64,000 nucleotides of DNA from Bacteroidota bacterium. GTDB taxonomy: Bacteria > Bacteroidota > Bacteroidia > B-17B0 > Aurantibacillaceae. How positions within the stretch are numbered: the first letter of the stretch is position 1; the number at the start of each line of letters is the position of its first letter. The DNA lies in the NCBI GenBank assembly GCA_021156365.1, contig JAJNDK010000005.1:186001-250000 (forward strand), written 5' to 3'. Shown piece after piece: positions 1 through 64,000 of the stretch. A program made the position numbers and the translations under genes. The notes under the pieces were generated by a model. That model did not search any database. It worked only from the letters and a program-made list of their open reading frames with translations, and had not been told where the DNA came from.

Positions 1-148
1 TTCAGGTATGAAGGTAAGCGATAAACAATTGCCTTCGCAGCCAACCCATGAGATCAATACTTCCGGGCTTGGCAGCGGTATTTATTTCTACCAGCTGATC
101 AATGCCGATGGTAAAAAACTGAACGGAAAGATCATCCTGACGAACTGA
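1..148 (+). CDS. C-terminal end of a T9SS cargo protein (type A sorting domain)
   Basis: The reading frame is open from base 2 to a TGA at 146-148 and encodes the last 48 residues of a protein whose start lies outside the window. The visible part has the pattern of a type A Por secretion C-terminal domain: a strand ending in INTSGLGSGIYFYQL, a turn (NADGKK) and a last strand KLNGKIILTN. In this family the domain takes the protein across the outer membrane through the type IX machinery and is then removed. A hairpin terminator follows 25 bases after the stop. Nothing can be said about the function of the missing part. Confidence 0.8.
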   Translation, partial: SGMKVSDKQLPSQPTHEINTSGLGSGIYFYQLINADGKKLNGKIILTN

Positions 149-172
149 TAAACCAGCTCAAATCCGGCTCTG

Positions 173-217
173 AAAATCCCGGTCATCCTTCGCACATCGA
201 AGGGGGCCGGGATTTTT
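173..217 (+). terminator. Rho-independent terminator after the T9SS cargo gene
   Basis: AAAATCCCGG at 173-182 pairs with CCGGGATTTT at 207-216. An inner stem CCTTCG/CGAAGG lies between the arms, and T-rich sequence follows. Confidence 0.8.
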
Positions 218-273
218 GCTTTTTAACATTTGTAGGTACAATTAACTGATTTTAAAAAATTTACCCTAAAAAT

Positions 274-303
274 TTTGGATTTAAACTTAAAGACGTATAT
301 TTG
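274..303 (+). promoter_or_regulatory. Bacteroidota-type promoter for the HU-like gene
   Basis: TTTG at 274-277 and TATATTTG at 296-303 are 18 bases apart and match the known Bacteroidota primary sigma pattern (-33 TTTG, -7 TAnnTTTG). Transcription should start near 309, giving a leader of about 50 bases before the ATG at 362. Confidence 0.75.
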
Positions 304-361
304 CACCCCTATTTTGAATAAGTAATTCAAATTATTGATTTTAAATATATTATACAGAAAA

Positions 362-673
362 ATGACAAAGGCAGACATCATCACGGAAATTGCAGACAAA
401 ACAGGCATTGAAAAGCTGGTTGTTCAGACAGCGGTAGAAACATTCATGAAATCTGTTCGCAACAACATGGCTGAAGGGAAAAACATTTATTTGCGTGGGT
501 TTGGTACATTTTTAGTAAAAAAACGCGCTGAAAAAACAGGAAGAAACATTTCTAAAAACACAACGGTGATCATCCCGGCACACTACATTCCGGCTTTTAA
601 ACCCTCTAAGAATTTCTCTGAAAGAGTGAAAAAGAACGTGAAAGTGGCTGCTGTTGAAGAAAACAATAAATAA
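362..673 (+). CDS. HU/IHF-family DNA-binding protein
   Basis: This 103-residue protein starts MTKADIITEIADKTG, the usual beginning of HU-family nucleoid proteins, and carries the family's beta-arm signature GFGTFLVKKRAEKTGRN followed by the typical turn IIPAHYIPAFKPSK. HU proteins bind and bend DNA as dimers in the nucleoid. An upstream in-frame ATG exists at 335, but it adds nine residues not typical of the family, so I place the start at 362. The C-terminal tail after FKPSKNF is lysine-rich and slightly longer than in E. coli HU. A strong promoter lies upstream, and the TPR gene begins 8 bases after the stop, so the two are probably co-transcribed. Whether it is an HU or an IHF-type paralogue cannot be decided. 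Confidence 0.93.
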   Translation: MTKADIITEIADKTGIEKLVVQTAVETFMKSVRNNMAEGKNIYLRGFGTFLVKKRAEKTGRNISKNTTVIIPAHYIPAFKPSKNFSERVKKNVKVAAVEENNK

Positions 674-681
674 CGACCGGT

Positions 682-1524
682 ATGAAGTCGTTGAGCAAAC
701 TGCAAATAGCGATCATTTTATTTTCAGTTTTATTATTCGTTCTTTTATATTTTGCAAACAAAACCCCTGAGAAAAAAGCAGAGGAACTTGCTAAAACCGG
801 AGTGGATGCTTCTATGGCAGGTCCGGGGCTGAAGGTATTCATCGATAAAAAGATCAGCGCCTTACCCGACTCACTGAAGAAAACATACACTTCACTTAGC
901 AAACAATCCGAAGCCAATTCCCGGAACACACAACTGCTCGACAGCCTCGTTTCCTTTTGGGATCGAAGGATGCAACCCGATGTGGCGGCATTCTACACCG
1001 AAAAGATCGCTTCCGTATCCAATACGGCCGCAGCGTGGATCAAGGCAGGAGAACGCTATTATTATTCCGTTCGCTTCGTAAAAGAGCCGGAAGAAATAGG
1101 CGCACTCTACCAGCAGGCCATGACGTGTTTCGAAAAAGGATTGAAGATGGACCCGAACAACATTGAAGCAAAGATCAAATATGCTTCTTGTTTTGTGGAA
1201 GGTACCAGCGATCCGATGAAAGGGATCGGTTTATTGAAAGAAGTGGAAAAAGTAGATTCGAATAATATCAATCTGCAGTTGGCCTTCGCTCAGTTTTCCA
1301 CCACCTCGGGCCAGTTGGATAAAGCAGTGATACGATTTGAAAAAGTCATTCGCCTGAAACCCGACTACCTCGAAGCATACCTGTATCTGGCCGATGCATA
1401 CGAACAACTGGGCAATAAACAAAAGACCATTGAAACCCTTGAAAAGTATGCAGCACTGGTGCCGGACAAGGATGCCAAAAAAGAGATCAAAACGTACATT
1501 GATAAATTAAAAAGTAATAATTAA
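682..1524 (+). CDS. Membrane-anchored tetratricopeptide repeat protein
   Basis: The 280-residue protein has one N-terminal membrane segment (about residues 8-25) and then a soluble region, probably periplasmic. TPR-like helices follow from about residue 100: MTCFEKGLKMDPNNIEAKI, LQLAFAQFSTTSGQLDKAV and EAYLYLADAYEQLGNKQKT. TPRs bind other proteins, but no partner is visible. The gene lies 8 bases after the HU-like gene and 20 bases before a gene for a tiny basic protein, so an operon with nucleic-acid-binding proteins is likely. No enzyme motif is visible. The membrane-TPR assignment is firm; the role is unknown. Confidence 0.85.
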   Translation: MKSLSKLQIAIILFSVLLFVLLYFANKTPEKKAEELAKTGVDASMAGPGLKVFIDKKISALPDSLKKTYTSLSKQSEANSRNTQLLDSLVSFWDRRMQPDVAAFYTEKIASVSNTAAAWIKAGERYYYSVRFVKEPEEIGALYQQAMTCFEKGLKMDPNNIEAKIKYASCFVEGTSDPMKGIGLLKEVEKVDSNNINLQLAFAQFSTTSGQLDKAVIRFEKVIRLKPDYLEAYLYLADAYEQLGNKQKTIETLEKYAALVPDKDAKKEIKTYIDKLKSNN

Positions 1525-1544
1525 CCATTTAAAAACGCATTACT

Positions 1545-1634
1545 ATGCCAAGCGGAAAAAAAAGAAAAAGACATAAGATGTCAACGCACAAACGTAAAAA
1601 ACGTCTGAGAAAAAATCGTCATAAGAAAAAGTAA
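1545..1634 (+). CDS. 29-residue Lys/Arg-rich protein, likely a small ribosomal protein (COX24/AURKAIP1-like)
   Basis: An ATG at 1545 opens a 29-codon frame starting MPSGKKRKRHKM and ending RKNRHKKK, stopping at TAA 1632-1634. More than half of the residues are Lys, Arg or His. It resembles the very short basic proteins annotated in Bacteroidota as COX24/AURKAIP1-domain proteins, a family related to mitochondrial mS38 and actinobacterial bS22 of the small ribosomal subunit. That assignment is from remembered family knowledge, not a search. It sits between the TPR gene (20 bases upstream) and RNase G, which fits a role with RNA. Length and composition are easily missed by gene callers. Confidence 0.75.
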   Translation: MPSGKKRKRHKMSTHKRKKRLRKNRHKKK

Positions 1635-1763
1635 TCCTTTTTCTCTGCTAAATTAAGCCCTTATTTTCGGGAAAAATTTCACGCATACGGAGTTGATGTA
1701 AATCTTCTCCGTTTGCTTGTTGCTATACGATACCGATCGGGCATCACTTAATATTTTGACATC

Positions 1764-3329
1764 GTGAGTTACGAACTGATAATAAACAGTGCAGGAAGCG
1801 ACACGGTAATTGCTCTTTTAAAAGAAAAGAGGCTCATTGAGCTGCACAAAGAAAGAGGAAGTACCCGTTTTTCTGTAGGAGATATATATCTGGGAAAAGT
1901 AAAAAAAGTAATGACTGGCCTTAACGCTGCATTTGTGGATGTAGGCTACGAAAAAGACGCTTTTTTACATTACCTGGACCTGGGGCCGCAAGCCTCCTCC
2001 CTGATGAAATACACCAAACTGGTAAAGGACGGAAAACAAACCGTTTCCAACCTGATGTATTTCAAAAATGAATCCGACATTCCAAAAGACGGAAAAATAA
2101 ACAACGTAGTGCAAAGCGGACAGAATCTGCTTGTGCAGGTTGCCAAAGAACCGATCTCTGCCAAGGGCCCCCGTATCACTACCGAGGTTTCCATTGCAGG
2201 AAGGTACCTGGTGCTGATCCCTTTTTCCGATAAGATCTCTGTTTCGCAAAAGATCCGCAACAGCGAAGAAAAAAGCCGGCTGAAAGAATTAATGCAAAGC
2301 ATCAAACCGAAAAATTTCGGTGTGATCGTGCGTACGGTGGCGGAAAACAAGACCGTGGCGGATATCGAGAACGATCTGAACGACCTGGTAGCGAAATGGG
2401 ACGAGGCTTTCAAAGCATTACAGTCCGCAGATCCTCCGGCACGTTTGCTGGGCGAGATGGATCGCACTAACTCCATGCTTCGTGATCTGTTGAATGCGAA
2501 TTTCAACAACATTCACGTCAACGATCCGAAAGTATTCGAAGAGCTGAAGACCTACCTGGGTAATATTGCTCCGGATAAAGTAAACATCGTAAAACATTAC
2601 AACAATCCACGCGTTCCTATTTTCGATCATTTCGGTATTGAAAAACAGATCAAAGGTCTGTTTGGAAAAACCGTGAACATGAAGAGCGGCGCGTATCTCA
2701 TCATCGAGCATACCGAAGCGCTTCACGTATTTGATGTGAACAGTGGAAACCGTGCGAAGAGCGACAAGTCGCAGGAAGAAAATGCACTGGCAGTGAACCT
2801 TGAAGCCGCAGAAGAAATTGCACGTCAGTTACGTTTGCGCGATATGGGCGGAATTGTGGTGATCGACTTCATCGATATGCACAACCCGGAGAACCGCAAA
2901 GTGCTCTTCGATAAGCTGAAGGAAGAAATGAAGAGCGACCGCGCGAAGCATAATATTCTGCCTCCGAGCAAATTCGGCCTCGTTCAGATCACCCGTCAGC
3001 GTGTGCGCCCGGAAATGAACGTGGATGTGCAGGAAGTATGCCCGAGCTGCGAAGGAACCGGCAAGGTACAGCCAAGCGTGCTGTTCGTAGACCAGATCGA
3101 GAACACCCTGCGTTACCTGACCAAAGAACAAAACCAGAAAGACATCACACTTTGTGTGCATCCGTATATCGAAGCATTCATCACCAAAAAAGACGGTTTC
3201 TTCAAACCGAATACAGTGAAGAAATGGTCGAAATCGATGGGAGCTAAGATCGAGGTCCGCAGTATGGCTTCTTTCTCCTTCATGGAATTCAAATTCTATA
3301 ACAAGTTAGAGGATGAAATAGTGGTGTAA
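1764..3329 (+). CDS. rng: Ribonuclease E/G family endoribonuclease (RNase G)
   Basis: The 521-residue protein matches RNase G in length and layout. An N-terminal S1 RNA-binding region (about residues 35-130, from GDIYLGKVKKVMTGLNAAFV) is followed by the catalytic DNase I-like region, with the two metal-binding aspartates visible in HVFDVNSGNRAKS (D324) and VVIDFIDMHN (D368). The zinc-link motif CPSCEGTGKV (C426, C429) mediates dimerisation. RNase G processes rRNA 5' ends and cleaves mRNA, preferring 5'-monophosphate RNA. The start is GTG: no in-frame ATG fits, and SYELIINSAG is where the family begins. The scaffold tail of RNase E is absent. A strong terminator follows at 3393. Confidence 0.93.
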   Translation: MSYELIINSAGSDTVIALLKEKRLIELHKERGSTRFSVGDIYLGKVKKVMTGLNAAFVDVGYEKDAFLHYLDLGPQASSLMKYTKLVKDGKQTVSNLMYFKNESDIPKDGKINNVVQSGQNLLVQVAKEPISAKGPRITTEVSIAGRYLVLIPFSDKISVSQKIRNSEEKSRLKELMQSIKPKNFGVIVRTVAENKTVADIENDLNDLVAKWDEAFKALQSADPPARLLGEMDRTNSMLRDLLNANFNNIHVNDPKVFEELKTYLGNIAPDKVNIVKHYNNPRVPIFDHFGIEKQIKGLFGKTVNMKSGAYLIIEHTEALHVFDVNSGNRAKSDKSQEENALAVNLEAAEEIARQLRLRDMGGIVVIDFIDMHNPENRKVLFDKLKEEMKSDRAKHNILPPSKFGLVQITRQRVRPEMNVDVQEVCPSCEGTGKVQPSVLFVDQIENTLRYLTKEQNQKDITLCVHPYIEAFITKKDGFFKPNTVKKWSKSMGAKIEVRSMASFSFMEFKFYNKLEDEIVV

Positions 3330-3392
3330 TGACCCTAACGTAATACAATTGTGGGTGATCGCGAAGCCTCGCGACCAACAATGGCAAAATAG

Positions 3393-3421
3393 AAACGCCT
3401 GCTGATAAGCGGGCGTTTTTG
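3393..3421 (+). terminator. Rho-independent terminator after rng
   Basis: AAACGCCTGC at 3393-3402 pairs with GCGGGCGTTT at 3409-3418 around a six-base loop, and a T run follows. Confidence 0.85.
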
Positions 3422-3465
3422 TTTTCCAGGGAAATTGAGTAAGTTTGATAAACAACTACTCCATC

Positions 3466-4266
3466 ATGAAAATCTTTCATAAAAAAACCGTTTTCTTTGC
3501 ATCACTAATATGTCTCTTTCTGATTTCCTGCAACCGCCACTCCGAATTCAAAGACAAAGAACAGCTCAGCGTTAGTGACTCCGGGCCGGTAGAAGAAGAA
3601 AGCGACTCCACGGCCAATTCCATCGCCGGCAATCTCACCATCGACCAGCTGTCTACCACGCCCAATGCGGTTATCCTCACCGGGCTGCCGGATCATCGTT
3701 TCCTGACAATCTACAAATCGAAAGCAGGCAACAAAAAAGCAGGAGAGTCTTCGGGCAGCCGTGAATATTATTATTCCTACGATGGCTACGAATCGGGCAG
3801 CGAAGAACATTTCATGCCTGGTATCGATATCCTCTATGGATTCAACCTGCTGAACCTTGCACATTACGATATGAAAACCGGCAAGACCAATGTGCTGTTC
3901 AAAAAATCTGCCCTTATCAAGAATTTTTATTATCCCTCCATTGAGCCGGATTCGATCAACAAAATACCAGTGAGGCGAAACTATTACCTCCTCTCCGTAT
4001 ACGATGAAGACACCAATAAGGACAAGGTGGTAAGCAGAAAAGACCTGCGTAAGTTCTACTACCTGGATGCAGGCTGTACTACAAAAACACAGCTGATCCC
4101 GGATAACTATTGTGTAATGCGCTCTCAATACGACACGGGCAACGATGCACTATTCATTTACGCCAGATACGACCAGGACAAGAACGGTGCCGTAGAGAAA
4201 AAAGAACCTATGCATGTATTTTGTATCGACTTGAAAAATCCGGTGACAGCAAGGAGGGTATATTAA
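3466..4266 (+). CDS. Uncharacterised lipoprotein
   Basis: I place the start at 3466 because MKIFHKKTVFFASLICLFLISC is a complete lipoprotein signal with lipobox cysteine at residue 22; an in-frame ATG at 3445 would put seven polar residues in front of it. The mature part (about 245 residues) is Ser/Thr/Glu-rich at first and then a mixed alpha/beta region with several Tyr-Tyr pairs and segments such as YDEDTNKDKVVSRKDLRKFY and YDQDKNGAVEKKEP. These read like EF-hand-type loops (DTNKDKVVS, DQDKNGAVE), so calcium binding is possible. No family is recognised. It stands alone between the rng terminator and a terminator at 4275. Confidence 0.75.
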   Translation: MKIFHKKTVFFASLICLFLISCNRHSEFKDKEQLSVSDSGPVEEESDSTANSIAGNLTIDQLSTTPNAVILTGLPDHRFLTIYKSKAGNKKAGESSGSREYYYSYDGYESGSEEHFMPGIDILYGFNLLNLAHYDMKTGKTNVLFKKSALIKNFYYPSIEPDSINKIPVRRNYYLLSVYDEDTNKDKVVSRKDLRKFYYLDAGCTTKTQLIPDNYCVMRSQYDTGNDALFIYARYDQDKNGAVEKKEPMHVFCIDLKNPVTARRVY

Positions 4267-4274
4267 CATATTTT

Positions 4275-4303
4275 AAGGGAGCTTTTCTTAAAGCTCTCTT
4301 TAT
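4275..4303 (+). terminator. Probable terminator after the lipoprotein gene
   Basis: AAGGGAGCTTT at 4275-4285 pairs with AAAGCTCTCTT at 4290-4300 with one wobble pair and a four-base loop. The following T tract is short. Confidence 0.6.
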
Positions 4304-4490
4304 TCCATCAATAACCTTTATGTTCCGATACATCGCTGCGATATTCCATTAAATAACCTCTTTGCATCAATACATCACCGCGATGTTCTATCAAATAACT
4401 CTTTTGTTCCGATACATTGCAGTTATTTACTGATAAATAACTGCTGTATTCCGGTACATAAATGTAATGTTCTTATTCATTTTCTGAAAA
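4286..4490. repeat. Degenerate 42-bp tandem repeat, about four and a half units
   Basis: This fills most of the 370-base stretch between the lipoprotein gene and the PEBP gene. The element (A/G)TACAT recurs at 4328, 4370, 4412 and 4454, exactly 42 bases apart each time. Units share segments such as TTCCATTAAATAAC / TTCTATCAAATAAC and a GTTCCG end. A partial unit precedes 4328. The third unit holds a perfect 11-bp stem, GCAGTTATTTA (4419-4429) with TAAATAACTGC (4434-4444). Although 42 is a multiple of three, the frame in which units look alike is broken by stops, so it is probably not coding. Confidence 0.7.
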
Positions 4491-4601
4491 AACTGCGAAA
4501 TTTGCGAAATGAGGAACACTTGTATTGGGATGCTGCGTGCATCCGGGAATACCTTTACACCTGTATTTACTAAACGCCTTTTTCTCTATTTGCAAATCAT
4601 T

Positions 4602-4609
4602 TATATTTG
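4602..4609 (+). promoter_or_regulatory. -7 promoter element for the PEBP-like gene
   Basis: TATATTTG matches the Bacteroidota -7 element and lies 27 bases before the ATG at 4637. No good -33 TTTG is present at the expected spacing. Confidence 0.5.
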
Positions 4610-4636
4610 AGGCATAATCTTTTTAATCCCCTTATT

Positions 4637-5173
4637 ATGAAAAAATTAATTACCACAGTCCTCGCTGTTGCGATGGCGCATACTCTGTCTGCGCAAACAT
4701 TTACTTTGAAAAGTAATGACCTGGGCGGACAATTCGGCAATAAACATTTCGGTAGCAGCTTTGGTTGCACCGGTGAAGGCAAATCCCCGCAATTGCAATG
4801 GGAAAATGCTCCGAAAGAAACAAAAGCATTTGCCATTACGATGTATGATCCGGATGCACCTACCGGAAGTGGATTTTGGCACTGGACCGTATACAACATT
4901 CCGGCAACGGTGACCGAATTAAAGACAGATGCGGGGAATTTCTCCGGGAAAAATCTGCCGGAAGGCGCCCTGAACGGAGGCAATGATGCCAATGCTCCCG
5001 GGTATGTCGGACCATGCCCTCCTCAGGGTCCTGCCCACCAGTATATCATTACTGTGTATGCACTCAAGGCACCTGTTCAAATAGACAAAGGTGCCACTGC
5101 AGCTTACCTCGGCTTTATGCTGCACTTTAATACACTTGCCAAAGCATCTATCATTGCATACGGGCAACGTTAA
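4637..5173 (+). CDS. Secreted YbhB/YbcL-type PEBP family protein
   Basis: The 178-residue product begins with a cleavable signal peptide (MKKLITTVLAVAMAHTLSAQ), so I choose the ATG at 4637 over the in-frame one at 4607. The mature domain is a phosphatidylethanolamine-binding-protein fold of the bacterial YbhB type: CTGEGKSPQLQW at about 44-55, then DPDAPTGSGFWHWTVYNIP at 71-89, and GPCPPQGPAHQYIITVYAL further on. These form the conserved anion-binding pocket. The bacterial proteins have no firmly established function; inhibition of proteases or kinases is only proposed. It is monocistronic, bracketed by the tandem-repeat region and a strong terminator. Confidence 0.92.
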   Translation: MKKLITTVLAVAMAHTLSAQTFTLKSNDLGGQFGNKHFGSSFGCTGEGKSPQLQWENAPKETKAFAITMYDPDAPTGSGFWHWTVYNIPATVTELKTDAGNFSGKNLPEGALNGGNDANAPGYVGPCPPQGPAHQYIITVYALKAPVQIDKGATAAYLGFMLHFNTLAKASIIAYGQR

Positions 5174-5191
5174 AGAAAAACAAAATTTCTT

Positions 5192-5226
5192 AAAAAGCGC
5201 CTTTCTCCAACAGGAAGGCGCTTTTT
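5192..5226 (+). terminator. Rho-independent terminator after the PEBP-like gene
   Basis: AAAAAGCGCCTT at 5192-5203 pairs with AAGGCGCTTTTT at 5215-5226, followed by a T run. Confidence 0.85.
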
Positions 5227-5262
5227 CATTTCCCGGAAACGAGTAAATTAGTATCATACATT

Positions 5263-5715
5263 ATGACCTATACTTTGAGAATATCTATCCTGATGGTATT
5301 TTGTTGCCTGATATCTTTTGCGCAAAAAGAAACGACTGCTATTCAGGGCACTTTTCATGAAGCAGAATCCAAAGATATGGTGGCCATCGGCACTCCGACA
5401 TGTGATGTAAGCATTTCTGACTACTTCTGCCCTACCTGCCAGATGGATACTACCACACACAGTCGTTGGGTAGTAAGCTATCCGGAAAATTGTGGCATCA
5501 CATCCGTTGTCTATAAAGTTTATAGTCCGGATAAAAAGAAAGTCATTTATAAATCGACCGCCGAATGGCGCGGAAAGGATGAAAAAACAGGTAAATACTA
5601 CCCACAGGGCAATTATCCTTTTGAAATAAAGTGTTTCTCTAAAAACAAAGTTGTAGCTATTAAAAAAGGGAAAGTATTTCTTCACCTGTATGATTATATA
5701 AAGTCCGATGAATAA
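5263..5715 (+). CDS. Secreted protein of unknown function
   Basis: The 150-residue protein starts with a signal peptide (MTYTLRISILMVFCCLISFAQ), so the mature part of about 130 residues should be periplasmic or secreted. It contains four cysteines in a cluster (PTCDVSISDYFCPTCQMD and PENCGITS), including a CPTC pair that could be a disulphide or metal site. No family is recognised. It overlaps the start of the next gene by 8 bases, so the two are translationally coupled and probably act together in the envelope. Confidence 0.75.
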   Translation: MTYTLRISILMVFCCLISFAQKETTAIQGTFHEAESKDMVAIGTPTCDVSISDYFCPTCQMDTTTHSRWVVSYPENCGITSVVYKVYSPDKKKVIYKSTAEWRGKDEKTGKYYPQGNYPFEIKCFSKNKVVAIKKGKVFLHLYDYIKSDE

Positions 5716-6211
5716 AAGAATAAAACCATTACTGATCTTATCCTGCATGATATGGTTTGTCTACAGCGTAGTATTGGCCGGACACTTAAGCTATGAAGAA
5801 ATAACAGGGGAAGGAGGCTTCAGTTTTACAGAAGGTATTCTTTACTTTATAGGAATGATCCTGCTGTCTCTGTATAAAAGTTTCGTGATAATCCCTGTGG
5901 TGTTCCTGTTCCTGTATCTTCTTCAAAAAGCACGGCTCGGATCGCGGGCAAAAAAAATCATTCTTTTTATTGGCCTTACTATACTGCTGTTTTTGTGCTA
6001 TCCTTTACCTCAATACATTTATGTGGCCGCTACAAACGGATTTTTTTCTGTGTTGGAATACATCCTCGAATTTCCTGATCAACCGAAAGCGTTTCTCTTA
6101 CTTGCAATCCTTGTATCCATTATCTTTACCAGGTATATCATTAAAAAAGGAAATCTTTTTTCTAAGCCGGAACCAGGGGCCGAAACTCAGTTGATACACA
6201 CAAAGTCATAG
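5708..6211 (+). CDS. Four-helix integral membrane protein of unknown function
   Basis: The 167-residue protein has four evident membrane segments: about residues 7-25, 42-68, 79-101 and 127-147. It ends in a short polar tail. Its start overlaps the previous gene's stop by 8 bases, and an esterase gene follows after 12 bases, so 5263-7840 reads as one operon. No motif points to an activity. Confidence 0.75.
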   Translation: MNKRIKPLLILSCMIWFVYSVVLAGHLSYEEITGEGGFSFTEGILYFIGMILLSLYKSFVIIPVVFLFLYLLQKARLGSRAKKIILFIGLTILLFLCYPLPQYIYVAATNGFFSVLEYILEFPDQPKAFLLLAILVSIIFTRYIIKKGNLFSKPEPGAETQLIHTKS

Positions 6212-6223
6212 CCTGCGGTCTCC

Positions 6224-7840
6224 ATGTACCATGCCAATCGTCTTTACTCTATTCTTTTGCTGTTGATCAGCACTTCCAGCTTTTCTCAAACCTTGTTGAA
6301 AGGAACTCTTACAGATGCCGACACGAAGAGTACTTTACCGTTTGTGAATATCGGAATCAAAAATAAGAACGTAGGCACGAGCTCCAGGGAAAATGGCAGC
6401 TTCACCATTCTGATCCCTGACATAAATGAGAACGATACACTTACTTTTTCCATGGTAGGTTACCATGAGCTGAATATCCCCATAAAAAATATGGTTACCG
6501 GAAAAACCATTCAGCTAAAGGCTAAGTTAGCGCAGTTGAACAGCGTAACGATCACTTCTGCAAAGCTCACCGAAAAAGGTTTCGGGATCAAAAACAACAA
6601 ATCACTTATTCATTTTACAGATGGCAGCACCAACCAGAATGACATTTTTGAAATTGCCCAACTGATAAAAATGGATACCGTGCTTTCCCGTATTACCTCG
6701 CTGAGTCTGCACGTAAACGACACCCGGAACGACAGCGGTACCTTTCGCATTAATTTCTATGCTTTTGACGGCAGCAGGCCCACGTATAAGATCGTCGAAA
6801 AAAACATCCTTCAAACCAAAGCGATCAAAGAAGGCTGGCTGACATTCGATCTGAATGCTTACAAAATATACCTCAAAGGAAAATTTGTTGTATCCATCGA
6901 ATTCATCCCGGCTGTTAAAAAAAACACCCCCATCTATTATGAAGTGAAATTAGGCGGTTCTACCAAAAGCTTTACAAGAAGCAGTAGCCAGGGCGAATGG
7001 GTTGTTCCTCCGCACCATTACCGACTTTTTGTGACGGCGCTTGTACCTGATACCAAACAAAAACAACAAACAGATCCCGATGAAAAAGAAAGTCCGGCTG
7101 ATACGGTTCTTTTTTCCGGTGTAGTAAAGGATTCTTTTTCTCTTTTCATTTCATTGCCAAAAAACTATGCAAACCGGAAAAACGAAAAATTCCCTGTCAT
7201 CTACCTGCTGGATGCCAACGCTTATATTGATATCGTTTCGGATATGATCCGGGAAAAGAAAAACAACAGCATTCTTATCGGGATCGGATACAAAGATGCT
7301 GCAGCAATGGACAGCTTGCGCGACAGGGATTACACATTTCCCGAAGCAGGCCCGCAGGACAGCTTCAGACTGAGTGGTGGCGCCGGTAATTTTTTATCCT
7401 TTATCCGGACTGAGCTACTTCCTTTTATAGAGAAGAGTTACCGCAGCGATACTACCCGGCGAACACTTATGGGACATTCCTTAGGTGGCTATTTTACTTT
7501 ATTCGCACTGGAACAACAACTTCGCAGCCAACAACAGGTATTCCGAGCCTTTGTGGCAGCAAGCCCATCACTGGAATATGGAAATAAGTACCTGTTCAAT
7601 CAATTCCGGGATCCTTTGATCCACGCCCGTCAACAAAAAACGGATCTGTATATAAGTACCGGAGGAAAAGAAGATGATACAGGTACCGAAACGGTAGATA
7701 ATTTTAATGCCTTTTACAAACTGCTCTGTGAAGACCGGTTTAAAAAAATCCGTATCGTCCGGGAGATCTTTCCGGTTTACGGTCATATGGAAACAGCTGT
7801 ACCAACATTTACAAAAGCCGTAGAATTGACAAAGAAATAA
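6224..7840 (+). CDS. Secreted esterase with N-terminal carboxypeptidase-regulatory-like domain
   Basis: The 538-residue protein has a signal peptide (about residues 1-21, ending SSFSQ). A carboxypeptidase-D regulatory-like beta-sandwich follows (LKGTLTDADTKSTLPFVNIG, about 25-110), the module also found on TonB-dependent transporters. Residues 110-280 form a region of unknown type. The C-terminal half is an alpha/beta hydrolase of the putative esterase (IroE/EstD-like) family: VIYLLDANAYI at the start, the nucleophile elbow GHSLGG with Ser419, and the likely catalytic His521 in YGHME. Such enzymes hydrolyse esters or acyl-conjugated siderophores; the substrate here is unknown. Confidence 0.85.
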   Translation: MYHANRLYSILLLLISTSSFSQTLLKGTLTDADTKSTLPFVNIGIKNKNVGTSSRENGSFTILIPDINENDTLTFSMVGYHELNIPIKNMVTGKTIQLKAKLAQLNSVTITSAKLTEKGFGIKNNKSLIHFTDGSTNQNDIFEIAQLIKMDTVLSRITSLSLHVNDTRNDSGTFRINFYAFDGSRPTYKIVEKNILQTKAIKEGWLTFDLNAYKIYLKGKFVVSIEFIPAVKKNTPIYYEVKLGGSTKSFTRSSSQGEWVVPPHHYRLFVTALVPDTKQKQQTDPDEKESPADTVLFSGVVKDSFSLFISLPKNYANRKNEKFPVIYLLDANAYIDIVSDMIREKKNNSILIGIGYKDAAAMDSLRDRDYTFPEAGPQDSFRLSGGAGNFLSFIRTELLPFIEKSYRSDTTRRTLMGHSLGGYFTLFALEQQLRSQQQVFRAFVAASPSLEYGNKYLFNQFRDPLIHARQQKTDLYISTGGKEDDTGTETVDNFNAFYKLLCEDRFKKIRIVREIFPVYGHMETAVPTFTKAVELTKK

Positions 7841-7870
7841 AATTACTATCTTCATTTTTAAAAACGGTAT

Positions 7871-8371
7871 ATGAAAAGTATCCTCTTGTTCTCTTTTTGC
7901 ATGGCACTGTTCTTTTCCGCCTGCAACCAAACAGGCACTGAGCAAAAACCCGGAAAGAAGCCCGCAGAAACGCTTTGCTTCGGATCCGTATCGCCGAATG
8001 CTTTTAAGGCCACTCCCCTGTATGATTACCTGAAGCTTTCCATGTATACGGATGGAAGTGTGGAAGGTATGGGTGCAGGTTTTGTAATGCAGGGAGACAT
8101 GCAGTGGATCACCAACATAAAAGGCACGCTTACCGGCGACACCCTGAAGCTTAAAGTTACATACGAAGTTGAAAACGCAGACTATGATGGTTACCGCGGG
8201 CCTTTTTCTTCCTCCGAAACATGGTATTTCGGCAACGACAAAAAACACCTGTGGCGAAAGGATTGTATCGGGCTGAAAAACTGGTTAGGAGAAAAAGAGA
8301 ACCACCGTATCGATTCTACTCAGATCCCTGCCGACTGCACTACCCGGATGAAAAAGATATCCCTGCGATAA
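7871..8371 (+). CDS. Uncharacterised lipoprotein
   Basis: A 166-residue product with a clear lipoprotein signal: hydrophobic residues 4-16, then FFSAC with the lipidated cysteine at 18. The mature part has beta-rich segments (GDTLKLKVTYEVENADYDG) and aromatic residues near the end. No family is recognised; an extracytoplasmic anchored protein of small beta-sandwich type is a guess. It follows the esterase gene by 30 bases and may be in the same transcript. Confidence 0.75.
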   Translation: MKSILLFSFCMALFFSACNQTGTEQKPGKKPAETLCFGSVSPNAFKATPLYDYLKLSMYTDGSVEGMGAGFVMQGDMQWITNIKGTLTGDTLKLKVTYEVENADYDGYRGPFSSSETWYFGNDKKHLWRKDCIGLKNWLGEKENHRIDSTQIPADCTTRMKKISLR

Positions 8372-8420
8372 GCAGAAGTGTCCCGCTTTATTTATTACGG
8401 AGCAATGGCACATGAATTGA

Positions 8421-9038
8421 ATGAACAGAAGAAATATGAACGGGATGTGGTGGCAATATGTATTGGTTTTTGTGGGAGCTCTTTTGTTCGACATTGTTCC
8501 CTTTCCGTTCCTCCCGGCCTTTACGATCATGGTCACGCTGCAGATCATTTTCGATCTTGATATCTGGTGGGTGATATGCATAGGTGTTGCCGGGTCGGTA
8601 CTTGGGCGTTATATCCTTTCCCTGTACATTCCCCGTATTTCCGACAGGTATTTCAAAGTGGCGAAAAATGAAGACATTAAATTTCTCGGTGAAAAAATGA
8701 GATCAAAAGGCTGGAAAAGCCAATTGGCTATACTTGCTTATTCCTTACTCCCACTGCCTACAACGCCTTTGTTTGTTGCCGGAGGCATTGCAAGGTTAAA
8801 GCCGGTTTATATCATTCCTGCTTTTTTGGTAGGGAAATTTACAAGCGATACAATTGCTGTTTCGATGGGGAACTATGCAAGGGATAATATAGAAACGATC
8901 CGATCTGATATTTTTTCCTGGCAATCCCTCTGCGGGCTGCTTGTCAGTCTGCTGTTACTGGCCGCACTGTTGTTTATCGACTGGCGCTCATTGATCCAAG
9001 ACAAGAAATTCGTACTAAAGTTCAGGATATTTAAATAA
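8421..9038 (+). CDS. Multi-pass membrane protein of unknown family
   Basis: The 205-residue protein has about five hydrophobic segments (residues 11-28, 33-62, 95-120, 128-148 and 168-190), with glycine- and proline-containing re-entrant-looking stretches such as YSLLPLPTTPLFVAGG. The layout is loosely like SNARE-associated/DedA-type membrane proteins, but the family's sequence motifs are not clearly present. A second ATG at 8439 gives an equally good start; I kept the first. It is the last gene of the plus-strand run and converges on ridA. Confidence 0.7.
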   Translation: MNRRNMNGMWWQYVLVFVGALLFDIVPFPFLPAFTIMVTLQIIFDLDIWWVICIGVAGSVLGRYILSLYIPRISDRYFKVAKNEDIKFLGEKMRSKGWKSQLAILAYSLLPLPTTPLFVAGGIARLKPVYIIPAFLVGKFTSDTIAVSMGNYARDNIETIRSDIFSWQSLCGLLVSLLLLAALLFIDWRSLIQDKKFVLKFRIFK

Positions 9039-9039
9039 A

Positions 9040-9068
9040 AACACCTGTCTCTTTTGAAAACAGGCGTT
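9040..9068. terminator. Bidirectional hairpin between the converging genes at 9038 and 9089
   Basis: AACACCTGT at 9040-9048 pairs with ACAGGCGTT at 9060-9068 with one mismatch. Read on the minus strand it is followed by a run of T, so it should mainly stop transcription from ridA. Confidence 0.6.
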
Positions 9069-9088
9069 CTATTATCCGGTCAGAAAAA

Positions 9089-9466
9089 TCACTTCACTGC
9101 TTCCATACTGATCTCAACATTCGCATCTTTCGGCAAACGTTTTGCTTCGATGGTTGCTCGTGCAGGAAAATCTTTTGTAAAATAAGAGCTGTACACTTCA
9201 TTCACCTGGACGAAATTATTCATATCACTCAAAAAAATACTGGTCTTTACCACATTATCGAAACTCATGCCTGCTTCATTCAAAATAGCTCCGAGATAAT
9301 CCATTACCTGCTTGGTCTCATCTTTCACAGATAGCTTCATGAGCTTGTTGGTTTCCAGGTCCAGCGCTATCTGACCCGACATATACAAGGTGTCTCCCGC
9401 AAGAATTGCCTGGTTGTAGGGCCCGATCGGAGTGGGCGCTTTAGGTGTATTGATGATTTTCTTCAT
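9089..9466 (-). CDS. ridA: RidA family enamine/imine deaminase
   Basis: The 125-residue length and full-length match identify a RidA (YjgF/YER057c/UK114) protein, a cytosolic homotrimer that hydrolyses reactive 2-aminoacrylate and 2-iminobutanoate to 2-keto acids. The key residues are present: Tyr17 in PIGPYNQA, Arg103 in PARATIEAK and Glu118 in ANVEISMEA. The signature GDTLYMSGQIALD is at 24-36. The gene is preceded by a -7-type element on the minus strand at 9490-9497 and seems to be transcribed alone. Confidence 0.95.
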   Translation of the reverse strand: MKKIINTPKAPTPIGPYNQAILAGDTLYMSGQIALDLETNKLMKLSVKDETKQVMDYLGAILNEAGMSFDNVVKTSIFLSDMNNFVQVNEVYSSYFTKDFPARATIEAKRLPKDANVEISMEAVK

Positions 9467-9489
9467 AAGAATGATTGTTTTTTGATAAA

Positions 9490-9497
9490 CAAATGTA
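9490..9497 (-). promoter_or_regulatory. -7 element for ridA
   Basis: Minus-strand TACATTTG, 23 bases before the start codon. No TTTG lies at the -33 position. Confidence 0.45.
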
Positions 9498-9538
9498 CAA
9501 TTTTTTGGAAAACACGCGTTCGTCTCTATCCGATTGTA

Positions 9539-10756
9539 TCACAGCTTGTTGAGTTCTGCAATACTGAGCCAGGCCATGAGCCCGCTACCGGTTTCGAGGG
9601 CTTTTTCGTCGATATCGAAGGTGGGTGTATGAACGCCCGATACAATATTTCTTTCTTTATTACCTGTTCCAAGCCGGTAAAAACAGCTTGGTACCTGTTG
9701 CGAGAAAAAAGCAAAATCTTCAGCAGTCATACGCAAAGCTAAGTCTTCCACATTTTCTTTTCCTAAATAGAGCTGTGCTGCTTTGAAACAATCCACCGTA
9801 AGCTGTTCATCATTCACAAGGAATGGATAGCCTTTTTCGATGCGAACTTCGATCGCTGCATTCCATTTGGCTGCGATCTCTATAGCTGTGATACCAAGCA
9901 GCCTGTGTACTTCCTCTCTCCAGGCTTCATGCATCGTACGAAAAGTTCCCGCTATTTCCACCGTATCCGGGATCACATTGGTAGCTCCTTTTCCTTCTAT
10001 CTTTCCAAAAGCCAGTACGGTCGGTGCATTTGCAAAGTCCCCTGTTTGCTGGTGTTTTTTGCTGATCATAAAATCAGTATGCAAAGCCGTGAGCAATTCA
10101 GATGCGATCAAAAGCGGGTTGTTGTATTCCGAAGGCATGGCTGCATGGCCGCCCTTTCCTTTTACGGTGATATACAATTCATCCGTGCTCGCCATGTACA
10201 TACCTTTCCGGAAACCAACTTTGCCTGCTTCCATATTCGGGAACACATGCTGTGCCATTGCCTTCTCCACTTTCGGATCTTTTAGCACCCCTTCTTTGAT
10301 CATCAGGGAAGCGCCTCCGGGCAATACTTCCTCTCCCGGCTGGAAAATAAATTTAATGCTTCCCTCCCACTCGTTCTTCAGCTCGTTCAGTATCATCAAA
10401 GCACCTAAGAGACAGGCACTGTGTACATCATGACCGCAGGCATGCATCACACCATCGTTGACGGATCTGTAAGGCACCTTGTTTTGTTCTGTGATCGGTA
10501 AAGCGTCCATGTCGGCACGCAGCAATAGAGTTTCTTTGCCTTTATTCTTTCCCTCTAATACACCTACAATACCGGTGCCTGCCATTCCACGCGTGTAGGA
10601 CAGGCCGATCTCATCCAACACCGTTGCGATATAAGCAGAAGTAGTGTACTCTTTGAAAGAAAGCTCGGGATGTGTGTGCAGATGCTCGCGGATCTTTTTC
10701 ACCCGCACAAAATTTTGCGAGGCGAGTGTTTTTATTTTATCTGCTAAAGCCTGCAT
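9539..10756 (-). CDS. M20 family amidohydrolase (N-acyl amino acid/hippurate hydrolase type)
   Basis: The 405-residue protein is a full-length M20D metallopeptidase/amidohydrolase. The metal-binding residues are visible: C107, H109 and H112 in MHACGHDVHSA, E142-E143 in QPGEEVLPGG, and a C-terminal histidine in SGVHTPTFDID. The dimerisation domain lies between (about 185-300, from VKGKGGHAAMPSE). Family members remove acyl groups from N-acyl amino acids, hippurate or indole-3-acetyl amino acids in the cytoplasm; the substrate cannot be told from sequence. No signal peptide is visible. Confidence 0.9.
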   Translation of the reverse strand: MQALADKIKTLASQNFVRVKKIREHLHTHPELSFKEYTTSAYIATVLDEIGLSYTRGMAGTGIVGVLEGKNKGKETLLLRADMDALPITEQNKVPYRSVNDGVMHACGHDVHSACLLGALMILNELKNEWEGSIKFIFQPGEEVLPGGASLMIKEGVLKDPKVEKAMAQHVFPNMEAGKVGFRKGMYMASTDELYITVKGKGGHAAMPSEYNNPLLIASELLTALHTDFMISKKHQQTGDFANAPTVLAFGKIEGKGATNVIPDTVEIAGTFRTMHEAWREEVHRLLGITAIEIAAKWNAAIEVRIEKGYPFLVNDEQLTVDCFKAAQLYLGKENVEDLALRMTAEDFAFFSQQVPSCFYRLGTGNKERNIVSGVHTPTFDIDEKALETGSGLMAWLSIAELNKL

Positions 10757-10773
10757 AATTCTTTTAGATTCAA

Positions 10774-10781
10774 CAAAGATA
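10774..10781 (-). promoter_or_regulatory. -7 element for the M20 amidohydrolase gene
   Basis: Minus-strand TATCTTTG, 17 bases before the start codon. The -33 element is not recognisable. Confidence 0.45.
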
Positions 10782-10804
10782 AAAATTATGCAATTGCCAG
10801 GCGT

Positions 10805-13800
10805 TTAAAAATCTGTTGTAAACGACAGGTAGGTGATGCGATCCTGTTTCTCTTTGTTGTCAATGCCCCACGACATATCCACACGGAAGAAATAACCGAA
10901 CAAACGGGAGCGGATCCCGAATCCATACCCTGCAATGATCGGTTGTTTGTACTGGATCAGCACTACATTGATCGGGTTGCCGGGAATCGTGGTACGGTTT
11001 TCTGTGTTCTCCGCACTATAAGGATTCCAGCCATACCAGGCCATACCGAAATCACTGAACCCGATGATCTGGAAATTGTTGATGAAATCGGAGCGGATCG
11101 GGCGATTGATCAGGTAATTGAAAATAGGAAAACGCAACTCGGAGTTGAATGCTACAAAATTATTCCCGTTCCGGGCATTTTGTTTAAAGCCACGCATATT
11201 GGTAGCGATCGTCTGGAACTGATATTGCTCCGGGTGCAGGATATTGATGTTGTAATCAAATTTTGGCGAGAACCAGTTATCCACCCCCCCGAGGTAATAG
11301 ATCAAACGATCGGTTCCGAGCGAAGTACTGCCCGCCAGACGGTTGGCCCAGATAAAATTGCGGTGGATGCGTGTATAGTTGCGCAGATCAAATCCCATCA
11401 CGATAAGGTCGTGTCGTTGCATGATATCTTTTATATCTATCCGCCGCAGGTATTCTGCAAATAATTTAGAACGATTGCCACGGTATAAATTCAATCCTAA
11501 GCTTTTTGTATTGTCAAAGATGAGCTCTGCTTTGGCTCCTACGTAATTATCATATTGATTTTTCTTCAGCAGGGTTGCATCATTTGTTGCCGTAAATACT
11601 TTCCTGTCATTCCGGTACAGGAAGGTTCCTCTGAGAGCAAGCACTTCATTGAAAGGGATCTTTAATTTGTACTGGGCATCGTGAATATTCATTTTCAGCA
11701 GCTCATTGCCACCTTCGATATTATAAAAGGTCTGGCGATGCAGTATGAGCTGTTTATCGAGAAGTTTTTTCTTATTCTCCACACTTACAAACATTTCCGT
11801 GTTCAGGCCTGTCGTTAAACGGAAACCTGCAATGATGCGGTAATCCTCAAACAGATCACTCATCCCGATCTTGAAGAAACCATTAAAACCAGGATTGATA
11901 TAGCTTCCTGAAAAACGCTGATAGGTCTGGCTCAGGAAAGAATTATCCAGCTGCGTTACGATATTATCTACCGAGAAGTTCACATAGTAGTTGCGGAGGG
12001 TCGGCAGTCTGAATTCCTGGGGGCCTGTCGGTTTCTGTTTAAGTGTATCGATAGCGTGGTCAGCCGTGTTTTCTTTGATCTGCGTAACTTTTATTTCTAC
12101 TTTCTTGAACGAATAATCTTCTACATTCACTTTACCTGAGTCGGCGCCTGCGGTTTTTGTATCGCCCGGGCTCACGATCTGCGACTGGCTTACTCTGCTT
12201 TTAGGCGAATACAAAAGGGTCCGTCTGTAATGATTGTTCTGCAATTCGTATACTTTTGCGCTTGCTGCTTCCGGCATCGGACTTATGTACATATACTGGC
12301 GGCCATTCATATAAAAAACTTCTGTGATCTTTTTTCCTTTGAAGCTGATATCCTGCTCCTGTACATTGCGTTTGTAATTGGTCACGATCTTCGGATAGAA
12401 AGTATAGCGGTAATGCTCTGTCGTATCCACATAGGAGATCACGCTGTCCATTTTTGCGAGGAAGCGATTGCGGATCCCGTTGCTCTCGCTCAGGTAAGAA
12501 AAATAGCCGCTTTCATAATCCATCGGCTGCGACTCATTCACATCGGGTGTGTTGGTAATACGCAGAAGCGCTTTCGATTTTTTCTGCACATCATACATGA
12601 ACAGATCGTTGTATTTGCTTTGCATATACTCGTAACGTGCATTGTCTTTATCCGTGATTGTATCTTTTACGCGGTTAGAGGTGAAGAGGATCTGGTTGCC
12701 TTTGTTAACGAAGCGTGGATAGTTATCATCCCACACATCATTCGTGATCTGCTCCAGCCCGCCTGCATTGATCGTAAAAATAAATATATCCGCCTGTCCT
12801 TTTCCTTTTTTTACACCGCTGAAAACGATCTTTTTTCCGTCCGGTGAATAGCCGAAATCGATCACCTTTTCAATTCCTGTTATAGGTTTTGTAAAGGTTT
12901 CTTTTTCTTCTACATTGTATGTAGAGAAATAGATCACTCCTTTTTTCTCATTGATCATCGCGAGGCTGTTCCCTTTCGGGTTCCATGCCAGCAGGGGATA
13001 ACTGAAATCATTGATGCGTTCTATCTTCGGGCCCCACTTTGCAATCCGTTTGGGTTTGCTTTTTTCATCCATGTTTTTGATATACACACGGTACTGGCTT
13101 AACTCATTGCTCACATAGGCCACATATTTTCCATCGTTGCTTATCTTGAGCTGGTAATAGTTGCGGAATGTTTTCGGTTTTTCCAGTACCAGTTCTCCCT
13201 TCGGGAAATACTGCGTGGAATCGATGTTCATGTTCCTTCTTGCATAAGCGTCGATCCATTCATAGGTAATGGTCTGCACGCTGGTGCCTAATACAAAATT
13301 GAAAGCGCTTTCCACACTCCTGCTCACTTTGGTCATGTACAGGATGTTCGGGATAGAAGCCATGCCATAGGTATCAGCAATGTAATTCCACAATGCATGG
13401 CCGGCCATCACTGCTTCCTCACCTGAAAGTTTATTGAAGCTATAGTAACGGTCGTTCAGCACGGCATCCATTACTTTGTTATCGAGCTCCACACTCCAGT
13501 CTTCCGACAGGTAGGAGATCAATCCTTTTTTGTACCAATCCGGCAAAACAAGCAGGGTGGAGTTTTTCACCATATCCCTCGCACGGCCGCCATACATCAT
13601 ATCGTTGATCAGTACCTCCGCAACTCCGGCACGGATCTGCTTATCAAGGTCTGCATGGTTCCCTTTAAAATAAACGGCCACTTTTGTTCCGGCGATCTTT
13701 GTTACACCTCCCAAATTGCCCCCGCTTCCATCCTCTGCCGAAAGTCCGATATTTGACTGCCTGAAATCGCCCTGGTTGGTATATACTAATATCTGTATCT

Positions 13801-14059
13801 TTTCTTCGAATTGAAAATCCAGCTTTTTTTCCAGGTCTTTCAAATGAAGCTCTGTTTTATGTGCTACATACTTCGCAAGCTCCTGGCCACCTTCGTATAA
13901 ATACACCTGGTATCTGTCGAAACCATAATACGTCCAGTTGAAAGGCTGGTATTGAACCCTGTTTTTACCAAATTCCTGTTGGGAGCCGTAATAGAATTGC
14001 GCATCCGCATGGTTAGCAAAAAAGAAAAGTACAAAGAGAGATAGAATGCGCTTCATCAT
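10805..14059 (-). CDS. Large envelope protein: peptidase-MA-like, TolB/PD40-like propeller, C-terminal outer-membrane barrel
   Basis: The 1084-residue protein starts with a signal peptide (to about residue 21, NHADAQ). Residues about 60-260 resemble a peptidase-MA-like (gluzincin) domain, with VLPDWYKKGLISYLSEDW as the downstream helix, but the HExxH zinc helix is replaced by EVLINDMMYGG, so it is probably inactive. Residues about 300-640 hold PD40/WD40-type beta-propeller repeats (GYSPDGKKIVFSGVKKGKGQ, DDNYPRFVNKGNQILFTSN). The final 350 residues show alternating beta strands and end RITYLSFTTDF with a terminal aromatic, typical of an outer-membrane barrel. I infer a surface or periplasmic complex role; the exact function is unknown. 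Confidence 0.75.
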   Translation of the reverse strand: MMKRILSLFVLFFFANHADAQFYYGSQQEFGKNRVQYQPFNWTYYGFDRYQVYLYEGGQELAKYVAHKTELHLKDLEKKLDFQFEEKIQILVYTNQGDFRQSNIGLSAEDGSGGNLGGVTKIAGTKVAVYFKGNHADLDKQIRAGVAEVLINDMMYGGRARDMVKNSTLLVLPDWYKKGLISYLSEDWSVELDNKVMDAVLNDRYYSFNKLSGEEAVMAGHALWNYIADTYGMASIPNILYMTKVSRSVESAFNFVLGTSVQTITYEWIDAYARRNMNIDSTQYFPKGELVLEKPKTFRNYYQLKISNDGKYVAYVSNELSQYRVYIKNMDEKSKPKRIAKWGPKIERINDFSYPLLAWNPKGNSLAMINEKKGVIYFSTYNVEEKETFTKPITGIEKVIDFGYSPDGKKIVFSGVKKGKGQADIFIFTINAGGLEQITNDVWDDNYPRFVNKGNQILFTSNRVKDTITDKDNARYEYMQSKYNDLFMYDVQKKSKALLRITNTPDVNESQPMDYESGYFSYLSESNGIRNRFLAKMDSVISYVDTTEHYRYTFYPKIVTNYKRNVQEQDISFKGKKITEVFYMNGRQYMYISPMPEAASAKVYELQNNHYRRTLLYSPKSRVSQSQIVSPGDTKTAGADSGKVNVEDYSFKKVEIKVTQIKENTADHAIDTLKQKPTGPQEFRLPTLRNYYVNFSVDNIVTQLDNSFLSQTYQRFSGSYINPGFNGFFKIGMSDLFEDYRIIAGFRLTTGLNTEMFVSVENKKKLLDKQLILHRQTFYNIEGGNELLKMNIHDAQYKLKIPFNEVLALRGTFLYRNDRKVFTATNDATLLKKNQYDNYVGAKAELIFDNTKSLGLNLYRGNRSKLFAEYLRRIDIKDIMQRHDLIVMGFDLRNYTRIHRNFIWANRLAGSTSLGTDRLIYYLGGVDNWFSPKFDYNINILHPEQYQFQTIATNMRGFKQNARNGNNFVAFNSELRFPIFNYLINRPIRSDFINNFQIIGFSDFGMAWYGWNPYSAENTENRTTIPGNPINVVLIQYKQPIIAGYGFGIRSRLFGYFFRVDMSWGIDNKEKQDRITYLSFTTDF

Positions 14060-14207
14060 TGTGAAAAATGGATTACTAATGTAGGGAATTTTATAGTATA
14101 AACGAAGCGAATGCCGGGATTTATGAATTTTTTAGAAATTCGCCAACTGCATTAAATATGTCCTCATCTTCGACCAGCTAATTTATTAGGATCCGACGTA
14201 TTTTTTT

Positions 14208-14289
14208 AGCCGCAGATTTCCACAGATTACGCTGATTAAATATCTAAAAATAACGCTAATATCTGCGAAATCCGTGTTAATCTGCGGCT
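14208..14289. repeat. REP-like imperfect inverted repeat (82 bp)
   Basis: AGCCGCAGATT at 14208-14218 is the exact reverse complement of AATCTGCGGCT at 14279-14289. Inside, further imperfect pairing (CAGATTACGCTGATTA against TAACGCTAATATCTGCG) extends the hairpin. It lies in the 273-base gap between purB and the large minus-strand envelope gene. Similar 'cagattaacacagatt' palindromes are scattered in many Bacteroidota genomes. Confidence 0.6.
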
Positions 14290-14332
14290 GCATTTTATCA
14301 GAAGCTATGGTTTGTAAGGCAGGAAATAAATC

Positions 14333-15676
14333 TCAGATCCCTGTATAATTGTGCGGGGAAATCTTGCGGAGCTCTGTTTTTACTTCTTCTCCGACATTAA
14401 GTGTTTCTATGAAGGAACGGATACTTTCTTCTGTAATGGCGCTGTTGGTGCGGGTAAGTGCTTTCAAGGCCTCATATGGCTTGGGATATCCCTCGCGGCG
14501 AAGGATCGTTTGGATGGCCTCTGCCACTACGGCCCAGTTGTTCTCCAGGTCGGCATGGAGGGCTTTTTCGTTCAGGATCAATTTGCTCAAGCCTTTCAGA
14601 ATGGATTCATAGGCGATCAGGGCATGTGACAAAGGCACGCCAATGGTACGTAAAACGGTTGAGTCTGTAAGATCACGCTGCAGCCTGCTGATCGGTAGCT
14701 TGGCCGAAAGGTGCTCCAGCAGGGCATTGGAGATACCGAGGTTCCCTTCTGCATTTTCGAAATCGATCGGGTTTACCTTATGTGGCATTGCCGAAGAGCC
14801 CACTTCGCCTTCTTTCAGCTTTTGCTTAAAATATTCCATCGATATATAGGTCCATATATCGCGGCAGAGATCAATGAGTATGGTATTGATGCGTTTCATC
14901 GCATCGAACCAGGCTGCAAGATTATCGTAATGCTCGATCTGTGTGGTATACCTGCTTCTGTCAAGGCCCAGCGTCTTGTTCACGAAAGTATCGCCGAAAG
15001 CTACCCAGTCTACTGAAGGATAGGCCACATGGTGTGCATTAAAATTACCTGTCGCACCACCAAACTTGGCAGAATATGGAACTTGTTTTAATTGCTGCAA
15101 TTGTTTTTCCAGTCGCTCCGTAAAAACGCTGAGCTCTTTTCCTAAGCGTGTTGGAGATGCAGGCTGCCCGTGGGTTTTGGCCAGCATAGGGATATCCTTC
15201 CAGTCCTTGGCGAATGTGTCGAGCTGGCGGATGAGCTCATTCACTTTTGGGATGAGCACCTCGTTGGCTGCTTCTTTCAACGATAAGGGAACGGAAGTAT
15301 TATTAATATCCTGGGAGGTGAGCCCGAAATGGATAAATTCTTCAAATTGCTGAAGGTTCAATGCGGCGGTTTTTTCCTTGATAAAATACTCCACTGCCTT
15401 CACATCGTGATTGGTTGTTTTCTCGATCTCTTTGATCCGCAATGCATCTTCCGGTGTGAAGCTTTCATATAAAGAACGCAGCTTTTGGAACAGCGTTTTA
15501 TCCACTTCCTTTAGCTGAGGCAGCGGTAGTTCGCACAAAGCAATAAAATATTCGATCTCCACGCGAACCCTGTAACGGATAAGTGCATATTCCGAAAAAT
15601 ACGCAGCGAGCGGAAAGGTGACTTTTCTGTATCTGCCATCTGCAGGCGAAATGGCTGTAAGTGTGTTCAGTTCCAT
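14333..15676 (-). CDS. purB: Adenylosuccinate lyase
   Basis: The 447-residue protein is a full-length member of the fumarase/aspartase superfamily, PurB branch. It splits succinyl-AICAR and adenylosuccinate to release fumarate in purine synthesis, as a cytosolic homotetramer. The signature loop is seen in GEVGSSAMPHKVNPIDFENA. Other conserved blocks are TNHDVKAVEYFIKE and HFGLTSQDINNTSVPL. I choose the start MELNTLTAISPADGRY, which matches the family's beginning; the in-frame ATG at 15697 would add seven residues (MPFPFFM). A -7-like element lies upstream at 15695. Confidence 0.96.
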   Translation of the reverse strand: MELNTLTAISPADGRYRKVTFPLAAYFSEYALIRYRVRVEIEYFIALCELPLPQLKEVDKTLFQKLRSLYESFTPEDALRIKEIEKTTNHDVKAVEYFIKEKTAALNLQQFEEFIHFGLTSQDINNTSVPLSLKEAANEVLIPKVNELIRQLDTFAKDWKDIPMLAKTHGQPASPTRLGKELSVFTERLEKQLQQLKQVPYSAKFGGATGNFNAHHVAYPSVDWVAFGDTFVNKTLGLDRSRYTTQIEHYDNLAAWFDAMKRINTILIDLCRDIWTYISMEYFKQKLKEGEVGSSAMPHKVNPIDFENAEGNLGISNALLEHLSAKLPISRLQRDLTDSTVLRTIGVPLSHALIAYESILKGLSKLILNEKALHADLENNWAVVAEAIQTILRREGYPKPYEALKALTRTNSAITEESIRSFIETLNVGEEVKTELRKISPHNYTGI

Positions 15677-15694
15677 CATAAAAAAAGGAAAGGG

Positions 15695-15702
15695 CAAAAA
15701 TA
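15695..15702 (-). promoter_or_regulatory. -7 element for purB
   Basis: Minus-strand TATTTTTG, 18 bases upstream of the start. The closest TTTG lies 23 bases further up (15726-15729), a longer spacing than usual. Confidence 0.45.
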
Positions 15703-15756
15703 GGTTTATTTTTTAAGATCGGACACAAAGTTTATCTGATGTTTTTCTGCCTCCGC

Positions 15757-15788
15757 TTTGCATTTGACAAGTATATTCCCTAAATTCG
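15757..15788 (+). promoter_or_regulatory. Promoter for the adhesin/PorP operon
   Basis: TTTG at 15757-15760 and TAAATTCG at 15781-15788 are 20 bases apart, close to the Bacteroidota consensus. The ATG at 15799 is only 10 bases after the -7 element, so the mRNA would have almost no leader. Confidence 0.5.
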
Positions 15789-15798
15789 TGTCTTGAGA

Positions 15799-17727
15799 AT
15801 GAAGCCAACACTACTAAAGACATTTTTTGCCCTTCTATGTATTGGATTTTCCTTTAAATCCATTGCACAACCCGTAGGTTTTATTACTTCTAATTTTTCT
15901 AATGACACGGTTTGTGCCGGTAATTCGGCACTTCTCGTAGGCAATGGAATTAATGGACTTGTAGATATATGGCAAATTAGTTTCAATAACGGAGCTAACT
16001 GGTCTCCGATTTCTGGAACGGAAGGTGATACACAATACCCGGTCTTCCAAATCCCCAACAACACTTGTTACCGCTTTATACATAATCTAAATGCTGATAC
16101 TTCTGCACCCTATTGTATAACAGTAGACGATTCCAGTAATGCAGGCACAATAACGGGAGGTGGTCCACAGTGTGGAGTTGCAAATGGTACTCTTACGGTA
16201 AATGCTTATAATGGTGTTCCTACAGGCTGGTATTCTTCGACTGCTTCACCCACCGGACCTTTCACAAGCCTCAGTAACACGGGTACTACTCAATCATTCA
16301 GCGTTGTCACTACTACTTATTTTGCCTATATCACTCAAAATGGCGTATGTCCGGCCGATACTACTGTCAATACGGTAAGCATCACACCGTATACAAATGC
16401 AGGAGCTATCACGGTAAATCCTACAGGCGGTGTTTGCGCACCTACGAATACATCTACTTTAACGGTAACAGGTGTTGTAGGTACGGCAAGTCCGACACAA
16501 GGCTGGCAATCTGCAGCAGCAGCCACCGGTCCCTGGTCATCATTGAGCACTACTACGAACACCTATACGGCTACCAATCTTACAAGCACTACTTATTACC
16601 ATTATATCGCACAAAGTGGTATCTGCCCGGCCGATACAAGTTTGCCTGTGGCAGTGACAGTGCACCAGCCACCGGTTGGCGGTACGTTATCTGGCGGCAT
16701 GCTTCATTGCGGTCCGCCCCCGGCTACAGGAACATTAACACTCACCGGCTACAGCGGAACGATCGGACAATGGCAATTCTCCACGAACGGAGGCGCCAGC
16801 TGGTCAAACGCTTCCTGTATAGGCACCACTACCTGCGGCTACAGTTTGTCTTCACCCCATACGTTATATAGGGTAGAAGTTGACAACGGATCCTGTCCAT
16901 CCACTTATTCGGCTATCGACTCTGTGAACATAAGCGCCAATTCGGTAGCGGGAACACTTGTCCACTCTGAAGATACGCTTTGCGCTTATTCTTTTCCGGG
17001 AGGAACAATGAGTATTTCCGGGTACGTAGGAAACGGTTTTCAATGGGAAGTATCTACAAACGGCGGTCTTACCTGGAATCCAAAACCGGGATCAGGGCCC
17101 AATTCGGGATACGTTAACCTGGCGTCGGGAACTTATATGTATCACTGCATTGTACAGAACAATCAATGCGCTCCGGTAGTGACCAATGCGGTGACTGTTG
17201 TGGTAAATACAAGTCCTGTCGTTACCATTCTTACCAACGATACGATACTCGATCCGGGTGAAACAATAACGGTGGTAGCGATAGGTACCGGTACTCCTTC
17301 CTGGTCGCCTGCCGGTTCGGTTTCCAGCCCAACTTCTTTCACTACTGATGTTACTCCTTATTTCGCTACGGATTATGTGATCACGGTCTCTGACGGATCC
17401 GATTGCATTGATACAGACACCCTGCATGTTTATATGGGTTTAGCACCCTTTAGCGGTTTTATTGCCAATACCCTCACGCCGAACGGCGACAGTATAAACG
17501 ATGCTTTTTTTGTTGAAAATATAGAAGCCTATCTGACCAGCCGGCTCGAGATATTCAATGAGTATGGCCAGCCCATTTATTCTGCTTCTCCATACAAGAA
17601 TGACTGGAAAGGAACCTATAACGGCAGCCGTGTTCCCGATGGAACCTACTATTATGTGCTGACAATTATGGACCTCAACAAAGAGAAAAAATTCAAAGGT
17701 TTTATTACTATCCTGGGCGGTAAATGA
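15799..17727 (+). CDS. T9SS type B sorting domain adhesin-like protein with Ig-like repeats
   Basis: The 642-residue protein begins with a signal peptide (MKPTLLKTFFALLCIGFSF, cleaved near SIAQ). Six or so Ig-like/SprB-like beta-sandwich repeats of about 80-90 residues follow, rich in Thr, Ser, Gly and paired cysteines (for example AGAITVNPTGGVCAPTNTST). The last 85 residues are a gliding-motility-associated (CHU_C, type B) sorting domain: NTLTPNGDSINDAFFVENI, RLEIFNEYGQPIY, WKGTYNGSRVPDGTYYYVL. Such domains direct export through the type IX system and, in Flavobacterium, depend on a PorP/SprF partner. The next gene is just such a partner and overlaps by 4 bases. I chose ATG 15799 over the TTG six bases upstream. 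Confidence 0.88.
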   Translation: MKPTLLKTFFALLCIGFSFKSIAQPVGFITSNFSNDTVCAGNSALLVGNGINGLVDIWQISFNNGANWSPISGTEGDTQYPVFQIPNNTCYRFIHNLNADTSAPYCITVDDSSNAGTITGGGPQCGVANGTLTVNAYNGVPTGWYSSTASPTGPFTSLSNTGTTQSFSVVTTTYFAYITQNGVCPADTTVNTVSITPYTNAGAITVNPTGGVCAPTNTSTLTVTGVVGTASPTQGWQSAAAATGPWSSLSTTTNTYTATNLTSTTYYHYIAQSGICPADTSLPVAVTVHQPPVGGTLSGGMLHCGPPPATGTLTLTGYSGTIGQWQFSTNGGASWSNASCIGTTTCGYSLSSPHTLYRVEVDNGSCPSTYSAIDSVNISANSVAGTLVHSEDTLCAYSFPGGTMSISGYVGNGFQWEVSTNGGLTWNPKPGSGPNSGYVNLASGTYMYHCIVQNNQCAPVVTNAVTVVVNTSPVVTILTNDTILDPGETITVVAIGTGTPSWSPAGSVSSPTSFTTDVTPYFATDYVITVSDGSDCIDTDTLHVYMGLAPFSGFIANTLTPNGDSINDAFFVENIEAYLTSRLEIFNEYGQPIYSASPYKNDWKGTYNGSRVPDGTYYYVLTIMDLNKEKKFKGFITILGGK

Positions 17728-19112
17728 TGAAAAGGATATCCATAGCAGCCTTCCTGGCAATTTCTGCGCTTGCAATGTATGCACAGCAGGTGCCTATGTA
17801 TTCCAATTATTTCTATAAGCCTTTCGTGTATAACCCGGCTATGGCCGGCGACAAGGAAATGGCAGAGGTAATGCTGTTCAACAGGAACATGTTCAGCAAT
17901 TTCCAGGGCTCTCCTATGCTGAATGTGGCTACTGCTGATGGGGTGCTTCAAAAAAACAAAGGTTATGCAGGTATCGTATTAGCCAACCAGCAAAAAGGAT
18001 TGATCAATAATACACACGCTTTCGGCACCTACGCCTACCGCGCAAATTTTGCCGAAGACATTTACCTGAAATTAGGGATCAGCCTCGGAGTGATCGATCA
18101 GGCAGTTAATTACTCGAAGATACAGGTACAGAATAGTTCCGATCCGTATTTATTCATCAGCAGCCAACGCAAAACAAGCATGGATGGAAATGCCGGCTTT
18201 TCCTTTTATGCCAAAGGTCTGCAGGTTGGTTTTGCAGCGCCGCAATTGTTAGGCAGCAGGTTAAATTATAACGACAATGCCTCTACCCGCTCGTTCTACC
18301 AGCAATCAAGGCATTTTATGGGATCGCTGCAATATGAGATCGCGATCAACAAAGAGAAAGAAATGTATGTTACGCCATTCGGGCTGGTTCGTTTTGTTGC
18401 CAATGCTCCTTTTCAGTTCGACGGTGGAGTTAACTTCAACTGGAAAGACATGTTCTGGATCGGTGGTACGTATAAAAGCGATTACGCAATAGGGATCAAT
18501 GCAGGTGTTACCCTGAACAGGAGATTCTCCATTGGTTACAGTTACGACTATATGATCGGCAACATTGCCAATTACGCAGGTGTATCACACGAGATCATGC
18601 TGGCCTTCAAATTCGGAAAACTGAAATACAGGGCCGGTGATGATACACTCACCGCGGCGGATAAAAAGATGATCGAGCTGCAAAAACAATTGGATGAGCT
18701 GAAGAAAAACGGTGTGAAAGCAAGCGATCCAAAAACGACTACAACTACTACCACTACTACATCAAGCAACCCGAAAAACTCCCAGTTCCAGGGTAAGAAT
18801 GCTGTGAAGGAAAACGGCGTATTTATCCTTACCAACAAAACCAGCGACTGGACCTACAGCAACGGAGGCCTGGCCAAAAAAGGATATTATGTAGTGGTTG
18901 AATCCGTTTTCTATAAAGACTACGCCACACAGGAAGTAAAACGCTATACCAGCTTTGGTTTCCCGGAAGCGGATTTCTTATTCGAGAAAACCACCAAATT
19001 CCACTACGTGTATGTGTATTACACTACGAGCAAAGAAGACGCCATGCAAAAAGTGAACGACACCAAATCTGCGGGTGTGCCTGATGTCTGGATACAGGTG
19101 TTGATAGAATAA
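17724..19112 (+). CDS. PorP/SprF family T9SS protein with a C-terminal SPOR-like extension
   Basis: The first 298 residues are a PorP/SprF outer-membrane barrel: signal peptide to about residue 20 (LAMYAQ), then the family start QQVPMYSNYFYKPFVYNPAMAG. SprF-type proteins form a complex with one type B cargo and attach it to the T9SS. After the barrel comes a charged helical linker (about 305-330), a run of nine threonines at 338-346, and a separate domain at about 360-462 with the strand-helix pattern of a SPOR-like domain (KKGYYVVVESVFYKDYAT, TTSKEDAMQKVNDTK). Family members are usually about 300-340 residues, so the tail is an addition. The ATGA overlap couples its translation to the adhesin. 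Confidence 0.88.
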   Translation: MMKRISIAAFLAISALAMYAQQVPMYSNYFYKPFVYNPAMAGDKEMAEVMLFNRNMFSNFQGSPMLNVATADGVLQKNKGYAGIVLANQQKGLINNTHAFGTYAYRANFAEDIYLKLGISLGVIDQAVNYSKIQVQNSSDPYLFISSQRKTSMDGNAGFSFYAKGLQVGFAAPQLLGSRLNYNDNASTRSFYQQSRHFMGSLQYEIAINKEKEMYVTPFGLVRFVANAPFQFDGGVNFNWKDMFWIGGTYKSDYAIGINAGVTLNRRFSIGYSYDYMIGNIANYAGVSHEIMLAFKFGKLKYRAGDDTLTAADKKMIELQKQLDELKKNGVKASDPKTTTTTTTTTSSNPKNSQFQGKNAVKENGVFILTNKTSDWTYSNGGLAKKGYYVVVESVFYKDYATQEVKRYTSFGFPEADFLFEKTTKFHYVYVYYTTSKEDAMQKVNDTKSAGVPDVWIQVLIE

Positions 19113-19123
19113 AACCCTTATCA

Positions 19124-20500
19124 ATGGCTTCCGAAACTGCCTTTCATTTTCCTGACTCCCTTTTAACCTCCATACGATCCGTTTGTTCCATCGATGAACA
19201 GGGGCTTTTAGCTGCACATCAAAACGCACCTCCTGTTTCCGTTCGTATCAATCCTCTGAAACCGACCGATCAGTTCAATAGTTATCCGAAAGTTCCCTGG
19301 TGCGGGCAGGCTTTTTATTTACCCGAACGTATTCCATTCATCAAAGATCCGCTTTTTCATGCCGGCTGCTATTATGTGCAGGAGGCCTCGTCCATGTTCC
19401 TCGAAACAGCGATCAGGCAAACAGTGGATCTCTCCAAAGATATGCGCGTATTGGATCTTTGTGCTTCTCCGGGCGGTAAATCCACCCTCATCAATTCCCT
19501 GCTGTCCGAAAACAGTTTCCTGATCTCCAACGAAGTGATCAAAACACGGATAGGCGCTCTTGCCGAAAACATGAGCAAATGGGGGCGTGCCAACGTGATG
19601 GTGAGCAACAATGATCCGAAAGATTTTGAAGGATTACAGGAATATTTTGATCTCATAGTAGTAGATGCACCCTGCTCAGGATCTGGACTATTCCGTAAAC
19701 AACAGGATGCGATCGATCACTGGAGCGAAGAGAATGTAATGCATTGCAGTCAGCGGCAGGAGCGGATCCTGGCCGACATCGTTCCGGCATTGAAGCCCGG
19801 TGGTGTATTGATCTATTCCACCTGCTCGTATTCGCCACAGGAAAATGAAGAGATAGCAGTATGGCTCACAAAAGAATACGGGCTCGAAAATATCCGTATA
19901 CCGGCGCATCCCAATGCAGGCATCATAGAAACAAATACCGGCAGCTCTTATGGTTATCGCTTTTTTCCTCACCTAACAGAAGGCGAAGGTTTTTTCCTTT
20001 CCGCTTTCCGGAAAACAGAAGACGAAGAAAATATGATCCATCATAAAAAGCATCCTTTTGATAAATTGCAAAAAGAAGAAGAGACATTGATCACTCCCTT
20101 CCTGCAAATGAATGACTCCTTACGCATCGTAAAACAGAAAGAGAATTTTTTTCTCGTTAACACTGCTATCGAACGGGAGTTCGCATTCATCAGCCAGCAT
20201 CTTTATATCCGCAAAAAAGGAACACTCTTAGGTGAGATAAAGGGTAAAGATTTTGTTCCCCATCATGAGCTGGCCTTAAGTGTGCACCTAAGCAAAGATG
20301 CAACATCCGCAGAAGTGAATGAGGAAACAGCCCTGAAGTTCCTGAAAAAAGCGGATTTTCGCTTGGGTGAGGAATATGCAAAAGGATTTTGTACGATCCG
20401 CTACAAGAGTAATGCGATCGGTTGGGTGAAGAATGTGGGGAACAGGATCAATAATTATCTGCCAAAGGAATGGCGGATATTGATGGATATCAATCAATAA
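19124..20500 (+). CDS. rRNA cytosine-C5 methyltransferase (RsmF/NOL1-NOP2-Sun family)
   Basis: The 458-residue protein has the complete NOL1/NOP2/Sun fold. The SAM-binding motif DLCASPGGKSTLINSL is at about 111-126. The two catalytic cysteines are C184 in DAPCSGSGLF and C234 in YSTCSYSPQENEE. The N-terminal RNA-binding region (PVSVRINPLKP) and a C-terminal PUA-like part of about 150 residues match the RsmF (YebU) subtype, which methylates 16S rRNA C1407 in E. coli. The target here is inferred. It starts 11 bases after the PorP gene and may share its transcript, but is functionally unrelated. Confidence 0.9.
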   Translation: MASETAFHFPDSLLTSIRSVCSIDEQGLLAAHQNAPPVSVRINPLKPTDQFNSYPKVPWCGQAFYLPERIPFIKDPLFHAGCYYVQEASSMFLETAIRQTVDLSKDMRVLDLCASPGGKSTLINSLLSENSFLISNEVIKTRIGALAENMSKWGRANVMVSNNDPKDFEGLQEYFDLIVVDAPCSGSGLFRKQQDAIDHWSEENVMHCSQRQERILADIVPALKPGGVLIYSTCSYSPQENEEIAVWLTKEYGLENIRIPAHPNAGIIETNTGSSYGYRFFPHLTEGEGFFLSAFRKTEDEENMIHHKKHPFDKLQKEEETLITPFLQMNDSLRIVKQKENFFLVNTAIEREFAFISQHLYIRKKGTLLGEIKGKDFVPHHELALSVHLSKDATSAEVNEETALKFLKKADFRLGEEYAKGFCTIRYKSNAIGWVKNVGNRINNYLPKEWRILMDINQ

Positions 20501-20670
20501 ATTCAGGCAATTCAAAATCGTATCTCGAAGCCGGGGAAAAAACACCACATTTCGATTATTTCATGCTTATTTTTCGCAGGAACAGGATTTGCTTTACATA
20601 TTTTAACGTTAAAATTCATCTGTTCACGCACTTAATTTCGTAAATTTAATAGGAAAAATTTTACGTGCAC

Positions 20671-21474
20671 ATGAAAAAACGTCTACTCCTTTATGCTGTT
20701 ACTTTATTAACATCTGCTGCAAACGCACAACACCTGCAAGTGAACATGAATTACAATGCAGATATTCCGCTGAAGCAAACGATGCCCATGATGAGTATGA
20801 ATCACGGCATGGGTTTGTTCATCGGTTACAGGATGTCGGAAAAAGTTCCCTTCGCGATCACGAGTGATCTTAGCATAGGCTCATTCGCTTATAAATCGCG
20901 CAAGGAAAAATATACCTTTTCGGACGGATCTGTCACTGAGACCTATGTGAATTACTCAAGTAATATGAGCAAGTTCTTATTCGGTCTGAACTATGATCTG
21001 GGACGGCAGCAAAACCTGTTTTCGGGCTATATTACCGCCCAGGCAGGATATGCATTAATGGATTCAAGGATCTCTATCGAGGATCCGAACGATCCGGATG
21101 GATGTACGCCGCTGGAGAATAAAAATACATTCAGGTACGGTGGCGCAATATATGCTGCAGGTGGAGGGATAAGGATAAATATAAAGCAACTTTCGAAAAA
21201 ACCGGATGGTGATTTCAGACACTTTATCGATATAGGTGTGAAATATATGGGCGGGGGTACTTTTAATTATGTGAACATTAAACATATGCAGGAGTCCACA
21301 CACGGCATGACAAGCCCTGTTCCTTCACAGCCGGTACGAGAGGATACACGCGATTTCAATGTACAATTTGTAAATGTTACTACCAACGATATCCATGAGC
21401 ACAAGGTGGCAGAGATCTATTCTTCCAAATTCGAAATGCTCAACCTGAAGATCGGTTATATGATCCAATTTTAA
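20671..21474 (+). CDS. Putative outer-membrane beta-barrel protein, function unknown
   Basis: The 267-residue protein has a signal peptide ending about residue 18 (SAANAQ). The remainder alternates beta strands typical of small outer-membrane barrels (GMGLFIGYRMSEKVPFAIT, FIDIGVKYMGGGTFNYVNI) and ends in a terminal aromatic (IGYMIQF). I start at the ATG 20671; a GTG six bases upstream is less likely. No specific family is recognised. It sits alone between the methyltransferase and a small membrane protein gene. Confidence 0.7.
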   Translation: MKKRLLLYAVTLLTSAANAQHLQVNMNYNADIPLKQTMPMMSMNHGMGLFIGYRMSEKVPFAITSDLSIGSFAYKSRKEKYTFSDGSVTETYVNYSSNMSKFLFGLNYDLGRQQNLFSGYITAQAGYALMDSRISIEDPNDPDGCTPLENKNTFRYGGAIYAAGGGIRINIKQLSKKPDGDFRHFIDIGVKYMGGGTFNYVNIKHMQESTHGMTSPVPSQPVREDTRDFNVQFVNVTTNDIHEHKVAEIYSSKFEMLNLKIGYMIQF

Positions 21475-21599
21475 CCGCAGAATATATATCGTTAACCCAC
21501 TTATCGGGAAAAAGCAACCACTTACCAAGTGGCGCGAACTCCCACCCTTATCAGCCGTACAATCAGTTAGAATTTCACTAATTTCTAAAATATACGGTT

Positions 21600-21887
21600 A
21601 TGAAAACAAAAAACAACAATCAGAAAACCAACAGAATAATCCTGATCACTTGCTTATTCCTGTTAGCACTTACTACACCTGTCTTTTCCCAGGAAGCGCC
21701 TGAAACCGAACCTACCTCGTACTTTGATTACGGAATGATCTTAAGCGTACTTTGCGTAGTAGCATTGGCTACATTTATGTTCGTAGCCATGTTCAAGGCC
21801 AAAACCAAAGAAACACGGGAGCACAAACACAGGCACCGTCTGCACATACATAGAAAACAGGCTCACATCGATCACTTTAAATTTTAA
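21600..21887 (+). CDS. Small membrane protein with a His/Lys-rich cytoplasmic tail
   Basis: The 95-residue protein has an N-terminal hydrophobic segment ending in TTPVFSQ (a likely signal peptide or first helix, about residues 12-31), a short acidic loop (EAPETEPTS) and a second membrane helix (about 46-66). The tail is strikingly rich in histidine, arginine and lysine, with nine His residues in the last 26 (for example HKHRHRLHIHRKQAHIDHF), suggesting metal or nucleic-acid/anionic-lipid contact. No family is recognised. Confidence 0.65.
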   Translation: MKTKNNNQKTNRIILITCLFLLALTTPVFSQEAPETEPTSYFDYGMILSVLCVVALATFMFVAMFKAKTKETREHKHRHRLHIHRKQAHIDHFKF

Positions 21888-21917
21888 ACAGAATCGTCAG
21901 GGTTCATGATTTTGGAT

Positions 21918-21954
21918 CCGGATCCCCCGGTAACAGTACTGCCGGGGGACCGGT
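21918..21954. other. GC-rich hairpin downstream of the small membrane protein gene
   Basis: TCCCCCGG at 21923-21930 pairs with CCGGGGGA at 21942-21949, and outer CCGG pairs extend it. The flank is A-rich on the plus strand, so it lacks the T run of a plus-strand terminator; it may still stabilise or end the upstream mRNA. Confidence 0.5.
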
Positions 21955-21974
21955 TAAAAAAAAGAGTAGAAAAA

Positions 21975-22005
21975 TTTGTTTTATTCCAAAATATTACAAC
22001 CTTTG
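21975..22005 (+). promoter_or_regulatory. Promoter for the RRM protein gene
   Basis: TTTG at 21975-21978, 19 bases, then AACCTTTG at 21998-22005: the exact spacing and all but one key base of the Bacteroidota promoter. Confidence 0.65.
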
Positions 22006-22027
22006 TGGAAATTAAATTTTTTTCACA

Positions 22028-22288
22028 ATGACAATTTATGTAGGAAATCTCAGCTATAAAGCGAGTGAAAGCGAGTTAGGCAGTTTGTTTAGCTCTTACG
22101 GCGAAGTAACATCGGTAAAAATCATGACCGACAAATTTACAGGCCGTTCAAAAGGTTTTGGATTTATTGAAATGTCTGACAATTCAGCAGCTACAAAAGC
22201 TATCGAATCGTTACACCAGACTGATTTCAAAGAAAGAAAACTGATCGTTAATGAAGCTCGTCCGAGAGAAGAAAGACCAAGAAACTAA
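22028..22288 (+). CDS. RRM-type RNA-binding protein
   Basis: The 86-residue protein is a single RNA recognition motif. RNP2 is IYVGNL at residues 3-8 and RNP1 is KGFGFIEM at 42-49, each with the aromatic residues that stack on RNA. Such small single-RRM proteins are common in Bacteroidota and cyanobacteria and are thought to act as RNA chaperones or post-transcriptional regulators, partly in the cold. It is monocistronic with its own promoter and terminator. The short basic tail (PREERPRN) may add RNA contacts. Confidence 0.95.
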   Translation: MTIYVGNLSYKASESELGSLFSSYGEVTSVKIMTDKFTGRSKGFGFIEMSDNSAATKAIESLHQTDFKERKLIVNEARPREERPRN

Positions 22289-22323
22289 CCAGTAATCTCC
22301 ATATATTGGTAGTAAACCACACT

Positions 22324-22362
22324 AAAAAGCCATCCTGACGATACTGTCTGGATGGCTTTTTT
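22324..22362 (+). terminator. Rho-independent terminator after the RRM gene
   Basis: AAAAAGCCATCC at 22324-22335 pairs with GGATGGCTTTTT at 22350-22361 and runs into T residues. Confidence 0.88.
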
Positions 22363-22407
22363 AATTAGTAATAGCTGTTTTTCAGTTATTTAGTGATTAA
22401 AGATTTA

Positions 22408-22438
22408 CTTGCAGATCGAAAAGATTTTTCTATATTTG
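22408..22438 (+). promoter_or_regulatory. Promoter for rplS
   Basis: CTTG at 22408-22411, 19 bases, then TATATTTG at 22431-22438. The leader to the ATG at 22509 would be about 65 bases. Confidence 0.7.
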
Positions 22439-22458
22439 CATCCCCTTTCAAGCCTCTG

Positions 22459-22473
22459 GTTGCAAAGTGCAAC
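22459..22473 (+). promoter_or_regulatory. Hairpin in the rplS leader
   Basis: GTTGCA at 22459-22464 pairs with TGCAAC at 22468-22473 around a 3-base loop, inside the predicted 5' leader. It could be part of a ribosomal-protein autoregulatory leader; that is inference from position. Confidence 0.4.
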
Positions 22474-22508
22474 GAATGCCTGATGGTAATCATTAAAAAA
22501 ATGAAGTC

Positions 22509-22871
22509 ATGAGTTTATTATTAGACTACGTTAACCAACAGTTAAGTCCAACTGCCAAGCATCCTGCTTTCAAAGCAGGTGATACAGTTACTGTTCATTA
22601 CAAAATCAAAGAGGGCGATAAAGAACGTATCCAGCAATACACAGGTATTGTTATTATGCGTCAGAATCATCCTGCAACCGCATCTTTCACAGTTCGTAAA
22701 ATGTCGAATGGTGTAGGTGTAGAAAGAATTTTTCCTGTTAACTCTCCTTATATCGAGAAAATCGAGGTTAATAAACACGGTGTTGTTCGCAGAGCGAAAT
22801 TGTTCTACCTGCGCGACAGAACAGGTAAATCAGCCCGTATCCGTGAAAAGATCATTAACAAAGCAGATTAA
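22509..22871 (+). CDS. rplS: 50S ribosomal protein L19
   Basis: The 120-residue protein is full-length bL19: [28 protein letters not shown] near the start, [22 protein letters not shown] in the middle and [21 protein letters not shown] at the end. L19 sits at the 30S-50S interface of the ribosome. Unusually for Proteobacteria but commonly in Bacteroidota, it is not in an rpsP-rimM-trmD-rplS operon: rpsP lies nearby but converges on it from the other strand. It has its own promoter and strong terminator. Confidence 0.97.
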
Positions 22872-22890
22872 TCTTCACCACATATTTGTA

Positions 22891-22925
22891 AAAAAGACCG
22901 GCTTCAACAGGAGACCGGTCTTTTT
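22891..22925 (+). terminator. Rho-independent terminator after rplS
   Basis: AAAAAGACCGG at 22891-22901 pairs with CCGGTCTTTTT at 22915-22925. Confidence 0.88.
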
Positions 22926-22979
22926 ATTTTCAGTACTCTTTACTTTCCAAAAAATGGCGTCCGGGAAGCAGGCATAAAA

Positions 22980-23013
22980 AAATCCCGTCTGCTTTCAGAG
23001 CAAACGGGATCTT
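22980..23013 (-). terminator. Terminator after rpsP
   Basis: On the plus strand AATCCCGTCTGCT pairs with AGCAAACGGGATC (one mismatch). Read from rpsP on the minus strand the stem is followed by a run of seven T, so it ends rpsP transcription. Confidence 0.82.
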
Positions 23014-23032
23014 TAAATAGTATCAAAACAAA

Positions 23033-23578
23033 TTATGCTGTTGTTTCGTCTGTAGAAGGAGCTTCTGTGTTTTCTGCAGTGTTCTCTGTTGTTGTTTCTT
23101 CAGCAGCAGCCGGAGCTTCAGGAGTGTTTTTTGCTGCGATCTTAGCCGCTTTTGCATCTTTCACTGCGCTTTCCGCTTTCAGTTTGGATACTTTCGCGTC
23201 CGAACTTTCTTTTGCTAACCTGTCTTTCTTAGAGACAACTTTTCCTTCTTTGTCGCCGATCCATTTCTGGAATTTAGCTTCTGCCTGTTCTTCTGTATGA
23301 GCGCCTTTTTTCACGCCATCCAGTAAGTGTTTTTTCATCATAACACCTTTGTACGATAGGATCGCACGGCAGGTATCCGTAGGCGTAGCGCCTTTCTGGA
23401 TCCAGGCCAGTGTTTGTTCGAAATCGATGTTAATTGTAGCAGGGTTGGTATTGGGATTATAAGTTCCCAATTTTTGAATAAATGCTCCATCACGAGGTGC
23501 ACGACCATCCGCAACTACAACATGGTAGAAAGCTGAATCTTTCTTTCCGTGTCTTTGTAGTCTAATCCTTGTTGCCAT
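23033..23578 (-). CDS. rpsP: 30S ribosomal protein S16 with Ala/Glu-rich tail
   Basis: The 181-residue protein starts with the conserved S16 sequence ([31 protein letters not shown]) and the full core to about residue 85. A long extension follows, first lysine-rich helices (about 95-150) and then an acidic Ala/Glu/Thr tail ([19 protein letters not shown]). S16 is a primary-binding protein of the 30S subunit. E. coli S16 has 82 residues; extended versions are usual in Bacteroidota, so the tail is not an error. Divergent from hldD with a clear promoter of its own. Confidence 0.96.
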
Positions 23579-23609
23579 TTTATTACGTTGTTTTAAAAAA
23601 TTTAGGGGG

Positions 23610-23640
23610 CAAATATCGGTATTTATCCTGAATCTGCAAA
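23610..23640 (-). promoter_or_regulatory. Promoter for rpsP
   Basis: On the minus strand TTTG (23640-23637) is followed after 19 bases by GATATTTG (23617-23610), one base off the consensus -7 element. Confidence 0.65.
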
Positions 23641-23658
23641 ATATAGTGCAGGAATGCC

Positions 23659-23666
23659 TATTTTTG
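23659..23666 (+). promoter_or_regulatory. -7 element for hldD
   Basis: TATTTTTG, 13 bases before the ATG at 23680; it shares the 101-base divergent gap with the rpsP promoter. The -33 element is weak. Confidence 0.45.
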
Positions 23667-23679
23667 TAAAAAATTTGCC

Positions 23680-24660
23680 ATGATCATAGTTACGGGAGCC
23701 GCTGGTTTTATAGGGAGTTGCCTGATTTCCAGGCTGAACAGCGAAGGAAAGACTGATCTTTTGCTGGTCGACGACTTCGCCAAACACGAAAAGGATCCTA
23801 ATCTGACCGGCAAGCACTATTCAGGAAAACAGGACCGGAATTCCTTCATTGCATGGCTGAAAACCAATCAGGATCCTGTTGAATGCATCTTTCATATTGG
23901 CGCACGAACAGATACCACTGAATTTAACAAGGCTATTTTTGATGAGCTGAACCTCAACTATACAAAAGCGCTGTGGGAGATCTGTGCTCAAAAGAACATT
24001 CCTTTTATATATGCTTCCTCGGCAGCCACCTATGGCCTGGGTGAACATGGCTATGATGACCGGGACGACTCCATCATTCCTTTATTAAAGCCGCTGAATC
24101 CCTATGGCGATTCCAAAAACGATTTCGACAAGTGGGCTTTGATACATCGCGAGGCATCGCGACAAACGCCGCCACAATGGGTAGGCTTTAAATTCTTTAA
24201 TGTATACGGTCCTAACGAGTATCACAAGGCACGTATGGCTTCTGTTATTTTCCACGCTTTCAACCAGATCAAGCAACAGGGCTTCGTGAAACTGTTCCGC
24301 TCGCACAACCCGGATTATGCGGATGGCGGGCAATTGCGGGATTTCGTGTATGTAAAAGATGTGGTGGATGTGCTGTATCATGCCTATGCGAGTAAGATAA
24401 AAAGCGGTATTTACAACCTGGGTAGCGGCACTGCACGCACCTTCCTGGATCTGGCCAAAGCCACGTTCCATGCCCTTGCCCTGGAACCGAAAATCGAATT
24501 TATAGATACACCAGCCGATATCCGTGATAAGTACCAGTATTTCACAGAAGCTAAGATGGAGAAACTAAAAGGAACCGGCTACACCAGGCCTTTTCATACA
24601 CTGGAAGAAGGCGTGAAAGATTATGTGCAGCAGTATCTTTCCGGTAAGAAGTATCTTTAA
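23680..24660 (+). CDS. hldD: ADP-L-glycero-D-manno-heptose 6-epimerase
   Basis: The 326-residue protein is a short-chain dehydrogenase/epimerase of the HldD (RfaD) type, which converts ADP-D,D-heptose to ADP-L,D-heptose for the lipopolysaccharide inner core. The Rossmann motif [11 protein letters not shown] is at residues 5-15, the heptose-epimerase block [13 protein letters not shown] follows, and the catalytic Tyr142 and Lys146 are in YGDSK with Ser113/Ser114 upstream. It is cytosolic and uses NADP. The other heptose pathway genes are not in this window. Confidence 0.94.
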
Positions 24661-24734
24661 ACGGGCATTTAACATATCTTATACATCCCGGTCCCTGTTT
24701 GCCTTCGTATGTTTATTAATTTCAAACACGGATT

Positions 24735-25406
24735 ATGATGCATCTCAAAAAAACAAATTACCTGACACTCGTATGCAGTATCCTGCTTTTTTCCTGCTCG
24801 GATGCCCAACAAAATACATCGCTGCAGGAAGGTGAAAAAAACAGTAAATCCACAACAAGTATGAACAATTCATTAGATACGATCACCTTTGGAGCAGGCT
24901 GCTTCTGGTGTGTAGAAGCTGTATTCCAGGATATGGAAGGCGTGGAAAAAGTAGTATCCGGCTATAGCGGAGGCTTTGTAAAAAATCCGGCTTATAAAGA
25001 AGTGTGTATGGGAACCACGGGTCATGCTGAAGTATGCCAGGTCACATATGATCCGAAAAAAGTAACGGTGCCCGAGCTGTTGGAAGTATTCTGGGGAACA
25101 CACGATCCTACCACGCTGAACAGGCAGGGAAATGATATCGGTACACAATACCGTTCCGCTATCTTTTACCATAACGAAGAGCAAAAAGTAGTAGCTGAAG
25201 AATACAAAGCAAAACTTGATTCTTCCGGTGCCTTCGACCGGCCTATTGTTACAGAGATAAAACCTTTTTCGAATTTTTACCCGGCGGAAGATTATCACCA
25301 GGATTATTTCAATCAAAACGGATCAGAACCTTACTGCCAGTTCGTGGTAAAACCGAAAGTAGAAAAGTTCAAAAAGGTGTTTGCCAATAAAGTAAAAAAG
25401 AAATAA
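24735..25406 (+). CDS. msrA: Lipoprotein-type peptide methionine-(S)-sulfoxide reductase
   Basis: The 223-residue protein joins a lipoprotein signal (LVCSILLFSC, lipidated C21) and a 25-residue linker to a complete MsrA domain. The catalytic motif GAGCFWC places the sulfenic-acid cysteine at C56. Further family blocks are GYSGGFVKNPAYKEV, GHAEVCQVTYDP and FWGTHDPTTLNRQGNDIGTQYRS. MsrA reduces methionine-S-sulfoxide in oxidised proteins; the lipid anchor puts repair in the envelope, where it would protect exported proteins. It converges on the next gene with only 5 bases between the stops. Confidence 0.93.
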   Translation: MMHLKKTNYLTLVCSILLFSCSDAQQNTSLQEGEKNSKSTTSMNNSLDTITFGAGCFWCVEAVFQDMEGVEKVVSGYSGGFVKNPAYKEVCMGTTGHAEVCQVTYDPKKVTVPELLEVFWGTHDPTTLNRQGNDIGTQYRSAIFYHNEEQKVVAEEYKAKLDSSGAFDRPIVTEIKPFSNFYPAEDYHQDYFNQNGSEPYCQFVVKPKVEKFKKVFANKVKKK

Positions 25407-25411
25407 GCTGT

Positions 25412-25822
25412 TTACGCAATTCCGTTGTTAACAACGGCTGTTTTTATGGCTTCGAAGTTTTTGCCTGCCGGTTTCACTCCAAGCTCTTTCAGGATCTCCG
25501 TCCAGCCTTTGGTAGCGCGGTGCTTATTGAACACTTCAAATACAGCGTCCGTACTTTTTCCGGTTTGTTTGATCGTTTCGAAGATCATGAAAAGATCTCC
25601 GCCCTGGTATTTGGAGACATAGTCTTTTGCCTGAGCTTCGGTTAACGAAAATTTAGAAACCAAAGCAGCTTTAAACGTTTCCCTGTTGCTTCGTGCATAC
25701 ATGGTAATGGATTCAATGCTTTTATCCAGCTCATCATCGCCGGTATTTATTTTTTTCGCGGTTTGCGAAAAACCTTGTGTAAGTCCTGTAATCAGTAATA
25801 AAAGTGCAATTATTTTTTTCAT
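25412..25822 (-). CDS. Small secreted protein of unknown function
   Basis: The 136-residue protein has a signal peptide (MKKIIALLLLITGLTQGFSQ) and then a wholly helical mature part with many Lys, Ala and Asp residues (EAQAKDYVSKYQGGDLFMIFETIKQTG). There are no cysteines and no recognised motif. It is divergent from the DUF4296 lipoprotein gene and converges on msrA. Confidence 0.75.
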   Translation of the reverse strand: MKKIIALLLLITGLTQGFSQTAKKINTGDDELDKSIESITMYARSNRETFKAALVSKFSLTEAQAKDYVSKYQGGDLFMIFETIKQTGKSTDAVFEVFNKHRATKGWTEILKELGVKPAGKNFEAIKTAVVNNGIA

Positions 25823-25914
25823 GATAATGCTGTTTGATTAATTCAAATATACTAATTAATCTTTAAAAGTCCTTAATTTCCCGGTCCGAAACATGAAAAA
25901 TAGTACTTTTAGGC

Positions 25915-26247
25915 ATGCTTAAATATGTTTTACCGGCTTTGATCTGCTTTGGACTGTTCTCCTGTTCAGAGGCTTCGACCGATGCGCAAATAAAGCACCT
26001 GGACAAACAAAAGATGACGGAAGTCCTGAGGGATCTCGCCCTGATGGAAGCTGCCGTTACTATCAAAATTGCACCGGATCCCAGCCAGCCTATCGACAGC
26101 ACCCTACGGTTCAATATATACAGGCAGCACAATATAACGAAAGGGATGTATGACTCCAGTCTGAGCTATTACAGCAATCACCCACAAGAATTTAAAGAGA
26201 TCTACGAAAAGGTGCTGGAACAACTGCAGCAGATGAAATCGAAATAA
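25915..26247 (+). CDS. DUF4296 family lipoprotein
   Basis: The 110-residue product has a lipobox ending in LFSC (C17). Its helical domain matches the DUF4296 pattern: KMTEVLRDLALMEAAV, then FNIYRQHNITKGMYDSSLSYYSNHPQEFKEIYEKVLEQL. The family is specific to Bacteroidota and its function is not known. As in many members of the phylum it lies next to lspA, here converging with 16 bases between the stop codons, so the two mRNAs could overlap at their 3' ends. Confidence 0.88.
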   Translation: MLKYVLPALICFGLFSCSEASTDAQIKHLDKQKMTEVLRDLALMEAAVTIKIAPDPSQPIDSTLRFNIYRQHNITKGMYDSSLSYYSNHPQEFKEIYEKVLEQLQQMKSK

Positions 26248-26263
26248 GCCCGGCAACAGCGGA

Positions 26264-26962
26264 TCAGATCACGGGTTGTTGCTGTTCTTCTTCTTTTGTT
26301 TTTTCCTTTTGTTTGAAGAATTTTTTCTGGAACAGCAGAATGGAAATAACTCCTACAGATATGGAAGCATCCGCAAAATTAAATACCGGTCTGAAAAACT
26401 CAAAGGACTCTCCTCCCCATATCGGCATCCAGTCAGGGAAAGTACCGCTGATGATCGGGAAATAAAACATATCCACCACACAGCCATGTAAAAAGGAGGC
26501 GTATCCCTCACCCGAAAATTCGGCGAGACCATAATACCCGACATACTCCTGTGTAGCCGTATCGAGGGTAGTGCCTTTGTCGAAGATAAGCCCGTAAAAC
26601 ATACTATCCAGGATATTTCCTACTGCACCTGCGAGGATCATTGCCACACAAATAATATAGCCGGTGTGCATTTTCTGACGTACAATTTTGATGATATAAT
26701 ACACACCGAAAATAGATGCAAGGATACGGAATACGCTTAACAGGAGCTTCCCGAAACTTCCGCCCATCTGCATACCAAATGCCATTCCCGGATTCTCGGT
26801 GAAATGCAGAATGAACCAATCGCCGGCTACGGCATGTTCTTCCTGGAGGAAATAATGTGATTTGATGTATAGCTTAATGGACTGGTCGATAAGCAGGATC
26901 GAAAAAACAGTGAGGATCGGAAATCTGTATTTATAAAGCGTATCTGTGAACTTCTTGAACAT
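26264..26962 (-). CDS. lspA: Lipoprotein signal peptidase
   Basis: The 232-residue protein is signal peptidase II, the integral membrane aspartic protease that cleaves prolipoproteins before the lipidated cysteine. The catalytic aspartates are D119 in GNILDSMFYG and D198 in FNFADASISVG; four hydrophobic segments frame them. NPGMAFGM at 57-64 matches the conserved NxGxAFG block. It is longer than E. coli LspA (164) because of loops at about 124-160 and 170-190, which is normal in Bacteroidota. It is downstream of ileS and the DksA-like gene but separated by a terminator whose loop contains a -7 promoter element. Confidence 0.95.
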   Translation of the reverse strand: MFKKFTDTLYKYRFPILTVFSILLIDQSIKLYIKSHYFLQEEHAVAGDWFILHFTENPGMAFGMQMGGSFGKLLLSVFRILASIFGVYYIIKIVRQKMHTGYIICVAMILAGAVGNILDSMFYGLIFDKGTTLDTATQEYVGYYGLAEFSGEGYASFLHGCVVDMFYFPIISGTFPDWMPIWGGESFEFFRPVFNFADASISVGVISILLFQKKFFKQKEKTKEEEQQQPVI

Positions 26963-26964
26963 AA

Positions 26965-27000
26965 AAAAAGGTTATCCAGCAGCGCAAAGATAACCTTTTT
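26965..27000 (-). terminator. Terminator of the ileS-DksA-like transcript, immediately before lspA
   Basis: AAAAAGGTTATC at 26965-26976 pairs perfectly with GATAACCTTTTT at 26989-27000. On the minus strand the stem runs into seven T directly before the lspA ATG (26962). Confidence 0.82.
26985..26992 (-). promoter_or_regulatory. -7 promoter element for lspA inside the terminator hairpin
   Basis: Minus-strand TATCTTTG overlaps the upstream arm and loop of the terminator hairpin. Transcription from it would begin in the loop or the second arm, yielding an mRNA that cannot form the hairpin. Confidence 0.5.
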
Positions 27001-27021
27001 AAAGTAATGTAAATCCTTCTT

Positions 27022-28170
27022 TTAGCTATATTGATTTAATTTAGCATCAATACTCAAAGTAGCATGCGGCACACTGCGCAAACGCTCTTTCGGGATCAGT
27101 TTTCCTGTTGCACGGCAAATTCCGTAAGATTTGTTCTCAATACGAACCAGTGCGTTTTTCAGGGAAACAATGTATTTTTCCTGGCGGGAAGCCAATTGTG
27201 CGGTTTCTTCTTTGGATAACACGTCGCTTCCGTCTTCCAGTAGTTTGAATGTAGGAGAAGTGTCATCGGTTCCATGATCATCCGCATGTGAAAGCGTTTG
27301 TTTCAACAGATCATAATCCGTCTGTGCCTCTTCCAGCTTTTTCAGAATCAGTTCCCTGAATTCTGCCAGTTCCTTATCGGCATATCTTGAACGATTGTCG
27401 GTTGTGTTCACAAAAGGTTTTGGTTGCTCAGCCGCCTGTTTTTTCAGTAAGGATTTATTCAGATCGATCTTCACTACCTGTTTTCTTACAAAATCTTCCG
27501 AATCGTATCTTTTCTTTACTTCTTTTACTTTCGGTTTTCTTCCTTTTTTCTTTGGCTCGTCATCTACAAAATCATCTTCCTCTTCTTCGATATCAGCTTC
27601 CACGTCCATATCAGTCTCGAGTATGCCTTCTCCAATATCCAGATCATCCACTTCCAGTTCTTCATCCACCGGTTTTACTTTCTTACTCTCCTCCTTGCTC
27701 TTCTTCATACCCTTTTCTTCCTTTTTCCCTGCCTTGCCGGCAGGCTTGGTTTCTACTTTGCTTATTGGTTTTTTAACTTCTTTTATTGGTTTTACTGCCA
27801 CTTTCTTTTCCGGCTTGGCAGGAGCTTTTGCAGCCGGCTTCACTGCTTTCTTAGGTGCCGGTGCTGGCTTTGCGCCTTTTTTAGCCACAGGTTTTGCGGC
27901 TTGTTTTACAGCTTTCTTAGGAGCAGGCTTGGCTGCTTTCTTTGCAATTGGTTTAGCTGGCTTCGCTGCTTTTTTAGGTGCAGGTTTGGCTGCCTTTTTT
28001 GCAACAGGTTTTGCGGCTTTTTTAGGTGCAGGCTTTACTATTTTCTTTTTAGCAGCAGGCTTTGCTGCAGGTTTTGCAGGTTTCTTGGCAGCAGGTTTTG
28101 CTGCTTTCTTAGGTGCCGGCTTTGCGTTCTTTTTAGGTGCCGGTTTTGCCGCTTTTTTGTTCTTAGCCAT
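27022..28170 (-). CDS. Lys/Ala/Pro-repeat (AlgP/H1-like) protein fused to a TraR/DksA-type C-terminal domain
   Basis: The 382-residue protein has three parts. Residues 1 to about 145 are tandem KPAPKKAA/KPAAKK repeats like those of AlgP and histone H1 tails, expected to bind DNA. Residues about 150-225 are alternately basic and very acidic (DVEADIEEEEDDFVDDE). The C-terminal 130 residues form a TraR/DksA-like region: a helical hairpin followed by YGICRATGKLIPKERLRSVP. DksA binds in the RNA polymerase secondary channel. Only one of four zinc-finger cysteines (C352) is kept, as is usual for this Bacteroidota group. It lies 6 bases after ileS and is surely co-transcribed. Confidence 0.85.
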   Translation of the reverse strand: MAKNKKAAKPAPKKNAKPAPKKAAKPAAKKPAKPAAKPAAKKKIVKPAPKKAAKPVAKKAAKPAPKKAAKPAKPIAKKAAKPAPKKAVKQAAKPVAKKGAKPAPAPKKAVKPAAKAPAKPEKKVAVKPIKEVKKPISKVETKPAGKAGKKEEKGMKKSKEESKKVKPVDEELEVDDLDIGEGILETDMDVEADIEEEEDDFVDDEPKKKGRKPKVKEVKKRYDSEDFVRKQVVKIDLNKSLLKKQAAEQPKPFVNTTDNRSRYADKELAEFRELILKKLEEAQTDYDLLKQTLSHADDHGTDDTSPTFKLLEDGSDVLSKEETAQLASRQEKYIVSLKNALVRIENKSYGICRATGKLIPKERLRSVPHATLSIDAKLNQYS

Positions 28171-28176
28171 AATCCT

Positions 28177-31100
28177 TTAGTTTTTTTGAACTGAAATTAA
28201 TGTACTTGTATTCTCATCTACCTCAACCAAAATACCATCTGTCTGTGTAAGCGTATCAACTACCTCTAATTTATCGGTCAAAGTTTCCGTGCAAATATAG
28301 GTTAAATTGCTTTTTATTGCAGGATCGAGGGTATTATTTCGTTGAATTTTAATATTTATTTTGTCTGTTACTTCAAAACCTTTATCCTTACGGATATTCT
28401 GGATCCTGTTCACCAGCTCACGGGCAAATCCTTCATTGATCAGGGCTTCATTCAGCGTAACATCTAAGGCAACGGTAAGATTCCCATTATTGGCGACTTT
28501 CCAGCCCGGGATATCCACCGGGATGACCTCAAAGTCCTCCGAATTCATTTCTAATCCGTTCCAGGTATATTTTCCGGTTTTTTCCACTTCCGAAATGATG
28601 GCCTTCCCATTCTCATTGGCGAATGCCTGGAATGCCTTCATCTGCTGCCCCAGCGTTTTACCGAGCGTCTTGAAGTTCAGCTTCAGGTTCTTTACGATCT
28701 GCGTTTTGCTTTCATCCACAAACTCGATGTTTTTCACGTTTACCTCCGAAAGAATAAGGTCCTGTACAGCGGCTATATTCTTCTGCATGTCGGGGTTCAG
28801 AATAGGGATCTGGATCCGCAATAAGGGCTGACGCACACGCAGGTTCTCTTTCTTACGAATAGATAGCACCATGGATGAAATACGCTGTGCCAGCTCCATC
28901 CGCTCTTCAAGGCTTTTATCGATCAGCCCAGTATCCACTTTTCTCAGCTCTGTTAAATGCACGGACTCAACACCCGATTTATTTCCTGACTGCAGGTTCC
29001 TGTATAACCAGTCTGCAAAGAAAGGCGCCACAGGGCTCATCAATTGTGCTACTACTGTAAGACATTCGTAGAGTGTTTCATAAGCAGCTTTTTTGTCGGT
29101 GCTCATCTCTCCTTTCCAGAAACGGCGACGGGACAAACGGATGAACCAATTGCTCAGGTGCTCATCCACAAACTCCTCGATGAAACGAGCTGCACGGTGC
29201 GGTTCGTAATCATCAAAGGCGGCGGTAACGTCTTTCACCAGGCTGTTCAGCTTGGAGATGATCCAGCGATCCAGTTCTCCACGCTCAGGCACAGGTATCA
29301 TGCTATCCGGGCTCACAATAAAATTATCCACGTTCGCATACAGTGAAAAGAAGCCATAGGTGTTATAGAGCGTTCCGAACAATTTGCGTTGTACTTCTGC
29401 AATACCTTCTACATCAAATTTCAAATTATCCCAGGGTGCTGCATTGGCGATCATGTACCAGCGGGTAGCATCGGCTCCATACCTGGGCAGGGTTATGAAA
29501 GGATCGATCCCATTGCCAAGACGCTTACTCATTTTATTCCCGTTCTTATCCAGTACCAGTCCGTTCGATACCACATTTTTGTAGGCGATCGAATCAAAGC
29601 ATAAAGCCGCTATCACATGCAGGGTGTAGAACCAGCCACGTGTCTGATCCACACCTTCCGCTATGAAATCGGCCGGATAATATTTTTTTTCGTCGATCAG
29701 CTCTTTGTTCTCAAACGGGTAATGCACCTGCGCATAGGGCATGGATCCCGAATCAAACCACACATCAATGAGGTCCGGTTCACGGAACAGTTTTTTTCCG
29801 TTCTTCTCCAGCACGATCGTATCTGCATAAGGTTTGTGCAGGTCGAATGTATTGTAATTATCCGCGCTCATATCCCCAACCTTAAATGCGGCAAGGGGAT
29901 TTTGTTCCATAAAGCCTTTTGCAACGGCATTGTCGATCGCTGCTTTTAATTCTTCGGCGCTACCGATAACGATCTGCTCGGATTTATCCTCACTTGTCCA
30001 GATCGGGATCGGGATGCCCCAGAAACGGGATCGCGACAGGTTCCAGTCCAGTGCATTCTCCAGCCAGTTGCCGAAACGACCGGTACCAGTTGATTCCGGT
30101 TTCCAGTTGATCTGTTTGTTCAGCTCTGCGAGTTTGGTCCTGTTTTCGGAAACCTTTACAAACCAGCTGTCCATCGGGTAATACAATACCGGCTTGTCTG
30201 TACGCCAGCAATGCGGGTAACTATGTTCGTAAGTCTCTTTTTTGAAGAGCTTGCCTTCTTCCTGCAATTTCAATACGATACGCTCATCGACACTTAAGTA
30301 AACTTTAAGCTCCTTTATCTTTCCGGCTGCTTCGAGGATCTTTTTTTGCTTTTCGAATTCTGCCTGCTTTTCGTCATCTGTATGATAGGCTTCTTTCACA
30401 TATTCTTCGCCGTACAGGAATACTCCGTCTTTCACTTCAGGGGTAAAACGCCCGCGTTTGTCAACAAGTGTCAAAGAGCTGATACCGTTTTGCCTTGCGA
30501 CATTAAAGTCATCTGCTCCAAAGCTCGGAGCGATGTGAACAATTCCCGTACCGTCAGTGGTTGTTACAAAATCTCCCGTTACTACTTTGAATGCATCGCC
30601 TTCAGGCTTTACGAATGGCAGTAATTGTTCGTATTGGATACCTTTCAGAGCCGATCCTTTGCAATGACCAACTAATTTAAACGGAATGTTTTTGTCGCCG
30701 GGTTTGTAGTCTTCAAATTTCAGGTCCGTATGTTTTTCGGAAAAATATTTTGCCACCAGCTCTTTTGCCAATATTACTACCTGGTGCTTGCCGGTAAACG
30801 GATTAAAAGTTTCTACAAATACGTAATCGATATCCTTGCCTACCGCCAAAGCGGTATTAGAAGGTAGTGTCCACGGAGTAGTCGTCCAGGCCAGGAAATA
30901 AAGATCAGCATCCGGTACTTTCAGATCTGCTATCGCTTTTTGCCCGGGCGCTACTTTAAACTGCGCTACGGCCGTGCGATCCTTCACATCCTTGTAACAG
31001 CCCGGCTGATTCAATTCGGCAGAAGAAAGTCCTGTTCCGGCTGCAGGAGAATAAGGCTGAATAGTGAAACCTTTGTATAAAAGATCTTTTGAATACATGT

Positions 31101-31611
31101 TCTTCAGCAACCACCATACGCTTTCAATGTATTTATTGTCGTAGGTGATATACGGATCCTTCATGTCCACCCAATATCCCATTTTCGCAGTGAGCTCCTC
31201 CCACTTATCGGTATATTTCATTACCTCCTTGCGGCAGGCCTTGTTGTAATCTTCTACGGAAATAAATTTCGGGCTGTTTTTGTTGCCGATATCTTCTTTG
31301 GTAATGCCCAATGTTTTCTCAACACCTAACTCGATCGGCAATCCGTGCGTATCCCAACCGGCTTTACGTTTTACCTGAAATCCCTGTAATGTTTTGTAAC
31401 GACAAAAAATATCTTTGATCGTACGTCCCATTACGTGATGGATACCGGGCATGCCGTTGGCGCTTGGCGGGCCTTCGTAGAAAACCCAGGGTGTTTTGCC
31501 TTCACGCGTACTCACCGATTTATCGAATATCTTATTCTCTTCCCAGAATTTCAATACTTCATCACTTATCTGCGGAAGATCCAGTTTTTTGTATTCAGGA
31601 TATTTGCTCAT
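28177..31611 (-). CDS. ileS: Isoleucyl-tRNA synthetase
   Basis: The 1144-residue class I synthetase carries the HIGH-type motif in PPSANGMPGIHHVMGRT (about residues 49-65) and KMSKRLGNG as the second signature. The CP1 editing domain lies between them (about 190-420), with WTTTPWTLPSNTALAV at its start. The anticodon-binding domain and a long C-terminal extension follow. The length and lack of a C-terminal zinc finger fit the eukaryote-like IleRS type 2, common in Bacteroidota and often linked to mupirocin tolerance in other bacteria. It charges tRNA-Ile in the cytosol. A hairpin lies in its short leader. Confidence 0.96.
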   Translation of the reverse strand: MSKYPEYKKLDLPQISDEVLKFWEENKIFDKSVSTREGKTPWVFYEGPPSANGMPGIHHVMGRTIKDIFCRYKTLQGFQVKRKAGWDTHGLPIELGVEKTLGITKEDIGNKNSPKFISVEDYNKACRKEVMKYTDKWEELTAKMGYWVDMKDPYITYDNKYIESVWWLLKNMYSKDLLYKGFTIQPYSPAAGTGLSSAELNQPGCYKDVKDRTAVAQFKVAPGQKAIADLKVPDADLYFLAWTTTPWTLPSNTALAVGKDIDYVFVETFNPFTGKHQVVILAKELVAKYFSEKHTDLKFEDYKPGDKNIPFKLVGHCKGSALKGIQYEQLLPFVKPEGDAFKVVTGDFVTTTDGTGIVHIAPSFGADDFNVARQNGISSLTLVDKRGRFTPEVKDGVFLYGEEYVKEAYHTDDEKQAEFEKQKKILEAAGKIKELKVYLSVDERIVLKLQEEGKLFKKETYEHSYPHCWRTDKPVLYYPMDSWFVKVSENRTKLAELNKQINWKPESTGTGRFGNWLENALDWNLSRSRFWGIPIPIWTSEDKSEQIVIGSAEELKAAIDNAVAKGFMEQNPLAAFKVGDMSADNYNTFDLHKPYADTIVLEKNGKKLFREPDLIDVWFDSGSMPYAQVHYPFENKELIDEKKYYPADFIAEGVDQTRGWFYTLHVIAALCFDSIAYKNVVSNGLVLDKNGNKMSKRLGNGIDPFITLPRYGADATRWYMIANAAPWDNLKFDVEGIAEVQRKLFGTLYNTYGFFSLYANVDNFIVSPDSMIPVPERGELDRWIISKLNSLVKDVTAAFDDYEPHRAARFIEEFVDEHLSNWFIRLSRRRFWKGEMSTDKKAAYETLYECLTVVAQLMSPVAPFFADWLYRNLQSGNKSGVESVHLTELRKVDTGLIDKSLEERMELAQRISSMVLSIRKKENLRVRQPLLRIQIPILNPDMQKNIAAVQDLILSEVNVKNIEFVDESKTQIVKNLKLNFKTLGKTLGQQMKAFQAFANENGKAIISEVEKTGKYTWNGLEMNSEDFEVIPVDIPGWKVANNGNLTVALDVTLNEALINEGFARELVNRIQNIRKDKGFEVTDKINIKIQRNNTLDPAIKSNLTYICTETLTDKLEVVDTLTQTDGILVEVDENTSTLISVQKN

Positions 31612-31624
31612 AATTTTCTTGCAC

Positions 31625-31651
31625 CACAGATATCCGATTGGATGCTCTGTG
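31625..31651 (-). promoter_or_regulatory. Hairpin in the ileS leader
   Basis: CACAGATATCC at 31625-31635 pairs with GGATGCTCTGTG at 31640-31651 (one two-base bulge). It ends 13 bases before the ileS start codon and could shield the initiation region. Confidence 0.4.
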
Positions 31652-31777
31652 TTTTATTATTTATTATTCTTCGGTTTTCTTCCAAAAAAAGAAGTGCGAA
31701 TGTAGCAAAAAAATCACAGAAAACAGCATAGGATCGCCTGTAAATCAGGCAGAAAAATAAATATCCGTCCTGTTTGT

Positions 31778-31785
31778 TATATTTG
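31778..31785 (+). promoter_or_regulatory. -7 element for the cytochrome/monooxygenase-like gene
   Basis: TATATTTG lies only 4 bases before an ATG at 31790 but 31 bases before the lipoprotein start at 31817, which supports the latter as the true start. Confidence 0.5.
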
Positions 31786-31816
31786 CAAAATGAAGAGGCC
31801 GGAGCTACGAAAATGC

Positions 31817-33211
31817 ATGAAAAATTCACTGGTCCCGGGCCTTTTTTTCATTATTCCCCTCCTCTTTTCCCACTGCTCATCCGATACACCGGATAAAAAA
31901 ATCCCCACCGGATCGGATACACTGGTTACCTTTTCAGAACACATTGCCCCAATTTTATTCAACAATTGCAGTAGCTGCCACCGTCCTGGCGAATCGGGAC
32001 CTTTTTCTCTGCTCAGCTATAAAGATGCGGTAACGGCAGCAAATAAGATCCGTTTTGTGACCGAAACACGCTACATGCCACCCTGGCCGGCCGATCCGGA
32101 ATACACTCATTTTATCGGTGAGAGAAAACTTACACAGGAGCAGATCGACCTCATCCGGAAGTGGATACAACAAGGGAAACTACAGGGCGACAGCACAAAA
32201 ACGCCCGGCCTGCCGGAATTTTATACCGGTTCTTTTTTCGGGAAACCGGACCTGGTTATTCGTCTGCAAAAAGCGGTATTTCTAAAGGGTAACGGAAACG
32301 ACAATTTTTATACGGTCAAATTGCCGTACAGCATTCCCAAAGATACTTTTGTGCGTTATTTTGAATTTGTTCCGGATAAACGAAAGCTCGTACATCATGT
32401 GAATGGCCACCTGATCGGATACAATTCCATGCGTTCTTTTGATCAGTATAAGGGCGAATCTGTTATGCCGGATGTGAGGAATAATTTTAAGGAGCATTTC
32501 AGTAAAATGAGCCTGAGTTATACTGACAAGCTGCAGCCCGAGTTCCCAAACCTGAACCCAAATACTGTTTATTACCTGCCGGGTTATATTCCGCCTGTTT
32601 ATCCGGAAAATATTGGCGGTTATCAACTGAAAAAAGAAGGTGCTATCCTTTTGGCGAATATTCATTACGGACCCAACAACAAAGATCTTTACGATTCTTC
32701 CTACGTAAATGTATTCTTCGGACCCAAACCGCAACGTCCGATCCGGGAACTGCAGTTGGGTACTTTTGGAGTAGCCCCAATCGAGCCTGCATTGGTGATC
32801 GCGCCTAATGAAATAAAAACATTTCATTCGCAATGGCAGGTTCCGGAGGATATTTCCCTGTTATCCGTGAACCCGCACATGCACCTGATCGGCAAAAGTA
32901 TGCTGGCCTATGCACTCACGCCTTCCAATGATACGATCCGGATCATAAAGATCAACAAATGGAATTTCAGGTGGCAGTATTATTACACCTTTCCGAAGAT
33001 GATAAAAATACCGGCGGGCTCGGTCATTCATGTATTCGCTACCTATGATAACACTGCGAAAAACCCGGACAATCCTTTCCATCCACCTCGTGAAATAAGT
33101 GAAGGAGAAGGGAACGAGAGCATGTCGACCAAAGAGGAAATGCTGCAATTCATTTTTTCTTTTCTGCCCTATCAGCCCGGGGATGAGAACATTTCGCTGG
33201 AAAGGAAATAA
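31817..33211 (+). CDS. c-type cytochrome/copper-monooxygenase-like lipoprotein
   Basis: I start at 31817, where MKNSLVPGLFFIIPLLFSHC gives a lipoprotein signal with C20. A heme-binding CSSCH motif (C51, C54, H55) follows in a short cytochrome-like segment with a distal PPWP motif (YMPPWPADPEY). The C-terminal 300 residues resemble the copper type II, ascorbate-dependent monooxygenase (PHM-like) fold: HHVNGHLIGYN in one half and a NPHMHLIGKSM histidine pair in the other, both candidate copper sites. I infer an envelope redox enzyme with heme feeding a copper centre; the substrate is unknown. It is divergent from ileS. Confidence 0.8.
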   Translation: MKNSLVPGLFFIIPLLFSHCSSDTPDKKIPTGSDTLVTFSEHIAPILFNNCSSCHRPGESGPFSLLSYKDAVTAANKIRFVTETRYMPPWPADPEYTHFIGERKLTQEQIDLIRKWIQQGKLQGDSTKTPGLPEFYTGSFFGKPDLVIRLQKAVFLKGNGNDNFYTVKLPYSIPKDTFVRYFEFVPDKRKLVHHVNGHLIGYNSMRSFDQYKGESVMPDVRNNFKEHFSKMSLSYTDKLQPEFPNLNPNTVYYLPGYIPPVYPENIGGYQLKKEGAILLANIHYGPNNKDLYDSSYVNVFFGPKPQRPIRELQLGTFGVAPIEPALVIAPNEIKTFHSQWQVPEDISLLSVNPHMHLIGKSMLAYALTPSNDTIRIIKINKWNFRWQYYYTFPKMIKIPAGSVIHVFATYDNTAKNPDNPFHPPREISEGEGNESMSTKEEMLQFIFSFLPYQPGDENISLERK

Positions 33212-33407
33212 AAAACTTCCGATTTCCATAGCATTGTTTCGGGTGATGAATTGGGCCTTACTTTCTATAGATAGAATACACGGGTTCTCGCAAAGGGTAT
33301 CTATTTATATGCTATATCTACCCGAAGCGGAAAAAATTTGTCGCAGAATAAATTGTTTACTGAAATTTAAAGCGGAATTGGAATGCCATTTCAAAAGATT
33401 TTCTATT

Positions 33408-33438
33408 TTTGAATTACTTATTAGGTATATTATCTTTA
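33408..33438 (+). promoter_or_regulatory. Promoter for the FG-GAP secreted protein gene
   Basis: TTTG at 33408-33411, 19 bases, then TATCTTTA at 33431-33438. The ATG follows 10 bases later. Confidence 0.6.
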
Positions 33439-33448
33439 AAAACAACAC

Positions 33449-36001
33449 ATGAAAAAAATCTTACCCCTTTTGTTTTTTGGACTTATAGCAGCGAAAACCG
33501 CGAGCTCGCAGGCTTGTTTCAGTGGTACCGACTATACGGCGGGTGCAACCATTATGTCGGTTGATACGGCCGATTTTAATGGCGATACCTTCCTGGATAT
33601 TGTTACATCCAGCCACGGTCCTTCCAACTCTGTGAATGTCTTTTTTGGGGACGGAAGCGGAAACTTCACTGCAGGACCTGTTATCACTGGCTTTGGTGCG
33701 CCTCCGCGATATGTGGCCAGTGGTGATATTGATGGCGATGGTGATCGTGATCTAATGGTAACACATAACAATGGTAATTCCTACACGAAGATCTTTAACA
33801 CCGGGGGCGGGACTTTCAGTGCGCCTTCGGGTGTGATCTCCACGTCCGCCAGCCATATTATTATCAATTGCGGTGACCTGGATAATGATGGCGATAATGA
33901 TTTTGCTTATGCTATGAACAGCGCGGCAGTCGTAATGCGGAACAACGGAGCAGGAACCTTTACGGAGCAAACCGTGGGTAAATCCTACGACGGTTATGGC
34001 CTTGCGGTGGGAGATATTAATAACGATAATAAACCCGATCTTATTACAATAGCATACACCGACAGTGTGGGTGTTTTAATCAACAACAGCAGCACACCCG
34101 GCGTGGTTTCCTTCCTGCCTTATGTATGCTATGCCACCACACAAGCCGGCGCTTTCAACCTTCGGTATGTTACCTGCCGCGATCTGAACAATGACGGTTT
34201 CGGAGATGTGATCGCCTCCAACAAATCGAGCAATTCGGTTAGCGTGTTCATGGGTAATGCCAGTGGTACGCTGGGAGCTGCCACTGTTTATCCTGTCGGT
34301 GGGCAATCCTATAATACTGAAGTTGCCGATTTCAACCAGGATGGGAAAATGGATTTTGTCGTATCCTCTTCTTCGCCAGGATTTTTCAGGGTTTATTTTG
34401 GAGACGGAACAGGTGCCTTTCCGGCATCAAAAGTATTTTCGACCCCTGCAGGCTTTGCGGGCATCAGGGCTGCAGATTTCAACGGTGATACAAAACCTGA
34501 TCTGGCTACTGCCGGCAGCACTTCCAATACACAAATGAGCGTTTTGATAAGCCAGCCTTTGCCGGCAGCGCCCACCAGCACCGATCCTTCTCCTTATTGC
34601 GGAGGAGCAACGGCAAGTCCATTGACGGCAACAGGCACCAACCTTCTTTGGTATACTGTAGGCCAAGGAGGGACAGGCAGCGGTACTGCGATTACGCCTT
34701 CCACTGCAAGCGCGGGAACCACCAACTACTACGTAAGCCAGAACCCGTCTGGTACCTGCGAGAGCCCACGCGATACCATACAAGTGCTTGTGCACCCTGG
34801 TATCAGCAGTACGATGACCAACGGGAATGCCTGCATCAATACTTCGTTTTTTACTCCTTTTGCAGTAAGCGGAGGAACACTACCGATCAGTTACAACTGG
34901 TCTCCTTCCACAGGCGGGACTTTCGTCACCAGCCATCCGGATACTCTTATAACTATTACTGCTCCGATAACATTTACCATCAATGCTACAGACGCAAACG
35001 GCTGTATGACTATCAACACTACCAATGTGATGACAACCGCAAGCACCGACCTGTATGGTGTAATCTCTTCTGCCTCTTTAGGTCTTATCAATCCGGGCAA
35101 TGTATACCTGTTCGAATACCTGCCTAATAATTCCGGTTTCGATACATTGGCGGTGGTCCCAACTAATGCATCCGGCGAATATACATTCCCTGCGCTCACT
35201 GCCGGATCTTACCTCGTAAAGGTTATTGCCGACACATTGACCTATCCGACTACTGTTCCTACTTATTATGGAGATGAATTTCAGTGGGATTCTTCGATTG
35301 TGGTTGCACACTCATGTGTACAAATAGATACGGCCGATATACAGGTAATAGAGCTGGCAGGTGGATCAGCCAACGGATATATCTCCGGCTACGTTCATGA
35401 AGGTCCGGGTTACGGGCTACGACTGATGAACCCGCAGATCAATCCATTCTTTGTGCCTGGCGGTCCTTTGAAAGGTATTGATGTGAAGTTAGGTAAAAAT
35501 CCTTCCGGAGGTATACAGGCCCGTACGATGACGGACTCCACAGGTAAATACGAATTCTTTGATCTTCCCCTGCTGGATTATAAGATCTATGTAGATATCC
35601 CGAATCTGCCAATGGATTCATTGAGAGCAGTGTCGCTTAGCGCTGGAAATGACACCAGTATTCAGAACAATTATTTCGCCGATTCGGTGCATATATACAT
35701 CAACCCCGATCCGGTGGTAGGACTTGGCAAACTGAATACCGGAGCTGTTTTGATCCATGCATTTCCGAACCCGGCCAGCAATAAGATCAATATTTCCCTT
35801 GAAGCGGATAAAGCAGGCTCGTTTTATTCCGAGCTAATCGATTTGACAGGAAAAAAAGTATTAGTAACTTCGCCTCAGAAAACGGAAGCCGGAAAAAACA
35901 CGTTCTCCATTAATATAGCTACCGTTGGTAAAGGCATATACACTATGAACAATTACATAAATAACAATCGATACACGGTAAAAGTGGTAATAATAGAATA
36001 A
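33449..36001 (+). CDS. T9SS type A cargo protein with FG-GAP/VCBS repeats
   Basis: The 850-residue protein has a signal peptide (to about residue 21, KTASSQ). Residues 25-375 form an FG-GAP/VCBS propeller of about six blades, each with a calcium-loop-like DFNGD or DLNNDG (for example ADFNGDTFLDIVTSS, GDIDGDGDRDLMVTH). One Ig-like domain of about 75 residues comes next (PTSTDPSPYCGGATASPLT), then an Ig/PKD-like stretch and two carboxypeptidase-like or Cna-B-like modules (GVISSASLGLINPGNVYLF, KNPSGGIQARTMTDSTGKY). The end is a type A sorting domain: AFPNPASNKINISLEADKA, SELIDLTGKKV, GKGIYTMNNYINNNRYTVKVV. It should be displayed or released through the type IX system. A terminator follows. Confidence 0.88.
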   Translation: MKKILPLLFFGLIAAKTASSQACFSGTDYTAGATIMSVDTADFNGDTFLDIVTSSHGPSNSVNVFFGDGSGNFTAGPVITGFGAPPRYVASGDIDGDGDRDLMVTHNNGNSYTKIFNTGGGTFSAPSGVISTSASHIIINCGDLDNDGDNDFAYAMNSAAVVMRNNGAGTFTEQTVGKSYDGYGLAVGDINNDNKPDLITIAYTDSVGVLINNSSTPGVVSFLPYVCYATTQAGAFNLRYVTCRDLNNDGFGDVIASNKSSNSVSVFMGNASGTLGAATVYPVGGQSYNTEVADFNQDGKMDFVVSSSSPGFFRVYFGDGTGAFPASKVFSTPAGFAGIRAADFNGDTKPDLATAGSTSNTQMSVLISQPLPAAPTSTDPSPYCGGATASPLTATGTNLLWYTVGQGGTGSGTAITPSTASAGTTNYYVSQNPSGTCESPRDTIQVLVHPGISSTMTNGNACINTSFFTPFAVSGGTLPISYNWSPSTGGTFVTSHPDTLITITAPITFTINATDANGCMTINTTNVMTTASTDLYGVISSASLGLINPGNVYLFEYLPNNSGFDTLAVVPTNASGEYTFPALTAGSYLVKVIADTLTYPTTVPTYYGDEFQWDSSIVVAHSCVQIDTADIQVIELAGGSANGYISGYVHEGPGYGLRLMNPQINPFFVPGGPLKGIDVKLGKNPSGGIQARTMTDSTGKYEFFDLPLLDYKIYVDIPNLPMDSLRAVSLSAGNDTSIQNNYFADSVHIYINPDPVVGLGKLNTGAVLIHAFPNPASNKINISLEADKAGSFYSELIDLTGKKVLVTSPQKTEAGKNTFSINIATVGKGIYTMNNYINNNRYTVKVVIIE

Positions 36002-36021
36002 ACTAAAAAACATTCAATTAT

Positions 36022-36049
36022 AAAGCCACTCTAACGGGTGGCTTTTTTT
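36022..36049 (+). terminator. Rho-independent terminator between the FG-GAP gene and asnS
   Basis: AAAGCCAC at 36022-36029 pairs with GTGGCTTT at 36038-36045 around an eight-base loop and continues in T. asnS starts 13 bases later, so its promoter must overlap or lie within this region. Confidence 0.8.
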
Positions 36050-36061
36050 ATACATACAATT

Positions 36062-37510
36062 ATGAAAAGAACAAAGATCAAAGAACTGATAGCTACAGAG
36101 CCGTCGGGACAGGAAGTAACCGTGAAAGGCTGGGTGCGCACTTTCCGCAACAATTCATTTATCGCCATCAACGATGGTTCTACGATCAATAACATACAGG
36201 CTGTTGTAAATTTTGAAAACACAGATGAAGCTACATTGAAACGTATCACTCCGGGTGCCTGCCTTCGTGTAACCGGAAGCCTGATCGCTTCGCAGGGGAA
36301 AGGCCAAAAAGTAGAAATCGCTGTGAAAGAAATGGAGATCTATGGTGATGCGGAATCGGATGTTACCAAACCGAATGTATATCCTTTGCAGCCGAAAGCA
36401 CATTCATTGGAATTCCTTCGTGAGATTGCGCATTTACGTTTTCGTACCAATACATTCGGCGCCGTGTTCAGGATCCGTCATAATTTAGCTTTTGCCGTAC
36501 ACCAGTTTTTTCATGAGAGAGGCTTTGTTTACATGCATACTCCCATTATTACCGCAAGTGATGCAGAAGGAGCGGGAGAAATGTTCAGGGTAACCACCCT
36601 CGACATCAACAATCCGCCGAAAACAGAAACAGGTGAAATTGATTTCAAGCAGGATTTCTTCGGAAAGTCCACCAACCTTACGGTATCCGGGCAGTTGGAA
36701 GGTGAGCTCGCTGCAATGGCTTTCGGAGATGTGTATACATTCGGGCCGACATTCCGTGCGGAAAATTCGAACACCACACGCCACTTAGCCGAGTTCTGGA
36801 TGATAGAGCCGGAGATGGCTTTTTATGACCTGAACGATAATATGGATCTGGCGGAAGAATTATTACAATACGTAATTAAGTATGCGCTGGAACATAACAG
36901 AGAGGATATCGAATTTTTGAGCCAGCGCTTGTTTGATGAAGAAAAGCAAAAGCCGCAAACAGAACGCAGCGAAATGACCTTGCTGGAGAAACTTCAGTTC
37001 TGTATCGACAATAAGTTTGAACGCGTTACTTATACACAGGCGATCGACATCCTGCGGGAGAGCAACCACAACAAGAAAAAGAAATTCCAGTATCTCGTGA
37101 ATGAGTGGGGAACAGATCTGCAGAGTGAGCACGAGCGTTACCTCGTAGAAAAACATTTCAAGAAACCGGTGATCCTGACAGATTATCCGAAAGAGATCAA
37201 ATCATTCTACATGCGCCAGAACGAAGACGGAAAAACCGTACGTGCAATGGATATCCTGTTTCCGGGCATTGGTGAGATCGTAGGCGGGTCGCAGCGGGAA
37301 GAGCGTTTGGAATTGCTGGAAACACGAATGAAAGAATTGCATTTGCCTATAGAAGAAATGTACTGGTACCTGGATACGCGTCGTTTCGGAGCCTGCCCGC
37401 ATGCAGGCTTTGGCCTTGGTTTCGAGCGACTGGTGTTATTCGTAACAGGGATGACCAATATCCGCGATGTGATCGCTTTTCCGAGAACACCAAAGAGTGC
37501 GGAGTTTTAA
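36062..37510 (+). CDS. asnS: Asparaginyl-tRNA synthetase
   Basis: The 482-residue class IIb synthetase has the N-terminal OB-fold anticodon-binding domain ([20 protein letters not shown]) and the catalytic core. Motif 2 is [22 protein letters not shown], and motif 3 is [21 protein letters not shown]. It makes Asn-tRNA(Asn) directly. The start [10 protein letters not shown] at 36062 is preferred over an ATG 24 bases upstream that lies inside the terminator T run. The next gene starts one base after its stop. Confidence 0.96.
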
Positions 37511-37511
37511 G

Positions 37512-38105
37512 ATGAAACCCTTCTTTTATATTGCCCTCGTTATCCTGAGCTATACTACTTTAGCTCAGGATACTATTTATAAACCTATTCAGCTGATCAA
37601 AGAAACATTTTCGTATTCATATACCAATTCGTATAGCGGAAAAAAGTCCGGATCCCGTGGTGAGAGATGGTATTTCAGGGATGGCAATGGCCCTGAGCAA
37701 CGAATCGATTGGGATGGCGCTAACTTAAAACGTGCTATGAAAGGATGTGACGAATGTTACAAACATCTCGACAGTCTCCGTTTCTATTCGAAAAGAGGAA
37801 AAAGGAAAACGCTGACTGCATTCGGAACTTTTCTGCTTGCAGTTGGCGGATTGGCGGGTGGTGCAATAATAATGGACGCAAATGCAGCGCCTTATAACGG
37901 ATTCAATGCAAGGGAGCAAGAAGTGATGAGAAAAAAATTCAACCGCGGTGGCTTTCTATTCGGAGCGGGGATCGTCTCAGTAGGCTGCACTATTTACTTT
38001 GCTTCGCAGCAACGAAAAAACCATTATAAATACTGGCCCAACGCCGTTAAAAGATCCGTCACGCTTTACAATCAATATCTTAAAACGTATAATACCGAAA
38101 ATTAA
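37512..38105 (+). CDS. Membrane protein of unknown function, with signal peptide
   Basis: The ATG at 37512 begins one base after the asnS stop, giving 197 residues. A signal peptide (MKPFFYIALVILSYTTLAQ) is followed by a polar region of about 80 residues with a CDEC pair, then two hydrophobic segments (about 100-120 and 145-165) with glycine-rich faces (FLLAVGGLAGGAII, GFLFGAGIVSVGCTIYF). A basic tail ends the protein. No family is recognised; the coupling to asnS is probably only transcriptional. Confidence 0.72.
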   Translation: MKPFFYIALVILSYTTLAQDTIYKPIQLIKETFSYSYTNSYSGKKSGSRGERWYFRDGNGPEQRIDWDGANLKRAMKGCDECYKHLDSLRFYSKRGKRKTLTAFGTFLLAVGGLAGGAIIMDANAAPYNGFNAREQEVMRKKFNRGGFLFGAGIVSVGCTIYFASQQRKNHYKYWPNAVKRSVTLYNQYLKTYNTEN

Positions 38106-38211
38106 GAAGCGTTCCTGCTTCCACCGGTGTGCTTTTAAGGTTCAAAATCCTCTTGTTTTTAAAATTAGCGCCTTGTTTTCCAGTTATTTACATGATTTTC
38201 CGGGAAGGGTG

Positions 38212-38219
38212 TAACTTTG
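38212..38219 (+). promoter_or_regulatory. -7 element upstream of the ECF sigma gene
   Basis: TAACTTTG matches TAnnTTTG. No clean TTTG lies 19 bases upstream. The leader to 38300 would be about 75 bases. Confidence 0.4.
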
Positions 38220-38299
38220 ATCTGCTTTCAATTGTTCTATACATAGTTCTTTTAAACAACCACACACATCTGTGCAGAAGTCCGGGCCTGTACTCAATA

Positions 38300-38794
38300 A
38301 TGACGAAAGAAGAATATAACATAACAGTGAAAGATCACTCGAACGGCCTGTATCGCTTCATCCTGAAAATGATGAAAGACGAAGACAAGGCAAGCGATGT
38401 GGTACAGGAAAGTTATATCAAACTCTGGCAGCACGTGAAGCAGGTTGATTTTCATAAAGCTAAATCGTGGCTGTATACAACCGCGCGAAATACCATGCTC
38501 AATCAGCTAAAAAGAGATAAGCGAACAGAATCCATGAATGAAAAGAATTTCAGTGAGCCATACAGCAACAATCAGAGCTTTGAAATGAGGGAACTGTTGG
38601 AAAAAGTACTGGACCAGTTGCCTGAGCTGCAAAAATCGATCATTCTGCTGCGCGACCTGGAAGGATATGACTACAAAGAGATCGGGGAGATCCTGAGTCT
38701 GAGCGAATCACAGGTGAAAGTGTACTTGTTCAGGGCACGTCAGAAATTAAAAGAAGTATATAAAAACAAGCTCCTGCATCATGAGAGTAATTAG
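38300..38794 (+). CDS. ECF-type RNA polymerase sigma factor
   Basis: The 164-residue protein contains only sigma regions 2 and 4, the mark of ECF sigma factors. Region 2 spans about residues 8-75 (LYRFILKMMKDEDKASDVVQESYIKLWQHV), and region 4 about 100-155 (LDQLPELQKSIILLRDLEGYDYKEIGEIL, then the recognition helix SLSESQVKVYLFRARQKLKEV). I chose the ATG at 38300; an upstream in-frame ATG would add a hydrophobic stretch foreign to the family. It overlaps the next gene by 14 bases. A putative anti-sigma, PorP/SprF and a giant adhesin follow, so it may control surface-protein export genes, as SigP does for T9SS genes in Porphyromonas. Confidence 0.92.
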   Translation: MTKEEYNITVKDHSNGLYRFILKMMKDEDKASDVVQESYIKLWQHVKQVDFHKAKSWLYTTARNTMLNQLKRDKRTESMNEKNFSEPYSNNQSFEMRELLEKVLDQLPELQKSIILLRDLEGYDYKEIGEILSLSESQVKVYLFRARQKLKEVYKNKLLHHESN

Positions 38795-39443
38795 TGCGGA
38801 ACATATAGACGAGTGGTTCTTCGATTATTTTGAAGGGAACCTGAATGCCGCCGAAAAAAAGCAGCTAACTGCATTCCTACATTCGAACCCTTTGCTGAAA
38901 ACGGATTACGATGCATGGAAGAACAGTTATATACATGAACAGGAGATCGTATATCCCGGAATGGGAAGGCTGCTAATAACAAAACCGAAAGTCAGTCCGA
39001 AGCAAATGATATCGCTGGCAGCATTATTCCTCGCCGCTGTTTTGTCTTTATATTGGATAGCAAATAACGATGATGATTCTGATCCTTTGCCGAAATCAAA
39101 TGAAGTGCACAGGAATAGTGTATTTCCTGCCATTAACGACTCTGTCAATAAAGATCCTCATCCGGTCTATCTGAAAAAAAACAAGCCGGAAAATAATGTA
39201 CCTAAAACCCTTTCATTGACTACTGATAGCTTGAGAGCCATTTCCATTGATCCGGAAAACCCTGGAGACAGTATAGCCCCCATACAGAAACCATTATTTA
39301 AGGTCGATTCCATTCCTGTTCAACCGTTTAAACAAACCATTGAGGAAATAGTGAAAGATTCTTCTGAGCTGGAAAAAGAGCCATCCAAAAGAAAAAAGAA
39401 AAAATCATTAAAAACGATCAAACTAAATAATTCAGGATTCTGA
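38781..39443 (+). CDS. Putative membrane anti-sigma factor
   Basis: The 220-residue protein has a cytoplasmic N-terminal helical region (IDEWFFDYFEGNLNAAEKKQLTAFLHSNP, residues 9-37) typical of Bacteroidota anti-sigma-like proteins. One membrane helix follows (about 76-94), then a polar periplasmic part ending in a lysine-rich tail (KRKKKKSLKTIKLNN). It overlaps the ECF sigma gene by 14 bases, the usual arrangement for sigma/anti-sigma pairs. A zinc-binding HxxxCxxC motif is absent. The function is inferred mainly from position and topology. Confidence 0.7.
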   Translation: MRVISAEHIDEWFFDYFEGNLNAAEKKQLTAFLHSNPLLKTDYDAWKNSYIHEQEIVYPGMGRLLITKPKVSPKQMISLAALFLAAVLSLYWIANNDDDSDPLPKSNEVHRNSVFPAINDSVNKDPHPVYLKKNKPENNVPKTLSLTTDSLRAISIDPENPGDSIAPIQKPLFKVDSIPVQPFKQTIEEIVKDSSELEKEPSKRKKKKSLKTIKLNNSGF

Positions 39444-39444
39444 T

Positions 39445-40317
39445 ATGAAAACTACTCTTACGTTATTATTCACCTGTTTAACTATCGCTACACACGCTCA
39501 GGATGCAACCTTTTCCCAATTCAATGCGGTTCCCCTGTATTATAATCCTGCCTTTGCCGGAGCGATAGAGAAACCACGCCTGGCCCTCTCGTACCGGAAT
39601 CAATGGAAAGGCGGTTATCAAACCGGATATGCGTCTTATGATCAGACAGTACGGGCCTTGCACGGTGGAGTCGGGATCATTGCTCACAATGATTATTCAG
39701 GTCACGCACTCAACAGGTTTTATGCAGGGGCAGCCTATGCACCTAAATTTATCCTTTCCGATAAAATTGGCATTTCACCCGGAATTGCCGTCGGTTACAT
39801 GAGAACTTCTCTCAATTTTAATAACCTCAAGCCTATCCCCGGAGTAGTATATAAGATAGATTCGACCATAACGTATACTCCTTCAGATAACCTGGATGTT
39901 TCCGCCGGCGTTGTTATGAACACAAAAAAATTCTATGCAGGTTTTGCCGTAAATCATGTTAATGCCCCGAAGATCCGGATAGTAGATGGCGGTAATGTTG
40001 GTTCAATGCCAATGAAATTTGTTGTGCAAACTGGTTACACTATTCAAAAAACCGAGGACTCGGATTTTTCAAGCTCTATCAACCTGATATATCACAAACA
40101 ATCAGTCTTCAGCTTTTTCCAAACCAATCTTACATTTCGCTACAAGCGGGTCTTAGCAGGAATCGGATCCTCCAACACAGATATATACATTGGCATGCTT
40201 GGTTATTATAGCAGGAGCCTCGTTGTCGGGTACAGCTACGCATACTTTTTAAATGGTCCGGACCTTGGAGGCGCGCATGAGATCACTATTCGCTGTTTTT
40301 TTAGAACCTTCGGATGA
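39445..40317 (+). CDS. PorP/SprF family T9SS outer-membrane protein
   Basis: The 290-residue protein has a signal peptide (to residue 18, ATHAQ) and the family start QDATFSQFNAVPLYYNPAFAGAIEKPRLALSYRNQW. Beta strands continue to the end (HEITIRCFFRTFG), as in an outer-membrane barrel. PorP/SprF proteins escort or anchor a matching type B cargo protein on the T9SS. It follows the anti-sigma gene by one base, so all three form an operon. The neighbouring adhesin gene converges on it with only 9 bases between the stops; it is the obvious candidate cargo. Confidence 0.92.
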   Translation: MKTTLTLLFTCLTIATHAQDATFSQFNAVPLYYNPAFAGAIEKPRLALSYRNQWKGGYQTGYASYDQTVRALHGGVGIIAHNDYSGHALNRFYAGAAYAPKFILSDKIGISPGIAVGYMRTSLNFNNLKPIPGVVYKIDSTITYTPSDNLDVSAGVVMNTKKFYAGFAVNHVNAPKIRIVDGGNVGSMPMKFVVQTGYTIQKTEDSDFSSSINLIYHKQSVFSFFQTNLTFRYKRVLAGIGSSNTDIYIGMLGYYSRSLVVGYSYAYFLNGPDLGGAHEITIRCFFRTFG

Positions 40318-40326
40318 AGACTGATC

Positions 40327-43300
40327 CTACCTGATCACATGCAAATGCCCGTTCAGTTCTTTCGGAGCATCCAGGTTGTTTTTGATCTTCGGGCTTACTT
40401 TTATTTTATAAATGTATGTTCCTATTTCTACCAGTGTTCCGTTTAGCTTTCCGTCCCAGGCACCATGCTCCCAATCTGTCGTATTAAAAATACGTGTTCC
40501 CCACCTGTTGTATATGGACATTTCATAATCCGTTTCATCCACACCAACACCCACAGGTCGCCAGGTTGGATTATACTCATCCGTATTCGGTGTAAAACAA
40601 TTAGGGACATATACTGCAAATTCTCCTTCTACAAGGATGGTAGTCCCTATAGAATCCGTGCAGCCAAAACTGTTTTGTACAAGCAGGGTAACCATGTGAT
40701 TGCCTTCCTCATCAAAGCTCCAACGTGGATGTTCTGTTACTAAAGTACTATCCCCGTCAAAAGTCCAGATATACGTGGAGCCGCTCGTGCTTTCATTCGT
40801 AAATACAACAAGCGGATCGTAGGTAGTCGGGAACAGCGGGCTATAACTGAATGCTGCATCCGGCACAGGGTAAGCCTCAATAAAATCACTTACCGACGAA
40901 TTTGCCGAGCAGCCATTATCACTGCTTGTAACCGTGAGCACAGCGCCGTAGAGACCGGCCTGCGTAAAACAGGCATCGCCATTGTATCCATCGATCACCG
41001 TGCCGTCGCTGAAAGTCCAGGTATATTGCCAAAGCGGGTTCGCCGCCAGATCAGGAACCAAAGAAACACAAACCGGAGCGCAGCCGGTGGTACCTGCCGG
41101 GGTGAACACAGCTATCGGCGGTATCGTATTGGAAAGTACTGTAACAGAAGCCGTATTTACACAACCGTTGGACGGATCCGTTACAGCGAGTGTATAAGAA
41201 CCTGAAGCAGAAACGGTGTGAGTTGAAGCAGCAGAACCACCTATCCATTGATAATTTAATCCACTGACAGAGCTTGATCCTGTCAGCACAACAGAGGGCT
41301 GTGCGCAGGTAATGATGCCCGGTGCAGCGATTGAAACATCCGGGATCGAAGCATTCGAGCTTACTGTGGCATCAGCGATATTCGTACAACCATTGGCAGG
41401 ATTTGTTACTGTCAATGAATACGTTCCTACCGTGCTGACTGTGTAGTTTGCATTAAACGGGCCGCCAGACCATTGATACGTTACTCCGGCAATACTGCTG
41501 AAGCCCGCGAGTGTAACATTGGAGGTGACACAAGTCAACTGGGCAGGTGGGGTTATGGAAACATCGGGCAATACTACATCTGATACTACCGTAACAAAAG
41601 CAAAGCTGCTGCACATATTTGTCAGGTCGGTAACAGTAAGCGTATAAGTGCCTCCTGCATTTACTGTATGAACAGGAGAAGCAGGACCGGAAGTCCATTG
41701 ATAAGCTACACCTGCCGTGGTACTGGAACCGGTAAGCGTAACAAAACTGTTTGAACACGTGATCGTACCGGGAGCGGCAATACTTGCATCAGGAAAAATT
41801 CCTGTATTAATTACCGTTACTGTTGCAGGCGCTGTACAACCATTCACAGGATCTGTTACAATAAGAGAATACGTTCCCGCCGTACTTACATCATAATTGG
41901 CTGTTGCCGGACCGCTTGTCCATTGATAGCTAACACCCGGCGTACTGCTCGATCCGGTCAGCGTTACAGTTGTAGTTACACAATTAAGTGAAGCCGGACT
42001 TGCTATAGAAACATCAGGAATTGTGGTATTGGATGAAACCGTGGTGGTTGCGGAATTTACACAACCATTCGCAGGATTTGTCACAGTCAATGTGTACGTG
42101 CCAGCTGCAGCCACAGTATGTGTAGCCGTTGACGGTCCCGATGTCCATTGATAGGATACTCCTATAGTAGCGCTGGATCCTGACAGTGTGGAAGAAAGGT
42201 TTACACAGGTCAGGGTTTGGGGCGCTGCTATATTTATATCGGGAGTGATCGTGTTGGAAGTAACAGTGACACCTGCAGCATTCCAGCAGCCATTCGAAGG
42301 ATCGGTAACGATCAACGTATACGTGCCGGCGGAAGACACCGTATATCCGGCAGTTGTAGGTCCTCCACTCCATTGGTAGGAAACTCCCGGTGTGGTACTG
42401 GATCCTGTTATAGCTACCGTAGATGTTACACAGGTTATTTGCGAAGGAGCCGCTATACTGATAGTGGGCGCTGTTGTATTGGATATTACTCCTACGGTCG
42501 CAGTGTTAGTGCAACCATTCGCAGGATTTGTTGTCGTTAATGTATACGTGCCGGCAGAAGTTGCCGAATAGTTGGCAGTAGCAGGTCCACCTGTCCATTG
42601 ATAGGTAACGCCGGGTGTAGAGCTGGAACCTGTAAGCGTAACTATTATTGTAGAGCAGGTCAATTGTGTCGGTGTTGCTATGGCCGCGTCCGGAACAGCC
42701 GTATTGGAAATGAGTGTTACAGTTGAAGATGCTGTACAGCCGTTCAGCGGATCTATTACACTGACTATATAAGTACCCGCGGTGCTTACTGCATAATTGG
42801 CGGTGGCAGGGCCCGATGTCCACTGATAGGTAACACCCGGTGTTGTGCTGGATGCTGCCAATGTTATGGTAGTAGTTGTACAGGTAAGCTGCGCGGGTGG
42901 AGCAACATTCACATTCGGCATGCTTGTATTGGAAGTAACAGTCGTAGTTGCTGTAGCTGTGCAACCATTGACCGGGTTTGTTACCGTTAAAGTATAAATA
43001 CCGCTTGTATTCACCGGATAATTAGTTGTTGCAGGGCCGGTAGTCCATTGATATGTAACACCCGGAGTCGTACTGGAACCTGCGAGTGTCACAGTAGTCG
43101 TTGCACAGGTTAATTGTGCAGGTGCAGCTATGCTGATTGTTGGTATTGTGGTATTCGAAGTGACAATTGCTGTTGTTGTATTGATACAGCCGTTTGTCGG
43201 ATTCGTTGCAGTTAAAGTAAAGGTGCCTGCGGTGGTTACCGGATAATTAGCAGTTGCGGGACCGGCAGTCCATTGATAAGTAACACCAGGTGTTGTACTC

Positions 43301-45288
43301 GAACCTGTCAACGTAACTGTAGTTGTTACACAGGTTAATTGTGCCGGCGCTGCTATGCTTACATTTGGCGCTGTAGTGTTGGAGGTAACTGATACAGTAG
43401 CTGTATTTGTACAGGTGCCTGCATCCGTAACAGTCAGAGTATAAATCCCGGCTGCATTTACCACAGGTGTGGAAGTGCTGCCTCCGCTAACAATGCCGGC
43501 ACCTGTCCAGCCATAACTAACTCCCGGTGTTGTACTGGAGCCGTTCAGGCTAAGTGTTGTAGTTGTACAGGTAAGTTGCACCGGTGCCGCAATAGATGCA
43601 TCGGGAACTATAGCAGTATTGGTAACTGCAACAGTTGCAGTGTTCGTACAGCCATTGGCCGGATTAGTTGTGGTGAGTGTGTATGTACCGGCTACAGTTA
43701 CCGGATAGTTAGCCGTTGCCGGGCCGGAAGCCCATTGGAAAGTTGCACCCGAAGTTGTGCTGGAACCTGCTAAAGTAACAGTGGTGGTAGTGCAGCTTAA
43801 TGAAGCCGGTGCTGCTATAGTTGCATTGGGTAAAGTTGTATTGGATGTAACCGTTGTAGTAGCCGTACTTGTACAACCATTAGCCGGATTTGTGACCGTG
43901 AGGGTATACACGCCTGCCGTAGTTACTGCATTAGTAGCAGTTGCGCTGCCAGACGTCCATTGATACGTTGCACCCGGAGTTGTACTGGAGCCTGTCAATG
44001 TAACTGTTGTCGTTGTACAGGTCAGTTGCGCGGGAGGTGCGATGCTTATATTAGGTGGTGTAGAAGCGGAAGTAACACTTACGGTAGAAGTTGCTGTACA
44101 GGTGCCACTTGTAACAGTTAATGTATATGTTCCCGGCGCGTTAACGGAAGGGGTTGTCGTACTTCCACCACTTACAATTCCCGGTCCGGTCCAGCCGTAT
44201 GTGACACCCGGTGTTGCACTTGATCCATTCAGTGTCACTGTTGGGTTTGCACAGGAAATAGCCTGGGTAGTTCCGGCATTTGCATCCGGCACTCCGGCAG
44301 CTGTGATAGTAAAACTAAGTGTTTGCGTACAATGAATAGCGCTTTCTACCTGTACGGTATAAATTCCTGCACACAAACCATTGACAGCAGCCGTTGTAGC
44401 TCCATTGGACCAATGATACGTATAAGGGCCGATGGAACCTGAAGGAGTTACACTGGCGCTTCCGGTACAGGTGCAACCCGCATTGGCAGATCCGTTCGTC
44501 ACAGAGAGTGGTGTAATTGGATTACAACCATTATTGAATTGATTGATGTATGCAAGATTCGCTGCATTATTGGCCGAGCCGGGAGTTTCGTTGCCGGGAG
44601 CGTTTCCCTGCGACCAATTGGCTTGCATATTCGGATCTCCCGAATTAAAATACCAGTTCCTCTGACCGCCGGCACCCGAAAAATAAATAAGATTGTTTTG
44701 ATTATCCGAACCCCAGCAAACGGAGAATACTTCGCAACCCGATAAATTCACGATGCGTGCACAGTCTCCTGGATTGGCAAGTACGGTATTGTTCCAGTTT
44801 CCTCCCGCAGACCAGCCTGATGGAGGATAACTACAGGCACTTGCTCCAGGTGTCGTCGAATTCTTATCAAATAATGTGGTATTATAATCCGGGGCGATGA
44901 TCCTGCAATTTCCATCGGTAAGACTAACATCGTCCGGCGGGATAGCACCGTTTCTATCACTGCCATAATAGATCAGGATGATCGTTCCAACCGGAACACA
45001 GGACCACATCGCGTCATTTGAAAACCGCATGCAACCAGGTGCAATACCACTTCCGCCATGATATCCGCTATTGTCGTCGAAGATCCATCCCCTGATATCG
45101 ATACATGGTGGAGTGGTGATCCCGCTGCAGCTATACACAACCGTAGTGTCGACCACCACCAGCTCTACATATTCTTTGTTACCGCTGGGACCGTTAGAAA
45201 CTTCATTGATAATAAGTTTTTGCGCGGAAATTTTCCCGGCGCAACCTATCATAACGAACAATACTATTATATATGCAATTCTCTGCAT
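40327..45288 (-). CDS. Giant SprB-like T9SS adhesin with 14 tandem 75-residue repeats
   Basis: The 1653-residue protein has a signal peptide (to residue 22, KISAQ) and a lamin-tail-like domain (about 24-250: KLIINEVSNG, NKEYVELVV). One SprB repeat follows (about 261-331: SGSIGPYTYHWSNGATTAAV), then 14 near-identical Ig-like repeats (about 337-1392), each with two cysteines (LTC and NGC). PKD-like domains (about 1400-1550) and a type B sorting domain complete it (1559-1653: VPNCFTPNTDEYNPTWRPVG, EMSIYNRWGTRIF). It should be a long surface filament exported by the type IX system, for adhesion or gliding. It converges on the PorP/SprF gene. Confidence 0.9.
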   Translation of the reverse strand: MQRIAYIIVLFVMIGCAGKISAQKLIINEVSNGPSGNKEYVELVVVDTTVVYSCSGITTPPCIDIRGWIFDDNSGYHGGSGIAPGCMRFSNDAMWSCVPVGTIILIYYGSDRNGAIPPDDVSLTDGNCRIIAPDYNTTLFDKNSTTPGASACSYPPSGWSAGGNWNNTVLANPGDCARIVNLSGCEVFSVCWGSDNQNNLIYFSGAGGQRNWYFNSGDPNMQANWSQGNAPGNETPGSANNAANLAYINQFNNGCNPITPLSVTNGSANAGCTCTGSASVTPSGSIGPYTYHWSNGATTAAVNGLCAGIYTVQVESAIHCTQTLSFTITAAGVPDANAGTTQAISCANPTVTLNGSSATPGVTYGWTGPGIVSGGSTTTPSVNAPGTYTLTVTSGTCTATSTVSVTSASTPPNISIAPPAQLTCTTTTVTLTGSSTTPGATYQWTSGSATATNAVTTAGVYTLTVTNPANGCTSTATTTVTSNTTLPNATIAAPASLSCTTTTVTLAGSSTTSGATFQWASGPATANYPVTVAGTYTLTTTNPANGCTNTATVAVTNTAIVPDASIAAPVQLTCTTTTLSLNGSSTTPGVSYGWTGAGIVSGGSTSTPVVNAAGIYTLTVTDAGTCTNTATVSVTSNTTAPNVSIAAPAQLTCVTTTVTLTGSSTTPGVTYQWTAGPATANYPVTTAGTFTLTATNPTNGCINTTTAIVTSNTTIPTISIAAPAQLTCATTTVTLAGSSTTPGVTYQWTTGPATTNYPVNTSGIYTLTVTNPVNGCTATATTTVTSNTSMPNVNVAPPAQLTCTTTTITLAASSTTPGVTYQWTSGPATANYAVSTAGTYIVSVIDPLNGCTASSTVTLISNTAVPDAAIATPTQLTCSTIIVTLTGSSSTPGVTYQWTGGPATANYSATSAGTYTLTTTNPANGCTNTATVGVISNTTAPTISIAAPSQITCVTSTVAITGSSTTPGVSYQWSGGPTTAGYTVSSAGTYTLIVTDPSNGCWNAAGVTVTSNTITPDINIAAPQTLTCVNLSSTLSGSSATIGVSYQWTSGPSTATHTVAAAGTYTLTVTNPANGCVNSATTTVSSNTTIPDVSIASPASLNCVTTTVTLTGSSSTPGVSYQWTSGPATANYDVSTAGTYSLIVTDPVNGCTAPATVTVINTGIFPDASIAAPGTITCSNSFVTLTGSSTTAGVAYQWTSGPASPVHTVNAGGTYTLTVTDLTNMCSSFAFVTVVSDVVLPDVSITPPAQLTCVTSNVTLAGFSSIAGVTYQWSGGPFNANYTVSTVGTYSLTVTNPANGCTNIADATVSSNASIPDVSIAAPGIITCAQPSVVLTGSSSVSGLNYQWIGGSAASTHTVSASGSYTLAVTDPSNGCVNTASVTVLSNTIPPIAVFTPAGTTGCAPVCVSLVPDLAANPLWQYTWTFSDGTVIDGYNGDACFTQAGLYGAVLTVTSSDNGCSANSSVSDFIEAYPVPDAAFSYSPLFPTTYDPLVVFTNESTSGSTYIWTFDGDSTLVTEHPRWSFDEEGNHMVTLLVQNSFGCTDSIGTTILVEGEFAVYVPNCFTPNTDEYNPTWRPVGVGVDETDYEMSIYNRWGTRIFNTTDWEHGAWDGKLNGTLVEIGTYIYKIKVSPKIKNNLDAPKELNGHLHVIR
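41113..44280 (-). repeat. 14 tandem repeats of about 225 bp within the giant adhesin
   Basis: Each unit encodes about 75 residues of the type SIAAPAQLTC...GVTYQW...GTYTLTVTNPANGC...VTSNT. Twelve units have 75 residues. Units 1 and 4 have 77 and 79 and share a variant core (WTGPGIVSGGST / WTGAGIVSGGST). The array spans 3.2 kb and is prone to recombination and mis-assembly. Confidence 0.85.
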
Positions 45289-45620
45289 GCGATCTATTAA
45301 TAAGTAGTTGATTTAGCAGAGTGGTTAGGATAATCCTTAGGATATTCACTCTTGTATTTAAGACGGTTTGGCTGTATAGAGCCTGTAGGATATTCGCCTC
45401 AAAAATACGCTGCAATTTCCGACAAATATTGACAGAACGGATAAAAGCTGCATTATATTATTGTAAAATTACCATTATTTTGTTGCGTTTTCTGCGTTAT
45501 TTCGACGAAAACTACCGGGCCAGGAAATTCCGGGATACTTGAATATATGGGCTGTTTTTATACCTATCCGGGCGTAATAACAATAAAAAATACCTATTTT
45601 TGCTTAATAGCCCTTGATTT
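45289..45620. promoter_or_regulatory. 332-base divergent intergenic region between the giant adhesin and TMTC-like genes
   Basis: For the adhesin, minus-strand TATTTTTG at 45407-45400 is a -7 candidate, giving a leader of about 105 bases. That leader contains TAGGATATTC twice (45338-45347 and 45386-45395) and the perfect palindrome AGGATAATCCT (45327-45337). For the TMTC-like gene, TATTTTTG at 45595-45602 lies 18 bases before the ATG. Good -33 elements are not evident for either. No RNA gene or further open frame is supported. Confidence 0.45.
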
Positions 45621-47804
45621 ATGAGCAAAAAGAAACAGCAATTCAAACAAGCAAAGATCACAGAGACAAACGGTTTCTCCTTATTTCCTTTTACATCTTC
45701 TAAAATAGCTTACCTGGTCCTTGGATTGGTGGGTTTTATATTTTATATCAATACGGTCAGTAATGAGTTTGCACTCGACGACGGGATCATTATTCACAAA
45801 AATGAATACGTGATGAAGGGCAACAAAGGGATCAAAGATATTATGACGCATGATGCGTACTACAGCTTTTACCGACAGATGAATGCGGAAGATCAGCTGG
45901 CTGGTGGGCGTTATCGTCCTCTTTCGGTTGTAACCTTTGCCATTGAACAGGATTTTATCCACACATTCCCGAACGGGCGAACGGATGCCAGCAGCTGGGA
46001 TCTTAACAAGAACCAAAAACAGGATCCCGAAGAAGATGTGAACGAAGATGGCCTTTTCAATGAGAATGACGCACTGACAATGGGATGTGGGCTCCGGCAT
46101 TTTAATAACATGCTGTTGTATGTTATCTCTATCCTTGTATTGTTTAGTTTCCTGAAGAACTACCTGTTCAAAAACAGCTGGGATCTTGCCTTTTTAACAG
46201 CGCTGCTTTTCTGTATCCACCCGCTGCATACAGAAGTAGTAGCCAACATGAAGAGCCGGGATGAGATCCTCTCTTTCCTGTTCATCATCCTGACTTTCAT
46301 TTATACATTCAAAGCCCTGGAATTAAAGCAAACCAAACATATTATAATGGCAGGTTTTATGTATTTCCTTGCGCTGTTAAGCAAAGAGTATGCATTGACA
46401 CTGATCCCGATGATTCCGATGATGATCTATATTTTCCGCCCGGAACTCATCAATTTTAAGGACAAAAGACTATGGCTGGCCGGCGGGGCGTTCCTGTTTT
46501 TTGCCATATCCATGTACCTGCTCAAATCAAAGATCAACAAAGGATATACTATGATACCATTGATCTTCGGAGTAGCCAGTATTTTTATATTCAGCAAAGA
46601 ATACAAAGCCAAAAATTTCATCGCGCTGTTCAGTTCACTGTCTATTGCATTCCTCGCCTACCTCGCTTTCCGTTTTGTTTCAGTAACATTAAAACCGGGA
46701 GTTCCGGATACAGAGGTATTAAACAACCCTTATTTATTCGCTACTCCAACTGAAACGTATGCAACCAAAATATTCGTATTGCTCAAATACCTGAAGCTGC
46801 TGTTCATACCGCATCCGCTGAGCTCCGATTATTCATTCCAAACAATTCTCTACCGTAACTTTAAAAGCTGGGATACGCTTTTGTCTATTATTATCTATAT
46901 AGGATTAGCCATTACTACTTTTATCCTGTTCCTGAGGCGCCATCCGCTTGCATTTGGCCTGATCTTTTTCTTTGCCAATCTATTAATGATCGGTAACATT
47001 GTTTTTGATATCGGAGCTACGATGGGTGAGCGTTTGATCTATCACTCTTCTTTCGGATTTGCGATTTGCATTGCCTGGTTATTAATAGAAGGTCTGAAAA
47101 AGATCAACATTCAACCTGCATTGCAAAAAAATCTTGTACTCGGTCTGGCGGTTGTATTGACGGGCTTGTTCGGTTACAAGACCATCGTAAGAAATGCCGA
47201 ATGGAAAAACGACATTACGCTTTTTACAACGGATGTGAAAACGGTTCCGAATAGTGTATTATGCCTCGGAAATGCCGGTGCACGCTGGATCGATCTTTCG
47301 GAGCGCCCGGAAAACAAAGATAGTTCAGCTGCCTTCCTGGAAAGAGCTACCGGTTATTTAAAACATGCGCTGGATCTTCATCCGAAATATGTAAACGGTT
47401 ACCTTAACCTCGGACTTGCTCAAATGAAGCAGGGAAAACTGGACGATGCCTTCGCTACCTGGAAAAGAGCCCAGGGTTATTATCCGAATAATCCCTACCT
47501 GCAAACCTATTTCCCTTACCTGGCCATCAATTACATGAACAAAGGTGTGAACCTGGGCAAGGAAGGCAAAATGGATGAAGCTACCCGGAATCTTGACAAA
47601 GCAACGGAGTGCAATCCGAATAATTATGATATATGGTATAATTATGCCGGTGTCTATTTTACCAAAGGTGATTTTGCAAAAGCCAAAATAGGTTTCGAGA
47701 ACTGCCTGAAGCTGAACCCGAATGCGGAAAATGCCAAACAAGGTTTACAGGCTTGCAATGAGCGACTGGCTAACCCGACAACAGCTACAGTAGCCGTTAA
47801 ATAA
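45621..47804 (+). CDS. TMTC-like GT-C membrane glycosyltransferase with C-terminal TPRs
   Basis: The 727-residue protein has about ten membrane segments (residues 25 to about 525) and C-terminal tetratricopeptide repeats (about 560-715: YVNGYLNLGLAQMKQGKLDDA, YDIWYNYAGVYFTKGDFAKA). The early luminal loop carries the acidic ALDDGIIIHKNEYV motif of GT-C glycosyltransferases. A second block, HPLHTEVVANMKSRDEILSF, matches the HPxHxEAVA...R motif of the TMTC/DUF1736 family. Animal TMTC proteins O-mannosylate cadherins; bacterial ones probably transfer a lipid-linked sugar to exported proteins. The many Thr/Ser-rich adhesins in this window would be suitable targets, but that is inference. Confidence 0.8.
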   Translation: MSKKKQQFKQAKITETNGFSLFPFTSSKIAYLVLGLVGFIFYINTVSNEFALDDGIIIHKNEYVMKGNKGIKDIMTHDAYYSFYRQMNAEDQLAGGRYRPLSVVTFAIEQDFIHTFPNGRTDASSWDLNKNQKQDPEEDVNEDGLFNENDALTMGCGLRHFNNMLLYVISILVLFSFLKNYLFKNSWDLAFLTALLFCIHPLHTEVVANMKSRDEILSFLFIILTFIYTFKALELKQTKHIIMAGFMYFLALLSKEYALTLIPMIPMMIYIFRPELINFKDKRLWLAGGAFLFFAISMYLLKSKINKGYTMIPLIFGVASIFIFSKEYKAKNFIALFSSLSIAFLAYLAFRFVSVTLKPGVPDTEVLNNPYLFATPTETYATKIFVLLKYLKLLFIPHPLSSDYSFQTILYRNFKSWDTLLSIIIYIGLAITTFILFLRRHPLAFGLIFFFANLLMIGNIVFDIGATMGERLIYHSSFGFAICIAWLLIEGLKKINIQPALQKNLVLGLAVVLTGLFGYKTIVRNAEWKNDITLFTTDVKTVPNSVLCLGNAGARWIDLSERPENKDSSAAFLERATGYLKHALDLHPKYVNGYLNLGLAQMKQGKLDDAFATWKRAQGYYPNNPYLQTYFPYLAINYMNKGVNLGKEGKMDEATRNLDKATECNPNNYDIWYNYAGVYFTKGDFAKAKIGFENCLKLNPNAENAKQGLQACNERLANPTTATVAVK

Positions 47805-47841
47805 GCATTTCGACAACTTTTCCAGAAAAAAATGTGTATCA

Positions 47842-47940
47842 TGCGGCGAATAATTGGCGTATTCGCCGCATAATTTGCGGTGAATAATTTTAAAATGCGG
47901 GGAATAAGATGTATATTTGTTGCATAATTTGCGGTGAATA
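47842..47940 (+). promoter_or_regulatory. Operator-like array of five TGCGGnGAATA sites and promoter of the fic gene
   Basis: TGCGGCGAATA at 47842-47852, its inverted form at 47860-47870, and direct copies TGCGGTGAATA (47876-47886), TGCGGGGAATA (47896-47906) and TGCGGTGAATA (47930-47940). Direct copies start 34, 20 and 34 bases apart. The -7 element TATATTTG (47912-47919) lies between copies 4 and 5, and the last site is 5 bases from the fic ATG. A repressor bound here would block transcription; the Fic protein's own winged-helix end is the natural candidate. Confidence 0.75.
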
Positions 47941-47944
47941 GCAA

Positions 47945-49045
47945 ATGAAATACATCTATCAATATCCGGATTGGCCTGAATTTTACTGGGATAACGAAGC
48001 AATATTGCCCGTGCTTTCGGAAGTACGCCATTTGCAGGGAAGGCTGGTGGGCAAAATGGAAACGCTTGGTTTTGCATTGCGTTCGGAAGCCGTTCTTGAA
48101 ACACTTACCCTGGATGTATTAAAATCAACCGAAATAGAAGGTGAGTACTTACAGCAGAACCAGGTGCGCTCTTCCATTGCACGAAAACTGGGACTGGATG
48201 TTGCAGGGCTGGTGCGATCCGACCGGCATGTAGATGGTGTGGTAGAAATGATGCTGGATGCTACCCAGCATTTCGGAAAAGCCCTTCATAAAGATCGTTT
48301 GTTTGGATGGCATTCTGCTTTATTCCCTGCAGGCAGAAGCGGGATGTATAAAATAGTTACTAGCAATTGGCGCGATGATTCGACAGGACCGATGCAGGTT
48401 GTATCAGGTGCTATGGGCAAAGAAAAAGTACATTACCAGGCACCGGCAGCCCGCACGTTGAACCATTTGATGAATGCATTCATCAAATGGTTCAACGCAG
48501 ACAAAACTATGGATCCGGTGTTGAAAGCTTCGCTCACACATCTCTGGTTTGTAACTATACATCCTTTTGATGACGGTAATGGGCGGATAGCACGTGCTTT
48601 GACGGACCTGCAGCTTGCCCGCGCCGACGGTCACAATCAGCGATTCTATAGTATGTCGGCACAAATACGCGTAGAACGGAACAGCTATTACAAAATCCTG
48701 GAGAAAACCCAGGGCCGTGATCTTGATATAACTGCGTGGCATTTGTGGTTCCTCGATTGCCTGCACAAGGCATTAAAAGCATCCAACAAATTACTGGAAG
48801 GTGTTTTATCCAAAGCACGTTTCTGGGAACTGCATAAACATACGGAGTTGAATCTTCGCCAGCGCGTGATGTTGAACAAAGTGATGGATGGATTTGAAGG
48901 AAAACTGACAAGCAGCAAATGGGCCAAAATTACCAGATGCTCCAATGACACTGCGCTGCGGGATATCCAGGACCTCATGAATAAAAAAATGCTGAAGAAA
49001 GATGCCGCAGGAGGAAGAAGCACGGGGTATGAAGTGATGCTGTAA
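47945..49045 (+). CDS. Fic family AMP-transferase with N-terminal DUF4172-like and C-terminal winged-helix domains
   Basis: The 366-residue protein carries the complete Fic catalytic motif HPFDDGNGRIAR (residues 206-217), so it should transfer AMP from ATP to a target hydroxyl. The autoinhibitory helix motif (S/T)xxxE(G/N) is present N-terminally as STEIEG (61-66), making it a class II Fic protein that holds itself inactive. Residues 1 to about 80 are a DUF4172-like domain (YIYQYPDWPEFYWD). The last 75 residues look like a winged helix (LTSSKWAKITRCSNDTALRDIQDLM). It is a single gene with a dense operator array and a perfect 42-bp palindrome in its coding region. The target protein is unknown. 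Confidence 0.92.
   Translation: MKYIYQYPDWPEFYWDNEAILPVLSEVRHLQGRLVGKMETLGFALRSEAVLETLTLDVLKSTEIEGEYLQQNQVRSSIARKLGLDVAGLVRSDRHVDGVVEMMLDATQHFGKALHKDRLFGWHSALFPAGRSGMYKIVTSNWRDDSTGPMQVVSGAMGKEKVHYQAPAARTLNHLMNAFIKWFNADKTMDPVLKASLTHLWFVTIHPFDDGNGRIARALTDLQLARADGHNQRFYSMSAQIRVERNSYYKILEKTQGRDLDITAWHLWFLDCLHKALKASNKLLEGVLSKARFWELHKHTELNLRQRVMLNKVMDGFEGKLTSSKWAKITRCSNDTALRDIQDLMNKKMLKKDAAGGRSTGYEVML
48456..48497. repeat. Perfect 42-bp palindrome inside the fic gene
   Basis: The 21 bases 48456-48476 (beginning CGTTGAACCATTTG) are the exact reverse complement of 48477-48497 (ending CAAATGGTTCAACG), with no loop. It encodes residues of the helix before the Fic motif (LNHLMNAFIKWFNA). Confidence 0.95.
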
Positions 49046-49101
49046 TTCGAAACAGGCAATCCTTTTCATAGCTATAGTATTTATTATACTGTCGAATAAT
49101 T

Positions 49102-49132
49102 TTTGCTATCTGAATACTTGGTAGTATCTTCC
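49102..49132 (+). promoter_or_regulatory. Promoter for efp
   Basis: TTTG at 49102-49105, 19 bases, then TATCTTCC at 49125-49132 (two bases off the -7 consensus). The ATG follows 18 bases later. Confidence 0.5.
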
Positions 49133-49150
49133 TGCTCTAATATTTAAACA

Positions 49151-49702
49151 ATGGCTACTACATCCGATATTTCGAAAGGCGCATTTTTTCGCTACAATAA
49201 TGAGCTGCTGAATGTAATTGATTACGACCATATTACTCCGGGAAAAGGAAATGCAATCTACTCGGTAAAATGCAGGAATGTAGAAACCGGAAAACAAAGC
49301 GAGGTTCGTTTCCGTTCGGGCGAAAAAGTCGATTTTATCCGCGTGGAAGAAACAGAAATGCAATACCTCTATATGGAAGGAGATTTTTTGGTGTGTATGA
49401 ATCAGGAAACTTTTGAACAATCACATATTCCAAAAATCCTGTTTGCTGATACGATCGCTTTCCTGCAGGAGGGCATGGTGCTCACCATACGTTTTGATGA
49501 GAATGAAAAACCATTGAATGGAAATCTTCCGAAATATGCAGAATTAGAAGTAACCTATACCGAAGAAGGCGTGAAGGGCAAGTCATTGAAAGTAGCGGAA
49601 GTAACAGGCGGAATAAAGCTACAGGTTCCTCTTTTTGTAAACACAGGTGATAAACTGAAGATCAATATCGAAGACAGCAGCTATGTAGAACGGGTGAAGT
49701 AA
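49151..49702 (+). CDS. efp: Translation elongation factor P
   Basis: The 183-residue protein has the three beta-barrel domains of EF-P: the KOW-like domain I (ISKGAFFRYNNELLNVIDYDHITPGKGNA), OB domain II (YLYMEGDFLVCMNQETFEQ) and OB domain III (GIKLQVPLFVNTGDKLKINIE, then SSYVERVK). EF-P binds between the P and E sites and relieves ribosomes stalled at polyproline. The loop tip residue is Lys32 in TPGKGNA, equivalent to the modified Lys34 of E. coli; no modification enzyme gene is in this window. Confidence 0.96.
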   Translation: MATTSDISKGAFFRYNNELLNVIDYDHITPGKGNAIYSVKCRNVETGKQSEVRFRSGEKVDFIRVEETEMQYLYMEGDFLVCMNQETFEQSHIPKILFADTIAFLQEGMVLTIRFDENEKPLNGNLPKYAELEVTYTEEGVKGKSLKVAEVTGGIKLQVPLFVNTGDKLKINIEDSSYVERVK

Positions 49703-49748
49703 ATTTTACTGCCATGGAAACTGTAATCTGACGCAATCTGCAGTGATC

Positions 49749-50879
49749 TCACTTCAAATTTTGGTACAAACCGATCATGTTGTCAATAAACGTTTTCCAC
49801 TCGTATTTCTTTTTCTCCTCTTTCACGCCTTCCGTAAAGGCCGGTTCGCGATCATTTTCAAAATAATCCAATATCGCGTCTGCAATTTGTTTGATATCTT
49901 TTTCAACAAGGTAACCCACTTTGCGATCGGGAACGATCTCACTTAAGCCTCCCACATTAGTGACCAACACAGGCTTCTCATAAAAATAGCTCACCATGGT
50001 GACACCGCTGTTTGTCGCATTCCTGTATGTTTGTGCTACGAGGTTACTGGCACAGAAATAATACCGCACATCTTCATTCGGGATATAGTGCGTGTGCATG
50101 ATCACTGAATCTTCTAACTTTTTATCCGTAATAATATCTGTGTATGTTTTCGGATCTTCGTAATATTCTCCGGCTACCAGCAATTTTATTCCTGCTTTCC
50201 GAATCCGTTCATCGGCCATCGCTTCCAGCAAAAAATCCAGGCCTTTGTATTTACGGATCAACCCAAAAAACAAAACCACCTTGTCTTCCTGCTTCAATCC
50301 GAGCTTTTCTCTTGCTTCATGTATACTCACTTTATCTCCATACGTAGCAAACATCGGATGAGGCGTACATACTTTATTCGAGCTGTCGGTAAATTTTTCA
50401 AGGTCGGCCAGCACTTTATTCGACATGATGATAAAACCTTTGCAGGCCTTGATGAAATACTTTGTAAAGACCACGTCCCCGATTCGCTTTTCGTGCGGGA
50501 TCACATTATCCGTTAAAGCAAATACGGTTGTTTTTTTTCGGATCAGGCGGGCAATCGTCCCCAGGCTTGGGCCGAAGAAAGGAAGCCAGAAACGAAAAAT
50601 GACCAGGTCCGGTTTCTGTTTTTTAATGAAACGGGCAACAGCAAACCAATTGAACGGGTTTACTGTATTGATCTTCGTGTGGATCTTTATATCCGTGGGC
50701 GCTGTTCCATCCGTATCGTATTGTGTGCTGCCGGGAAATAAAAAATTCGGGTATTGCAGAGAATACGAAATGATCTCGGCCTGGTGCCCTTGTTCATTCA
50801 GACTCCTGCAGAGGTATTCATCGAACTGAACAAGTCCGCCCCGAAGGGGAAAAGCCGGCCCTACAATAAAAATTTTCAT
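49749..50879 (-). CDS. Glycosyltransferase family 4 (GT-B fold)
   Basis: The 376-residue protein is a retaining GT4-type glycosyltransferase. It starts MKIFIVGPAFPLRGGLVQFDEYLCR (nucleotide-sugar transferases begin similarly), has the C-terminal Rossmann entry VVLFFGLIRKYKGLDFLLEAM, and the donor-binding region SGVTMVSYFYEKPVLVTNVGGLSE. It lacks membrane segments and should act at the cytoplasmic face on cell-envelope glycans. Donor and acceptor are unknown. It lies 15 bases downstream of the bestrophin gene. Confidence 0.88.
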   Translation of the reverse strand: MKIFIVGPAFPLRGGLVQFDEYLCRSLNEQGHQAEIISYSLQYPNFLFPGSTQYDTDGTAPTDIKIHTKINTVNPFNWFAVARFIKKQKPDLVIFRFWLPFFGPSLGTIARLIRKKTTVFALTDNVIPHEKRIGDVVFTKYFIKACKGFIIMSNKVLADLEKFTDSSNKVCTPHPMFATYGDKVSIHEAREKLGLKQEDKVVLFFGLIRKYKGLDFLLEAMADERIRKAGIKLLVAGEYYEDPKTYTDIITDKKLEDSVIMHTHYIPNEDVRYYFCASNLVAQTYRNATNSGVTMVSYFYEKPVLVTNVGGLSEIVPDRKVGYLVEKDIKQIADAILDYFENDREPAFTEGVKEEKKKYEWKTFIDNMIGLYQNLK

Positions 50880-50894
50880 GCGTTCTTCATTTTT

Positions 50895-51893
50895 CTACAG
50901 CAAAATATTGTTCTGTGCTACAACAGGAAAAGGAATGTCTTCTTCATCCAGCATCTCGCGCAAGTCGATCTCTATTGTGCGGCTGATATTCGAAATAGGA
51001 ACATCATTCGCGCCACCTTCGAAAGGGTTTTCCGTAGATTCACCAATGCGTTCCATCAGGTAAAAAACCCATCCCACTACCAGCGAGCAGGGAACAGTGA
51101 ACCAGATAAATTCTTCCCCCAGGTCCTTTGTGAGCTTGCTGAATTCCTGCAGGATCCCGAATGGTAAAATCGCTACAAACAAACGAATGAACATTTGATT
51201 GATCGTTGCGAATTGGCGTGGATAAGGAAAGTTTTTGATACGTTCCGATTTGCCCTGGTGATCATATAATAGCACCAGCATCTTTTCCAGCTCTATAAAA
51301 TCGAATTCCGATATCCGGCCACTTTCCTTCAGTTCTCTCAGATGCTTCGACTGCAGACTGATCGCGTGGGTGGCCCTGTTTTTTTTAGAAAGGATATAGG
51401 TTAATTCTTCCTTGCTCAGTAATTTTTTCAATTCTTCTTCCAATGGAATTTCTCTTTCCGGGATCTTATATATACGTGCATACTCGAGATTGCTTTTGAG
51501 AAGCATATTTTCCCATACGCGTGGTTCCCGCATCTGGTAACGAAGAGCAGTGAGCCAGGCCAAATGCCGGTATACAAGTGTTTGGATCTCTTCCTTATCT
51601 GCCTTCACCGTATCTTTCACCAGAATACCCCAGGCACGACTTGAATTAATAATGCCTCCCCAGATCTGCCGTGCTTCCCACAATCTGTTGTAGGTTTGTG
51701 TATTTTTAAACCCCACCACAAAAGCTGCGGCTGTACCTACAAGCGCTATCGCCACCCAGGGAATGACCAGCCATCGTATATCCAAAAAATAATAAAGTGC
51801 AGTAGGGATGAAAGCTACGATAGCGAAATAATAAATATCCCGGCGGGTCCAGTAGATAACTTCCGATAATTGAAAACGTCTTCCTGCGTGCAT
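50895..51893 (-). CDS. Bestrophin-family ion channel
   Basis: The 332-residue protein has the bestrophin/RFP-TM (YneE) pattern: N-terminal amphipathic part (FQLSEVIYWTRRDIYYFAIVAFIPTALYYFLD), a second helix (WLVIPWVAIALVGTAAAFVVGFKNTQTYNRLWEAR) and the signature IWGGIINSSRAWGI. Two further helices lie at about 240-285. Bacterial members form pentameric channels in the inner membrane; selectivity (anion or cation) cannot be told here. It probably begins a transcript that continues into the GT4 gene. Confidence 0.9.
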   Translation of the reverse strand: MHAGRRFQLSEVIYWTRRDIYYFAIVAFIPTALYYFLDIRWLVIPWVAIALVGTAAAFVVGFKNTQTYNRLWEARQIWGGIINSSRAWGILVKDTVKADKEEIQTLVYRHLAWLTALRYQMREPRVWENMLLKSNLEYARIYKIPEREIPLEEELKKLLSKEELTYILSKKNRATHAISLQSKHLRELKESGRISEFDFIELEKMLVLLYDHQGKSERIKNFPYPRQFATINQMFIRLFVAILPFGILQEFSKLTKDLGEEFIWFTVPCSLVVGWVFYLMERIGESTENPFEGGANDVPISNISRTIEIDLREMLDEEDIPFPVVAQNNILL

Positions 51894-51916
51894 GTTTGTT
51901 TATTGATCTTTTAAAT

Positions 51917-53197
51917 CTACATTTTTCCTACCACACACTCGATCAGGTCTTTTTCCTGCAAATATTTGTTGGCCATGTCTTTCAGCTCAGCGGCTGTTAC
52001 ATTTTGTACTGCTTTGAAATATTTGTCGAAATAATCATATCCAAGCCCGAATTCCCAAATGGCCTTGAACTTATCGGCCAATGAAAACGGACCTTCCACA
52101 CTGCGCAGGAATTGCCCAAGGATATAGTTCTTCACCAACTCCAGCTCTTCTTCTCCTATCGGCTCTTCACGCAATCTTTTTATTTCGTGATAGATTTCTT
52201 TCAGTGCATCCTTTGTTACATCCGTGCCCACTTCCGTAGAAATGAAAAAATATCCGTCACGCACCAGTGAGGCAAGGCCTGATCCAATACCATACGTGTA
52301 GCCTTTGTCTTCCCGGATGTTGGCCATCAGCCTCGATCCGAAATAGCCTCCAAGGATCGTATTGAGTACCTGGAATTTGAAATAATCCGGGTGTGTTTTA
52401 TTGAACAATAAACGTCCTACACGGATAGCAGATTGGATAGCATCTTCCTTCAGTATAAAATGCTTTTGCTGAGGTGTTGGCGCCGCCGCAATATCTCCTT
52501 TTTGTACGATGTTCCCATTGCCCCAGTCCGACTTACCAAAATGTTGGTTCAGCAGTTCCATCAGGTTTGGCGGCAACCAGCCGGAAACAACGATGGTGCA
52601 ATTCTTTGAGTGATAATGACTACTGTAAAAATCAGTCACCTGCTGCAGGGACACTTCGTCGAAATTCTCCGTTTTTACATCAATGCCGTACGGGTGTTTT
52701 TCGCCAAACAATAATTCATTGAAACGACGGCGTGCCAGCACACTTACCTTCTGTGAATTCACCAAGTGTTTTTGCTTTTTATTCGAAAGCAATATATCAA
52801 GCTCGGTTTTCGGAAAAACAGGGTTCTTGATCACATCCTCCACAAACACGATCGTTTGATCAAGGTATTTATTGAGACTGTATAAGGTAAAATGTGCGAA
52901 ATCCTGGTCAACCCCGCATTCGAAAAAAGAGCCGTAAAAATCGATGCTGTCGGAGATCTGATCGGCCGTGCGGGTTTTTGTTCCTGTTTCGGCCAGGTTG
53001 TTGGCAGAAGAAGCAATCAAGGGATGCTCCTGGTAATACATCCCGGCTTTGAATAAAAACTCGATGCGTGTTAATGCCTGACTGCCTGCATCTATCGAAT
53101 AGACATCTATTCCATTGTCGAGCGTTTGTTTTTTTGCCTGAATGATCTCTATACTGTCTATCGTGTTAAAACCCGGTGCTTCCGTTCTGTTTAGCAT
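51917..53197 (-). CDS. M16 family peptidase-like protein without zinc-binding motif
   Basis: The 426-residue protein has the two-domain M16 fold (LTRIEFLFKAGMYYQEHPLIASSANNLAETGTK, and in the second half EDKGYTYGIGSGLASLVRDGYFFIS). At the place of the HxxEH zinc motif it has SSANNLAE, so it cannot bind zinc and is the inactive partner of a heterodimer. The R/Y pair that binds substrate in the C-terminal half (DKGYTYGIGS) is kept. The active partner is at 54172-55410, with a coaD-like gene between them; all three lie in one minus-strand operon with gaps of 14 and 6 bases. Confidence 0.9.
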   Translation of the reverse strand: MLNRTEAPGFNTIDSIEIIQAKKQTLDNGIDVYSIDAGSQALTRIEFLFKAGMYYQEHPLIASSANNLAETGTKTRTADQISDSIDFYGSFFECGVDQDFAHFTLYSLNKYLDQTIVFVEDVIKNPVFPKTELDILLSNKKQKHLVNSQKVSVLARRRFNELLFGEKHPYGIDVKTENFDEVSLQQVTDFYSSHYHSKNCTIVVSGWLPPNLMELLNQHFGKSDWGNGNIVQKGDIAAAPTPQQKHFILKEDAIQSAIRVGRLLFNKTHPDYFKFQVLNTILGGYFGSRLMANIREDKGYTYGIGSGLASLVRDGYFFISTEVGTDVTKDALKEIYHEIKRLREEPIGEEELELVKNYILGQFLRSVEGPFSLADKFKAIWEFGLGYDYFDKYFKAVQNVTAAELKDMANKYLQEKDLIECVVGKM

Positions 53198-53211
53198 ATG
53201 CTGAATAAAAT

Positions 53212-54165
53212 TTAGTCCAATAAATAATTCTGATGTTTGTTGTATTTCTCTAATGTTCGGATACCGGAAGAGCTGATGTGCTCAAACTCTTTGTCGCAGA
53301 ACACACTTACTATTTTTATACCGGGCTTCAATTCCTGGATGTACCTGTACTGGTTTTGCTCGTATTGAAAATCCGTAGAATTACGGAGCCCGCGTATCAC
53401 AACCACATCATAGCTTAATGAGTCCACGAAATCGGTTACCAGACCTTCGTATTCCATCATCTGCCTGTTTTGTATGGTACGCGGAATATCCCAGGTACGT
53501 GCATTTTTATCCGGATTTTTCCCGAATGCAATGATCACCTTGTCAAAAATATGTTCCGCCTTTTGCAACACATTGTAATGCCCTTTGTGAAAAGGATTGA
53601 AGCTTCCGGGGAAAACGGCAATGGTAGGCTGCACGTGTTGTACGTGTGCGATCAGTCTGTCCAGTTTTCCGTCTTTATTAAATTTTTGCAGGATCTCGAT
53701 CCGTTTCGGCTTATACTCTTTATAATCAACAAACTGAAATTCCTTAAAGATCTGCTTTTCGTATTCGAAGAGCTTATCATCACTTTCATTAAATATGTTC
53801 AGATCTGCATCGATAAACAGCTGCGATTTTTCGCTGGATGCTTTGTGCGTTTTGGTATCGAGAATAAGCTGATAGATATTCTTTATTTTATCTTCGCTCA
53901 GCTTTGAACCGGCTGCTTCTGTTTTGAAGAGTTTTGCCGAATCTTCCTCATTCGTTGCTGAATTCGGATCATAAATAATATCGTGAAAAATCGTTGTCAG
54001 GAACAACTCATCATCGTTGAGCAGGTTTTGCTTTTCGAGCAATTGCAGTATATACAGAATATGCGCCTCCGTATGGTAATACCGGTGATGCTCATGGTAC
54101 CTGTTGACCGATTGTGAGTCGAAACCCAATTCTTTCAGCCTGTTCTTTATATACTGAATATCCAT
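53212..54165 (-). CDS. coaD: HD-domain phosphohydrolase fused to phosphopantetheine adenylyltransferase
   Basis: The 317-residue protein has two domains. Residues 1 to about 175 are a predicted metal-dependent HD hydrolase (COG4339 type): YYHTEAH (H31, H35), FHDIIYDP (H61, D62) and a downstream Asp119/Asp121. Residues 181-317 are CoaD: the nucleotidyltransferase signature FPGSFNPFHKGH (185-196), IRGLRNSTDFQYE (258-269) and ISSSGIR (297-303). CoaD makes dephospho-CoA from 4'-phosphopantetheine and ATP. The C-terminal part after ISSS is only about 17 residues, shorter than in E. coli CoaD. The HD domain could act on a nucleotide or CoA-related phosphate; that is a guess. Confidence 0.88.
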   Translation of the reverse strand: MDIQYIKNRLKELGFDSQSVNRYHEHHRYYHTEAHILYILQLLEKQNLLNDDELFLTTIFHDIIYDPNSATNEEDSAKLFKTEAAGSKLSEDKIKNIYQLILDTKTHKASSEKSQLFIDADLNIFNESDDKLFEYEKQIFKEFQFVDYKEYKPKRIEILQKFNKDGKLDRLIAHVQHVQPTIAVFPGSFNPFHKGHYNVLQKAEHIFDKVIIAFGKNPDKNARTWDIPRTIQNRQMMEYEGLVTDFVDSLSYDVVVIRGLRNSTDFQYEQNQYRYIQELKPGIKIVSVFCDKEFEHISSSGIRTLEKYNKHQNYLLD

Positions 54166-54171
54166 TCCCGT

Positions 54172-55410
54172 TTATTTTTTTGCGAGGTAATACAGTGTAG
54201 AGCAATTATTTTTATCCAGTACTTCCCTGGCTACATTACGAATATCTTCTGCAGTCACTGCCACGTATTTGTCGATCTCCGTATTGATAAGACCTGCACT
54301 TCCCAATAGCTCCGATATGGCAAGGTTAGTGGCCTTTGTCATAATATCCATTTCGGAAAAGGTTAGTGACGACTCCACTTTATTCTTGCATTTCTGTAGC
54401 TCTGTATCTCCTACCGGTTCCATCCGCATTTTTTCCAATTCATCTTCAATGGCACGCTCGGCCACTTCCATCGTAATACCCGGATTTAATTTGCCGGTAA
54501 CAACAAAAAGGCCTTTGTCCATATCCCCATTCACGTAGGCATTCACATCCGAGAACAACTGTTTTTCTTTTATCAGCGTTTTATACAGACGCGATGAATT
54601 CCCTCTCGACAATACGTCCGACAACAGATCGGTGGCCTGGTATTCTTTATCATAACGCGAGCACATGTGATAAGCCTTGTAAATGCTATTGATCGGCACA
54701 TCGCCTTCCACTGTCATTGACCTTGCTTCCGTTTGTTTAGGCTCTACCGGCAATACACGTTTTGGCTTTTCCACGAATGGAATCGGCTCAAACCATTTCT
54801 CCGCCAGCTCTTTTACTTTCGATGTTTCGATACTCCCGGTAACTACAAGTATGGCATTGGAAGGGCTGTAATGCTTTTTGAAAAAATCTTTTACATCTTC
54901 CATCGTCGCCTGCTCAATGTGGGCTATTTCTTTCCCTATCGTTGCCCATTTGTAAGGGTGGTCTCTGTACGCCAAAGGCCTGAGCTTCAGCCATACATCA
55001 CCATAAGGCTGATTCAGATAACGCTGCTTGAATTCCTCGATCACCACACTGCGCTGCACTTCAAGACTTTTTTCAGAAAACCCAAGGCTGAGCATACGGT
55101 CGCTTTCCAGCCAGAAAGCCGTTTCTATATTGTTGGCAGGAAGCGTACAATAATAATTGGTAATATCATTTGTTGTGAATGCATTGTTCTCCCCGCCTAC
55201 TAGCTGCAAAGGCTCATCATAATTGGGAATATTGATGCTCCCGCCAAACATAAGGTGCTCGAACAGATGTGCAAACCCTGTTTTGTTCTCATCTTCATCG
55301 CGTGCTCCCACATCATATAAGATATTCACACACACCATCGGTGTCGATTTGTCGGTGTGAACTATCACTTTCAATCCGTTCTTCAGGGTAAAATCGTCGT
55401 ATTTAATCAT
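54172..55410 (-). CDS. M16 family zinc peptidase (active subunit)
   Basis: The 412-residue protein has the inverted zinc motif HLFEH (H48, E51, H52) in GFAHLFEHLMFGGS, with the third ligand in the downstream acidic helix (VVIEEFKQRYLNQPYG). The C-terminal half (NSIYKAYHMCSRYDKEY, SRGNSSRLYKTLIKEKQLFSD) completes an M16B subunit. No signal peptide is visible, so it is predicted cytosolic, where M16B pairs degrade peptides. It begins at the ATG 55410 because the family starts just there; the -7 element TACATTTG ends only 4 bases before it, implying a nearly leaderless mRNA. Confidence 0.93.
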   Translation of the reverse strand: MIKYDDFTLKNGLKVIVHTDKSTPMVCVNILYDVGARDEDENKTGFAHLFEHLMFGGSINIPNYDEPLQLVGGENNAFTTNDITNYYCTLPANNIETAFWLESDRMLSLGFSEKSLEVQRSVVIEEFKQRYLNQPYGDVWLKLRPLAYRDHPYKWATIGKEIAHIEQATMEDVKDFFKKHYSPSNAILVVTGSIETSKVKELAEKWFEPIPFVEKPKRVLPVEPKQTEARSMTVEGDVPINSIYKAYHMCSRYDKEYQATDLLSDVLSRGNSSRLYKTLIKEKQLFSDVNAYVNGDMDKGLFVVTGKLNPGITMEVAERAIEDELEKMRMEPVGDTELQKCKNKVESSLTFSEMDIMTKATNLAISELLGSAGLINTEIDKYVAVTAEDIRNVAREVLDKNNCSTLYYLAKK

Positions 55411-55414
55411 AAAG

Positions 55415-55422
55415 CAAATGTA
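55415..55422 (-). promoter_or_regulatory. -7 element for the M16/coaD operon
   Basis: Minus-strand TACATTTG separated from the start codon by 4 bases. No TTTG at the -33 position. Confidence 0.45.
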
Positions 55423-55468
55423 AGCAAAAAGCCTTGGTTCCGGAGGTCAATAAAAGCATGAAAATAGC

Positions 55469-55476
55469 TATCTTTG
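55469..55476 (+). promoter_or_regulatory. -7 element for the PD40 protein gene
   Basis: TATCTTTG, 19 bases before the ATG at 55496, in the 85-base divergent gap with the M16 operon. Confidence 0.45.
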
Positions 55477-55495
55477 CGCAAATTGCGAAATTGTT

Positions 55496-56539
55496 ATGTA
55501 CAGACTACTGCTCTTATTTTTAATCCCTGTTTTTAGTTTTTCCCAAAGTACCGAAACCAACGAGAAACATCTTAAGAACCTCAAACAACTGACCTTTGGG
55601 GGAGACAATGCCGAAGCTTATTTCAGCCCCAATGGAAAATTTCTTTCGTTCCAGAGCAACAATGCAAAATGGGGATTGAAATGCGATCAGATCTTTAACC
55701 TGGACATTAAAAAAGCCATGAAAGACAGTACGTACAAGCCACCTGCCATCAGCAACCTCGAAGGAAGGACTACCTGCTCTTATTACCTGCCGGGCAATAA
55801 ACAAATACTGTTCGCTTCCACCCATCTGGCGGCAAAGGACTGCCCGCCGGTGCCGGAGATAAAAGGAAAATACCTCTGGGCCATCTACGACAGCTATGAT
55901 ATTTTTGTAGCAGACCTCAGCGGGAAGATCGTAAAACAGCTTACAGCAGAAAAAGGCTATGATGCAGAAGCAACGGTATCCCCGAAAGGCGATAAGGTCG
56001 TATTTACTTCCACCCGTAGCGGAGATCTGGAATTGTGGACAATGAATATAGACGGTAGTAATCCGGTGCAGATAACAGATGAGCTTGGATATGACGGCGG
56101 GGCTTTCTTTTCGCCGGATGGAAAAAAATTAGTGTTCCGCTCTTCCCGGCCTAAAACGGAAGAAGAAATAAAAGACTATAAGGAACTATTGGCGCAGGGC
56201 CTTGTGGCTCCAACCAATATGGAAATTTATGTGTGTGATGTGGACGGAAAAAACAAAAAACAGGTTACAAGTCTCGGGAAGGCAAACTGGGCTCCGTTCT
56301 TTCACCCTTCCGGGAAAAAGATCATTTTTTCCAGCAATCATCATTCAAAAAAAGGATACGATTTTCAATTGTTCATGATCAACCTGGATGGAACAGGTCT
56401 GGAGCAGATCACGAATAAAAGTATTTTCAATGCATTCCCGATGTTTTCTCCAGATGGCAAAAAGCTGGTATTCTCTTCCAACCGTGATAACGGAGGCACC
56501 AGAGACACCAATCTGTTTATTGCCGACTGGCAGGATTAA
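55496..56539 (+). CDS. Periplasmic TolB-like beta-propeller (PD40) protein
   Basis: The 347-residue protein has a signal peptide (MYRLLLLFLIPVFSFSQ) and about six PD40/WD40-like blades with the characteristic motif SPDGKKLVFSSNR: AYFSPNGKFLSFQSNNA, TVSPKGDKVVFTSTRSG, FFSPDGKKLVFRSSRP, FHPSGKKIIFSSNHH and FSPDGKKLVFSSNRD. TolB in Proteobacteria works with the Tol-Pal envelope system, but this protein lacks TolB's N-terminal domain; Bacteroidota have many such single-propeller proteins of unknown role. It is followed by a GT2 gene after 12 bases. Confidence 0.85.
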   Translation: MYRLLLLFLIPVFSFSQSTETNEKHLKNLKQLTFGGDNAEAYFSPNGKFLSFQSNNAKWGLKCDQIFNLDIKKAMKDSTYKPPAISNLEGRTTCSYYLPGNKQILFASTHLAAKDCPPVPEIKGKYLWAIYDSYDIFVADLSGKIVKQLTAEKGYDAEATVSPKGDKVVFTSTRSGDLELWTMNIDGSNPVQITDELGYDGGAFFSPDGKKLVFRSSRPKTEEEIKDYKELLAQGLVAPTNMEIYVCDVDGKNKKQVTSLGKANWAPFFHPSGKKIIFSSNHHSKKGYDFQLFMINLDGTGLEQITNKSIFNAFPMFSPDGKKLVFSSNRDNGGTRDTNLFIADWQD

Positions 56540-56551
56540 ACGATTCTACTG

Positions 56552-57298
56552 ATGAAAATATCCGTCATAACCACTACATTCAACAGCGCTTCTACCATAG
56601 AAGATACGCTGAAGTCGGTTATAGAGCAGGATCATGCGGATATCGAATACATCATCATCGATGGCCTGTCGAAAGACAACACACTTGAAATAGTGAGCAG
56701 ATATAAAGACCGGATAGCAAAAATAATTTCCGAAAAAGACAAAGGTATTTATGATGCGCTGAACAAGGGGATTCAGGCTGCCAGCGGAGATGTGATCGCT
56801 CTGCTGCATTCCGATGATTTTTATATTGACAAGAACGTCCTCAGTAAAGTGGCCAGGGCTTTTGAAAACGCCAATACAGACAGTGTATACGGTGATCTGT
56901 ATTATGTCGACAAAGACGATACAAACAAGATAGTCCGCAAATGGATCTCGGGAAAATACAAAGCGGGAATGTTCCTGAATGGCTGGATGCCCCCACATCC
57001 TGCTTTTTTTGTGCGAAGATCGGTTTATGAAAAATACGGATTGTTCAATCTGCAGTTCCGATCGGCTGCCGACTATGAGCTGATGCTCCGTTTCCTGCAC
57101 AAGTATAAAATAAGCACTGCCTATATCAATGAATACCTGGTAAAAATGCGTACCGGTGGGCAAAGTAACGCTTCCGTAAAGAACAGGGTAAAAGCCAACC
57201 AGGAAGACCGTGAAGCCTGGGTAGTAAATGGCCTGAAACCGCGGTTCTACACACTCACTTTTAAGCCACTACGAAAGATCATCCAGTTCATCCGCTAA
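56552..57298 (+). CDS. Glycosyltransferase family 2
   Basis: The 248-residue protein begins MKISVITTTFNSASTIEDTLKS, the standard start of GT2 (GT-A fold) transferases. The DxD-type metal site is in LHSDDFYI (about 86-93), and the block ADYELMLRFLHKYKI is the acceptor region. It resembles WcaA/WfgS-type enzymes that build polysaccharide or O-antigen repeat units at the cytoplasmic membrane surface. It lacks membrane helices. It shares a short gap with the PD40 gene; sugar specificity is unknown. Confidence 0.9.
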   Translation: MKISVITTTFNSASTIEDTLKSVIEQDHADIEYIIIDGLSKDNTLEIVSRYKDRIAKIISEKDKGIYDALNKGIQAASGDVIALLHSDDFYIDKNVLSKVARAFENANTDSVYGDLYYVDKDDTNKIVRKWISGKYKAGMFLNGWMPPHPAFFVRRSVYEKYGLFNLQFRSAADYELMLRFLHKYKISTAYINEYLVKMRTGGQSNASVKNRVKANQEDREAWVVNGLKPRFYTLTFKPLRKIIQFIR

Positions 57299-57351
57299 AT
57301 CATTTTAGCCCTATTTTTTACCTCCGAATGATATTCTCTTTACTATGCGGA

Positions 57352-57382
57352 TTTGTTTTTTAACAAATTTTTGTTATTTTAG
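57352..57382 (+). promoter_or_regulatory. Promoter for the 1387-residue secreted protein
   Basis: TTTG at 57352-57355, 19 bases, then TATTTTAG at 57375-57382 (one or two bases off the -7 consensus). The ATG is 21 bases further on. Confidence 0.5.
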
Positions 57383-57403
57383 ATACCATTCAAATGAACC
57401 CCT

Positions 57404-60400
57404 ATGAAAAAAATTGCCCTCGCTTTTCTGAGTATCTGTTTTGTTCTTTCTGCAAAAGCTCAAACAACTTTTTGGACGGAGGACTTTAATAACGGACAAA
57501 CCGGAGCCTATCAGCTTGCCACAGGCTATACCAGCGTAAACGGGGCCTGGACAAACCAGCTCAACGGGACGCAGGGAGGTTCGTCCAATCGCTGGTATAT
57601 CAGCTCTGCCGAGTGTGGCAATGCAGCAGGCGCATGTGGCACTACCTGTACCAACGATGCTTCGCTTCACGTAGGAGCAAGGGGAATATTTTACGGAGGT
57701 GCTTCTTACAATGCCGGTGGTCTTGGGAACGTAACGACTGATATTACAGCTCTTTCTCCGGTTATCAACTGTACGGGTTATTCTACGATCACATTAAGCT
57801 TTAATTATATCGGAATGGGCGAACCCTGTTTAGATAAATGTGATCTTGATATAAGCACAAATGGAGGTACCAGCTGGACCACACAACAAGCCTGCATGGT
57901 ATCAACGGTTTGCGGTAGCGGACAGGGACGTTGGACAGCTTATTCAGTAGTACTTCCTACTGCTGCTGATAACAATCCGAATGTAAGGATCGCTTTTCAC
58001 TGGATCAACAATAATAACGTTAACGGCGCCGATCCGTCTTTTGCAGTAGATGATATTACACTTTCGGTTTCTACTTCCGCTCCTGTGCCTGTAGTAACCA
58101 TTACTCCCATTGGATCAACAACCATCTGTCAGAATGCAAGCATCACACTGAATGGCAGCGCAACCAATTCACCAACTTCCTGGCAGTGGACAAGTAATCC
58201 TTCTACGGGAGTTACTTATTCCCCCGCTTCCAACAGTCAGAATGTAGGTGTTTCTTTTACTACGCCAGGAACTTATACGTTTACTTTAACTGCCACCAAT
58301 GCAGGAGGAAATGGCAGCACTACTCAAACTGTTACGGTCAATGCGACGAACCCGGTAAGTGTAGCGCTCAGCTCTATGCCTGTAACTCCTGTGTGTGACG
58401 GTACGCCCATTGTATTCCAGGCCACTCCAACGGGTGGAGGTTTATTGCCAACTTATACCTGGTTCGAAAACGGAGTGCAGGTGCAATCCGGTAATTCTCC
58501 TTTGTATAACGCTACTGCAAATGCCAATGATACTATCATTGTACAAATGACACCTTTTAATATCACCTGTCCATTACCAGCCATTGCAGTTGATACTTTT
58601 GTGATCCAGACAAATGCGCCGGTAACACCATCCGTAAGTATTTCTTCCAACCCGGCTACCTTCTGTGCAGGCACCAATGTTACCTTCACTGCAAATCCCA
58701 CGAACGGAGGCGCTGCACCAACTTATGTATGGACACTGAATGGTTTTCCTGTAGGCCTTGGGACAGATACGTATTCAAGTTCCACGCTTGCCAATAATGA
58801 TACGCTAATCGTAACAATGCTTTCCAATCAAACCTGTGTTACAGGCAATTCGGCAACTGATACTTTTGCTATACAGGTGATTCCTTCTCCTAACCTATCC
58901 GTTATCCAGGATTCGGTTTCTGTTTGTCCCGGTGCACCGGCAGTGCTTATTGCCAGCGCAACTGCGGGAAGTACCTTTTCCTGGAGCCCCGGCACGGATC
59001 TCGATCAAACAACAAACGATACGGTTGTTGCCACTATCAGCGCCAATGGTAATTATACCTATACGGTTACTGCTACTCTCGGCACCTGTGTAGAAACAGA
59101 TTCCGTAGTTGTACAGGTATCCAATAATTTAACTACCAGCATAACCGGAGCCAGCAGTGTCTGCCTCGGAGATTCCACCCAGCTGAGCGCTGCCAATGGC
59201 ACCACCTGGACCTGGTCGCCTGCAGCCGGACTGAGCTGTACCAATTGCCAGAATCCAATGGCAAGTCCTGCTACCAACACCGATTATACAGTGAACATTA
59301 CGAGTGGAGCCTGCACGGCCAGCGCCACCCATTCTCTTACAGTCAACTCTACTCCAACGAGTGTGCTCATCAGTACACCTGCTATTCCTGTTTGCGACGG
59401 CTCCACCATTGCTCTGCAGGCCACGCCTACCAATGGCGGACTGCTGCCAACCTACACCTGGTTCGAGAACGGGGTACAGATGCAATCGAATAACCTGCCG
59501 CTGTTCAACCCAACTGCCAACAACAACGATACGATCATCGTGCATATGGCATCCACTGCTACTAACTGCCCTGTGCCTGCTATTGCTATAGATACATTCG
59601 TCATTCAAACCACTGCGCCTGTAACACCGGCTGTAAATATTACCGCAAACCCTGCAACATTCTGTACAAATACAAATGTCACATTTACCGCAAATCCAAC
59701 AAACGGCGGGACACCTACCTATGTATGGACGCTGAATGGATTCCCTGTAGGTTTAGGAACTGATACCTATTCCAGCTCAACACTTGCCGATGGTGATACA
59801 CTCATCGTAAATATGCTGTCAACTCAATTTTGTACAACAGGTAATACGGCTGCAGATACTTTCGTAGTAGACATTCTGCCGTCTCCGGGTCTTACAGTTG
59901 TGCAGGGATCAACGACAATTTGTCCGGGAGGTTCTGCAACACTTATTGTAAGCGCTACGGCAGGAAGCAGTTTCAGCTGGAGCCCTGGTACGGATCTAAA
60001 TACAACTACGAACGATACCGTAATTGCAACTATCAATACACTCGGAACATATACCTATACGGTTACTTCCGCACTCGGAGCCTGCACGGAGAATCAATCT
60101 GTCACGGTAACTGTTTCCAATAACCTCACTGCTGCGATCACCGGCGGCGGCGCTGTCTGCGAAGGAAGCTCCACTACCTTAAGCGTAAATGCCGGAAGTA
60201 CCTGGTCCTGGTCGCCTGCAGCGGGCTTAAGCTGTACCAATTGCCAGAACCCTGTTGCAACACCTGGAACCAGCACGGTGTACACAGTAGATGTAACAAG
60301 CGGATCCTGCACAGCGAGCGCCACACATTCCATCACAGTGAACAGCGAGCCTGTTGTTTCCGTTGCGCCAATCAGTATCTGTTCAGGTGGCTCCGGCCAG

Positions 60401-61567
60401 TTGCAGGCTACAGGCATCAGCGGGAATAATTATCAGTGGATACCGACTACAGACCTATCCTGCAACAACTGTTCGAACCCGACTGCCAACCCGGCAAATA
60501 CAGCCATCTATGCGGTTGTAGGTACCGATGCGAATGGCTGCGATGATACTACTTCTGTTTTGGTAACAGTAAATCCGCTTCCGGTAATCTCCATTGTACA
60601 AGGCAATACCACTTTCTGCCCGGGTGGATCCGATACACTTGTTGTAAGCGCCGATGCAGGAAGTACCTTCAGCTGGTCGCCGGCAAGCGGCTTGAACAAT
60701 ACCACCGATGATTCGGTTATTGTTTCGTTAAGCACTGCAGGGATCACACAATATACAGTTACCGCTTCGCTCAATGGCTGCTCCGGCCAACAAATGATCA
60801 GCGTAAATGTTACTAATAATCTTACTGTAACTGTGAACCCGGTTGCATATTGCTCAGGCGGATCGGCACAGCTGTTTGCAAACGGCGGTTCCAACTGGAC
60901 CTGGAGCCCTGCCGCAGGCCTGAGCTGCACCACCTGTCAGAATCCGATCGTATCCGGCACAACAACAAACACGTATACGGTGAATGCCACACAGGGCACC
61001 TGTACTGCAAGCAATACAGTTGTTGCTGCGGTGAGCCCGAACCCGGATGCCGCTTATCTTTTCTCTACAGATAACACGGGTATGCCACAGTCGGTAACCT
61101 TCGATAACAACTCTACGAATGCTACTTCTTACACCTGGAATTTTGGTGATGGAAGCTCGGTTTCAACAGCTTCCAATCCATCGCATGTATATACCGAAGA
61201 AGGGAATTTTCCGGTAACCCTAATAGCATTCAATAGCAATGGATGCGGGCCCGATACTATTACTTATACCGTTGTTGTCTTCGATGGATCTTCTGTCATA
61301 GTTCCGAACATTTTCACGCCTAACGGTGACCAGATCAACGAAACACTGGATATTACAACAAAAGGTATTTCAGAACTGATTTGCACGATCTATGATCGCT
61401 GGGGAATAAAAGTGGCGGAGCTTGATAGTCCGACTAATCCAAAATGGGATGGAAAAACTGCATCCGGAAATGCAGCTTCCGAAGGAACTTATTTTTACAT
61501 ATTAAAGGCAACCGGTATCGATAATCGTACTTTTGACCTGAAAGGCAGTGTATTACTTATAAAATAG
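57404..61567 (+). CDS. Large T9SS type B adhesin with duplicated Ig-like supermodule
   Basis: The 1387-residue protein has a signal peptide (to about residue 20, SAKAQ). A jelly-roll or MAM-like domain follows (about 21-225: FWTEDFNNGQTGAYQL, HWINNNNVNGADPSFAVDDITLS). About ten Ig/SprB-like domains follow with paired cysteines and the recurring WSPAAGLSCTNCQNP segment. Residues about 316 to 980 consist of two copies of a 333-residue supermodule. A PKD domain (TSYTWNFGDGSSVSTASNP) and a type B sorting domain end the protein (VPNIFTPNGDQINETLDIT, WGIKVAELDS, GTYFYILKATG). It is probably a surface adhesin; no PorP gene is adjacent. Confidence 0.88.
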   Translation: MKKIALAFLSICFVLSAKAQTTFWTEDFNNGQTGAYQLATGYTSVNGAWTNQLNGTQGGSSNRWYISSAECGNAAGACGTTCTNDASLHVGARGIFYGGASYNAGGLGNVTTDITALSPVINCTGYSTITLSFNYIGMGEPCLDKCDLDISTNGGTSWTTQQACMVSTVCGSGQGRWTAYSVVLPTAADNNPNVRIAFHWINNNNVNGADPSFAVDDITLSVSTSAPVPVVTITPIGSTTICQNASITLNGSATNSPTSWQWTSNPSTGVTYSPASNSQNVGVSFTTPGTYTFTLTATNAGGNGSTTQTVTVNATNPVSVALSSMPVTPVCDGTPIVFQATPTGGGLLPTYTWFENGVQVQSGNSPLYNATANANDTIIVQMTPFNITCPLPAIAVDTFVIQTNAPVTPSVSISSNPATFCAGTNVTFTANPTNGGAAPTYVWTLNGFPVGLGTDTYSSSTLANNDTLIVTMLSNQTCVTGNSATDTFAIQVIPSPNLSVIQDSVSVCPGAPAVLIASATAGSTFSWSPGTDLDQTTNDTVVATISANGNYTYTVTATLGTCVETDSVVVQVSNNLTTSITGASSVCLGDSTQLSAANGTTWTWSPAAGLSCTNCQNPMASPATNTDYTVNITSGACTASATHSLTVNSTPTSVLISTPAIPVCDGSTIALQATPTNGGLLPTYTWFENGVQMQSNNLPLFNPTANNNDTIIVHMASTATNCPVPAIAIDTFVIQTTAPVTPAVNITANPATFCTNTNVTFTANPTNGGTPTYVWTLNGFPVGLGTDTYSSSTLADGDTLIVNMLSTQFCTTGNTAADTFVVDILPSPGLTVVQGSTTICPGGSATLIVSATAGSSFSWSPGTDLNTTTNDTVIATINTLGTYTYTVTSALGACTENQSVTVTVSNNLTAAITGGGAVCEGSSTTLSVNAGSTWSWSPAAGLSCTNCQNPVATPGTSTVYTVDVTSGSCTASATHSITVNSEPVVSVAPISICSGGSGQLQATGISGNNYQWIPTTDLSCNNCSNPTANPANTAIYAVVGTDANGCDDTTSVLVTVNPLPVISIVQGNTTFCPGGSDTLVVSADAGSTFSWSPASGLNNTTDDSVIVSLSTAGITQYTVTASLNGCSGQQMISVNVTNNLTVTVNPVAYCSGGSAQLFANGGSNWTWSPAAGLSCTTCQNPIVSGTTTNTYTVNATQGTCTASNTVVAAVSPNPDAAYLFSTDNTGMPQSVTFDNNSTNATSYTWNFGDGSSVSTASNPSHVYTEEGNFPVTLIAFNSNGCGPDTITYTVVVFDGSSVIVPNIFTPNGDQINETLDITTKGISELICTIYDRWGIKVAELDSPTNPKWDGKTASGNAASEGTYFYILKATGIDNRTFDLKGSVLLIK
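58348..60344 (+). repeat. Two copies of a 999-bp (333-residue) supermodule
   Basis: Landmarks recur exactly 999 bases apart: TGGTTCGA in TYTWFENGVQ at 58460 and 59459. Both copies hold the same order of domains: VCDG..QATPTNGGLLPTYTWFENG, then FCTNTNVTFTANPTNGG, VWTLNGFPVGLGTDTYSSSTLA, and the WSPAAGLSCTNCQNP module. The copies differ by many substitutions, so the duplication is not recent. Ends are approximate. Confidence 0.8.
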
Positions 61568-61633
61568 GGCCCTTTTTCCGGTAGTTTTCCGCAAATAAGT
61601 GGCAGTTATATAATCTGATTTTTTTATACGAAA

Positions 61634-61660
61634 GGGGAAACAAGTCCTGTTTCCCCGTCT
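61634..61660 (+). terminator. Hairpin terminator after the 1387-residue adhesin gene
   Basis: GGGGAAACA at 61634-61642 pairs perfectly with TGTTTCCCC at 61648-61656 around a five-base loop. The T tract after it is short. Confidence 0.6.
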
Positions 61661-61742
61661 TATTCCGCATACCAATACGGCATTTTTTTCGCGGCCTGAA
61701 TCGTTTAGTTTAGACCTTTCGGAAATTTAACTATTCAATAAT

Positions 61743-62216
61743 ATGAATTTAATTATTACCCTTTTCGCAACGGCTGTTTATCTCCTCGCTCCTTCCACTT
61801 ATCAGGGGCAACAACACTCAACCAGTCGTATGCACAACATCATCTCCAACCCTGGAGAAATGGCCTGGAAAACCGAGTATGAGAACACTCAGGTGCTGAT
61901 CGAATCCAGTCGTATCGTGTATACTTCTCCCGGAAACACGACCAATCATGAGCGTGTTGTTTTCCGCTATACCAATCGCACGAACGGAAATCTGAAGCTT
62001 TCATTTGGCAGAAAAATGATGTACAACGGTGTTTGTTACGGTTGTGATAAAACCGATAAAAAGTTCACGATTGTTCTTTCTGCTCAGCAGTCCAAAGAAT
62101 TTTCGACCGAGAATAAGGACAAAACCTTCTATATCTTTTCAAAGGATCTCAAAAATACGATTACTAAAACCCTCGATAGCTTCGAACTAACAAACATTGA
62201 AACAACTGTACAATGA
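61743..62216 (+). CDS. Secreted protein of unknown function, coupled to a large adhesin gene
   Basis: The 157-residue protein starts with a hydrophobic signal-like segment (MNLIITLFATAVYLLAP). The mature part is beta-rich, polar and basic, with a CYGCDK pair (about residues 98-103) in FGRKMMYNGVCYGCDKTDKK. No family is recognised. The stop TGA overlaps the ATG of the next gene (ATGA), so the two proteins are made together. It may be an accessory to the following secreted protein. Confidence 0.7.
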   Translation: MNLIITLFATAVYLLAPSTYQGQQHSTSRMHNIISNPGEMAWKTEYENTQVLIESSRIVYTSPGNTTNHERVVFRYTNRTNGNLKLSFGRKMMYNGVCYGCDKTDKKFTIVLSAQQSKEFSTENKDKTFYIFSKDLKNTITKTLDSFELTNIETTVQ

Positions 62217-64000
62217 AAAAAACACTACTTCTTTTAGCAGTTTGCTTAGGTTATGAATCTGCACAGGCACAGTGCAGCATTAACACTTCGGCACCCACCA
62301 ATACCATCACCTGTGGTCAGTCTGTAAATCTTTCGGCTTTCGGTCAATCGACAGGAATAGTGGTACTGAGCGAGAATTTTAACTCCGGGGGCTTCGGATC
62401 CGGCTGGTCATCTACTCCGGGAGCAGCAGCTTTCAATAATCCCTGCTCACCTGGCGGAGTAGATGGAACCACGCATGTATGGATGGATAATAACACTGCC
62501 GTGCCGAGAGCATTGATCTCAAGTCCTTACAATCTGTCTTCAGCTACTGCCGGTGTAACCATCTGTTTCGATATGCTTTTTGCCGAACAGGGTGACGCTG
62601 CTCCCTGTGAAGGACCGGATGAACCGGATGAAGGAGTGTATCTTCAATACTCTACTGATGGTGGTGCCACATGGATAGACATCAATTATTTCGATCCGAA
62701 CGGAGGAAATGATCCATTATTCACTACCTGGCACAACTGGTGTTTTGCCGTTCCTGCGGCTGCCATTACCTCTAACACTATGTTCCAGTGGTATCAGGAT
62801 GCCGATTCAGGCGCTGATTTTGACCACTGGGGAATTGATAATGTACAGATCTATCAGAATGATGTAAACGGCCAGCTGATCTGGTTGCATGATAATTATT
62901 CATATGGAATAGGAAATCCGGGCGGTGTGAACCCAAATGCAGTTTCTCCTACCACCACCACTACGTATACTGCACAACTTACAACAGGCGCAGGTACTGT
63001 TTGTACGGAAACCATTACTATCAATGTTATTGCACCTGTTTATGATGTAACGATCACTTCTACTCCGGATACACTTTGCCCGGGTGATTGTGCTAATATC
63101 ACAGCTACTGCCCAGCAAACCATAAGCCCGCACACTACACCTACTTTTGAGAACAATGAATTTGCCCTGGTTTCCAGTGGAAGCGCAAGCGTAAATATCA
63201 ACGTTCAGGGTCTGAATACAACCAGCCTCACGAGCAGTAGCATTACGCAGGTCGTTATCAATGGCTTCAACTTTTCAGGGAATGTATTTTGTACGAACTT
63301 TGGAGGCTGCCCTTGTAACGGCAGCACCATCCCTTTTGGACAAACGTGTGCCTTGAATACAAGTGGTTTTGAAGTAACACTTACTTCACCAGGAGGTTGC
63401 AGTATTACGCTTGTACCTTCAGGTATCGCTACAGGAAGTTATTCAAATACCGTTTTTGTTCCGGCAGGTCCTGCATTTGGAGGCACTTTTCCGAATGGAG
63501 GCACATGGGGACCAAGCCAGCCCTTTTCAACTATGAACGGATGTAATCCCAACGGAGTCTGGACACTGGAATTCAATGCTCCCGGCGTAGGGATCGGGTT
63601 TGGTTCTTTAACCGGTTGGAGCATCAGCTTTGATGATCCGGCCATTTATGGTCCTGTATCCTATACCTGGTCACCGACTTCCAACATGACAGGTTCTACC
63701 TCGCTTACACCAACCGTTTGCCCGACCGGTATCGGAACTACCAATTACAGTTTAACAGTAGCAACGCCTAACCCGGCCTGTCCAACACATATGGAAAGCA
63801 TTCCGATCATCATGAGCCCATGCAACGGGTGTGCTCCTCCGGTTTTCACAGTTACGCAACCTGCTGCATTGTGTGCGCCTGCTACAGTTGACATCGCAAA
63901 CAGCGTTTCAGGAACAGGGACAAATATTGTTACCTATCATGCCAGCAGTGCGGATGCCAATACGGGTGCAAACGACCTTTCTTCTACTGTTGTTTCAGCA
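62213..64000 (+). CDS. Large secreted multi-domain protein, 3' end beyond the window
   Basis: The ATG at 62213 opens a frame with no stop to the window edge (596 codons visible). A signal peptide (MKKTLLLLAVCLGYESAQAQ) is followed by a reelin-like/jelly-roll domain (about 45-230: LSENFNSGGFGSGWSSTPG, VYLQYSTDGGATWIDINYF). Then come a short Ig-like domain, and a proprotein-convertase P-like domain (about 310-480) ending WTLEFNAPGVGIGFGSLTGW. Further Ig-like repeats follow. The missing end probably carries a T9SS sorting domain, as in the neighbouring genes, but that cannot be seen. Confidence 0.85.
   Translation, partial: MKKTLLLLAVCLGYESAQAQCSINTSAPTNTITCGQSVNLSAFGQSTGIVVLSENFNSGGFGSGWSSTPGAAAFNNPCSPGGVDGTTHVWMDNNTAVPRALISSPYNLSSATAGVTICFDMLFAEQGDAAPCEGPDEPDEGVYLQYSTDGGATWIDINYFDPNGGNDPLFTTWHNWCFAVPAAAITSNTMFQWYQDADSGADFDHWGIDNVQIYQNDVNGQLIWLHDNYSYGIGNPGGVNPNAVSPTTTTTYTAQLTTGAGTVCTETITINVIAPVYDVTITSTPDTLCPGDCANITATAQQTISPHTTPTFENNEFALVSSGSASVNINVQGLNTTSLTSSSITQVVINGFNFSGNVFCTNFGGCPCNGSTIPFGQTCALNTSGFEVTLTSPGGCSITLVPSGIATGSYSNTVFVPAGPAFGGTFPNGGTWGPSQPFSTMNGCNPNGVWTLEFNAPGVGIGFGSLTGWSISFDDPAIYGPVSYTWSPTSNMTGSTSLTPTVCPTGIGTTNYSLTVATPNPACPTHMESIPIIMSPCNGCAPPVFTVTQPAALCAPATVDIANSVSGTGTNIVTYHASSADANTGANDLSSTVVSA

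What the first reader, a model, noticed from the sequence alone, without database searches (positions are those of the whole stretch)
47842..47940. Five-copy TGCGGnGAATA operator array in front of fic
One inverted and four direct copies surround the -7 element, with starts of direct copies 34, 20 and 34 bases apart; a 19-base segment (47868-47886) recurs exactly at 47922-47940. Fic proteins of this type have a C-terminal winged helix, so autorepression by the Fic protein is the simplest model. Such a dense array suggests cooperative binding and tight silencing of a potentially toxic AMP-transferase.
Basis: partly seen in the sequence, partly recalled or inferred. Interest (0 to 1): 0.6.

Follow-up and report, generated by a model that had tools for sequence, protein, structure and literature searches.

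The report
Self-targeting operator array of Fic enzymes
In front of a bacterial AMP-transferase (Fic) gene lies an array of six short DNA sites interwoven with its promoter; more than 200 relatives carry the same array, and its letters change together with one amino acid in the Fic protein's own DNA-binding helix, so the enzyme very probably binds and silences its own gene.

Summary
Observation confirmed. All five TGCGGnGAATA copies are exact, and none of 100 shuffles of the window gives five. A sixth, degenerate inverted copy (47914-47924) overlaps the -7 element. The array is two F-R-F triads (starts 0/18/34 and 54/72/88) ending 4 bp before the start codon. Within 3 mismatches its paired sites occur nowhere else in the 5.3-Mb genome.

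The same geometry precedes 207 of 210 DUF4172-Fic-wHTH homologues at 44% identity or more, in Bacteroidota, Pseudomonadota and other phyla, but none of 13 other Fic loci. Half-site letters covary with the protein. Of all 366 columns, residue 334, first of the recognition helix, ranks first for motif positions 5 and 6 (K334 with TGC[A/G]AC, H334 with TGCGTA, N/S/T with TGCGG[T/C], Q/A/P with TGCGGA). The rule predicts 73 of 79 held-out operators; nearest relatives predict 65. Independent tree pairs agree.

Best explanation: autorepression by the Fic protein's own winged helix. Binding, repression and cooperativity are inferred, not measured. CccR (PMC9755527) is the nearest known case, with a different operator. 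CbFic2, the nearest solved relative, has no known operator (PMC10628234). New variant of a known kind.

The parts
47842..47852 (+). half-site F0, TGCGGCGAATA (distal triad)
   Evidence: exact match; array fit
47860..47870 (-). half-site R18, inverted TGCGGCGAATA (distal triad)
   Evidence: exact match; with F0 the only exact F-N7-R palindrome in the genome
47876..47886 (+). half-site F34, TGCGGTGAATA (distal triad)
   Evidence: exact match
47896..47906 (+). half-site F54, TGCGGGGAATA, upstream of the -7 element in the promoter spacer (proximal triad)
   Evidence: exact match; register in homologues
47912..47919 (+). -7 promoter element TATATTTG (Bacteroidota consensus TAnnTTTG)
   Evidence: sequence; conserved register: TAnnnT at the proximal R site in 125 of 185 homologues against 10 of 124 at the distal R site
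47930..47940 (+). half-site F88, TGCGGTGAATA, between the likely transcription start and the start codon
   Evidence: exact match; in many homologues this site overlaps the ATG
47945..49045 (+). fic gene, 366 aa: DUF4172 + Fic domain + C-terminal winged helix; class II inhibitory motif STEIEG (61-66), Fic motif HPFDDGNGRIAR (206-217)
   Evidence: Pfam; PDB 8cil; fold; AlphaFold2 model; motifs from sequence
48851..49036 (+). winged-helix domain, residues 303-364
   Evidence: model helices 304-314, 323-330, 334-346 and strands 350-352, 362-364
48944..48982 (+). recognition helix, residues 334-346; residue 334 (Asn) is the main specificity position
   Evidence: covariation; secondary structure

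Best explanation
The array is the operator through which the Fic protein represses its own gene. Shown by sequence: six half-sites in two F18R16F triads; the proximal triad is locked in register with the promoter (F54 in the spacer, R72 on the -7/-10 element, F88 between the likely transcription start and the start codon); the array is tied to the gene across phyla; half-site letters co-change with the recognition-helix residue of the protein encoded next door. Inferred: Fic molecules bind half-sites through the C-terminal winged helix, probably as dimers on the F18R palindrome (the pair spacing that is also kept in the divergent clade); occupancy excludes RNA polymerase, so the enzyme limits its own synthesis; the distal triad adds affinity or cooperativity. 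Because DNA binding drives the relative CbFic2 into a deAMPylating dimer (PMC10628234), the operator-bound pool is probably also held in the deAMPylating state.
For: Array upstream of 207 of 210 homologues of at least 44% identity, including 79 of 81 fetched after the model was built. Rigid spacing: F-R 18 bp in 95 of 106 and 165 of 172 pairs. None of 13 other Fic loci has it. Residue 334 ranks first of 366 columns for motif position 5 (z 8.8), position 6 (z 9.4) and both together (z 10.8); residue 338 is second for position 5 and for both together. Residue 334 is the first residue of the modelled recognition helix 334-346. Residue rule right in 73 of 79 held-out operators, nearest Fic-domain neighbour 65, majority 50; where the first two disagree, 13 against 5 for the residue. 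Phylogenetically independent pairs on supported branches: position 6 with residue class, about 7 same and 0.1 opposite of 13 (median p 0.016); T5 with H334, 5 same and 0 opposite of 6. Further pairings: R339N with TTCGG, S333H with TACGG. Palindrome unique to this promoter in its genome. Precedent: CccR, a Fic-HTH protein, represses its own promoter (PMC9755527).
Against: No binding or expression data. Sign of regulation is inferred from site position. MAG mis-binning may inflate the number of phyla. The K334 with A5 association rests on few tree changes and has no independent-pair support. About 30 of 301 genomes without a full-length homologue carry a solitary palindrome, so the site is not strictly tied to the gene, although four of these loci contain a fic fragment.
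Confidence: 0.88

Rival explanations
1. Operator as enzyme switch: the array mainly serves to hold Fic as DNA-bound deAMPylating dimers, repression being secondary; free Fic (for example after operator loss or replication) would be the AMPylating monomer.
For: DNA binding induces dimerisation and deAMPylation in CbFic2, the closest solved relative (PMC10628234). Many more sites than simple repression needs. Class II inhibitory motif and catalytic motif are present.
Against: The proximal triad is locked to the promoter in most homologues and is retained more often (about 0.87) than the distal one (about 0.57), which points to transcription first. CbFic2 responded to random DNA as well.
Confidence: 0.25
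2. A different, global or local regulator binds the array.
For: Some repressors act on neighbouring toxin genes (general knowledge).
Against: Half-site letters follow the Fic protein's own recognition helix. The paired site is unique in its genome. Homologues lie on plasmids and chromosomes among unrelated neighbours.
Confidence: 0.03
3. RNA element or terminator: the inverted repeat acts as a hairpin in the transcript or ends the upstream TPR gene.
For: F0/R18 could form an 11-bp hairpin just downstream of the upstream gene.
Against: Copies with no inverted partner keep the same letters. No credible Rfam match (one hit at E 0.76, 14 bits against a gathering score of 174.8). Letters covary with a protein residue.
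Confidence: 0.03
4. Mobile or recombination repeat (MITE-like, or sites at which fic loci are gained and lost), not an operator.
For: Solitary triads in some fic-less genomes; second arrays directly behind fic in L210, L212 and L137; relics with the array next to the 3' end of fic.
Against: Promoter register and covariation with the recognition helix are not expected for a plain repeat.
Confidence: 0.06

Closest known systems
CccR of Yersinia pseudotuberculosis (PMC9755527)
   Same: Fic enzyme with C-terminal HTH that binds palindromic sites near its own -35/-10 and represses itself; class II Fic with inhibitory motif; dimer needed for repression.
   Different: Operator is two boxes AGATAATCAT-N26-ATGATAATCT, not F18R16F triads of TGCGGnGAATA. 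The likely CccR structure (7xux, identified here only by title, length and date) matches the window protein weakly (E 6e-5; TM about 0.5).
CbFic2 of Coxiella burnetii (PDB 8cil, PMC10628234)
   Same: Same architecture (DUF4172, class II Fic, wHTH), alignable over the whole length (E 1e-97; TM 0.83-0.88); binds DNA.
   Different: Only random DNA was tested; no operator or autoregulation is known. The authors name a specific binding sequence as an open question.
SoFic of Shewanella oneidensis (PDB 3eqx, 3zec; PADLOC SoFic)
   Same: Class II Fic with C-terminal HTH; the PADLOC model matches along most of the protein (E 7.8e-40).
   Different: Far below the NCBIfam SoFic equivalog cut-off (51 bits against 550); DNA binding not shown, per PMC10628234.
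Transcription factor/operator covariation in the MerR family (Prot-DNA-Korr, PMC5045206)
   Same: Same kind of evidence: correlated changes between DNA-binding-domain residues and site letters.
   Different: MerR proteins are dedicated regulators; here an enzyme's own winged helix and its own promoter change together.

Membership tests
DUF4172-Fic-wHTH proteins (Pfam PF13776 + PF02661; type CbFic2) | DUF4172 and Fic domains above gathering scores | tested here: met
   110.8 and 58 bits against cut-offs 25 and 24
DUF4172-Fic-wHTH proteins (Pfam PF13776 + PF02661; type CbFic2) | C-terminal winged helix | tested here: met
   AlphaFold2 model, pLDDT 92: three helices and two strands at 304-364; 8cil full-length fold match
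Class II Fic enzyme | HPFx(D/E)GNGRxxR motif and N-terminal inhibitory (S/T)xxxE(G/N) | tested here: met
   HPFDDGNGRIAR 206-217; STEIEG 61-66; E65 and most Fic-motif residues invariant in 57 homologues
Autorepressing Fic-HTH protein (type CccR) | inverted binding sites at the own promoter | tested here: met
Autorepressing Fic-HTH protein (type CccR) | binds its promoter and represses it (EMSA, footprint, reporter) | not testable with these tools
   needs the bench; covariation with the recognition helix is indirect support
Autorepressing Fic-HTH protein (type CccR) | CccR operator layout (10-bp boxes 26 bp apart) | tested here: not met
   layout is F18R16F triads; it works like CccR but is not the same operator type
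SoFic equivalog (NCBIfam NF046030) | curated score cut-off of 550 bits | tested here: not met
   51.2 bits
Type II toxin-antitoxin pair | adjacent antitoxin gene | tested here: not met
   the gene stands alone: upstream TPR membrane protein, downstream EF-P; neighbours of homologues vary

The most novel reading that the evidence does not exclude
The triad array is at once operator and allosteric effector: half-sites spaced 18 and 16 bp assemble Fic into a DNA-bound, deAMPylating, self-silencing complex, and loss or titration of operator DNA (plasmid loss, replication, phage attack) releases active AMPylating monomers. The enzyme would thus guard its own locus without an antitoxin. Solitary arrays in fic-less genomes would be scars or decoys of this one-gene module.
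Probability: 0.2. Interest if true: 0.8.

Novelty: new variant of a known kind. Interest (0 to 1): 0.62.

Why it matters
It gives a widespread AMP-transferase family the specific DNA sequence that the study of its best-characterised member named as missing. DNA-switched (de)AMPylation can now be tested with true operator DNA in place of random oligonucleotides. The family also offers a natural recognition code: one helix residue largely predicts two operator letters, which makes the operators of uncharacterised homologues predictable. It suggests a one-gene, self-limiting module where toxin-antitoxin pairs use two genes.

Tried and rejected
First ORF caller too strict, replaced by tblastn anchoring. 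A first de novo half-site finder failed on AT-rich or variant loci, replaced by a six-slot PWM model. Idea that the array controls a regulon in this genome: rejected, no other paired site at up to 3 mismatches. RNA-element idea: no credible Rfam match. Literature search for the 11-mer gave no paper on Fic regulation, by its titles only chance occurrences. 'Control windows' with arrays were not false positives but real second arrays behind fic. The residue-339, residue-333 and K334 links rest on few evolutionary events and are reported as suggestive only. The upstream region of the Coxiella homologue was deliberately not fetched (possible effector of a listed pathogen).

Full report
Observation. 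The five exact copies of TGCGGnGAATA, their spacings and the 19-base repeat are as described. Shuffles of the window give on average 0.19 exact matches and never five; the genome has 15 exact copies, five here, and 4 in the reversed-pattern control. The palindrome F-N7-R and the pair R-N5-F each occur twice in the whole 5.3-Mb genome at up to three mismatches, all four in this array, and never in the reversed control. The second palindrome uses a degenerate sixth half-site, TATTTGTTGCA at 47914-47924, that lies on the -7 element TATATTTG. The array is therefore two F-R-F triads, starts 0, 18, 34 and 54, 72, 88, ending 4 bp before the ATG.

The gene. The 366-aa product has DUF4172 and Fic domains, an intact Fic motif and a class II inhibitory motif. 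Its nearest solved relative is Coxiella CbFic2, PDB 8cil (E 1e-97; TM 0.83-0.88). The AlphaFold2 model (mean pLDDT 92) shows a C-terminal winged helix with recognition helix 334-346. Neighbours are a TPR membrane protein upstream and elongation factor P downstream; there is no antitoxin-like partner.

Conservation. I collected homologues from genome contigs, whole genomes and plasmids. A six-slot position-weight model (F R F F R F) scored 134 of 135 homologues of at least 44% identity above every shuffled and reversed control. With the model frozen, 207 of 210 homologues pass, including 79 of 81 fetched afterwards. Spacing is rigid within triads (F-R 18 bp in 95 of 106 distal and 165 of 172 proximal pairs; R-F 16 or 15 bp) and loose between triads (18-23 bp). 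The proximal triad is kept in about 87% and the distal in 55-59%. Thirteen loci with other Fic families carry no array. Two of the three failures carry an array of other letters (TGTTACrAATA, L278 and L279, read by eye) and have a changed recognition helix, CT[R/K]MTATRD. A more divergent clade (30-41% identity) uses mainly TGAGCCGAwTA or TGAGGCGAwTA; there the F-R distance of 18 bp is kept (35 of 42 close pairs) but palindromes are spaced differently (R-F mostly 26 bp).

Promoter register. Aligned on the proximal R site, Bacteroidota sequences show a -33-like TTtG, then F54, then TATATTta merged with the R half-site. Homologues from other phyla show CTTGC (-35-like), the same F54 in the spacer, TATATT or TATAAT merged with R72, and AGG in the gap before F88. 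TAnnnT occurs at the proximal R site in 125 of 185 loci and at the distal one in 10 of 124. The last half-site overlaps the start codon by 1-3 bases in 64 of 182 loci and ends within 5 bases of it in 31 more; in a further 31 the start call is ambiguous because an ATG lies within the half-site. Such a layout suits a repressor that blocks RNA polymerase; that step is inference.

Who binds. The half-site letters follow the protein. Over 207 homologues, mutual information with sequence weighting ranks residue 334 first among 366 columns for motif position 5 (z 8.8), position 6 (z 9.4) and both together (z 10.8); residue 338, one helical turn on, is second for position 5 and for both together (first seen). 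K334 goes with TGC[A/G]AC (24 of 25), H334 with TGCGTA (6 of 6), Q, A and P mostly with TGCGGA, and N, S and T mostly with TGCGG[T/C]; the window protein has N334 and copies with T, C and G at that letter. As a hold-out, the rule learnt on the first set predicts positions 5-6 (C and T pooled) in 73 of 79 new loci; the nearest Fic-domain neighbour gives 65 and the majority guess 50; where rule and neighbour disagree, the residue is right 13 times and the neighbour 5. On a tree built without the winged helix, independent supported pairs agree for position 6 (about 7 same, 0.1 opposite of 13, median p 0.016) and for T5/H334 (5 same, 0 opposite of 6, which is below the number needed for significance on its own); the K334 case has too few events. 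Two rarer pairings point the same way: R339N with TTCGG (L143, L150) and S333H with TACGG (L135, L246, L252). This is what direct read-out by the protein's own recognition helix would give, and it is hard to explain by any other regulator.

Comparison with what is known. CccR of Yersinia pseudotuberculosis, a Fic-HTH protein, is a demonstrated autorepressor, but its operator is AGATAATCAT-N26-ATGATAATCT (PMC9755527). CbFic2 binds DNA and switches from AMPylation to deAMPylation on DNA-induced dimerisation, but only random DNA was tested and a specific site is named as an open question (PMC10628234). I found no description of this operator or its conservation in the open literature searched. 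The PADLOC model SoFic matches distantly, so a defence role is possible but untested.

Limits. No wet evidence. Dimer occupancy, cooperativity, sign of regulation and any effect of the operator on enzyme activity are inferred. Taxon names of some metagenome bins may be wrong; complete plasmids from Methylocystis, Sinorhizobium, Bradyrhizobium, Acetobacter, Cupriavidus and Moraxella do place the gene outside Bacteroidota.

Side finding. In 395 genomes of the same class the palindrome (up to 2 mismatches) is present in 66 of 94 genomes with a homologue and in 30 of 301 without, against 7 genomes for the reversed control (overlap counted by hand). Several solitary sites are perfect triads. Four lie directly beside a 3' fragment of fic (L316, L321, L323, L326). 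Three intact fic genes have a further array right behind the stop codon (L137, L210, L212). The simplest reading is that fic genes are often lost and leave the array, perhaps by recombination between flanking arrays; this is not tested.

Noticed in passing
L316:2001-2177, L321:2001-2115, L323:1865-2029, L326:1816-2029: Relics in genomes without an intact homologue of this type at that locus: the array lies directly beside a fragment of the fic 3' end that encodes part of the winged helix; four separate internal deletions with the 5' break at or next to the array.
   Followed up: partly
L317, L318, L319, L320, L322, L330, L331, L332, L333 (around 2001; L330 around 634): Solitary palindromes, mostly full triads, in genomes with no full-length homologue, some next to other Fic, AbiEii or PIN-domain genes; excision scars, decoys or operators of other genes.
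   Followed up: partly
L210 downstream of 2595, L212 downstream of 2598, L137 downstream of 2589 (in fic orientation): A second array starts directly behind the fic stop codon in three loci.
   Followed up: partly
upstream regions of the divergent clade, e.g. L162, L164, L168, L281: In the TGAGCC clade the last inverted half-site runs into the start codon (CGGCTCATG), so the ATG overlaps the operator.
   Followed up: partly
plasmid collection: 348 plasmid records carry a DUF4172-type Fic homologue (E below 1e-40), often beside transfer or transposition genes; the gene looks like a mobile single-gene module.
   Followed up: no
window 40327-45288 (-): 1653-aa probably secreted protein with repeated PKD-like domains and a C-terminal type IX secretion signal domain (CHU_C).
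   Followed up: no
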